Positions 1 through 35,956 of a stretch of DNA of 35,956 bases are shown piece after piece. This stretch comes from a bacterium (lineage in GTDB: Bacteria; Pseudomonadota; Alphaproteobacteria; Rs-D84). Positions within the stretch are counted from its first letter, which is position 1. Every line of letters begins with the position of its first letter. The notes below the pieces were generated by a model. That model was not told the origin of the DNA. It worked only from the letters and a program-made list of their open reading frames with translations, and did not search any database. Where the stretch lies: the NCBI GenBank assembly GCA_014803525.1, contig JAAVBP010000022.1:1-35956 (forward strand). The letters are read 5' to 3'. The translations under genes were made by a program, and so were the position numbers.

Positions 1-375
1 ACATGCTGTTGGCCGGGGCACCCTCTATATTTGTAAACAGATTTTCCGGGATCGACTTCAGGCCGGTGCAGCCACTAAATGTGCTACTGAACATGTCATC
101 GGCCGGGGCACCCTCTATACTCGCAAACAGATTTTCCGGAATCGATGTCAGGCCAGTGCAGCCACTAAATGTGTTGCTAAACATGCCATCGGTCGGGGCA
201 CCATGAATGCCCGCAAACAGATTTGCCGGAATCGATGTCAGGCCAGTGCAGCCACTAAATGTGCTACTGAACATGTAGCTGGCCGGGGCACCCTCTATAC
301 TCGCAAACAGATTTTCCGGAATCGATGTCAGACCAGTGCAGCCACTAAATGTGTTGCTAAACAACCCTTTTGTCG
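1..375 (-). repeat. Near-identical 90-nt coding repeats in the third module
   Basis: Units beginning near 31, 121, 211 and 301 have a 90-nt period (30 residues, ending GLTSIP instead of GLTGSIP). The stretches at about 121-185 and 301-365 differ by roughly one base, while repeats elsewhere in the gene are diverged. This points to recent duplication or gene conversion within the gene. Confidence 0.8.
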
Positions 376-3300
376 TCTGCGCATCAAGTCCGGCAAACAG
401 ATTCCCAGGAAGTGTTTTTAACCCGCTGCATTCACCAAATGTATACGAGAACGCAAAATTTGCAGGGATACCCGACAGACCAGAAAATAAATTTTCCGGG
501 ATTGATGTCAGACCACTGCAACCAGCAAAAGTACCATAAAACATTCCTGCGGTCGGGGCACCATGAATGCCCGCAAACAGATTTTCAGGAATAGTCCCAG
601 TCAAATTTTTAGCATTTTTAAGCGTCACACGGAATGAAGGTTGTTGTCCAGGCTCGCTGCCATCACCAATGGTTGGGAAAACAGCACCCAATGCCCCCGA
701 TATCCCGGCGACAGGGTTACGCCCTGTTTCATCGTCATAAAATGATATTGCGGAAAATTCGTTCGTTTCAAGATCTTCTTCAATGTCACCATCAAAATAA
801 GCTTCCTCTACGTATCCAGTGGCCCGCCCTTCAATACTTATGGTTTGCGCCGCAGCTGTGGCATAGCTATGACTGTATTTTTCCATATCGGTTGTTGTAC
901 GCTCAATCGTTTCTGTCTGACCATCACCCCAATCAACCATAAACGTACCCGCCGCAGACATATTAAACGAAAATTCGGCCGTATCATCTGTGGTCGTAAC
1001 CCAGAATTTTGGTGCAACTGCAGAGCACATAACATTAGTTACGTTTGTTCCAGCAAACAATGAATATGTAAACAGAATTTCTTCTGATGGATAATTCATA
1101 TCGCCAAACAGGTCATCCGGCACACACCCTGTTAATCCGACACAATCATAAAATGTACGAAGGAATGCATAGGTTTTCATATCACCGGATAATTCACCGA
1201 AAAACTTATCAGGTATACCACCGGACAATCCTGTGCATCCATAAAATGTACTATTATACATATCCGCAGCGACATCCCCCTTTATTCCCGCAAACAACCC
1301 GGACGGCAGATTTCCGGTCAGGCCCGAACAACCACTAAATGTACTGGTAAACATACCGACCGCCGGTGCACCGGATATGTTATCAAACAATCCCGCTGGG
1401 ATTGATCCCGTCAGACCACGGCACGCGGCAAAAGTGTTATGGAACATACTTTGCGCCGGCGCGCCATATACCCCAGCAAACAGTTTTTCTGGGATCGAAC
1501 CGGACAGATTAGTACACCCATTAAATGTACCACTAAATATGGCATATTGCGGGCGGCCCGATATTCCGGAAAACAACCCCGCCGGAATTGAACCAGATAA
1601 ACCCGAACACTTATAGAACGTGTTAAAAAACATCGAGCCCGCTGGCGCCCCATTTATCCCCGCGAATAAATTTTCCGGGATAGAGCCGCTCAGGCCACCA
1701 CACCCAGAAAATGTTTCTTGGAACATAGCAGATGCTGGCGCCCCAGACATGCCAACGAACAGATTTTCAGGGATTTCGCCAGACAAATTGCTGCAACCGT
1801 CAAATGTATAAGCAAAGATCCCGGGCGCAGGCTTGCCTTTTATTCCGGAAAACAAAGCACCAGGAATTTCACCCGACAGGTTCCTGCAGTTCTGGAAAGT
1901 GGCATAGAATAAATAATTGGCCGGGCCGGATATGCCAGCGAATAATTTTTCCGGAATAGAGCCGCTTAGGCTACTGCACCCAGAAAAAGTGGTATTGAAC
2001 GCACTGCTGGCCGGTTTTCCAACAAGGCCCGCAAACAATTTTTCCGGGATTGGACCCGACAATTTGCTGCACCCACTAAATGTTCCACGGAACATACTGT
2101 CAGCTGGCGCGCCACGCACGCCCGCAAACAATTCAACCGGTATTCCACCGGTTAATCCGGAACAGTTCGCAAACGCACCGGCAAACAGACTGGCGGCCGG
2201 CAGCCCAGAAATATCAGCAAACAGTCTGGCCGGGATTTCGCCGGTCAATTTTGAACACCCACTAAAAATAGCACTAAACATTAGCATTACCGGCGCACCA
2301 GATATTCCTGAAAATAAATCTTCGGGAATACTGCCGGTTAAATTTGTGCAATCTTTAAACAGGTTTGCAAACCTTGGCTGTTGAGTGGCGTCTGTACCGT
2401 CCGCAATCGTGGTAAATATACCGCCCAACGTGCCATCAATACCCGCAATATTTGTATTTCCTGCAAATGATATCGCAGCCTGATAGTTGTCCTCGCTATA
2501 TTCCATGGCACGGCCACCCATAGCAATGGTGTATTTGCCGGCGACACTGTATGTGTGACTGTATGTTTCGACGGTTGTATCCCCGCGCTTGATTATGTCG
2601 CGCGTGCCGTCACCCCAATCAACCATAAACGCACCCGCCGCAGACATATTAAACGAAAATTCGGCCGTATCATTTGTTGTGGTAACCCAGAATTTCGGTT
2701 CAAACGTCACAGAACACAAGGCCTGGTCAACACCGGAATTTATAAACGGATCGTCATCGGCAATTATCTCCGCCAATGTTGTATTGATTCCATCAAACAG
2801 CAAATCCGGTACGCATCCTATGATTTTATGACAGTTATAGAATGTTTCTTTAAACATATCCGCAGCGGGCGCACCAGACAAATTACCAAACAGTTTATCC
2901 GGGATATATCCACTTAATCGTTCACAGCTATAAAACGTTGCCCGATACATGCCATTGGCCGGGGCGCCATGCACCCCTTTAAACAGATCCGTCGGAATCG
3001 ATCCAGTTAACCCAATACAGGCAGTAAACGTCGATGCAAACATACTGTCCGCCGGCGCGCCAGATATCCCTGCAAACAAATCTTCGGGAATTTCCCCGGT
3101 CAGATTGGAACACGATATAAATGTCTCTTCGAACATTCTGGGGGCTGGTGCACCGGCAATACCGCGAAACAGACCGCCCGGTATCGAACCAGTAAGACCT
3201 GGACAATCCGCAAACAATGCGGTAAACATTGCCTCGGCCGGGGCGCCCGATATCCCTGCAAACAGATCTTCGGGAATTTCCCCGGTCAGACCCGTACAAT

Positions 3301-4708
3301 GCGCAAAACAACTCTGGAACATTCCGCCACTGGGCGCGCCACGAATTCCGGCAAATAATCCTGCGGGAATGGATCCGGTCAAACCTTTACACCCAGAAAA
3401 TGTTCCTGCCATCATATTACTGGCCGGCGCACCCTTGATCCCTGCAAATAAATTCCCCGGCAACGAACCGGTCAAACCACCACATCCCGAAAACGTACTT
3501 TTAAATATCATTGCCACCGGCGCGCCGGATATTCCTGAAAACAAATCCACCGGAATCGAACCCGTCAGGCCCGAACACCCATTAAAAGTATCCCAAAACA
3601 TGCCATAGACCGGTGCACCAGATATACCCGCAAATAAATCTGATGGGATAGAACCCGTCAGACCCGTACACCCAGAAAATGTGGCGCGAAATATTTCCCA
3701 CTGGGGATTACCACGCACATTTGCAAATAAATTTCTAGGTATCGGACCCGACAACCCCTTGCATCCTTCGAACGTGCTTGTAAACAGTTGATAACCGGTC
3801 ATATTGGTCACAACATCAAATAAACCGGCCGGAATAGCCCCCGTCAGGCCGCCGCACCCATCAAACGTGTGATAAAATATGCGAATTTTTGCATCACCAC
3901 GTAAATCCCCAAACAGCCCCGCCGGAATCGATCCCGTCAGTTTTGAGCATGATGTAAATGTCTCGCTAAACATATATCCAACCGGCGCACCACGCAATCC
4001 GGAAAACAAATCAGTGGGAATGGAACCGGCCAGGTTACTGCACCCACTAAACGTTCTAACAAACCGTGGCTGATGACCTGAGGCAATACCATCGCCAATA
4101 CTTGGGAACACTGCACCCAGCGAACCGGTTATACCCGCAAGATTAACATTATCCGCAAATGATATTGCAGCGTTTTCATTAATCGTACTGTAACCCGTTA
4201 CCTGGCCACCAATACGAATATTATATTCTTTGGGCACGGTGTACACATGACTGTATATCGTTGGATTCGTATCCGTGCGTACAATTATTTGTTTTTGCCC
4301 GTCACCCCAATCAACCTGGAACGTCCCAGACGCAGACATCATAAATTCAAACCGGTTTGTGGCGGGCGTGGTTTTAACAAAAAACTTGGGCTCTATGCGA
4401 ATTAAACGTTCCGCCGCATCAATTGCTGCAACGGTATCGGCCGCGTACTGTGTGGCATATTCACCGTTGCCATAATCCGTTATCGCATCGCCATTTAATA
4501 TTTTATTCGCACGGTCAACGGCGGTCAGCAGATATTTCATATTTGCTGCAACCTTTACATTTTGCAGCGCCGGATTATACGGAACCGTAATCCCCCATTT
4601 TTGTTCAATCAGCAGATGTATGTATTCAACGTTGACCATTTCGGCGGCGCGCGCGGAATTGCATAAAAATACGCCCATTAAACCCAATAAAATCAACAGC
4701 TTGCGCAT
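1..4708 (-). CDS. Giant secreted TpLRR/BspA-like repeat protein, 3' end outside window
   Basis: The reading frame is open from ATG 4708 to the left edge without a stop, at least 1569 residues. The start has a strong Shine-Dalgarno (AGGAG) and begins a signal peptide with likely cleavage after SARA (about residue 21). An alpha-helical N-terminal region (about 22-105) is followed by a beta-rich domain with a VDWGDG signature (about 108-170), then tandem 31-residue repeats of the form LFAGISGAPA-x3-MF-x2-TF-x-GC-x-GLTGSIP. I count 13 repeats, a second WGDG domain (coding near 2610-2621), 13 more repeats, a third WGDG domain (near 924-934) and at least 7 repeats. WGDG domains beside F-x-x-C-x-x-L-x-x-IP repeats resemble DUF285/BspA-type surface proteins. 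Export is well supported. Adhesion or display is inference. A paralogue lies at the right edge. Confidence 0.88.
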   Translation of the reverse strand, partial: MRKLLILLGLMGVFLCNSARAAEMVNVEYIHLLIEQKWGITVPYNPALQNVKVAANMKYLLTAVDRANKILNGDAITDYGNGEYATQYAADTVAAIDAAERLIRIEPKFFVKTTPATNRFEFMMSASGTFQVDWGDGQKQIIVRTDTNPTIYSHVYTVPKEYNIRIGGQVTGYSTINENAAISFADNVNLAGITGSLGAVFPSIGDGIASGHQPRFVRTFSGCSNLAGSIPTDLFSGLRGAPVGYMFSETFTSCSKLTGSIPAGLFGDLRGDAKIRIFYHTFDGCGGLTGAIPAGLFDVVTNMTGYQLFTSTFEGCKGLSGPIPRNLFANVRGNPQWEIFRATFSGCTGLTGSIPSDLFAGISGAPVYGMFWDTFNGCSGLTGSIPVDLFSGISGAPVAMIFKSTFSGCGGLTGSLPGNLFAGIKGAPASNMMAGTFSGCKGLTGSIPAGLFAGIRGAPSGGMFQSCFAHCTGLTGEIPEDLFAGISGAPAEAMFTALFADCPGLTGSIPGGLFRGIAGAPAPRMFEETFISCSNLTGEIPEDLFAGISGAPADSMFASTFTACIGLTGSIPTDLFKGVHGAPANGMYRATFYSCERLSGYIPDKLFGNLSGAPAADMFKETFYNCHKIIGCVPDLLFDGINTTLAEIIADDDPFINSGVDQALCSVTFEPKFWVTTTNDTAEFSFNMSAAGAFMVDWGDGTRDIIKRGDTTVETYSHTYSVAGKYTIAMGGRAMEYSEDNYQAAISFAGNTNIAGIDGTLGGIFTTIADGTDATQQPRFANLFKDCTNLTGSIPEDLFSGISGAPVMLMFSAIFSGCSKLTGEIPARLFADISGLPAASLFAGAFANCSGLTGGIPVELFAGVRGAPADSMFRGTFSGCSKLSGPIPEKLFAGLVGKPASSAFNTTFSGCSSLSGSIPEKLFAGISGPANYLFYATFQNCRNLSGEIPGALFSGIKGKPAPGIFAYTFDGCSNLSGEIPENLFVGMSGAPASAMFQETFSGCGGLSGSIPENLFAGINGAPAGSMFFNTFYKCSGLSGSIPAGLFSGISGRPQYAIFSGTFNGCTNLSGSIPEKLFAGVYGAPAQSMFHNTFAACRGLTGSIPAGLFDNISGAPAVGMFTSTFSGCSGLTGNLPSGLFAGIKGDVAADMYNSTFYGCTGLSGGIPDKFFGELSGDMKTYAFLRTFYDCVGLTGCVPDDLFGDMNYPSEEILFTYSLFAGTNVTNVMCSAVAPKFWVTTTDDTAEFSFNMSAAGTFMVDWGDGQTETIERTTTDMEKYSHSYATAAAQTISIEGRATGYVEEAYFDGDIEEDLETNEFSAISFYDDETGRNPVAGISGALGAVFPTIGDGSEPGQQPSFRVTLKNAKNLTGTIPENLFAGIHGAPTAGMFYGTFAGCSGLTSIPENLFSGLSGIPANFAFSYTFGECSGLKTLPGNLFAGLDAQTTKGLFSNTFSGCTGLTSIPENLFASIEGAPASYMFSSTFSGCTGLTSIPANLFAGIHGAPTDGMFSNTFSGCTGLTSIPENLFASIEGAPADDMFSSTFSGCTGLKSIPENLFTNIEGAPANSM

Positions 4709-4831
4709 TCTTTCTCCTCTGCCTAATAAAAAGGGTCCTTTAATTTCGTATAAATATTAGAAAAAATCCCCCCGTAAATCCAGTGTTTTTTGCGCCAAAA
4801 CTATGCCTAATCGAAACCACCCTTTTTATAT

Positions 4832-4856
4832 AAAAAATCCGACATATATCGGATTT
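4832..4856 (-). terminator. Intrinsic terminator, second in line after tRNA-Gly
   Basis: On the minus strand the stem AAATCCGA/TCGGATTT with a six-base loop runs into a T tract. It follows a second copy of the GCACCAGATATT motif found at the 3' end of tRNA-Gly. Confidence 0.65.
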
Positions 4857-4884
4857 GAATATCTGGTGCTCCGCAACGTACTTC

Positions 4885-4901
4885 GGGCGTTTTTAACGCC
4901 C
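4885..4901. other. GC-rich hairpin of unknown role
   Basis: GGGCGTT and AACGCCC form a 7-bp stem with a three-base loop. It lies in the non-coding stretch between the giant gene and tRNA-Gly and has no T tract. The surrounding roughly 70 nt are GC-rich and unassigned. Confidence 0.4.
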
Positions 4902-4938
4902 TCGCCTCGCATCTCGCCCCTTTGCCGCACCCGTTAAA

Positions 4939-4963
4939 GAAAAAACACCCTTTCGGGTGTTTT
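4939..4963 (-). terminator. Intrinsic terminator of tRNA-Gly
   Basis: On the minus strand AAAACACCC and GGGTGTTTT pair around a GAAA loop and are followed by T residues, 13 nt after the CCA end of tRNA-Gly. Confidence 0.8.
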
Positions 4964-4975
4964 CCTTTCAATATC

Positions 4976-5052
4976 TGGTGCGAGCAAAGGGGCTCGAACC
5001 CTCGACCTCAACCTTGGCAAGGTTGCGCTCTAGCCAACTGAGCTACGCTCGC
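4976..5052 (-). tRNA. tRNA-Gly(GCC)
   Basis: A complete cloverleaf can be folded. The acceptor stem GCGAGCG pairs with TGCTCGC (one G-U), the D arm has GCTC/GAGC, the anticodon loop TTGCCAA gives anticodon GCC, and the T arm contains GGTTCGAACC. Discriminator A is followed by an encoded CCA (4976-4978). A promoter-like TTGCAT-N16-TAATAA precedes it and an intrinsic terminator follows. Confidence 0.95.
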
Positions 5053-5065
5053 ACTGCGGTTTGTA

Positions 5066-5093
5066 TTATTACATGTATTTTTACCCAATGCAA
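5066..5093 (-). promoter_or_regulatory. Probable promoter of tRNA-Gly
   Basis: The minus strand carries TTGCAT (5088-5093), 16 nt, then TAATAA (5066-5071), ending 13 nt before the tRNA. The -35 hexamer is the same as at tRNA-Arg. The -10 box is imperfect. Confidence 0.45.
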
Positions 5094-5115
5094 GTATTAT
5101 TTTTAAAAAAATAAA

Positions 5116-5141
5116 AAAAACCGCCAGATGGCGGTTTTTTG
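5116..5141. terminator. Intrinsic terminator ending the era-tgt operon
   Basis: CCGCCA and TGGCGG form a compact hairpin flanked by A and T tracts, so it works in either direction. It lies just after the stop of the coiled-coil membrane protein gene. Confidence 0.85.
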
Positions 5142-5158
5142 TACCTTACCTAAACTGA

Positions 5159-6190
5159 TTAGAACCATTTCCACGGTTGCAACATTTTTATAAAATTCAT
5201 TGCACCACGGCGGTCAACAAATGTGTGGCCACAACGCGGACATACCTGGAACGGTGCGATCATCATTTTGACCTTTTTATTCACTTGCATCCAGATGTAC
5301 AGCCCTGCAATCCATGCCGCCAGAACCAGTCCCCATGCAACGTAACCAAAGTATTTATCAACCGTATCTGTGATAACCGTGATAACTGTCACATTAGATT
5401 TTGACAGGTCATTATAAATCTTGGTTGCAACCGGCCATGTTGACGGACGCCATGGATACACGTGTTTGATACCATAATTGGTCAGTAACGTAGTCCCCAG
5501 ACCGCCTGTGTTTTTATCCAACTGGTTCTTAATCGCTTCGTCTATCATCTTGTCGAATTCCAGCTGCAATACAGATGCCAGATTTTGTTCAACCTTGTCC
5601 AATTGGGCATTTACTTTGGCGGCAACGTCATCGACCTTTGCAATTGCCTGGTCGGCCTTGGATACGGCATTATCCGCCTTGTCTACGGCACCATCAACTT
5701 TGTTTAACGCATTGTCAATACCATCTGTTTTAATACCAAATTTACCGGCAATACCGCTCAAATTTTTCAGGCCCGCGGTCGTTTCTTTGGCTTTTGCATT
5801 GGTATCATGAGCCTTGGCTGTTTGTTCGGACGCCTTGGCCGTGGCATCGGTTACTTTATCAACTGCGGCCTCTGCCATCTTTACCTTGTCAATTGCGTAT
5901 GCAACGGGCTTTTCCAGATTGATGGATTTTTTAATCCCCTCTAATAATTTTTCATACTGTTCAACGATATTGCGTTGCAGGTCAAAGAACATTGACACAA
6001 CAATTGATTTCTTGATCGGCTGAGAGTATGTATTTTTCACATGCAGCGGCGCCCATATTACCAGCGCGAACCACACAATTGTTATTACGGCAAAAATCTG
6101 TTTTACGCGGGTGACATATGACGTCTTGCGCGCAACAGTCTTTGCACCGCCGTGATCGATTACCTCGACCTCTTTGGGTTTACGTGCCAT
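5159..6190 (-). CDS. Coiled-coil membrane protein with a C-terminal CxxC motif
   Basis: I do not recognise this 343-residue protein. The start has AAAGGAG upstream. A basic N-terminus is followed by a membrane segment at about 31-50. A long helical part (about 100-220) is built of imperfect heptad-like repeats rich in Ala, Lys and Asp, such as KVDGAVDKADNAVSKADQ. A second membrane segment lies at about 282-304, followed by a tail with CPRCGHTF, which could be half of a zinc-binding knuckle. The arrangement suggests a coiled coil exposed between two membrane anchors, probably on the periplasmic side because the N-terminus is strongly basic. It is the last gene of the era-queA-tgt operon, 30 nt after tgt. 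Its function is unknown. Confidence 0.85.
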   Translation of the reverse strand: MARKPKEVEVIDHGGAKTVARKTSYVTRVKQIFAVITIVWFALVIWAPLHVKNTYSQPIKKSIVVSMFFDLQRNIVEQYEKLLEGIKKSINLEKPVAYAIDKVKMAEAAVDKVTDATAKASEQTAKAHDTNAKAKETTAGLKNLSGIAGKFGIKTDGIDNALNKVDGAVDKADNAVSKADQAIAKVDDVAAKVNAQLDKVEQNLASVLQLEFDKMIDEAIKNQLDKNTGGLGTTLLTNYGIKHVYPWRPSTWPVATKIYNDLSKSNVTVITVITDTVDKYFGYVAWGLVLAAWIAGLYIWMQVNKKVKMMIAPFQVCPRCGHTFVDRRGAMNFIKMLQPWKWF

Positions 6191-6220
6191 TTCTTTTTCT
6201 CCTTTCCTTTTATAACGACA

Positions 6221-8361
<2,141 letters not shown>

Positions 8362-8363
8362 AT

Positions 8364-8795
8364 CTAACGTTGTTTCTGTTTCATTTGGCGCACGATGCTG
8401 TCGCGGCGGGCCGCATCACGGCGCACATCGTTCAATGTTTTGCCGTTCAGCGTTGTGATAGCATGCATGTGATATCCCCAGCGCGGATTCATTCCAACCG
8501 ATGTAATGGAATCACGATTCAAATAATGCGCCCGGCCGGTTATCGTATCACCAACGTTAATATAAGGCCAAAATCCCGGCACCCCATCGGCTGTATCGCG
8601 TTTAAATGTCATGGTATGACGCTCGTTCGGGTTGGATACCGGATGGTATGTTATTACCTTGTCGCCCTTTTCTGAAACTATATATTTATCTTCGCGCATA
8701 AATGCGAGCATAAGCGCATATGTAAATACAGCCAGCCCCAGCGCCGTTGTTGTAAATACTATCGCAGCCTTTTGATTTTCAGTCAATTTTTTCAT
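8364..8795 (-). CDS. Small membrane-anchored protein, paralogue 3 of 3
   Basis: This unrecognised 143-residue protein has one N-terminal membrane segment (about 11-31) with a short cytoplasmic tail, then a soluble domain presumed periplasmic. It shares a pattern with the two genes upstream: a YIVS-x-KGDKVI strand, NVGDTI-x-GR, a TLNGKTL-x-D motif and a charged tail RRDSIVRQMKQKQR. Its ATG overlaps the previous stop by one base (TAATG). The three genes are tandem duplicates that have diverged strongly. Lying between era and queA says nothing specific about their role. Confidence 0.8.
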   Translation of the reverse strand: MKKLTENQKAAIVFTTTALGLAVFTYALMLAFMREDKYIVSEKGDKVITYHPVSNPNERHTMTFKRDTADGVPGFWPYINVGDTITGRAHYLNRDSITSVGMNPRWGYHMHAITTLNGKTLNDVRRDAARRDSIVRQMKQKQR

Positions 8796-9205
8796 TATCT
8801 CTGCTTCTGCTTTGTGCGCGCGGCGCGGGTCATTTCCTGGATTATTGTATCTTCGACAGTCGGTTCAGCCACATAATCCGACGGCAAATCATCACAGTTT
8901 ATAATATAGCGCGCGATGGTGTCCGGGCTGACCATCAAATAAATGCGGTTGCGATTTGCCATATATGTACCGCGAATTGTATCGCCGGGCGCCGCGTTGC
9001 GATACAGGCGCCCACCCGCCGGAAAAGTGCCGCAATCAATAACATAGTGGGCGTCAGCATCCGCAACATCGCGCAGATGCAGTTTATTGTTCCCCTTGGC
9101 CGTAACAACCGTGCGCACGGTCATATTTGTGCATGCCGGCGTCCCCGATGTCAGCATTACACCAGCGGCCCCCAACACTAATTTATAAGTCCATTTCATG
9201 TTCAT
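8795..9205 (-). CDS. Small exported protein, paralogue 2 of 3
   Basis: This 136-residue protein begins with a hydrophobic export segment (MKWTYKLVLGAAGVML). A Cys follows in SGTPAC, which is lipobox-like but imperfect, so a lipoprotein is possible but not certain. The body carries the family features in degenerate form: a VVTAKGNNKLHL strand, PGDTIRGTYM, and a tail DTIIQEMTRAARTKQKQR. It lacks the clear NGK-S/T-L motif of the other two and is the most diverged copy. AGAGG lies upstream of ATG 9205, although a second Met at codon 3 is possible. The function is unknown. Confidence 0.75.
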   Translation of the reverse strand: MNMKWTYKLVLGAAGVMLTSGTPACTNMTVRTVVTAKGNNKLHLRDVADADAHYVIDCGTFPAGGRLYRNAAPGDTIRGTYMANRNRIYLMVSPDTIARYIINCDDLPSDYVAEPTVEDTIIQEMTRAARTKQKQR

Positions 9206-9216
9206 TGATGTGCCTC

Positions 9217-9699
9217 TTATTTCTGTTTCTGGCGCATGGTGCGCAAAATGCTGTCACGACGGGCGATTTTGATATTATTTGCCTCTGCCTTTTTAATATC
9301 CAACAGTGATTTTCCGTTTATGCTGTATATGCTATACTGCCGATCTTGTGAGAAATATTCCATATAACTCGGACGCAATCCATGATAGATTTCAGATACC
9401 GGAACAATTAATTCATCCATCGCACTTTTGCGGCCCAATATCGTGTCTCCAACATTGATATTTCTATACACCAAGGAATCTGTATTAAACGGCCCAAACT
9501 CCATCACATGCAGGTCTGCACGGTCTGAAATTGGCGCATATATGACTTTATAATTTTCTTTGTCCGTGATGATGTATTCTGAGTCATCGGCCTTGTCACG
9601 ACCGGCTAAAAAGCACATCATCAAGCCCATAATACCAATAAACGGCACCAGAGCACACGCCATCCCACAACCAAAATTTTCATTTTTCTTGTCTGACAT
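9217..9699 (-). CDS. Small membrane-anchored protein, paralogue 1 of 3
   Basis: This 160-residue protein has a polar start, a membrane segment at about 11-31 (GMACALVPFIGIMGLMMCFLAG) and a soluble domain. Features shared with the gene at 8364 are YIITDKENYKVIY, NINVGDTILGR, SINGKSLLDIKK and the tail RRDSILRTMRQKQK, which establish common ancestry. The Shine-Dalgarno is weak (GGG). It lies 12 nt after era and heads the run of three paralogues. I know no named family for it. Confidence 0.8.
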   Translation of the reverse strand: MSDKKNENFGCGMACALVPFIGIMGLMMCFLAGRDKADDSEYIITDKENYKVIYAPISDRADLHVMEFGPFNTDSLVYRNINVGDTILGRKSAMDELIVPVSEIYHGLRPSYMEYFSQDRQYSIYSINGKSLLDIKKAEANNIKIARRDSILRTMRQKQK

Positions 9700-9711
9700 T
9701 TTTAATACCCT

Positions 9712-10605
9712 TTACTTCTTAAACTCCAGACCTTGGTCTGTATAGTTTTCGGCCTTGTTCTCCCAATCCGGTTCTACACGCACAAACAGGTGCAGGCGTG
9801 CGTTTACCCCCCATTGATCTTGGATATCATGACGTGCGGCCGTGCCGATTTGCTTTAACTGCGCCCCGCCCCGACCGATTACAATCTTTTTATGCGCGTC
9901 ATTCTGTACAACTATTTTCTGATAGATATCCAGAACACCTTCGCTATCCACGTCTACTTTTTCAGTCACGACATTGATATGATATGGCAATTCTTGATGA
10001 ATATACTTATAAACCTTTTCACGCGTCAATTCCGCCAAATATAATTCATCCGGAACATCAACCAGGTCGGCCGGGTCAAACAGATATGGCGACGCCGGCA
10101 TTACGGCCGCGAGCGCCCCCAGCATTCCCGTGACACCATCGTTTTTCAATGCGGATATCATAAAGATCTCTTTGAAATCGGCCAGTCCGGACAATTCCGC
10201 CACGATGGGCAGCAAGTCCTGCTTTTTTACCGCATCAACCTTGTTTAATGCCACGAACAAGTTCGGGCGGTCCGCTATTTTTTCCACCAATCCGCGAATT
10301 GTGGCCGTTATCCCCTTTTGCGCGTCCAGAATCAGCAGGATTGCGTCCGCGTCAGATACCGCATCCATGGCCGCGCCAACCATTGCACGGTCCAGACGGC
10401 GTGATGGCTTAAAAACACCGGGAGTGTCCACGAATATCAACTGACGATCACCCACCATCTTTACGGCACGCAGACGTGTTCGCGTGGTTTGCACCTTGTG
10501 CGATACGATGGATACTTTCCGCCCCATAATTTGATTCAACAATGTACTTTTGCCCGCATTTGTGGGCCCAATAATAGCAATAAAGCCAGAGTATGTTTCT
10601 TTCAT
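9712..10605 (-). CDS. era: GTPase Era
   Basis: Era is an essential GTPase that binds the 3' end of 16S rRNA during 30S subunit maturation. The 297 residues contain G1 GPTNAGKST, the switch I Thr in the QTTRTR region, G3 DTPG, G4 NKVD and G5 SALK. A C-terminal KH domain follows, with the signature IVIGRGGAQLKQIG. I place the start at ATG 10605 (MKETYSG). A GTG two codons upstream is also in frame. No Shine-Dalgarno is visible, and an extended -10 (TG-C-TATATA) ends 7 nt before this ATG, so the mRNA is probably leaderless. It is the first gene of a minus-strand operon running to tgt and the gene at 5159. Confidence 0.96.
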   Translation of the reverse strand: MKETYSGFIAIIGPTNAGKSTLLNQIMGRKVSIVSHKVQTTRTRLRAVKMVGDRQLIFVDTPGVFKPSRRLDRAMVGAAMDAVSDADAILLILDAQKGITATIRGLVEKIADRPNLFVALNKVDAVKKQDLLPIVAELSGLADFKEIFMISALKNDGVTGMLGALAAVMPASPYLFDPADLVDVPDELYLAELTREKVYKYIHQELPYHINVVTEKVDVDSEGVLDIYQKIVVQNDAHKKIVIGRGGAQLKQIGTAARHDIQDQWGVNARLHLFVRVEPDWENKAENYTDQGLEFKK

Positions 10606-10612
10606 ACACACA

Positions 10613-10643
10613 TATATAGCACACTAAAATAAAAAGTGAACAA
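10613..10643 (-). promoter_or_regulatory. Probable era promoter with extended -10
   Basis: TATATA lies at 10613-10618 preceded by TGC, an extended -10. The -35 is poor (TTCACT at 16 nt, or TTGTTC at 19 nt). The -10 ends 7 nt before the era ATG. Confidence 0.5.
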
Positions 10644-10648
10644 AAATA

Positions 10649-10679
10649 TTGACTATTAATTGACAAATGTTATTATAAG
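10649..10679 (+). promoter_or_regulatory. Probable promoter of the MazG-like gene
   Basis: TTGACT (10649-10654), 16 nt, then TATTAT (10671-10676), overlapping an alternative TATAAG. It lies about 38 nt before the start codon, back to back with the era promoter. Confidence 0.6.
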
Positions 10680-10713
10680 TACAAAACACAACAAAAAATC
10701 ACAGGATTTATCT

Positions 10714-11265
10714 ATGAACAAACCATCAACATCGGTAAATTTCAAATCCCCGTATTTAACATATGCATCACAGAGCGTTTTACATGTGCTGGACAGCCTA
10801 TCGCAAAAGGCGCTGATAAAACTGTCCAAAGACATGATTGCACGAAATGGATTGAACTATCAGATTTCCATTTGCATGGAAGAAATATCCGAACTGGTGA
10901 CTGAATTGGTTCTGGATACATCATTTGACAATACCGCAGCCGAAATTGCCGATGTATTCATCACACTGCATCACGTTGTTGTCGGATATGATATTCGCCG
11001 GGCAGTGAATACGGCACGACGTAAAAAGATTAAACAGCCACAATTTATGTCCGGAAATAACGAACGATTGCTGGCCCTGCTGGATTTGCAAAAGGAGCTG
11101 ATTAAGCACACAAACCGCAAGAAAGATAATATGGCACAAATAGTTGAACGTACGGCGGATGCGTATATTGTTCTGGCCAAGCTGATTATCAGTCGTGATA
11201 ACCTGGCAATGGTTCATAAAACGATATACGAGAAAATCCAGCGCACATACCTGCGCAACAAATAA
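10714..11265 (+). CDS. MazG-like all-alpha NTP pyrophosphohydrolase-fold protein
   Basis: The 183-residue product is almost entirely helical. Residues about 55-95 carry the metal-binding pattern of the MazG/dUTPase-2 superfamily: EEISE on one helix and AEIADVF (ExxD) on the next. A weaker second copy follows (LQKELIKH and ERTADAY), so the protein may contain two half-domains or one degenerate duplicate. Family members hydrolyse non-canonical or excess NTPs to NMP and pyrophosphate. The substrate cannot be told here. I chose ATG 10714 because AGGA lies 8 nt upstream; a longer form would place the promoter inside the gene. It is a single-gene unit with its own promoter and terminator. Confidence 0.7.
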   Translation: MNKPSTSVNFKSPYLTYASQSVLHVLDSLSQKALIKLSKDMIARNGLNYQISICMEEISELVTELVLDTSFDNTAAEIADVFITLHHVVVGYDIRRAVNTARRKKIKQPQFMSGNNERLLALLDLQKELIKHTNRKKDNMAQIVERTADAYIVLAKLIISRDNLAMVHKTIYEKIQRTYLRNK

Positions 11266-11269
11266 AACA

Positions 11270-11291
11270 AAACCGGCCGTACGGCCGGTTT
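11270..11291. terminator. Bidirectional terminator between convergent genes
   Basis: AACCGGCCGT and ACGGCCGGTT form a perfect 20-nt palindrome with A-rich and T-rich flanks. It serves both the MazG-like gene and bamD. Confidence 0.8.
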
Positions 11292-11292
11292 A

Positions 11293-12018
11293 TTATTTAT
11301 CTAATTTATCAGTCCACTCGTTTTCCGGGAAATTAATGCGCAGCATTTCGGCATAACCCGACGCCTGGCTTGGGACACCAATTGCCGTATAACATTCGGT
11401 TAGTCTAAACAAGGCCTCTGGCGTCATGACGGTTTCCTGGGCATCCTTTACCACCGATTGCAGGTGCGATATAGCCGACGGCCAATTCTGACGTTGCATA
11501 TCATTACGCGCGGCATACATAACCTTGCCCGCGATATAGTTTTTTAGGATAACAATCTTATTCTCGGCATTTTTGGCATATGGCGAATTTGGGAAACGCT
11601 CTACCAACTGTTGAAACTGTTGCAGGGCATACGTGGACATACCAGGCTCGCGACGAACGTCACTGACCTGGCGGTAATAGCACATGCCTCGCAGATACAG
11701 CATATACGGAACATCCGCATGCCCCGGATGGAATCGCATAAATCTGTCAACTGCCAGAATTGCGCCCGCAAAGTCTTTATCTAAATATTCGGAATACGCC
11801 GCCATTACCAGCGCATCGGCCGCCCATGGACTGGCCGGATGTTGCGATTCCGCCTTTAGGAACTCTTCGGCCGCCTTGTCATAATGCTTTTTATTAAATT
11901 CGGCATAGGCCTGTTCATAAATCTGTTCCAATGGTTCTTCTACGATAACCTCGCCCTTTTTGCCGCCACATGCAGATACCAGTGACGCCACAATAATCAG
12001 ACTTAATATTTTTTTCAT
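11293..12018 (-). CDS. bamD: Outer membrane assembly lipoprotein BamD
   Basis: BamD is the essential TPR lipoprotein of the BAM complex, which folds beta-barrels into the outer membrane. The 241 residues start with a lipoprotein signal ending LVSAC (lipidated Cys at 17), followed by TPR-type helices: EQAYAEFNKKHYDKAAEEF, the WAADALVMAAYSEY helix, DRFMRFHPGHADVPYMLYLRG, and FPNSPYAKNAENK. All are typical of the YfiO/ComL family. ATG 12018 was chosen because it begins the lipoprotein signal and has AGGAA upstream. The gene diverges from murJ. Confidence 0.93.
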   Translation of the reverse strand: MKKILSLIIVASLVSACGGKKGEVIVEEPLEQIYEQAYAEFNKKHYDKAAEEFLKAESQHPASPWAADALVMAAYSEYLDKDFAGAILAVDRFMRFHPGHADVPYMLYLRGMCYYRQVSDVRREPGMSTYALQQFQQLVERFPNSPYAKNAENKIVILKNYIAGKVMYAARNDMQRQNWPSAISHLQSVVKDAQETVMTPEALFRLTECYTAIGVPSQASGYAEMLRINFPENEWTDKLDK

Positions 12019-12035
12019 GTGTCTTATTTCCTGTC

Positions 12036-12065
12036 TTGATTTTATTTCATCAATCACAGTATAAT
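12036..12065 (+). promoter_or_regulatory. murJ promoter, probably giving a leaderless mRNA
   Basis: TTGATT (12036-12041), 18 nt, then a perfect TATAAT (12060-12065). The box ends 7 nt before the murJ ATG, so transcription should start at or next to the A of the start codon. Confidence 0.7.
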
Positions 12066-12072
12066 CGAAACT

Positions 12073-13542
12073 ATGAAACTAGGCAAACATATTTTCGGGG
12101 TTGGTGCCATGACCGGCATCAGTCGCATTTTCGGCTTTATTCGTGACATGTTAATCGCGCGTGTCTTGGGCGCGGGACGATTGTCGGACGTATTTTTGGC
12201 GGCGTTCAAGTTACCGAATCTGTTTCGGGATTTACTTGGCGAAGGGGCATTATCCGCAATATTCATCCCCATGTATACAGATTCTAAAAAGGACGCAAAC
12301 TTTGCCAAGAATGTGTTTTCATGGCTGGCACTGGCACTGCTGATGATTGCGCTGGCATTCGAAATATTTATGCCACTGGTTATATGGGGATTGGCACCAG
12401 GATTTGATGCCGACCCGGGCAAAATGGCACTTACCGTCACCATATCACGCATAATGTTTGTGTATGTTATATTTGTATGCATTGCGGCATTTATGTCGGC
12501 GGTATTGAACGCATTTTCACGTTTCTTGTTGGCCGCGTTTATGCCGGTACTGTTAAATATAATGCTGATCGTGGCGTTATTATTGTCATCTTTATACGCG
12601 CCAGACACAGTTATCTATATAATGGCCGGCACGGTTGTTATGTCCGGTATTATCCAGGTGGCGGTCCTGTGGCATCGAATACGTGCGCGACACTTTGGAT
12701 TACGCCTGGTTATACCAAAATGGACACCGGGGATACGCGATATGCTAAAAAGACTTAGCATCAGTATTGTCGGCAGTGGTTTTTACCAGATTACAATTAT
12801 TGTCGGCACCCTGGTCGCCAGTTTTCAAAGCGGTGCGGTATCATGGCTGTACTACGCCGACCGTATTGTCCAGTTGCCATTTGCGATGATTGGACTGGCG
12901 GTTGGCACAGTGCTGATGTCATCGATATCAAATGCACTGTCCGACAACAATATGCGCAGCGTATATATCCAACAGAATTCGTCCATGCGACGCAGTCTGA
13001 TGTTATTGATGCCATGTGTGGCGGGACTGGTCGTGTTGGCGGGACCGATTATCAAATACCTGTTTGAATATGGCGCATGGACACCACAATCAACCAATGC
13101 CGTGGCCACGGCAATTATGATCCAGGCATTTGTATTGCCCGCAATGTTAATCAGCCAAATTTACAGCAAAACCCTGTATGCGTCCCAGGATGTAAAAACA
13201 CCGGTTCGCACCAGTATGATTTCCCTGGGCGTTGCGGCAACCATATATTTGGCGGCATTCCCACTTATTGGATATTTGGCAATTCCGGTCGGCGTAGTAA
13301 TCAGTGGATATTTAAAGAACTATTTACTGGGGCGTGCATGCAGACGCCGCGGTCTGGTGAAAATTTACGGCGGCACAATGCACGCGGCGATCGCGTTTGG
13401 GATACTGGCGGGAACCTTGGGCGTGGGTCTGAGCCTTGTACCGATTATCAGCATTTGGTGGCTGGGGGCGGCAATTGCAGGATATGGCGCAATATATCTG
13501 CCGGCCGCGTTCGTTATCAACAGGATGATCCCATCAAAATAA
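12073..13542 (+). CDS. murJ: Lipid II flippase MurJ
   Basis: MurJ moves lipid-linked peptidoglycan precursor across the inner membrane. The 489-residue protein is hydrophobic throughout, with about 13-14 membrane segments. It opens with the family N-terminus GAMTGISRIFGFIRDMLIARVLGAG and continues with SDVFLAAFKLPNLFRDLLGEGALSAIFIP, the highly conserved MVF/MviN signature including the Arg residues of the cavity. Other family motifs are WLYYADRIVQLPFAMIGLAVGT and the KTLYASQD-x-KTPV region. No Shine-Dalgarno precedes ATG 12073, and the -10 box sits 7 nt upstream. rlpA follows with its own promoter. Confidence 0.96.
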   Translation: MKLGKHIFGVGAMTGISRIFGFIRDMLIARVLGAGRLSDVFLAAFKLPNLFRDLLGEGALSAIFIPMYTDSKKDANFAKNVFSWLALALLMIALAFEIFMPLVIWGLAPGFDADPGKMALTVTISRIMFVYVIFVCIAAFMSAVLNAFSRFLLAAFMPVLLNIMLIVALLLSSLYAPDTVIYIMAGTVVMSGIIQVAVLWHRIRARHFGLRLVIPKWTPGIRDMLKRLSISIVGSGFYQITIIVGTLVASFQSGAVSWLYYADRIVQLPFAMIGLAVGTVLMSSISNALSDNNMRSVYIQQNSSMRRSLMLLMPCVAGLVVLAGPIIKYLFEYGAWTPQSTNAVATAIMIQAFVLPAMLISQIYSKTLYASQDVKTPVRTSMISLGVAATIYLAAFPLIGYLAIPVGVVISGYLKNYLLGRACRRRGLVKIYGGTMHAAIAFGILAGTLGVGLSLVPIISIWWLGAAIAGYGAIYLPAAFVINRMIPSK

Positions 13543-13544
13543 AG

Positions 13545-13573
13545 TTGAAACCGCACTTTTTATGTGATAAAAT
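13545..13573 (+). promoter_or_regulatory. rlpA promoter
   Basis: TTGAAA (13545-13550), 17 nt, then TAAAAT (13568-13573) preceded by TGA (extended -10). It starts 3 nt after the murJ stop. The 5' leader carries AAGGAG. Confidence 0.7.
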
Positions 13574-13600
13574 GCTTTACAAGAATGTAAGGAGTTCCAC

Positions 13601-14485
13601 ATGAAAAAATTAGTTTCCCTGACTGCAATGACTATGCTGTTGGCGGCATGTTCAACCGGTGCAAACAACAACGTTGGTGGTGGATATGGCACGCCTGATG
13701 GTTTTGGCGAAGAAACATTGGTCACGACCGACAATGCGTCTTTGAATAATGCATATCTGTTGGCGGCGGCACCAAAGTATTATATCGGCAGCCCATACAA
13801 GGTTGAAGACGTGCAATATATCCCAGCCGAAGATTTTGCATACAATCAGACCGGCGTCGCGGGAATTATTCCGACAGAATTAAACGGCACAAAAACCAGC
13901 AATGGCGAAACATTTGATGTAAACCAGATGGTCGCGACCAGCAAAACATTGCCGTTGCCGACGATTGCACGTGTAACAAACCTGGACAACGGCCAATCCG
14001 TTGTGGTTCGTGTAAATAACCGTGGTCCGTTCGTGAATACGCGTATTATGGACCTGTCGCCGGCGGCCGCACGCCAAATTGGCATGAACGGTCAGTCCAA
14101 GGTCCAGGTTCAGGTTATCCCGGATATGTCGATGCAGGTTAAGAATGCAACAATTGGCGCAACCACACCAGTCCAGACAGTCACCGAAACAGTAACCGTT
14201 ACCGAAACCGCAACACCGGCACAACCGGCACCGGTCGCATCCACAGGCGATTACAGTGTTCAGTTGGCCGCCTTGTATTCCGAAGACAGCGCAAATGCAC
14301 TGGCCGCACGTATGCGTACGTATGGTAACGCAGTTGTGGTGAAAGAAGGCGATCTGTACAAGGTTCGCATCGTTGGCCTGAATGCATCGCAGGCACGCAG
14401 CGTGATCGACTCCCTGCGCACGAACGAAGGAATGGCACCAGGTCTGTTGCAGAACGGTCGCTGGATAAATGCCGACAGTATTTAA
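13601..14485 (+). CDS. rlpA: RlpA-like lipoprotein with SPOR domain, active-site residues replaced
   Basis: The 294-residue protein has a lipoprotein signal ending LLAAC (Cys17), a double-psi beta-barrel domain (about 82-175) with SNGETFD, KTLPLPTIARVTNLDNG and RGPFVNTRIMDLSPAAA, a Thr/Pro-rich linker, and a C-terminal SPOR domain (about 218-290) that in this family binds denuded septal glycan. In known RlpA lytic transglycosylases the motifs read AAHKTLP and NDRGP and carry the catalytic His and Asp. Here they read ATSKTLP (Ser114) and NNRGP (Asn140), and the usual ASWYG motif is missing. Family membership is certain, but glycan cleavage is doubtful. A structural septal role is inference. 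The start has AAGGAG. Confidence 0.92.
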   Translation: MKKLVSLTAMTMLLAACSTGANNNVGGGYGTPDGFGEETLVTTDNASLNNAYLLAAAPKYYIGSPYKVEDVQYIPAEDFAYNQTGVAGIIPTELNGTKTSNGETFDVNQMVATSKTLPLPTIARVTNLDNGQSVVVRVNNRGPFVNTRIMDLSPAAARQIGMNGQSKVQVQVIPDMSMQVKNATIGATTPVQTVTETVTVTETATPAQPAPVASTGDYSVQLAALYSEDSANALAARMRTYGNAVVVKEGDLYKVRIVGLNASQARSVIDSLRTNEGMAPGLLQNGRWINADSI

Positions 14486-14514
14486 AAAAATCCCGCCAAA
14501 CGGCGGGATTTTTT
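14485..14514. terminator. rlpA terminator, bidirectional
   Basis: AATCCCGCC and GGCGGGATT form a stem with A and T tracts on the two sides. It can also stop the XRE gene arriving from the other strand. Confidence 0.88.
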
Positions 14515-14571
14515 AGTGATACATGCGCTGAGATTTAGGAGGAACGTATATACTCACAAACAGGTTGCCTA

Positions 14572-14841
14572 TTAGATATAATTGATTGGATTTTTTGTCA
14601 TGCCCAGATACCCATAAAGAGCAATTATATCAAAATATGGCACTTCGTGACCGGCCTCGTAACCTTCCAAAGCAGATTCTGTTATCTGCAATTTATCAGA
14701 AATTTCTTTTAACGAAATCTGCTTTCGTGTGCGTATAATCTTCATAACCATTCCAAACTCGTGATAGAAAGCTTCGCGCGCCTCTACCGGGATGCCACAG
14801 AATTGTTCAGACATTTTTTGTAATTTTCTTCTTTCAAACAT
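14572..14841 (-). CDS. Small XRE-family helix-turn-helix regulator
   Basis: This 89-residue protein has a helix-turn-helix of Cro/CI type at about 32-75: MVMKIIRTRKQISLKEISDK, then a recognition-helix region ITESALEGYEAG, then YFDIIALYGYLGM. The order and spacing (KEISDKLQI-TESALEGYEAG) match HTH_3. I chose ATG 14841 (MFERRKL) because AAGGAG is well placed. No good promoter is seen between this gene and the terminator of the upstream non-coding unit, whose T tract ends 25 nt before the ATG. Its expression may therefore depend on read-through of that terminator. The targets are unknown. Confidence 0.82.
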   Translation of the reverse strand: MFERRKLQKMSEQFCGIPVEAREAFYHEFGMVMKIIRTRKQISLKEISDKLQITESALEGYEAGHEVPYFDIIALYGYLGMTKNPINYI

Positions 14842-14866
14842 AGTCTCTTCTCCTTTTTGTTGAATC

Positions 14867-14894
14867 AAAAAAAATCACCACTATAAAGCGGTGA
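14867..14894 (-). terminator. Intrinsic terminator of unit A, just before the XRE gene
   Basis: On the minus strand TCACCGC and GTGGTGA pair around TTTATA and are followed by eight T residues. The XRE start codon is 25 nt further on, so this is either an RNA 3' end or an attenuator. Confidence 0.8.
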
Positions 14895-14920
14895 CTGGAT
14901 GTTTACGACTATATTGAAGA
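14893..14920. repeat. 28-nt direct repeat, copy 1
   Basis: It is identical to 15143-15170 and covers the 3' strands of P2 and P1 in unit A. The 250-nt spacing shows that units A and B arose by duplication. Confidence 0.95.
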
Positions 14921-15086
14921 ATAGTGCGACTTATTTGTTATTCGCCGCCATCCAGCACCCAAAGGCGCCGGATTAGTTTTTACTTCCGTCAAATCATTAA
15001 CGTCACGCTAAATCATTAACTTCAAACTTCAATTTGGGTCGTAACTCCCAGCCAGGCCATAAACCGGTATATGACCATGCGTTATC

Positions 15087-15115
15087 AATATATACCACAT
15101 TGAAAAAAAATGCAA
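15087..15115 (-). promoter_or_regulatory. Promoter of unit A
   Basis: TTGCAT (15110-15115), 17 nt, then TATATT (15087-15092) on the minus strand. Confidence 0.6.
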
Positions 15116-15131
15116 TATGAAATAAATCCTT

Positions 15132-15309
15132 GTCGTGATGACGACTGGATGTTTACGACTATATTGAAGACATAGCGCGGATTATTCAAGTATTCTCCGC
15201 CATCCAGTCGCCATAAGCGAATGGAGGTTTTACGGTCGCAATAGCTTCCAACTTCAAAAAATTCGTAAAGTTCGACTCTAATTATCCAAGCTTAATAGAT
15301 AAATAAAGT
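15132..15309 (-). ncRNA. Structured non-coding unit B (middle of three)
   Basis: The predicted start is near 15309. P1 pairs 15263-15269 with 15152-15158 (TTTACGA/TCGTAAA). P2 pairs 15201-15210 with 15142-15151, a perfect 10-bp helix. P3 pairs 15196-15200 with 15177-15181 (GCGGA/TCCGC) around a 14-nt A/T-rich loop. The order is the same as in units A and C, again a pseudoknot. The 3' end is less clear: a small GTCGT/ACGAC hairpin (15132-15145) shares bases with P2 and has only a broken T tract after it. Read-through into unit A is possible. Confidence 0.6.
15143..15170. repeat. 28-nt direct repeat, copy 2
   Basis: It is identical to 14893-14920 and lies at the same structural position in unit B. 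Confidence 0.95.
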
Positions 15310-15315
15310 AATTGT

Positions 15316-15344
15316 ATTATATTTAATCCAATACAAAATTTCAA
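15316..15344 (-). promoter_or_regulatory. Strong promoter of unit B
   Basis: TTGAAA (15339-15344), exactly 17 nt, then a perfect TATAAT (15316-15321) on the minus strand. Confidence 0.75.
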
Positions 15345-15361
15345 CATGAAAATAAACCCAT

Positions 15362-15391
15362 AAAAAAATGGCCGTCAATTTTAATGACGGC
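15362..15391 (-). terminator. Intrinsic terminator of unit C
   Basis: On the minus strand GCCGTCA and TGACGGC pair around a seven-base loop and are followed by CA and seven T residues. The first GCC of the stem is shared with P2, so pseudoknot and terminator compete by three bases. Confidence 0.85.
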
Positions 15392-15562
15392 TGGAGGTTC
15401 CTAACTACGTCCTTACGAAAATAGTGCAACTTATTCAATATATTCAGTTGCCCCCCAGCCTTTCAGCTGGGATTTTTGAGAGTCTTGTCTGACTCCGTAA
15501 GGACTAGTTATAAAAACACCGTTAGGACACGGGATGCTTCGGTTAATACAACCTATACATCA
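15362..15562 (-). ncRNA. Structured non-coding unit C (first of three), with terminator
   Basis: The predicted start is near 15562 and the end is in the T tract at 15362-15368. P1 is a 14-bp helix with one bulge: 15496-15509 (AACTAGTCCTTACG) with 15403-15417. P2 is 9 bp with one G-U: 15452-15460 (GGCTGGGGG) with 15389-15397 (CCTCCAGCC). P3 pairs GCAACT with AGTTGC (15446-15451 and 15426-15431). Two more hairpins lie between the P1 and P2 5' strands. One of them, CCCAGC/GCTGGG, uses P2 bases and so offers an alternative fold. The sequences of all helices differ from units A and B while pairing is kept. Confidence 0.68.
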
Positions 15563-15568
15563 GGAGAT

Positions 15569-15597
15569 ATTTTATACAATATTCTAATAGATTTCAA
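15569..15597 (-). promoter_or_regulatory. Strong promoter of unit C
   Basis: TTGAAA (15592-15597), 17 nt, then TAAAAT (15569-15574) on the minus strand, about 40 nt after the end of the TfoX-N gene. Confidence 0.7.
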
Positions 15598-15634
15598 TCT
15601 TTTTCAGCAATGCTGCAATCGTGGTGCTCTTCAC

Positions 15635-15967
15635 TTATTTTGCTTTTTTTGATTTTGGCAGGGGTGTGATGCGGGCAAGTTCGTGAACCATATCCGTCGC
15701 CAAATCTACGTTTTCAATATCCAAAATCCAGTGTGGTTTCGCGCCATCGTATGGTGCACCGGCATCCGGCGTTATGCCATGCGCGGTGAATACGGCCATG
15801 GTTCCCGGAATTTGCTTTACATATACCGTATCGTCACAGACCAGCAATACCGGCCGATCATCTGCATACACCATATATTCACCAAACATTTTGCGATAGC
15901 GGATATTATCTGCGGCGCCGGCCACCTGGTCCGCGACAAATTGTATAAAATCGCTGCTCGTTGCCAT
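15635..15967 (-). CDS. TfoX N-terminal-domain protein
   Basis: The 110 residues correspond to a stand-alone TfoX_N domain. The family signature is clear: a helical start, then KMFGEYMVYADDRPVLLVCDDTVYVK, a strand-loop-strand typical of this fold, then a PHWILDIE strand and a C-terminal helix ending in a Lys-rich tail. TfoX_N proteins are small and usually of unknown role; only full-length TfoX is tied to competence, and that link should not be carried over. AGGAG precedes ATG 15967. The gene lies beside a fragmentary coding stretch (15983-16156) and upstream of the three non-coding units. Confidence 0.85.
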   Translation of the reverse strand: MATSSDFIQFVADQVAGAADNIRYRKMFGEYMVYADDRPVLLVCDDTVYVKQIPGTMAVFTAHGITPDAGAPYDGAKPHWILDIENVDLATDMVHELARITPLPKSKKAK

Positions 15968-15982
15968 TTGAATCTCCTGCTT

Positions 15983-16156
15983 TTATTTCTGACGCTCATA
16001 GATTTCCAGCAACCGCGCGGCAAATATACTTTCACGCGGGGCGATTTGCGCGGTGGCCGCGGCCGATGAACGGGTCATGCGTTTACGCACATCTTGAAAC
16101 ATTTCTGTCAACCAATTTATGTTGCCGTTATATTCCGGGTTATCTTGTCCAGTTCG
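15983..16156 (-). pseudogene. Coding relic in frame after the coaE stop
   Basis: Directly after the TGA of coaE (16157-16159) the same frame stays open for 57 codons, ending in TAA at 15983. The second half looks like genuine native coding sequence (MTRSSAAATAQIAPRESIFAARLLEIYERQK) with the GC-richer composition of the surrounding genes. No ATG with a Shine-Dalgarno is present; a TTG start at about codon 17 is possible. I read it as the 3' remnant of a native gene interrupted by the coaE segment, or as a very small gene. The family is unknown. Confidence 0.4.
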
Positions 16157-16738
16157 TCACCGCGAGCACAGCATAGCACGTTGAAGAAAACTTTTTACAG
16201 AGTTTTCCAAATCAGAAACACCTCCATTATTGTAAATAACATAATCACATAAAAGTTTTTTATCATCTTGAGATATTTGCGAATTCATACGGATATCAGT
16301 ATACTGTGATGTATAATGATTTCTCTCTATTAATCTCTTTTTTCGTATCACATCATTCGTGTAAAGAAGAACAGATTTATCAAATAAATCTATCATATTA
16401 GTTTCAAACAAAAGCGGAATGCCGACAAAAGCGGCGGTTTCACTTTTGTTTTCTTCAAAAAATTCAAGGATTTTTAATTTTATTGCAGGATGAATTATTT
16501 GCTCCAGCCTTATTTTTAGTTCCGGAGAACTAAATACCGCTTTACCTAATTCTTTGCGATTAATTGTACCATCATCAGCCACAAATTCGGAAAAAATATT
16601 TTTTATTTCTGGCAAAGTGTTTAAAAGCTCATGCCCGACTTTATCCGTATCAATTACTTTATAGCCAAAATTTTCTAATATGCGTTGGGCTGTCGATTTG
16701 CCAGATGCGATATTTCCAGTTAGCGCAAACTTTATCAT
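16157..16738 (-). CDS. coaE: Dephospho-CoA kinase, AT-rich and probably acquired
   Basis: CoaE phosphorylates the 3'-hydroxyl of dephospho-CoA, the last step of coenzyme A synthesis. The 193 residues show the P-loop GNIASGKST, the substrate motif DTDKVGHEL, the LIHP-like EQIIHPAIK and VGIPLLFE of the DXD/lid region, and RLIERN. Composition sets it apart: it is rich in AAA, ATT, TTT and GAA codons and has far lower GC than its neighbours. Its C-terminus (QRAMLCSR) looks like run-on into native DNA, followed in frame by a coding relic. It lies next to a duplicated tRNA-Arg end. Together these suggest horizontal acquisition. The start has GGAG. Confidence 0.93.
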   Translation of the reverse strand: MIKFALTGNIASGKSTAQRILENFGYKVIDTDKVGHELLNTLPEIKNIFSEFVADDGTINRKELGKAVFSSPELKIRLEQIIHPAIKLKILEFFEENKSETAAFVGIPLLFETNMIDLFDKSVLLYTNDVIRKKRLIERNHYTSQYTDIRMNSQISQDDKKLLCDYVIYNNGGVSDLENSVKSFLQRAMLCSR

Positions 16739-16950
16739 TGCTTTTCTCCAATTTATTTAAATAGTTCACGATTGTGTTGGAAGTTCTTATAAATACAGCA
16801 TATGTATGTGATATAAGATTGCATATTGATTACCTTTTGTATAATAACAATATAGAAAATTAATTAAATTGCAACAAATATGCTAAAATCCCCCCGCCCC
16901 GTTGGAACATCCCGCCCAGGCGCAGAAAATTAGCCCACAGGGTGTTATTC
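16739..16950. other. AT-rich non-coding stretch upstream of coaE
   Basis: The first 150 nt are very AT-rich and contain several promoter-like hexamers (for example TTGCAT then TATAAT at 16840-16845, with a 15-nt spacer, on the plus strand), none convincing. The last part, from about 16885, turns abruptly GC-rich. The 16951-17031 repeat opens with the codons IQLDKLV and a stop, which may be the end of a lost plus-strand gene. Confidence 0.4.
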
Positions 16951-17031
16951 ATCCAACTGGACAAGCTGGTTTAAAAATAAACACCGCAAAAGGCGGTGTT
17001 TATTTTTAAACTGGCGCGTCCAGGAGGATTC
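16951..17031. repeat. 81-bp direct repeat, left copy, including a tRNA-Arg 3' fragment
   Basis: It is identical to 17245-17325. It contains a 19-bp terminator hairpin (16969-17011) and the last 20 nt of tRNA-Arg with CCA (17012-17031). It stops inside the T arm, so no tRNA can form here. The layout resembles an att-site duplication at a tRNA 3' end. Confidence 0.9.
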
Positions 17032-17244
17032 CCTCGGCATCATTATGAAATATGATGCCTGTGGGGCACTCCTGACGGCTCGCCTGCACTGCGTTTGGCT
17101 TGCCTAGTCGTAGTCGAACCCCTGGGGGTTCAAATCCTCGGACGGAAGATTGGCTTCGCCGACCTTGAAAATTTTGCTGTCGCAAACCAGCGTCCATATG
17201 TCCGCCTATTTTCTGCGGTTCGAACCCCCACGTGGGCGTTCTTT
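17032..17244. other. Segment between the 81-bp repeats
   Basis: It has no supportable gene. It holds several T-arm-like palindromes, such as GAACCCCTGGGGGTTC near 17116-17131 and a GGTTCGAACCCCCACG stretch near 17217-17232. It may be scrambled tRNA-derived DNA or the relic of an element. No recombinase is encoded. Confidence 0.45.
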
Positions 17245-17325
17245 ATCCAACTGGACAAGCTGGTTTAAAAATAAACACCGCAAAAGGCGGTGTTTATTTT
17301 TAAACTGGCGCGTCCAGGAGGATTC
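17245..17325. repeat. 81-bp direct repeat, right copy, overlapping intact tRNA-Arg
   Basis: It is identical to 16951-17031, with 294 bp from start to start. The right part is the 3' end of the intact tRNA-Arg gene. Confidence 0.9.
17263..17305. terminator. Long terminator hairpin after tRNA-Arg
   Basis: GTTTAAAAATAAACACCGC and its complement form a perfect 19-bp stem with a five-base loop. It abuts the CCA end of tRNA-Arg. An identical copy is at 16969-17011. Confidence 0.85.
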
Positions 17326-17382
17326 GAACCCCCAACCTTCTGATCCGTAGTCAGATGCTCTATCCAATTGAGCCATGGACGC
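17306..17382 (-). tRNA. tRNA-Arg(ACG)
   Basis: A complete cloverleaf is present. The acceptor stem GCGTCCA pairs with TGGACGC, the anticodon stem TCTGA/TCAGA encloses loop CTACGGA with anticodon ACG (to be edited to ICG), the T arm has GGGTTCGAATCC, discriminator G follows, and CCA is encoded at 17306-17308. A promoter TTGCAT-N16-TAAAAT lies just upstream. Confidence 0.95.
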
Positions 17383-17393
17383 AACGTTGTTAT

Positions 17394-17421
17394 ATTTTAT
17401 ACACTTTTATTCAAAATGCAA
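17394..17421 (-). promoter_or_regulatory. Promoter of tRNA-Arg
   Basis: TTGCAT (17416-17421), 16 nt, then TAAAAT (17394-17399) on the minus strand, ending 11 nt before the mature tRNA 5' end. Confidence 0.6.
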
Positions 17422-17435
17422 GAAATAATTTCTAT

Positions 17436-18017
17436 TTATTTTGTTTTTTGTGAAATTCCATGATACATCTGATTATAGTGCATGCGGCATACGGATTTAT
17501 AATTGCTGTCGCCCACCGCAATTTGCGCACCGGCACGAACAACATTGCCATTTGCATCAAATCGCAAATGATGCGATGCCAGATGCATACATCCGGGCAT
17601 TTGACACATTGACTCCATACTATGCAGTTTGGCGCCAACCTCTATCAGGCGACGGGATGCAGGAAAAATCTGCTCGTTACTGTCTACCATTAAACCATAA
17701 CACATTACAATTACCGGCGTATTATCGGCAATTCGCACCAATGCATCAACGTCTGACGGCGAAAAGAATTGAATTTCATCAACCAATAACATCTTCGTAT
17801 CGGCATGTGGTGCGTACCCGTTCAAATTTTCTAGGACCAATGCATCCGCCGATATACCAACACGCGAATCAACGCGATTTTCACTGAAACGGTTATCTGT
17901 TTTCGGCTTTATAATCTCTGTCTGTTTGCCCTGATTGTTCAGGTTATAGGCATTAATAATCAACTGGGCCGACTTAGAGCTGCCCATGGTGCCATAATGA
18001 AAATGCAATTTTGCCAT
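17436..18017 (-). CDS. tdk: Thymidine kinase (type II, TK1 family)
   Basis: Tdk phosphorylates thymidine to dTMP in nucleotide salvage. The 193 residues contain the P-loop GTMGSSKS, the catalytic region LLVDEIQFF (DE-x-QF), the lasso segment CYGLMVDSNEQIFPASRRL that closes over thymidine, and a zinc site made of CQMPGC and a C-terminal CRMHY. All are characteristic of the TK1 fold. AAGGAA precedes the ATG. It lies 21 nt after htpX on the same strand and is probably co-transcribed with it. Confidence 0.95.
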   Translation of the reverse strand: MAKLHFHYGTMGSSKSAQLIINAYNLNNQGKQTEIIKPKTDNRFSENRVDSRVGISADALVLENLNGYAPHADTKMLLVDEIQFFSPSDVDALVRIADNTPVIVMCYGLMVDSNEQIFPASRRLIEVGAKLHSMESMCQMPGCMHLASHHLRFDANGNVVRAGAQIAVGDSNYKSVCRMHYNQMYHGISQKTK

Positions 18018-18038
18018 TTTTATGTTCCTTTTTTCCTT

Positions 18039-18971
18039 TTACATTGATTCCAGTCGTTTAATACGTGCTTCCACCGGCGGATGTGTCGCCAGCAAATCGC
18101 CCAGCAATTCACGTGGCGCGCGCGGGTTCGCAATGCACATGGCCGACATTGCCTTGACCTTGTCCAGGCATTCCACCCGCGCGTCCGTTGTAATTTTACG
18201 CAAGGCCGATGCCAAGGCACGTGGATTTCGTGTAATTTGTGCACCGGTGGCGTCGGCGGCGTATTCACGGCTGCGCGATATTGCCATTCGCAACAGCGGC
18301 GTTATAATAAAATTAAACACCATAAATGCCAACCATACCATAAACAATATCGCCGCAGCGTTACCTTTATCTTTGTCATCGCGCGAATGATTTCCGGACA
18401 GAATCACGCGCATTATTACATCCGCCGCAAATACAGTAACACCAATACCGGTTATCAGTAACATATCCAACCTGATATCCCGATTTCCGATATGCGCCAT
18501 TTCATGGGCGATTACACCTTCCAGTTCTAATCTGTCCAATCTTTTTATAATTCCACGCGTCAGTGCCACCGATGCGTCATTTGGGCCGCGCCCGGTTGCG
18601 AACGCGTTCATAGAATCATCATCAATAATATAGACCCGCGGTGTCGGCAGACCGGCCGCCAAGGCCACATTTTCAACACTGCGAAAAATTTCGCGATTTT
18701 TCGGGTCAGAGCCATCAATTTCATGCGCGCCGGCAACACTTAAAATCATTGCGTCACCAAACGCCCATGATATCCCCATCCATATCAGGCACACCAACGC
18801 TGTCGGCACCGCAACCGCCAATGCAATTTCCGCCGCATCACGTGCGGGTACCACAATCCACGTGAATAAAAACACCAGCGCAATAAATATAATTGGAAAT
18901 GCCGCGACCAAAATAGCCGTCTTGATATTATTACTGCGAATATGATCATAGACTGTCTTGACTTTCTTCAT
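18039..18971 (-). CDS. htpX: Membrane zinc metalloprotease HtpX
   Basis: HtpX is an M48 inner-membrane protease that degrades misfolded membrane proteins and overlaps in role with FtsH. The 310 residues have two N-terminal membrane segments (about 18-40 and 45-68), the family motif DPKNREIF...VENVALAAGLPTP, and NAFATGRGPNDASVALTRG. The zinc-binding HEMAH follows (in VIAHEMAHIGNRDIRLD), with two further membrane segments and the third ligand in SRSREYAADATG. AGGAAC is upstream of ATG 18971. It shares a short intergenic region with the divergent beta-barrel gene. Confidence 0.96.
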   Translation of the reverse strand: MKKVKTVYDHIRSNNIKTAILVAAFPIIFIALVFLFTWIVVPARDAAEIALAVAVPTALVCLIWMGISWAFGDAMILSVAGAHEIDGSDPKNREIFRSVENVALAAGLPTPRVYIIDDDSMNAFATGRGPNDASVALTRGIIKRLDRLELEGVIAHEMAHIGNRDIRLDMLLITGIGVTVFAADVIMRVILSGNHSRDDKDKGNAAAILFMVWLAFMVFNFIITPLLRMAISRSREYAADATGAQITRNPRALASALRKITTDARVECLDKVKAMSAMCIANPRAPRELLGDLLATHPPVEARIKRLESM

Positions 18972-18986
18972 AGCAAATGGTTCCTG

Positions 18987-19015
18987 TTAAAATTCTGACT
19001 TTACGCCCGTATTAT
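18987..19015 (+). promoter_or_regulatory. Possible promoter of the beta-barrel gene
   Basis: TTAAAA (18987-18992), 17 nt, then TATTAT (19010-19015). The -35 is weak. Confidence 0.4.
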
Positions 19016-19036
19016 AAACAAAAAACGGGGCCAGTC

Positions 19037-20179
19037 ATGAAAAAAATTTCCATTATCGCAATATTGTTATTACCAATCACAGGATACGCGGCAACAACAC
19101 CACTGGGTAACGCCATCGCCGACACTCGCAGCGCCCCCCGATACCTGATCGATGCGGCCGATGCATGGAACAGCATTATCGGCCAGCCCATGCGCGGCGG
19201 AACAATCGCATCACGCATGTCGGCCATGAATGATGGCGCGCAGACAGCGCGCCTGTATGATGTAATGTCGATCTTGGCATACAACTTTACTCCCATGACG
19301 ATATACCAGACAAACATGCACCTGAACGCGGCATACAGCGACATGGACATACCATTGGCCACGCGTCGAATGGGCGCAAAACAGAACTTTATCTTGGACG
19401 CGCACGGATTTGGCGCAACGGACAAGTATGAACATGGTAAAAACGATGACTTTGAAATGCATACTGGTGGCGCCGGGGCACGTGCATACGCATATGTTAC
19501 AAATGGCTTGACATTCGGCGTTGGATATTCGTACGCCAAATCCAAAAGCCATGATATGGCACTGCGCGCCGACGCAACCAGCAATATAGTATCATTGTTT
19601 TCCAAATATTTGGGGCAATCAGGCATGTATATGAACATGGCACTGGCCGCCGGACAAACGCGTTGGGATTTGGATAAAACCGTTGTTGGGGTTGGTGACA
19701 AGACGTCTTTTGACACGAATTTCTATTCCGGCCAGGCAACTGCCGGTATCAAACTAAACCGTGGTCGGATGTTTTTAACCCCATCTATCGGGACGCGGTA
19801 TACATACATGAACACAGAAAAACATATTGATGCCGCCGCCCAGGACTTTAAAAAATGGTGGTATAATACACTGGCCGCCAATGCAGATGCCCGTGTTGGA
19901 TTTGAATTCACAATGTCCGCCGTGACATTTACACCGTCGTTACATATTGGCGCCGGATATGACATAATCCACAGCGGCACGAACAATGTTAAAACCCGCC
20001 TGGTTACCGGTGACACGTATTACATGCCAGTGCACGCCCCAGGGCGCGGCGAAATTAATGGTGGTGGCGGGATTGGTATTTACGGCGGCAGATATGGGCT
20101 GGACGCAATATATACCATGCACAAACGCAGCGACTATACCGCACATACCATGCACGGAGGTGTAAAAATCGCTTTTTAA
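19037..20179 (+). CDS. Outer-membrane beta-barrel protein of autotransporter type, no passenger
   Basis: The 380-residue protein has a signal peptide (MKKISIIAILLLPITGYA, cleaved before ATTPLG). A short helical stretch is followed by alternating amphipathic strands through the rest: DFEMHTGGAGARAYAYVTNGLTFGVGYSYAKSKS, GRMFLTPSIGTRYTYMNTEK, and FTPSLHIGAGYDIIHSG. It ends in GGVKIAF, a C-terminal Phe as needed for BAM recognition. The pattern fits the autotransporter beta-domain superfamily, but there is no long passenger, so it is a stand-alone barrel of unknown function. I chose ATG 19037, the signal-peptide start. The 21-nt leader has only GGGG as a possible ribosome site. Confidence 0.85.
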   Translation: MKKISIIAILLLPITGYAATTPLGNAIADTRSAPRYLIDAADAWNSIIGQPMRGGTIASRMSAMNDGAQTARLYDVMSILAYNFTPMTIYQTNMHLNAAYSDMDIPLATRRMGAKQNFILDAHGFGATDKYEHGKNDDFEMHTGGAGARAYAYVTNGLTFGVGYSYAKSKSHDMALRADATSNIVSLFSKYLGQSGMYMNMALAAGQTRWDLDKTVVGVGDKTSFDTNFYSGQATAGIKLNRGRMFLTPSIGTRYTYMNTEKHIDAAAQDFKKWWYNTLAANADARVGFEFTMSAVTFTPSLHIGAGYDIIHSGTNNVKTRLVTGDTYYMPVHAPGRGEINGGGGIGIYGGRYGLDAIYTMHKRSDYTAHTMHGGVKIAF

Positions 20180-20195
20180 AAACCGGTGTTTGCGA

Positions 20196-20201
20196 TATAA
20201 T
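20196..20201 (+). promoter_or_regulatory. -10 box of the M23 gene at 20211
   Basis: A perfect TATAAT ends 9 nt before ATG 20211. The -35 is poor (TTTTTA at 17 nt). No Shine-Dalgarno fits in the remaining leader. Confidence 0.5.
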
Positions 20202-20210
20202 CATCGCATT

Positions 20211-21215
20211 ATGAGGCGCATAACGGGATTATTTTGTGTTATATTGACCGCCATCGGTGGCACGGCTGTGGCAGAAAGTTTTTTAGAACCCGCATCTTTT
20301 CCAAAAACAATTAATGACGTATCTTTTATAGACCGTCTGATATCATTGGCAGACGGATACGACGATTTTGAATCTATGTTCGACGAAAACGGCGTATGCA
20401 TCAGTGGATGCGCATACAAAGGCATAAAACTGGAAAATATGATAGAGGCCAGTGAACGCGCCACGCGCGAAGCTGCAGCAAAACTGGAACTGTATAAACA
20501 ACGGCACCCAGAAGAATTTGCAGAGGATCAGCCGTCGCCCCCACAATCATCACCGCCGGAACAACAGCAAACTCTACCCGAGACTCCGCCAAATCCGCCG
20601 GTTACACCCCCACAAACATCACAACCGCCGGCACAAAATGTGTCTGAATACAGCTGTCCTACAAATCAATGGAGTCAATATATTCCACAGGGGCGCGAGA
20701 TTGTAGACCACGCACCGATTGATACAGATTTGATTGTAACTTCTGACATCGGTGAACGCAGCGTCAGTGGCGGATCCAGCTGGCACCAGGGAATTGATTT
20801 AAGAGCAACCGATGGCACACCGCTGTATATGCCGGCAAACGGTATTGTAAAGGCTGTGACCGGCGGTCCAAGCAGTTCTGCCGGATATTATATATGGGTA
20901 TATCATCCGACAGAGGATATTTATACGCGATATATGCACCTAAGCGCCCAGCTGGTTAAGACTGGCGATAAGATTCAGGCGGGGTGTCTGTTTGCAAAAT
21001 CCGGACACAGTGGCCGAAATAAAAAAGGCGGCGCGTATCCGCCGCATCTGCATTATGAAATTAAAAAGACCATGACAAATAATCGCGGGGATGTAATTGA
21101 TCCGTTTGGTAACAAAACGAATCGATTGGGACGCGGATATAAATTCAAGAGCAAGAGCACCATGCGCCCGTCCAGACAAGGCGTTAAACCCGTTGGCTGC
21201 ACCGGTTTCTTATAA
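20211..21215 (+). CDS. Secreted M23-family peptidase with SFPxTIND N-terminus
   Basis: The 334-residue protein has a signal peptide (RRITGLFCVILTAIGGTAVA). A mature N-terminus with LEPASFPKTINDV is followed by an acidic helical part, a Pro/Gln-rich linker (about 115-145) and a C-terminal M23 (LytM) domain. The zinc and catalytic residues are complete: HQGIDL, RYMHLSAQL, and PPHLHYEI. Paired Cys residues suggest periplasmic disulphides. M23 enzymes cut peptide cross-links in peptidoglycan. The same architecture and SFPxTIND motif occur in the gene at 32150. ATG 20211 is preferred over an upstream TTG because TATAAT lies 9 nt before it. The 3' end overlaps the convergent Smr gene by 32 nt. Confidence 0.9.
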   Translation: MRRITGLFCVILTAIGGTAVAESFLEPASFPKTINDVSFIDRLISLADGYDDFESMFDENGVCISGCAYKGIKLENMIEASERATREAAAKLELYKQRHPEEFAEDQPSPPQSSPPEQQQTLPETPPNPPVTPPQTSQPPAQNVSEYSCPTNQWSQYIPQGREIVDHAPIDTDLIVTSDIGERSVSGGSSWHQGIDLRATDGTPLYMPANGIVKAVTGGPSSSAGYYIWVYHPTEDIYTRYMHLSAQLVKTGDKIQAGCLFAKSGHSGRNKKGGAYPPHLHYEIKKTMTNNRGDVIDPFGNKTNRLGRGYKFKSKSTMRPSRQGVKPVGCTGFL

Positions 21216-21564
21216 AGATTTCAAAGCTGCCGTTATTTAATGGTTTCCAGGATAATATATATGAACTAAGCACGCTTTCGCGAACCCACTGTTGAAACTT
21301 TATTTTTAAAATTCCACTGGCACCGGTGATAATAATCGCCCGACGGGCGCCAGACGTCACCACATCCATTATTGCATTCCATGCCTGTTCTTCGGTCAAC
21401 GTATGCAGGTCCAGACGCGTACATTTTGGCACGGGTGCCGTTGGCGGTGGTATTAATTGCCCCAGGCGCAAATTGGCACGTACGGATTTATTGACCGCGC
21501 GCATGTCCGGCCTGAATTCGCCACACGCCATTTGTTCAATATCGGCATCGGTTAACTGTTTCAT
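21184..21564 (-). CDS. Smr-domain protein
   Basis: The 126-residue protein consists of a polar N-terminal extension (about 1-48) and a C-terminal Smr domain with the hallmark LDLHTLTEEQA at its start, the central strand RRAIIITGASG, and the closing SFEIFIR strand. Smr domains, first seen at the C-terminus of MutS2, bind nucleic acid and often have nicking endonuclease activity. The usual HGxG turn is ITGASG here. Its ATG overlaps the prmC stop in ATGA, so the pair is translationally coupled. Its last 32 nt overlap the end of the convergent M23 gene. Confidence 0.85.
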   Translation of the reverse strand: MKQLTDADIEQMACGEFRPDMRAVNKSVRANLRLGQLIPPPTAPVPKCTRLDLHTLTEEQAWNAIMDVVTSGARRAIIITGASGILKIKFQQWVRESVLSSYILSWKPLNNGSFEIFIRNRCSQRV

Positions 21565-22322
21565 CTTTCAAACACCAATACGCGCACGATACCGGCCAAA
21601 TCTTTCTCGGCACGGTTGAATTTCCACCCGGCACACGTAAATATATCACGTACGCGCGCAGACATGCCATCGCCAATTTCCAGATAAATCCGGCCACCAT
21701 CACACAGCCATGCACGTGCATTCTTTGCAATTATTTCATATTCGGCATACCCATCACGCGCCGCATACAGGGCGCGCGCCGGATCATGCATTGCACCCGC
21801 ATCAACACGCGTATCCCCACGCGCGATATATGGCGGATTTGACACAATTACATCAAACGGTGCGCCGGGCATTTTTGACACATGATAACTGCGCCGAATA
21901 ATCTGGACCGCACCCGGGCACAGCGCGCGAACATTACGCCGCGCCACACGTGCCGCACCGCGCGACACATCAACACCAACACCAAACGCGCCAGGTATGT
22001 TTTTGACCACAGATATCAGCACACAACCTGTACCCGTACCCAAATCCAAGATTCGCGCATCCGGTGCGGTATCATTTAATACCGCCACAACAAGTGTTTC
22101 CGTATCCGGTCGCGGGTCTAACGTATGCATATTCGTATAAAACGACAAGCCATAAAACCATTTTTTGTGAATTATTTTGGCCACCGGCACGCCACGGCGT
22201 AATGCACGCGCCATAAAGAACACCGACAGCCTTGACAATTTCGCATTGTTTTCAGTTATAATTCGCGCCGCGCGGATTCCGCCTGCACGTTGCAAGATTG
22301 TGAACGCTTGATTTATTTTCAT
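21561..22322 (-). CDS. prmC: Release factor glutamine methyltransferase
   Basis: PrmC (HemK) methylates the Gln of the GGQ motif in release factors RF1 and RF2. The 253 residues have a short helical N-terminal domain, the SAM-binding motif ILDLGTGTGCVLISVV, an acidic residue ending the second strand (GVGVDVS), and the catalytic NPPY in VIVSNPPYIARGD. A peptide-binding tail (RIYLEIGDG) and DLAGIVRVLVFER close the protein, as in known PrmC. I chose ATG 22322 (MKINQAF). No Shine-Dalgarno is visible, and a perfect TATAAT ends 6 nt upstream. It diverges from the MepM-like gene. Confidence 0.94.
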   Translation of the reverse strand: MKINQAFTILQRAGGIRAARIITENNAKLSRLSVFFMARALRRGVPVAKIIHKKWFYGLSFYTNMHTLDPRPDTETLVVAVLNDTAPDARILDLGTGTGCVLISVVKNIPGAFGVGVDVSRGAARVARRNVRALCPGAVQIIRRSYHVSKMPGAPFDVIVSNPPYIARGDTRVDAGAMHDPARALYAARDGYAEYEIIAKNARAWLCDGGRIYLEIGDGMSARVRDIFTCAGWKFNRAEKDLAGIVRVLVFER

Positions 22323-22357
22323 GAAACGATTATAATTGTCTTCATGAAAAAAGCAAA
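22308..22357. promoter_or_regulatory. Overlapping divergent promoters sharing a palindromic -10
   Basis: ATTATAAT (22329-22336) reads TATAAT on both strands. Plus: TTGATT (22308-22313), 17 nt, TATAAT, 7 nt, then the ATG of the M23 gene. Minus: TTGCTT (22351-22356), 16 nt, TATAAT, 6 nt, then the prmC ATG. Each -35 lies inside the opposite gene. Only one polymerase can occupy the site at a time. Confidence 0.75.
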
Positions 22358-23609
22358 AGATATTATGACAACTAAAAACCTGACACGCCTGGTGCTGACT
22401 ATGGCGGTTATGATGACTGTGTTGGCCACATATGTGGTCGTTACAAATCACCGTACGGTGTCACACGGCGCCGTGGCATCCACGCCGGGCACATGTAAAA
22501 CCATTGTTGTGGTGACATCGGGCGATACATTATCCAAACTGTTGGCAGAGCAAGGCTTTGGTCACAATGAAATCACGGCGATTGCAAATACATTAAAGGC
22601 CGATGCGGGTATCGCAACACTGCGCGCGAACAGTGATAAAATTGAATTTCAACGCACCAGCAACGATTCGCCGGTATCAAAAATCGTTGTTATCCCGTCC
22701 CCCTGGCGCCAGGTGGAATTGACCTGTACGGAAAATGGGGCATGGAAATGCAACACCGTTGAAATAGAACGCGATGTACACGCGGTGTATAAATCCGGTG
22801 AAATTTTGGACGGGGACAGCTTTTATCTGGCAGGATCACGCGCCGGTATTCCGGCCGGCATTTTGGCCGACGTGTACGATTTGCTGGCATTCGAAATGGA
22901 CTTTGAACGCGATATTCGTGCCGGGCAAAAATTTTCGGTGATGTATGAAGAAAACTTTTCTGATGGGAAAAAGGTTGATAATGGTCGCGTAATTGCAATT
23001 TCTTTCCAGGCATTGCGCGGCAATGTAAAGATGTATCGCTTTAAGAAATCAGACGGCACATCCGGGTATTATGATGAAAACGGCAACGGTGCAATTAAAT
23101 CACTGAAGCGCACCCCCATTAATAATGCCAAGGTTACAAGTAATTTCTCGGGCGGGCGCAAACACCCAGTTCTGGGATATACACGCGCACACAAGGGTGT
23201 TGATTTTCGCGCACCAACGGGTACGCCTATTCCGGCGGCGGGGGCCGGCCGCGTTGTCGCGCGCAGCTATAACCGTGGACATGGAAACTTTGTAAAAATC
23301 CGCCATAACGGTTCATTTGAAACGCTGTATGCGCATATGTCCAAATTTGCCAAGGGCGTAAATGTCGGCACCACCGTACGCCAGGGCCAAATTATCGGAT
23401 ATTCCGGTTCAACAGGACTCTCTACAGGGCCGCATTTGCACTATGAAATTATCAAAGATGGCAAACATGTAAATCCGCTGACTGTAAAATTACCCGCAAT
23501 CAGTAATTTGGGCGACGCCGATAAAAAGAAATTTGTTGAATACCGCAAGGTGGTTGACAAAGCCATAGAGCAATTGGATGGCAAACCAGATCTATTCATC
23601 CAGATGTGA
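22344..23609 (+). CDS. MepM/ShyA-like M23 peptidoglycan endopeptidase
   Basis: The 421-residue protein has an N-terminal membrane anchor or signal (about 15-36), then a LysM/OapA-like region (VVVTSGDTLSKLLAEQGF). A second structured domain typical of MepM/Csd3 relatives follows (SFYLAGSRAGIPAGILADVYDLLAFEMDFERDIRAG). The C-terminal M23 domain has all zinc and catalytic residues: HKGVDFRAPTGTP, YAHMSKF, and PHLHYEI. Family members cleave D-Ala-mDAP cross-links to let peptidoglycan grow. The ATG at 22344 lies 7 nt after a perfect -10, so it is probably leaderless. A strong bidirectional terminator follows. Confidence 0.92.
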   Translation: MKKAKDIMTTKNLTRLVLTMAVMMTVLATYVVVTNHRTVSHGAVASTPGTCKTIVVVTSGDTLSKLLAEQGFGHNEITAIANTLKADAGIATLRANSDKIEFQRTSNDSPVSKIVVIPSPWRQVELTCTENGAWKCNTVEIERDVHAVYKSGEILDGDSFYLAGSRAGIPAGILADVYDLLAFEMDFERDIRAGQKFSVMYEENFSDGKKVDNGRVIAISFQALRGNVKMYRFKKSDGTSGYYDENGNGAIKSLKRTPINNAKVTSNFSGGRKHPVLGYTRAHKGVDFRAPTGTPIPAAGAGRVVARSYNRGHGNFVKIRHNGSFETLYAHMSKFAKGVNVGTTVRQGQIIGYSGSTGLSTGPHLHYEIIKDGKHVNPLTVKLPAISNLGDADKKKFVEYRKVVDKAIEQLDGKPDLFIQM

Positions 23610-23611
23610 TT

Positions 23612-23642
23612 AAAAAGGCTTAAGTTTAACTTAAGCCTTTTT
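23612..23642. terminator. Bidirectional terminator overlapping a coding end
   Basis: AAAAAGGCTTAAGTT and its exact complement are separated by one base. The left arm starts just after the M23 stop. The right arm contains the last codons and stop of the hydrolase gene on the other strand. Confidence 0.82.
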
Positions 23643-24272
23643 AAAATGCGGATTGTCACGCTTTAAAATATCAATCGTAGAATCCGGCCCATGGCCATGC
23701 ACAACGTACGTATCATCCGGCATGTTTAATTCATGCAACTGTGATATAGATTTAAACAATGCGCGTGCATCACCGCCCGGAAAGTCATAACGACCAAAAC
23801 CATCACGAAAGATAGTATCACCCGTCAGCAATATTTTCTCGTTCGGGAAATAATAGCATACACCACCAGGCGTATGCCCCGGCGTCGCAATTACATCCAT
23901 CGGTATCGTGCCCAGCACCATATGCCGTCCCGGTGCAATCGGCATGGGCGCAACAAAATCTGCCGGGATATGCGGGATTTGAAAAAAGTCCAATAATTCA
24001 TTTCCCCAACCAATCAGCGAATTATCCGCCGGATGCAGGTACCATGGTACATTAAATCGACGTGCCAAATCCGGTGCCGCCGATATATGATCCGGATGCC
24101 CATGTGTTGCATATATTTCGCGCAAATTTAAACCACGGGCCGCCAATACCTGTTCCCAATCGGCGGCGTGCCCCCACGGGTCAAAAATAATACAATCATC
24201 CCCCGATGACACCAACACGGAATTGGTGTTTTCGGGGGACATACGCAAGATTTCAAATTTATTTTTCTGCAT
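23631..24272 (-). CDS. Metallo-beta-lactamase-fold hydrolase (glyoxalase II-like)
   Basis: The 213-residue protein has all metal ligands of the fold: THGHPDH (HxHxDH), the GHTPGG motif with its His, GDTIFRDGFGRYDFPGGD with the bridging Asp, and a final His in VVHGHGP. This pattern is that of the glyoxalase II/YcbL group, which hydrolyses thioesters such as S-lactoylglutathione. The true substrate is open. ATG 24272 (MQKNKFEILRM) overlaps the last 14 nt of ftsH in another frame, so it is translated as part of the tilS-ftsH operon. The Shine-Dalgarno is weak. Confidence 0.87.
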   Translation of the reverse strand: MQKNKFEILRMSPENTNSVLVSSGDDCIIFDPWGHAADWEQVLAARGLNLREIYATHGHPDHISAAPDLARRFNVPWYLHPADNSLIGWGNELLDFFQIPHIPADFVAPMPIAPGRHMVLGTIPMDVIATPGHTPGGVCYYFPNEKILLTGDTIFRDGFGRYDFPGGDARALFKSISQLHELNMPDDTYVVHGHGPDSTIDILKRDNPHFKKA

Positions 24273-26166
24273 TTTGTGTCTTTTTAGTGGCCGCCTTTTT
24301 TGCAGCACTACGCGTTTTGGTCGTACCCCCATTAATAATTTCTTTTATTTCATCACCGGTCAGGGTTTCACGTTTCAACAGCTCTTCGGCCAGGCGCACC
24401 ACTGTATCACGATTTGCACGCAACAGCTTGGTCGCACGTGCGTGCGCATCATCCAACCATGCGCGAATTTCCGCATCCACCAGTTCAGCAGTCTTTTCCG
24501 ACGCATTTTCCAGTGGTGCGCGCGTATTAAATGCCGCCGCCTGGTTTACGGCAACCATGCCGATTTTTGGTGACAGACCAGCCGTTGTGATTGAATAACG
24601 CGCCAGACGCGTTGCACCCGCGATATCGGATTCAGCACCTGTTGTGATTTTATCCGCACCAAAGAACAATTCTTCGGCCGCACGTCCCGCCAGGGACACC
24701 GCCAGATTTGCGCGAACCTCAGCGATCGTCATGGATACTTTGTCATCAATCGGCAGATGCTGAACCATCCCAAGGGCACGTCCACGCGGAATAATCGTCG
24801 CCTTGTGGATTGGGTCGGTGACATCTGCGTACATTTGGGAAACAAATGCATGTCCGGCCTCGTGATACGCGGTCAATTTGATGTCTTCGGGACGCATTTT
24901 GCGCAATTTACGTGGCCCCATCAAAATCTTGTCACGGGCCTCTTCGATATCGGGTGTGGCAATTTCGCGGCGACCATTGCGCACGGCATGCAGGGCCGCT
25001 TCGTTCAACAAGTTTTCCAAATCTGCCCCAGAAAATCCGGTTGTGCCACGGGCAACATCCTGCAGGTTTACGGATTCAGATATTTTTACCTTTTTGGAAT
25101 ACAGGTTTAAAATTTCGCGGCGACCGGCCAGATCCGGCAGTTCAATATATACCGAACGATCAAAGCGCCCCGGACGCAGCAGCGCCGGATCCAGCATATC
25201 CGCGCGATTTGTCGCACCGATTACAATTATGCCGGTGTCATTTGAAAAGCCATCCATTTCAATTAACAATTGGTTTAGGGTCTGTTCACGATCCTGGTCA
25301 TTGAATGAATGCTGGCTGCGTTTTTGACCGATGGCATCTATTTCATCAATGAACAATATACATGGCGCATTACGCTTTGCCATTTCAAATATCTCTTTGA
25401 TCTTGGCAACGCCCAGCCCTACAATGATTCCCGAAAAATCACTGCCCGAAGCGGCAAAGAAAGGGACGTTCGCTTCGCCAGCAATTGCACGCGCCAATAA
25501 TGTTTTACCAGTACCCGGCTGGCCCGAGAGTAATATCCCACGTGGCACACGTGCGCCAACGGCCTTGAACTTTTCTTTATTTTTCAAGAAATCCACTATT
25601 TCCATCAATTCTTGCTTTTCAGAATCAATGCCGGCAACATCTTTAAATGTGGTTTTACTGCCGGTTGCGATCTTGGTCGGGTTTTGCCCCATAATACTGC
25701 GTGACAAGCCGCCCGCCGGACCACCACGCATACCGCGAAATATCCACCATATAAACAGCAAACCCATCAAAATCGGAACCCATGTCCCCAAATGTTCTAA
25801 CCATGTTTTTGACGAATCAATCGAAATCGACGCACCATTGGCAGATAATTTTTCCAATAATTCAGGATCATATGCAATCGTTGCACGATACGCTGTTCCA
25901 TCGGCCAGAACGCCACGCGCGTCATTGCCACGAATGCTCATCGTCTTGATATCAGGCGCACGACGCAACACGTCGGAAAATGATAATTCCACCGGTTTGG
26001 CATGGGTCACCCCGCCCGGCATCCCCATCGGTGTGCCACCATCCGTAATAAATGCACGGGCAATTATCGCAATAAACAGCCCGATAAATATTATTAAAAA
26101 TATGGATGAATAATCCTTTTTCGCCTTTGTGCCGGCACCGAATATTTTATTTTTCTTCTTTTGCAT
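24259..26166 (-). CDS. ftsH: ATP-dependent membrane zinc protease FtsH
   Basis: FtsH is a hexameric AAA+ protease that pulls proteins out of the inner membrane and degrades them. The 635 residues contain two membrane segments (about 20-40 and 125-142) around a periplasmic domain. The Walker A is GQPGTGKT (215-222, Gln where Pro is usual), Walker B is ILFIDEID (D274, E275), the second region of homology is LLRPGRFDRS, and the zinc site is HEAGH (435-439) with a later Asp. The pore loop reads IIVGLG instead of the usual MFVGVG, so the conserved Phe is Ile248. Its start overlaps the tilS end by 20 nt, a common alphaproteobacterial gene pair. Confidence 0.96.
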   Translation of the reverse strand: MQKKKNKIFGAGTKAKKDYSSIFLIIFIGLFIAIIARAFITDGGTPMGMPGGVTHAKPVELSFSDVLRRAPDIKTMSIRGNDARGVLADGTAYRATIAYDPELLEKLSANGASISIDSSKTWLEHLGTWVPILMGLLFIWWIFRGMRGGPAGGLSRSIMGQNPTKIATGSKTTFKDVAGIDSEKQELMEIVDFLKNKEKFKAVGARVPRGILLSGQPGTGKTLLARAIAGEANVPFFAASGSDFSGIIVGLGVAKIKEIFEMAKRNAPCILFIDEIDAIGQKRSQHSFNDQDREQTLNQLLIEMDGFSNDTGIIVIGATNRADMLDPALLRPGRFDRSVYIELPDLAGRREILNLYSKKVKISESVNLQDVARGTTGFSGADLENLLNEAALHAVRNGRREIATPDIEEARDKILMGPRKLRKMRPEDIKLTAYHEAGHAFVSQMYADVTDPIHKATIIPRGRALGMVQHLPIDDKVSMTIAEVRANLAVSLAGRAAEELFFGADKITTGAESDIAGATRLARYSITTAGLSPKIGMVAVNQAAAFNTRAPLENASEKTAELVDAEIRAWLDDAHARATKLLRANRDTVVRLAEELLKRETLTGDEIKEIINGGTTKTRSAAKKAATKKTQNAEK

Positions 26167-27130
26167 GTCTATGTTCCCGTTTTTTTCTAAAGCTGGTGCG
26201 TGCGCCTTCGCGCGCGATTATTATCCGCGTCCCCAGACGTCTGATAACGCACCGCCCCAGCGTAAATTTACAATCTGACGATAGATTACGTAGTGCGCCC
26301 TGTAAAGATTTCAAGCGCGGCGGATAATCCCCCCCACCTATTTGCATAATTAACGCCGCAATAAACTGTAGTCTAATATCAGGGCCCAGGTCAAATAGAA
26401 AAGAATCAGAAAATTGTGCCACACCATCATTCATCACAGATGCGATCGCATCATCCACCGCCCTATCTGCAGAATCCGCCACGCGCCGCAAATTACGCAT
26501 AGCCAGCAAGATGCGATCATCTGAAACCCCCAACATGTCGCGCAAAACGTGTCTGTGTTGCCGCATACGAACCCGTGCATAACGTGGATCATCGTTCATT
26601 TCATCATGAAAATATTTGATATTGTGTGTGTCACAGTAACGCACCAGTTCATTGCGCGGCACATCCAGCAATGGACGCACAATCTGGATCCCGTCGCGCA
26701 TTGTGACGGCACGCATCCCGGCCAGACCGCGTACCCCACTGCCCCGGGCCAGATTTAATAAGAACGTTTCAATTTGATCATCGGCCTGGTGCGCAACGAA
26801 CAAGTATCCAATCCCAGCACGCACACAAAAATCCGTCATCAATTTATAACGTGCGGCGCGGGCCGCCGCCTCTATCCCGGTGGGTGGCTTGTCTCCATCC
26901 CACGTAAATATATGACATGGCACATGCAATGCCGAACAAACATCACGAACATATGCAGCCTCAATCCCCGCATTGGGGCGCAGCCCATGATTTACATGCA
27001 GTGCGGTTATATCCATTCCCAATTCATGCAACCAATGCAGCAATGTTACAGAATCAACGCCACCACTGACCGCAACGGCAATGCGACACCCCGCAAATTC
27101 ATGCATAAAATCCAAAAACTTTTGATTCAT
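26147..27130 (-). CDS. tilS: tRNA(Ile)-lysidine synthase
   Basis: TilS adds lysine to C34 of the CAU-anticodon tRNA-Ile so that it reads AUA, an essential activity. The 327 residues carry the PP-loop SGGVDSVTLLHWL, the TALHVNHGLRPNA strand-turn, GIEAAARAARY, and the family block VAHQADDQIETFLLNLARGSGVRGLAGM. The C-terminal part is shorter than in E. coli TilS, as in many alphaproteobacteria. It is followed by ftsH with a 20-nt overlap. The -10 for this gene (TATAAC) overlaps that of the divergent LOG gene. Confidence 0.95.
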   Translation of the reverse strand: MNQKFLDFMHEFAGCRIAVAVSGGVDSVTLLHWLHELGMDITALHVNHGLRPNAGIEAAYVRDVCSALHVPCHIFTWDGDKPPTGIEAAARAARYKLMTDFCVRAGIGYLFVAHQADDQIETFLLNLARGSGVRGLAGMRAVTMRDGIQIVRPLLDVPRNELVRYCDTHNIKYFHDEMNDDPRYARVRMRQHRHVLRDMLGVSDDRILLAMRNLRRVADSADRAVDDAIASVMNDGVAQFSDSFLFDLGPDIRLQFIAALIMQIGGGDYPPRLKSLQGALRNLSSDCKFTLGRCVIRRLGTRIIIAREGARTSFRKKREHRHAKEEK

Positions 27131-27146
27131 AGTTTTTCTATTTTAT

Positions 27147-27154
27147 GTTATAAT
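27147..27154. promoter_or_regulatory. Overlapping divergent -10 boxes of tilS and LOG gene
   Basis: GTTATAAT reads TATAAT (27149-27154) on the plus strand and TATAAC (27147-27152) on the minus strand. The -35 boxes are weak. This repeats the layout at 22329-22336. Confidence 0.5.
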
Positions 27155-27175
27155 TGATAAAAAGAAAGGAAAAAC

Positions 27176-27727
27176 ATGGCTGGTAAATTAAAATCTGTGG
27201 CGGTATATTGCGGACATCAGTTCGGCAACAGTCCGGAATTTGCACGTGATGCGGAAAAAATCGGAACAGAACTTGCGAAAAATGGCATTCGAATTGTGTT
27301 TGGTGGCGGCAATGTCGGATTAATGGGAACAGTCGCATCCGCAGCACTGCGCGCCGGCGGGCATGTAATCGGCGTATCTACACATCACGTTATTGCATTA
27401 CAAGAACCTGCACACGAAGGGATCGATGTTGAAATTGTGGACGGTGTTAATGAACGCAAGCAAAAGATGTTCGAACAGGCCGATGGTTTTATCATATTGC
27501 CGGGCGGAACAGGAACATTAAACGAATTAACCGACATCATGACGATGCAGCAGATTGGCGAAACGACGAAGCCCTTGTTCTTTATGAACACCAACCATTT
27601 CTGGGCACCATTTGCACGCCTGTTGATTCATATGAAGGATTGTGGTTTCTTTGTACGACCCGAAGACTATAATATGCACAGTGCAACCACGCCCGAAGAA
27701 TTACTAAAAAAAGTATTAAACTATTAA
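27176..27727 (+). CDS. LOG-family phosphoribohydrolase
   Basis: The 183-residue protein belongs to the LOG (lysine decarboxylase-like, TIGR00730) family. It has GIRIVFGGGNVGLMG, an ERKQKMFEQADGFIILPGGTGTLNEL block containing the catalytic and phosphate-binding PGGxGTxxE, and a Rossmann-type order of strands. Plant and bacterial members release free cytokinin base from the nucleotide monophosphate; many bacterial ones have a broader purine nucleotide role, so the substrate here is unknown. AAAGGA precedes ATG 27176. The last 4 nt overlap the convergent DUF167 gene. Confidence 0.9.
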   Translation: MAGKLKSVAVYCGHQFGNSPEFARDAEKIGTELAKNGIRIVFGGGNVGLMGTVASAALRAGGHVIGVSTHHVIALQEPAHEGIDVEIVDGVNERKQKMFEQADGFIILPGGTGTLNELTDIMTMQQIGETTKPLFFMNTNHFWAPFARLLIHMKDCGFFVRPEDYNMHSATTPEELLKKVLNY

Positions 27728-27945
27728 TACTCAATAACTTTGTCGCGGGTTGTATGCCCGCGAATTATTTTTATAGATGTTTTTGGCACCCCCAGATGTT
27801 TGGCCAGCATTTTTATTACCGCACTGTTTGCATCGCCGTCGGCGGGCGCGGCGGTGGTGTGTATGCGCAAACTGCCGTCGGGCTGGGATACAACCTGGTT
27901 TAATTTAGCCCGCGGGATAACACGAACACTTATGCGTTCGGACAT
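27724..27945 (-). CDS. DUF167 (YggU-type) small protein
   Basis: The 73-residue protein matches the DUF167/UPF0235 family: RVIPRAKLNQVV near the start, LRIHTTAAPADGDANSAVIKMLAKHLGVPKTSIKIIRGHTTRDK as the conserved core. The family is widespread and has no firmly known function. Its ATG lies inside the last codons of the HIT gene (16-nt overlap), and its end overlaps the convergent LOG gene by 4 nt, showing tight packing. Confidence 0.9.
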   Translation of the reverse strand: MSERISVRVIPRAKLNQVVSQPDGSLRIHTTAAPADGDANSAVIKMLAKHLGVPKTSIKIIRGHTTRDKVIEY

Positions 27946-28310
27946 TGAATTACCTTTTCAAATTCTGGTGTTTTAGCACCAGCCACAATATGCAAATGAA
28001 AATGGAATACAGATTGTGCAAACAACGGTGCGTCCGCGCCGGCATTTGCCAAAATATTAAAGTTTTCGTTTATCCCCAGTTTTTTTGCCGTTTGGCTAAA
28101 ACATTCCCAGAATCCAGCCTGTTCGTCGACAGGGGCGTGGGTTACAAAATCCAAAATGTTTTTATATGGCCCCTTTGGTATTACCAATGCATGTGTCGAA
28201 AACATGGGGCGTACATCATAAAAACTTAGCGCATATTCGTTTTCACATATTTTATTGCATGGAATTTCACCACGGATAATTTTTGCAAACACATTGTCTT
28301 TGTCGTACAT
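27930..28310 (-). CDS. HIT-family nucleotide hydrolase/transferase
   Basis: The 126-residue protein has the N-terminal FAKIIRGEIPCNKICENEYALSFYDVRP typical of HinT-like proteins, the THALVIPKGPYKNI block, and the histidine triad HFHLHIV near the C-terminus (the central His is the nucleophile). It lacks the usual Trp-rich C-terminal tail of HinT and ends FEKVIQCPNA. Family members hydrolyse AMP conjugates such as AMP-lysine. The substrate is unknown here. GGGGAA precedes ATG 28310. It is first in an operon with the DUF167 gene and diverges from groES. Confidence 0.9.
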   Translation of the reverse strand: MYDKDNVFAKIIRGEIPCNKICENEYALSFYDVRPMFSTHALVIPKGPYKNILDFVTHAPVDEQAGFWECFSQTAKKLGINENFNILANAGADAPLFAQSVFHFHLHIVAGAKTPEFEKVIQCPNA

Positions 28311-28370
28311 ATTTTTATTCCCCTTGTCTGATTGGTTTTAGAATAGTACACTACTTTCCCGAAAGCAAGA

Positions 28371-28398
28371 CTTGAAATTATGCGGCGGCGCATTATAT
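28371..28398 (+). promoter_or_regulatory. RpoH-type heat-shock promoter of groESL
   Basis: CTTGAA (28371-28376) is followed after 12-14 nt by CGCATTATAT, close to the alphaproteobacterial sigma-32 pattern. No CIRCE inverted repeat (TTAGCACTC-N9-GAGTGCTAA) is present, so HrcA control is unlikely. Confidence 0.5.
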
Positions 28399-28422
28399 CA
28401 AGCGTACAGCAAAGGAGATAAC

Positions 28423-28710
28423 ATGCTAAAACCATTAAATAATTACGTTCTGTTGCAGCGGTTAGAAGAAGAAACAAAAACCGCCGGCGGCATTATAATT
28501 CCCGATAACGCCAAGGAAAAACCATCACGCGGTCGTGTTATTGAAGCCGGTGATGGCGAATTTTCGCACGGCGTGCGCGTGCCAATGACGGTAAAGGCCG
28601 GCGATGTTGTTTTATTCGCCAAATGGGCGTCATCTGCAAATGAAGTTAAAATTGACGGCAAAGATTACGTTATTATCAAAGAAAATGACATATTGGGCAT
28701 TTTGAAATAA
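28423..28710 (+). CDS. groES: Co-chaperonin GroES
   Basis: GroES is the seven-subunit lid of the GroEL folding chamber. The 95 residues follow the family closely: [17 protein letters not shown], the mobile loop [21 protein letters not shown], and [40 protein letters not shown] 28423 has an ideal AAAGGAG. groEL begins 13 nt after the stop. Confidence 0.97.
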
Positions 28711-28723
28711 GAAAGGAATAAAA

Positions 28724-30343
28724 ATGGCAAAAGAAATCGTATTTAATACAGATAAACTGGCGGCGGGGGCGGATAAACTGGCCAACGCTGTAAAAATCAC
28801 TATGGGGCCAAAGGGTCGTACGGTTATTATCGAAAAATCATATGGCGCGCCGGTTGCGACCAAAGACGGTGTAACCGTGGCGAAAGCTGTATCCTTGGCC
28901 GATCCCCAAGAAAACATCGGCGCACGCCTGATTCAAGAAGTTGCAAAAAAGGCCGGCGATGATGCGGGTGACGGAACGACAACTGCAACGGTATTGGCCC
29001 AGAAATTAATCCGCGAAGGACGTCGCGTAATCGCGGCCGGTATGAATCCGATGGATGTAAAGCGTGGTATTGATATCGCGACCGCCGCCGTTGTGGCCGA
29101 CATTGACAAGCATGCACGTCCGGTAAAAAACAGCGCTGAAATCGCCCAGGTTGCGACAATTTCTGCAAACAGCGATCGTGACATTGGTGAAAAAATCGCA
29201 AATGCCATGGAGCGTGTTGGCAAAGAAGGCGTTATAACCGTTGAAGAGGCCAAGGGACTGGAAACAGAAATCGATGTTGTCGAAGGTATGCAGTTTGACC
29301 AGGGATTCATGTCGCCCTATTTCGTGACAAACAGCGAAAAGATGTTGGCGGAATTAGATGGCGCCCAGATTTTGGTATCAGAAAAGAAAATCACAGGGTT
29401 GCAGGCGTTGTTGCCGATACTGGAACCGATTGCACAATCGGGGCGGCCGCTGTTGATTATTGCCGAAGACGTCGAATCCGAAGCGTTAGCTACATTGGTA
29501 TTAAATCGTCTGCGTGGTGGATTAAAAGTATGTGCGGTAAAGGCACCAGGATTCGGTGATCGCCGCAAAGAAATGCTGAAAGACATTGCAATTGTGACGG
29601 GTGCGACCGTTATCTCTGACGATATGGGGATGACATTTGAAAATATTTCCATGGATGTTTTGGGTACGGCAAAAAAAGTTGTTGTGTCCAAGGATTCCAC
29701 ATTACTGGCCCATGGTGGCGGCGATAAACGTGCGATTAGCGCACGCGCGGATGAAATCCGTAATGCAATTGAAAACACCACCAGTGACTATGACCGTGAA
29801 AAATTGTCTGAACGCCTGGCCAAACTGGTCGGTGGCGTCGCCGTTATCAAGGTTGGCGGCATGACCGAGGTTGAGGTAAAAGAAAAGAAAGACCGCGTTG
29901 ACGACGCATTGGCGGCGACACGTGCGGCGGTGGCCGGCGGTATTGTTGCCGGTGGCGGCGTTGCACTGGTGCGCGCGGTCGCAGCGTTAGACAAGGTTAA
30001 AGGCGACAATGCAGACCAGAATGTTGGTATTGATATCGTACGTCGCACCCTTGTCGCGCCATGTGCCCAGATTGCTGAAAACGCGGGCGTATCCGGCGAA
30101 ATCGTTGTAGGCAAGGTTATGGAGGCCAAGGATTATAACACCGGCTATAACGCCCAGACCGGCGAATATGTCGACATGATCCAGGCGGGTATTATCGACC
30201 CGGCAAAAGTCGTAAAAACCGCTATTCAGGCCGCGGCCAGCACATCTGGCGCAATCCTGACAACCGGTGCGGTAATGTCTGAAATCCCAGAAGAAAAACC
30301 AGCCGCATCCCAAATGCCGGGCGGCATGCCGGGAATGATGTAA
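28724..30343 (+). CDS. groEL: Chaperonin GroEL
   Basis: GroEL forms the double-ring chamber for protein folding. The 539 residues include [19 protein letters not shown], the ATP-binding [10 protein letters not shown], an apical domain, [18 protein letters not shown] of the C-terminal equatorial part, and a GGMPGMM tail. The length and motifs are standard. AAAGGA lies before the ATG. It is co-transcribed with groES and ends at a strong hairpin. Confidence 0.98.
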
Positions 30344-30354
30344 AGCATCACTAT

Positions 30355-30385
30355 AAAAATCCCCACAATTTTGTGGGGATTTTTC
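30355..30385. terminator. groESL terminator
   Basis: ATCCCCACAA and TTGTGGGGAT pair directly, flanked by A and T tracts. It also faces the acetyltransferase genes arriving on the minus strand. Confidence 0.88.
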
Positions 30386-30408
30386 TTATTTCTGATTTTG
30401 ATAAAACT

Positions 30409-30591
30409 TTACATAGTTATTAAAACGCATCTGCAATTCTTGACATCTTGGCACACCCAATCATTAATGTCTTCAAAATAGTTGCTGTTGTTATAATTTG
30501 AATACATGGTCTGGGCACAAATATGTCTAAAATCATGCCAGACACATGGTGCTGACTGATCGAATATTGGCAAAATTATTATGTATGACAT
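30409..30591 (-). pseudogene. Truncated third copy of the GNAT tandem
   Basis: A 60-residue open frame starts MSYIIILPIFDQSAPCVWHDFRHI, clearly the N-terminus of the two acetyltransferases upstream (IIPIFDQSAPSVWHSFAHI and IQPIFNQAAPSVWHSFAHI). It stops after about the first quarter, before the acetyl-CoA site. No further homology is seen downstream before the groEL terminator. It is a gene remnant or a decayed duplicate. Confidence 0.75.
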
Positions 30592-30607
30592 ATTCTTACC
30601 AGTTATA

Positions 30608-31315
30608 CTACCGAACATATGAATTAAACATGTTTTGCAGAATATTTTTAACATAACTGGAATTGCCATTACCACGCAGGCATGGCACAGTCGTTCCCGC
30701 CCCGATATAACCATCAACGCATGATTTATCATCAAAATGCACAAACATGGGCTGATGTTCCCTGTTTACCGCAAACTTATCAAAATTGGGGTTAATTTCA
30801 AGACAATGGCGATTCAACGACGCAGAAACCTGAAATACAGGTATAAAACTACAACGAATATTAGTGTTTAAAGATTTAATATAATGATTGGTGTGTGAAT
30901 ATGACTTGTACCCGTGCGCTTCATAAAAACCCATCGCATTTGCCAGCGAGATTAATTCAACCGATGTTGCAACCAGCGATAATGCTGTTTCGGCCCAGGA
31001 TAACAGCCGTGTACCGGTTCTGTTCCCATGATATTGGGGCAGAACAAATAAAGAATCTACACATCCGTAACGTGCCGCGGCATACCCCAGAATAAAGCCA
31101 ACCATATCATCACCATCATATGCACCGAATGCATATTTGCATCCGCGCTTGTTTTGCCAATCTGTGGACATTTTGTTTACCAGCGTGTTTTCTTTATCGG
31201 CAAGCGAATCTATATCATGATCCGGATAACTGGCAACTGCACGAATATGCGCAAAGCTATGCCATACAGATGGCGCGGATTGATCGAAAATCGGAATTAT
31301 ATTTATATCTGACAT
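30608..31315 (-). CDS. GNAT-family acetyltransferase, degenerate acetyl-CoA loop
   Basis: The 235-residue protein has a GNAT domain in its N-terminal two thirds: DDMVGFILGYAAARYGCVDSLFVLPQYHGNRTGTRLLSWAE, then a strand-helix with NAMGFYEAHGYKSY, a classic GNAT ending. The acetyl-CoA loop reads HGNRTG where the paralogue upstream has the canonical RHGIG, so binding may be weakened. A C-terminal extension (about 165-235), INPNFDKF...PMFVHFDDKS, is shared only with that paralogue. GGGGGG precedes the ATG. It is the second of three tandem copies. The substrate is unknown. Confidence 0.82.
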   Translation of the reverse strand: MSDINIIPIFDQSAPSVWHSFAHIRAVASYPDHDIDSLADKENTLVNKMSTDWQNKRGCKYAFGAYDGDDMVGFILGYAAARYGCVDSLFVLPQYHGNRTGTRLLSWAETALSLVATSVELISLANAMGFYEAHGYKSYSHTNHYIKSLNTNIRCSFIPVFQVSASLNRHCLEINPNFDKFAVNREHQPMFVHFDDKSCVDGYIGAGTTVPCLRGNGNSSYVKNILQNMFNSYVR

Positions 31316-31335
31316 TAATAAATCCCCCCATTAAA

Positions 31336-32061
31336 TTATCTGGCGCACATATACGCCTGGTATGCCATACGCAGTTTCTGTTCAGTATCCGGCGCACATA
31401 ATTCCGAACACGCGTTCATTACACATCCCTTGCCGTCTGGGGATTGTGTTATATATCCGCCAATTACCGCCGGCGATACAAAATATGCAAATATGGGACG
31501 GGCATCTTTATTCACAACATCCGGGTTAAAATTCGGATCCAGCATTTTAAAGCTGCGCGTCAGTGCATGGTCACAATAAAATATCGGTGTCACAAATTCC
31601 TTGGGATCACACGATATTTGTTTATAATACAAACATCCCCCGGGAATTAGATATTTGTATTTATTGGCCCTGTAAAAAGGCTCACCATTATTCGACGACA
31701 CAACGAATACCGTATCACAATAGTTATAGACGGCCTGCTCGCCCGCGGTTAACAATGCGCGACCAATACCGTGCCTTTGATATTTTGGCAAAACGTGCAA
31801 CGCATCAATATATGCCACACTTTTATCACCGCCAATCTGGATAAATCCAACCATAGTCGCACCGATATATGCACCAAATGCCGCCGATAATTGTGTACTG
31901 TGCACCTGGTGTGCGGCGATGCATGTGCGTCGCCAATTATCAATATATTCAGAATCATATACAGATCCATAACTATTGGCCTGAAAATGTATATGCGCAA
32001 AGCTATGCCATACAGATGGCGCCGCCTGATTGAAAATTGGTTGTATTTTGATTTGTTGCAT
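31336..32061 (-). CDS. GNAT-family acetyltransferase, first of a tandem
   Basis: The 241-residue protein carries a canonical GNAT motif A (YIDALHVLPKYQRHGIGRALLTAGE), preceded by the strand AAFGAYIGATMVGFIQIG and followed by VVSSNNGEPFYRANKYKYL. A C-terminal extension (LDPNFNPDVVNKDARPIFAYF) is shared with the next gene. It is the only copy of the three with an intact acetyl-CoA loop and full length. I chose ATG 32061 (MQQIKIQPIF). A TTGACA-N16-TATTAA promoter ends 7 nt before it and there is no Shine-Dalgarno. The substrate is unknown. Confidence 0.85.
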   Translation of the reverse strand: MQQIKIQPIFNQAAPSVWHSFAHIHFQANSYGSVYDSEYIDNWRRTCIAAHQVHSTQLSAAFGAYIGATMVGFIQIGGDKSVAYIDALHVLPKYQRHGIGRALLTAGEQAVYNYCDTVFVVSSNNGEPFYRANKYKYLIPGGCLYYKQISCDPKEFVTPIFYCDHALTRSFKMLDPNFNPDVVNKDARPIFAYFVSPAVIGGYITQSPDGKGCVMNACSELCAPDTEQKLRMAYQAYMCAR

Positions 32062-32068
32062 AACAACA

Positions 32069-32096
32069 TTAATAACACAAACGCTCAATTTGTCAA
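32069..32096 (-). promoter_or_regulatory. Promoter of the acetyltransferase tandem
   Basis: Perfect TTGACA (32091-32096), 16 nt, then TATTAA (32069-32074) on the minus strand, ending 7 nt before ATG 32061. It is a probable leaderless start. Confidence 0.65.
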
Positions 32097-32107
32097 TGCG
32101 TTTTTCC

Positions 32108-32136
32108 TTGTTATGCTATATCAAACCAGGTATAAT
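32108..32136 (+). promoter_or_regulatory. Promoter of the second SFPxTIND M23 gene
   Basis: TTGTTA (32108-32113), 17 nt, then a perfect TATAAT (32131-32136), ending 13 nt before ATG 32150. The leader would be only about 7 nt. Confidence 0.65.
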
Positions 32137-32149
32137 TATACGCACCAGA

Positions 32150-33187
32150 ATGAGAAACTATTATAATCTTTTTATGTTGATGCTGTTTATTGGCACCACC
32201 ACAATGGCGAATGCGGGCCTGCTAGAAAAAACAAGTTTTCCAACAACAATTAACGATATAGATCGATCAAATCAAACGGAAAACAAACTTGCCGGATACG
32301 CCCCGTTCAAGGACGCAGACGCATATCTGGCAATACAGATGGAATCAATCCACGAAGAACTGCAACACGAAATAGAACAGGCCGAACAAGAACACGAGAT
32401 ATTCTGTATAGGCCCCGGACGCAATGCACCGGAATGTCAGCCATACACACCACCAACACAAGATAAACAGCCACATCACCAGCAGCAAGATCCACAAAAT
32501 CAATCCAAAGCGCCGGACGATGGAAACAATAACGGCAATACTTTACCAAATCAAAATCAGACCCAACAACCATCACAGGATAACAAACCTATTATAAATG
32601 GCCAATCCGGACAATATTGTTCGTTAAAACATCCACACATACCGGACGATCAGACATTGCCATTGGGGGTGCCACTGTCACCGGAATTGGATGTATATGC
32701 CAAGGCACAACGCGGACTGGTTTGTTCCGGGTTCAGTATCGGACGTGGTGGTGGATGGAAACATCATGGTGCCGACATTGGATGCGGTGAAAAATATTTT
32801 GGCACGCCCGTCTTTGCCAGTGGCTGTGGCCGCGTTGTTATTGTAAAACACGATAATGGTGATTCAACCGCCGGAAATTATATAGTCATTGAACACGCCA
32901 ACGGTTTCAGATCATGGTATATGCATCTGGATAAAATTTATGTTACCAACGGGCAAGATGTTCAGGCCGGATGTCAGATTGGCGTCGTTGGCCATACCGG
33001 CGGCAGTGTCGGCCTGAAACGCCAGGGTAAATCATGGCGCATTCCAAAATCGAACAGTCATCTGCATTATGAATTAACCAATTCCAAACATCCATCGGTT
33101 ATGAATACCCCCACGGGCACCATCCAGATCAAGGGTTATTTGAAAAATTCGTTTGATCCGATCGAAACATTGAAATATAAACATTAA
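32150..33187 (+). CDS. Secreted M23-family peptidase with SFPxTIND N-terminus, second copy
   Basis: The 345-residue protein starts with a signal peptide (LFMLMLFIGTTTMANA), then LLEKTSFPTTINDI, an acidic helix (about 60-90) and a long Gln/Pro/Asn-rich linker (about 105-155). The C-terminal M23 domain has HHGADIGCG, WYMHLDKIY and SHLHYEL, so the zinc ligands are present. It shares order, N-terminal motif and linker type with the gene at 20211, but the sequences have diverged widely. Six or more Cys in the mature part suggest disulphides. It is presumed to cut peptidoglycan peptides. The link to the conserved N-terminal motif is unexplained. ATG 32150 begins the signal peptide. Confidence 0.87.
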   Translation: MRNYYNLFMLMLFIGTTTMANAGLLEKTSFPTTINDIDRSNQTENKLAGYAPFKDADAYLAIQMESIHEELQHEIEQAEQEHEIFCIGPGRNAPECQPYTPPTQDKQPHHQQQDPQNQSKAPDDGNNNGNTLPNQNQTQQPSQDNKPIINGQSGQYCSLKHPHIPDDQTLPLGVPLSPELDVYAKAQRGLVCSGFSIGRGGGWKHHGADIGCGEKYFGTPVFASGCGRVVIVKHDNGDSTAGNYIVIEHANGFRSWYMHLDKIYVTNGQDVQAGCQIGVVGHTGGSVGLKRQGKSWRIPKSNSHLHYELTNSKHPSVMNTPTGTIQIKGYLKNSFDPIETLKYKH

Positions 33188-33211
33188 AAACGGGGCGATG
33201 CCCCGTTTTTT
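33186..33211. terminator. Bidirectional terminator
   Basis: AAAACGGGGC and GCCCCGTTTT pair around GAT, between two convergent genes. The arms reach into both stop codons. Confidence 0.85.
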
Positions 33212-34295
33212 ATTCTATTGTTATCGGGATTATAGTTTCCCGCTGCACCGTGTCCAATGGATGCGATTGGAACGCAACGGTATCAAAGTCGATATTCCCC
33301 ATATTGATGGATCGAATTGTGCTGTTATACATCGTGCGATAGTATATCATACGACCGCCCATATCTATTGACACCGTCCATTGTGTGGCCGACGGCATAT
33401 CGGGCATTTTTGCACCGACAGAATATTGCGCGGCCAACGGCACATCAAAGTTATTCAAGATATGGAACGAATGCATTGCCGCGTCATATCCGGTTGGCAT
33501 CGGGATATTAAACGACGACAGGAATGCCGCACGCACAAATCGCGATGGCGGCGTAAAGTCACCGGGAATTCCATGAAAACCACTGCCCGAACCAAATGCA
33601 CGCAGGGTCAACGGCCCCAATTTGGTCGGCCCCGCCGTACCCGGCATTAAATTTACATAATTATTCAGATTTGCAATATGCCACGGATATCCGGGCGAAT
33701 TGGTCAGGACGCCAATCTCGCTCTCGTAAAATTTGGGTTCGCCGTCTACGATTTCTAAGATAACCTGGCGACCGGTGGCATCTGTGATTCGCCAGTGCAC
33801 AGTTGATGCGCCGGGATAAATATTTACAACATCAACGCCCCTAACCGCTTGTTGGACCTCGTCGACGGTGGAAAAACTGGCCAGCAACCATGACACCAAT
33901 TGCAGATCACCAATTGTCCGATCGGCATTATCCCGATTGAACGATTTATATTCGCCATACGCAGGGAAATAGAACAGTTCGGCAACCAGGCCGGCCTCGT
34001 TCATGCCGTCGACGACATAATCGGCCTCTTCCATACCCAAACCGACATATCCGTATTTGGTTGTAAATTCCAACCCGGTATTTTCGCCGGCCGGCGTTGT
34101 GGCACGAAAGCTGTGATTGCGTGGCGCAACAACATAAATGTTGTTCATTGTTGTACCACTCCAGTCGATTGTACGGGCGACAACGGTTGAACCGTCGCCG
34201 GATTTCAGGGTGATACCCGTACAGGCATCCGCCCTGTTGGCATGCACCAGGGCCAGGCCCATCAGCAGCGCAGGAAGTATTTTCTTCGTGGTCAT
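33210..34295 (-). CDS. Exported choloylglycine hydrolase family (bile salt hydrolase/penicillin V acylase-like)
   Basis: The 361-residue precursor has a signal peptide (MTTKKILPALLMGLALVHANRADA), after which the mature chain begins with Cys, the N-terminal nucleophile of this Ntn-hydrolase family. Other active-site residues are visible: Arg and Asp in VVARTIDW, Asn in GVLTNSPGYPW, and Arg in PPSRFVRAAFL. Members cut the amide bond of conjugated bile salts or of penicillin V and acyl-homoserine lactones. The substrate cannot be decided from sequence alone. Gram-negative members are typically exported like this one. No Shine-Dalgarno is seen, and CATAAT ends 6 nt before ATG 34295. Confidence 0.92.
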   Translation of the reverse strand: MTTKKILPALLMGLALVHANRADACTGITLKSGDGSTVVARTIDWSGTTMNNIYVVAPRNHSFRATTPAGENTGLEFTTKYGYVGLGMEEADYVVDGMNEAGLVAELFYFPAYGEYKSFNRDNADRTIGDLQLVSWLLASFSTVDEVQQAVRGVDVVNIYPGASTVHWRITDATGRQVILEIVDGEPKFYESEIGVLTNSPGYPWHIANLNNYVNLMPGTAGPTKLGPLTLRAFGSGSGFHGIPGDFTPPSRFVRAAFLSSFNIPMPTGYDAAMHSFHILNNFDVPLAAQYSVGAKMPDMPSATQWTVSIDMGGRMIYYRTMYNSTIRSINMGNIDFDTVAFQSHPLDTVQRETIIPITIE

Positions 34296-34301
34296 ACCAC
34301 A

Positions 34302-34307
34302 ATTATG
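34302..34307 (-). promoter_or_regulatory. Possible -10 box of the choloylglycine hydrolase gene
   Basis: CATAAT ends 6 nt before the ATG. No clear -35 is seen, so the call is weak on its own but fits the leaderless pattern of other genes here. Confidence 0.35.
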
Positions 34308-34351
34308 GCGCGGCGCACATTTAAAAGATATAGGAACGATATGCCAATTTC

Positions 34352-35956
34352 TTATTTCCACGTCGCCGGGATATCGGCATAATCATCCAGCCCCGTGTCG
34401 CCAGAATAACACCCGCCGACCTGATACGCAGTTGCGAACGGCCATATTTCATATAAGTATTCGCCATTTATTTTTGCAGATGGCCCCATCAGGGATGTAC
34501 AACCCGCAAACATATACGTAAACATACCATATTGTGCCATGCCGGATATATCACCGAACAGGGTTTCTGGAATCGGACCTGAAAGACCGGTGCATCCATA
34601 AAATGTATAACCGAACATATGTTGTTCTGGGGCGCCAGATATACCCGCAAACAGGTTTTCAGGGATCGTCCCAGAAAGGTTGCTGCATCCCTCAAATGTG
34701 CCAAAGAACATAGACCTCGCTGGCGCACCGGATATCCCCGCAAAAAGGTTTCCCGGGATCGAACCAGAAAGGTTGCTGCAGGAATTAAATGTTTCATAGA
34801 ACATATACTCCGCAGGGGCGCCAGATATCCCCGCAAACAGGTTTTCTGGAATCGGGCCCGTCAGACCACTGCATCCATAAAATGTACGTTCGAACATATA
34901 CTCTGCTGGCGGGCCAGATATCCCCGCGAACAGGCTTTCAGGGATCGAACCAGAAAGATTGCTGCATCCAGAAAATGTCTGATGGAACATATACCGTGCC
35001 GGGGCGCCAGAAAACTCTCCAAACAGGTTTTCTGGAATCGAACCAGAAAGGTTGTCGCAAGAATTAAATGTTTCATAGAACATATACTCCGCAGGGGCGC
35101 CAGATATCCCCGCAAAAAGCCCCGCCGGAATGTTCCTAAGGCCGCTACATCCATCAAATGTATTGCTGAACATATTCTCCGCCGGTGCACCAGATATACC
35201 CGCAAACAGGTTCCCCGGGATTGACGTCAGGCCGTTGCAAAAACTAAATGTGTATTCAAACATACCCTCCGCCGGCGCGCCGGATATCCCCGCAAAAAGG
35301 TTTTCGGGGATTGGGCCAGAAAGGTTGCTGCAGCCCTCAAATGTGCCGCTGAACATATACGATACCGGCGCACCTGTGACCCCCGCAAACAAGTTTTCCG
35401 GAATGTCCCCGGTCAGCTGTATACAGTTATAGAAAGTATTGTTAAAACGTGGCTGATGTCCTTTCCCCGATCCATCACCAATCGTTGAAAATATCGCCCC
35501 CAGCGACCCAGATATGCCCGCAACAGAACCATTGTCAGCAAATGATATCGCGGCGGTATTATTATCTGTGCTGTATCCTGTGGCATTACCACCAAATCCA
35601 ATTATATATTTACCGGCGGTCTTATATGTATGACTGTATATACCCTGATCCGTATCAGATCGTTTAATCGTCTCTATATGTCCATCACCCCAATCAACCT
35701 TGAAATCGCCCATCGCTGACATCTGGAAACTAAAACTTTGTGTATCAGATGTTGTTATTACCGTGAACTTAGGATCATATTTAATCAGCCGACGAACCGC
35801 ATCATTTGCCGCGACGGTATCGGCGGCATATTTTGTTGCATATTCACTGTGCAGGTAATCCGTGGTCGCATCGCCATTCAATCGTTTATTCGCAATATCC
35901 ACCATCCCCAGCAGATATTCCATATTTGCCGCAACCTTTGGATTTGTGACATTTGG
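34352..35956 (-). CDS. Secreted TpLRR/BspA-like repeat protein, 5' end outside window
   Basis: The frame is open to the right edge, so the start and signal peptide lie outside; 534 residues are visible. It is a paralogue of the giant at 1-4708. The helical N-terminal part matches (VAANMEYLLGMVDIANKRLNGDATTDY against VAANMKYLLTAVDRANKILNGDAITDY), followed by one WGDG domain, then ten 30/31-residue repeats such as PENLFAGISGAPAEYMFYETFNSC. It ends in a unique tail with a Cys and aromatic residues (NGEYLYEIWPF, ADIPATWK). With one module instead of three or more it is the short form. It probably acts at the cell surface. Confidence 0.88.
   Translation of the reverse strand, partial: PNVTNPKVAANMEYLLGMVDIANKRLNGDATTDYLHSEYATKYAADTVAANDAVRRLIKYDPKFTVITTSDTQSFSFQMSAMGDFKVDWGDGHIETIKRSDTDQGIYSHTYKTAGKYIIGFGGNATGYSTDNNTAAISFADNGSVAGISGSLGAIFSTIGDGSGKGHQPRFNNTFYNCIQLTGDIPENLFAGVTGAPVSYMFSGTFEGCSNLSGPIPENLFAGISGAPAEGMFEYTFSFCNGLTSIPGNLFAGISGAPAENMFSNTFDGCSGLRNIPAGLFAGISGAPAEYMFYETFNSCDNLSGSIPENLFGEFSGAPARYMFHQTFSGCSNLSGSIPESLFAGISGPPAEYMFERTFYGCSGLTGPIPENLFAGISGAPAEYMFYETFNSCSNLSGSIPGNLFAGISGAPARSMFFGTFEGCSNLSGTIPENLFAGISGAPEQHMFGYTFYGCTGLSGPIPETLFGDISGMAQYGMFTYMFAGCTSLMGPSAKINGEYLYEIWPFATAYQVGGCYSGDTGLDDYADIPATWK

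Follow-up and report, generated by a model that had tools for sequence, protein, structure and literature searches.

Sequence and organization of the tandem units

What does the interval 14867-15562 (minus strand) encode in a 35,956-nucleotide stretch of contig JAAVBP010000022.1 (the whole of which is called the window here), from an alphaproteobacterium of the lineage Rs-D84? The interval is flanked by a TfoX-like gene and by a gene for an 89-aa helix-turn-helix-like protein (Pfam HTH_3, E 0.0014, under the cut-off), and a protein-coding frame across it was not found, there being no ORF of at least 80 aa over 14870-15630 on either strand. It consists of three consecutive units, named C, B and A, in each of which an RNA of about 140-150 nt lies between a promoter-like site and a terminator-like hairpin (Table 1). 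A sequence-only reading of this DNA had placed three minus-strand, non-coding pseudoknotted RNAs here, and all three are indeed matched by a covariance model (R1), the seed of which contains 26 other copies and no window unit; the match with unit C covers 15388-15537 (E 4e-14 in the whole-genome search). The sigma-70 promoters of that reading have the proposed 17-nt spacing in all three units and are good for units C and B, but the -35 box of unit A (TTGCAT, 15115-15110) is poor. The clear intrinsic terminators after units A and C were confirmed by a sequence scan.

Table 1. Features of units C, B and A and of the gene that follows the array (positions are those of the window)
Feature	Position	Strand	Basis or remark
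Unit C promoter TTGAAA-17-TAAAAT	15569-15597	-	consensus scan, 10/12
Unit C target-like strands AACTAGTCCTTACG (a1/b1 equivalent)	15496-15509	-	pairing with 15400-15426
Unit C strand 1 (competitor) CCCAGC	15466-15471	-	local pairing with strand 2
Unit C strand 2, closing stem 5' side GGCTGGGGG	15452-15460	-	R1 match
Unit C hairpin P3, near-invariant loop GAATATATTGAATAA	15431-15445	-	conserved alignment columns
Unit C hairpin P5 and both antisense strands	15400-15426	-	pairing/covariation analysis
Unit C strand 3, closing stem 3' side CCTCCAGCC	15389-15397	-	sequence
Unit C intrinsic terminator, 5' arm shares 3 nt with strand 3	15361-15391	-	
Unit B promoter TTGAAA-17-TATAAT	15316-15344	-	consensus scan, 11/12
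Unit B RNA	15142-15281	-	R1, E 7e-11
Unit B target strands	15269-15263 and 15257-15252	-	
Unit B closing stem; antisense	15210-15201 with 15151-15142; 15175-15152	-	
Unit B terminator-like stem, weak U tract	15132-15145	-	4 nt overlap with closing stem
Unit A promoter TTGCAT-17-TATATT	15087-15115	-	by sequence; missed by consensus scan
Unit A RNA, R1 match	14892-15032	-	E 1e-8
Unit A target strands	15044-15038 (just beyond the R1 match) and 15032-15027	-	
Unit A closing stem; antisense	14955-14949 with 14901-14895; 14924-14902	-	
Unit A intrinsic terminator	14867-14893	-	
Gene of the array, 89-aa helix-turn-helix-like protein	14572-14841	-	ORF; Shine-Dalgarno AAGGAG 14855-14850

Distribution and copy number

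In blastn searches, the window region gives short matches in 50 of the 95 genomes of the same family, often several per genome, and one common layout is seen. R1, when searched in the related genomes as had been suggested, matches 182 of the 201 genomes of the order, in 20 of its 23 genera; as far as they are named, these genomes are metagenome assemblies, and the E-values are rough, being based on a short calibration. The window's own 1.08-Mb genome has 38 copies at E <1e-7, including the three of the window. The non-coding, structured and tandem nature of the units is borne out, and the 38 copies show that it is not a local property. Well-assembled genomes of the genus have 6 to 53 copies and one sister-genus genome has 56, while some other genera have just one or two. 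Outside the order, copies are carried by scattered small-genome Alphaproteobacteria. The named records with matches include Candidatus Enterousia and "Rickettsiales" MAGs; Enterousia belongs to the GTDB order Rs-D84 and has a reduced genome (PMC12306168). The window units are members of a large, unlisted pseudoknotted RNA family, the copies of which can number about 55 in a 1-Mb genome.

A phage origin of the copies was considered when three IMG/VR viral contigs (L208, L209 and L210) were matched, and was rejected, because the genes of L208 and L209 (in which the copies are followed by genes for a secreted protein and an ABC transporter-like protein) look bacterial; the three contigs may be misassigned host DNA. 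In L042, L047 and L051, the copies begin right after a palindromic repeat, ATTGCGAG...GCAATCCAG, upstream of the promoter, suggesting that the units insert beside, or travel with, REP-like repeats.

Fold and covariation

The transcript begins with a hairpin (H1), followed by a second hairpin (H2), the loop of which is target site 1, by target site 2 and by a competitor strand (strand 1). Its middle part is made up of strand 2 (the 5' strand of the closing stem), the hairpins P3 and P5 (the loop of P5 carrying antisense strand 2) and antisense strand 1. Strand 3, which is the 3' strand of that stem, an intrinsic terminator, a Shine-Dalgarno sequence and a small gene complete the order. Both target/antisense pairs match inside each copy and covary, which generates a pseudoknot. 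This is in agreement with the interleaved pairing seen in the sequence-only reading, as the 5' strands find their partner immediately ahead of strand 3; what that reading took as a single helix, P1, is in fact two, the hairpin-loop helix and a second helix.

When considering the 26 other-copy sequences, 96.6% of the cells of 35 pairs in six helices are paired, as compared with 81.1% for shuffled and 32-50% for slid versions. Their covariation score amounts to 0.504, whereas the slid versions reach 0.065-0.122. The covariation, first claimed from the three units, holds in these sequences, where 23 of the 35 pairs vary on both sides. In the H2-loop pseudoknot helix, 99.4% of the cells are paired and five of the six pairs show both-side change. 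The second pseudoknot helix, between target strand 2 and the P5 loop, was tested by permutation because its length and position vary, and its own pairs score 8.32, versus 5.33 for swapped pairs. Jointly, the antisense strands fit their own upstream region over those of other copies (permutation p 0.0005; in the statistics on these two-part keys the copies come from the model or from a loop pattern, and kinship is ignored). Among the 38 copies of the window's own genome, the key combinations are nearly all distinct, as obtained from the model coordinates (the loop-pattern parser had missed GATATA loops); units A and B of the window have one in common, with the same antisense strand lying within an exact 28-nt repeat.

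Hardly any variation between genomes is seen in the 15-nt P3 loop GAATATATTGAATAA (L085 1501-1650 and most copies, window 15445-15431), and a pairing partner for it was not found. It is possible that this loop is a protein or tertiary contact site.

Comparison with C4 antisense RNA and other known systems

In the annotation of the phage P1 record, the order is a1, b1, c4, a2, b2, icd. In the P1 sequence, the H2 loop TTGACAG (a1) pairs with CTGTCAA, and GTTAGTG (b1) pairs with CACTAAC of the second inner loop. The window type corresponds one to one to the C4/a1b1 arrangement of P1 and P7 (RF01695, RF03163) in H1, the H2-loop target, the second target, the closing stem and the two inner hairpins, one antisense strand being located in the second loop and the other ahead of the stem's 3' strand. 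Both the closed three-stem RNA with two antisense strands and the upstream target pair complementary to these strands (a1/b1) are present; the structure and the C4-type architecture are well supported. P1 differs in that a terminator separates a1b1 from c4 and that a2/b2 are present at icd. In the window type, the second target pair (a2/b2) is absent at the downstream ribosome site (p 0.46 and 0.17, with p 0.0005 for RF02221 as the positive control), which leaves P1-like repression of translation unsupported. What is new compared with the known systems is this absence of the second target pair, together with a terminator after the C4 part that overlaps the closing stem.

At the sequence level, the RF01695 covariance model has no match in the window and R1 has none on phage P1, so the C4 claim means "built like", whereas the relation to sRNA-Xcc1 (below) is one of distant homology. 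In the Rfam search that had been called for, only tRNAs were found in the window at the gathering level, and only tRNAs and chance matches when the weak threshold is included; none of the riboswitch classes of Rfam 15 gave a match. The earlier statement that the units match no known family thus holds at curated thresholds, but not when the C4/a1b1 architecture and the distant sequence kinship with sRNA-Xcc1 are taken into account. HDV-like ribozymes have a similar strand order, but their cleavage core was not recognized by eye, and this reading was dropped.

Many C4-like copies per genome, with a varied antisense loop, are also described for the multicopy "Group 1" sRNAs of Acinetobacter baumannii; these have a recognizable C4 motif, and the accessible part of that paper does not report a terminator/closing-stem switch or a gene-leader layout (PMC5320573). 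The C4-like RNAs of P1 and P7 are reported to be processed by RNase P at GGW, and for those of A. baumannii this was deduced from reads (PMC5320573). The closing stem of the window type begins with GGT or GGC, like the RNase P sites given there.

sRNA-Xcc1 (RF02221) is an RNA of Xanthomonas integron cassettes, upstream of symE. Copy L085 matches the whole 87-nt model with 40 bits (E 8e-6 in 351 nt), and further copies in the genus reach 39.7 and 35.2 bits; no match exceeds the 53-bit cut-off, the best being these 40 bits. In the reverse search, R1 matches five RF02221 loci (E 1.3e-5 to 0.005). These reciprocal, sub-threshold profile matches of modest E argue for distant homology between the window type and sRNA-Xcc1. 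The closing stem, the P3 sequence GAATA...GAATAA, the P5 antisense loop and the strand before the 3' side of the stem are common to both, as are, beyond the span of the Rfam model, the upstream H2 loop and target strand. Unlike the window type, sRNA-Xcc1 has an extra hairpin within P3, which splits GAATA...GAATAA. Of its 18 loci, 12 have a terminator between the target sites and the C4 part, and none has one after the C4 part. In L214-L217, from other alphaproteobacterial families, the late terminator occurs together with the extra P3 hairpin of RF02221, and these copies are possibly intermediate between the two types.

The antisense strands of the RF02221 loci have a further match in the next gene's leader (p 0.0005), in many cases at the Shine-Dalgarno sequence, which is comparable to a2/b2 of P1. 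L218, L222, L224, L234 and L236 have target sites upstream as well as a second such pair where the next gene begins; in L218, that gene encodes SymE (Pfam E 1.7e-13). These target pairs make sRNA-Xcc1 look like a repressor of the C4 type that acts on symE and antirepressor-like genes. Rfam does not place it in the C4 clan.

Downstream genes

Using a simple Shine-Dalgarno rule for calling ORFs, 133 of 211 parsed copies are followed by an ORF, which starts 40-59 nt past the closing stem in 103 of the 133. Since most copies are gene leaders, "stand-alone RNA" is a suitable description of the tandem copies only. The downstream proteins are mostly short and helix-turn-helix-like (Pfam E 1e-5 to 0.08, under the cut-offs), with phage regulator profiles in PHROGs; others look secreted, as judged by their N-termini. 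Near-duplicate tiny helix-turn-helix proteins (70-100 aa), many per genome, form families that follow L055, L057, L061 and L081 on the one hand and L053, L056, L060, L062, L065, L068, L074 and L080 on the other. For L055 and L057, the genes are 96% identical and the scaffold parts 86-96%, but the keys only 52%. Other paralogue pairs are reversed, the keys being as similar as, or more similar than, the genes, so that faster change of the keys is a lead and not a rule.

In the leaders of L053-L067, the U tract of the terminator is followed by a matching A tract, and the two form another hairpin directly ahead of the ribosome site; its end pair covaries (CTTTTT...AAAAAG or GTTTTT...AAAAAC).

Terminator overlap and a possible attenuation mechanism

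Of 167 copies picked by the loop pattern, 83% have a terminator immediately past the closing stem, versus 1% of shuffles, and 15% have one between the target sites and the C4 part. Its 5' arm overlaps strand 3 by at least 2 nt in 95% of 142 such copies, most commonly by 3-4 nt of the 7-bp stem. Upstream of the 5' strand of the closing stem is a conserved strand, CUCCAAC, which is complementary to it, and for non-standard closing stems the own upstream strand fits better than the strand of standard copies (7.14 versus 5.74). When loop-pattern copies are folded with the pseudoknot left out, the terminator state averages -32.2 kcal/mol and the C4 state -29.2 kcal/mol (mean difference 3.0); the terminator state is lower in 83% and 1:2 pairing is seen in 86% of its folds. 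This balance could be tipped by the two pseudoknot helices of 6-9 bp.

As the C4 fold would block the late terminator, each copy is probably an on/off switch for the next small gene. In our preferred reading, to which we assign a probability of roughly 0.55, the units are antisense RNA modules of the C4 type that have been turned into transcription attenuators, possibly with an RNase P cut and feedback. Pairing of strand 1 with strand 2 would allow the terminator (3:4) to form, and the gene would be off; pairing of strand 2 with strand 3, in a C4 fold held by the pseudoknot, would block the terminator, and the gene would be read, the C4 fold acting as antiterminator. By analogy with P1/P7 and A. 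baumannii, RNase P may cut where strand 2 begins. The C4-like RNA set free in this way could bind the target sites of later transcripts of the same locus and drive these to the "off" state, which would be copy-specific negative feedback. The transcript 5' ends are expected at the promoter and at GGTTGGAGG, and the 3' ends at the terminator, plus some read-through. The exclusion of 2:3 by 1:2 and 3:4 would be as in four-strand attenuators such as trp leaders; unlike in these, the 2:3 stem here closes a pseudoknotted C4-like RNA. The gene-less tandem units (window B and C) fit this attenuator poorly, and in window unit A the terminator and the closing stem scarcely overlap.

Alternative explanations

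The gene-less tandem units, in which each RNA has a promoter and a terminator of its own (window B and C, L071, L044 and L050), would fit stand-alone C4-like sRNAs acting in trans, the downstream gene being incidental and the terminator merely the RNA end. The high expression reported for the multicopy C4-like "Group 1" sRNAs of A. baumannii (PMC5320573) points the same way. Nevertheless, we consider this unlikely: two-part trans targets are not in excess in about 390 kb of genome (176 versus 155, sd 23), the genes lie at a fixed short distance that is too close for a promoter, and the overlap of terminator and closing stem would be left without a role.

A metabolite-sensing riboswitch, in which a pseudoknot aptamer acts on a terminator platform, would explain the near-invariant 15-nt loop, this platform and the varied downstream genes. 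Yet the pseudoknot helices are the most variable ones and are unlike among nearly all copies of one genome, the opposite of a conserved aptamer core; many copies lack a gene, and no Rfam riboswitch match was found, which makes such a function quite improbable. Slightly less probable still is a self-spreading mobile or repeat-like cassette (promoter, RNA and terminator, with or without a gene) in which the structure serves copying. The dispersed positions, the high copy number in the denser genera, whose genomes hold 6 to 56 copies, with numbers differing between close relatives, and the palindromic repeats adjoining several copies are as expected for such a cassette, but common ends beyond promoter and RNA are not seen, and the co-change of target and antisense strands is not needed for copying alone.

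Implications

Coming back to the C4-type attenuator, a tentative wider reading is that in these small-genome gut Alphaproteobacteria a phage-type antisense immunity RNA has given rise to cis switches all over the genome that are insulated from one another, with the C4 fold as antiterminator and with keys that outpace the genes. If so, these genomes would contain dozens of similar scaffolds, each having its own two-part key, and an uncultured lineage with reduced genomes would have a regulatory RNA family that is very dense for the genome size. One architecture would then unite three RNA families that are listed separately, and dozens of natural, apparently orthogonal key pairs would be available on a single scaffold.
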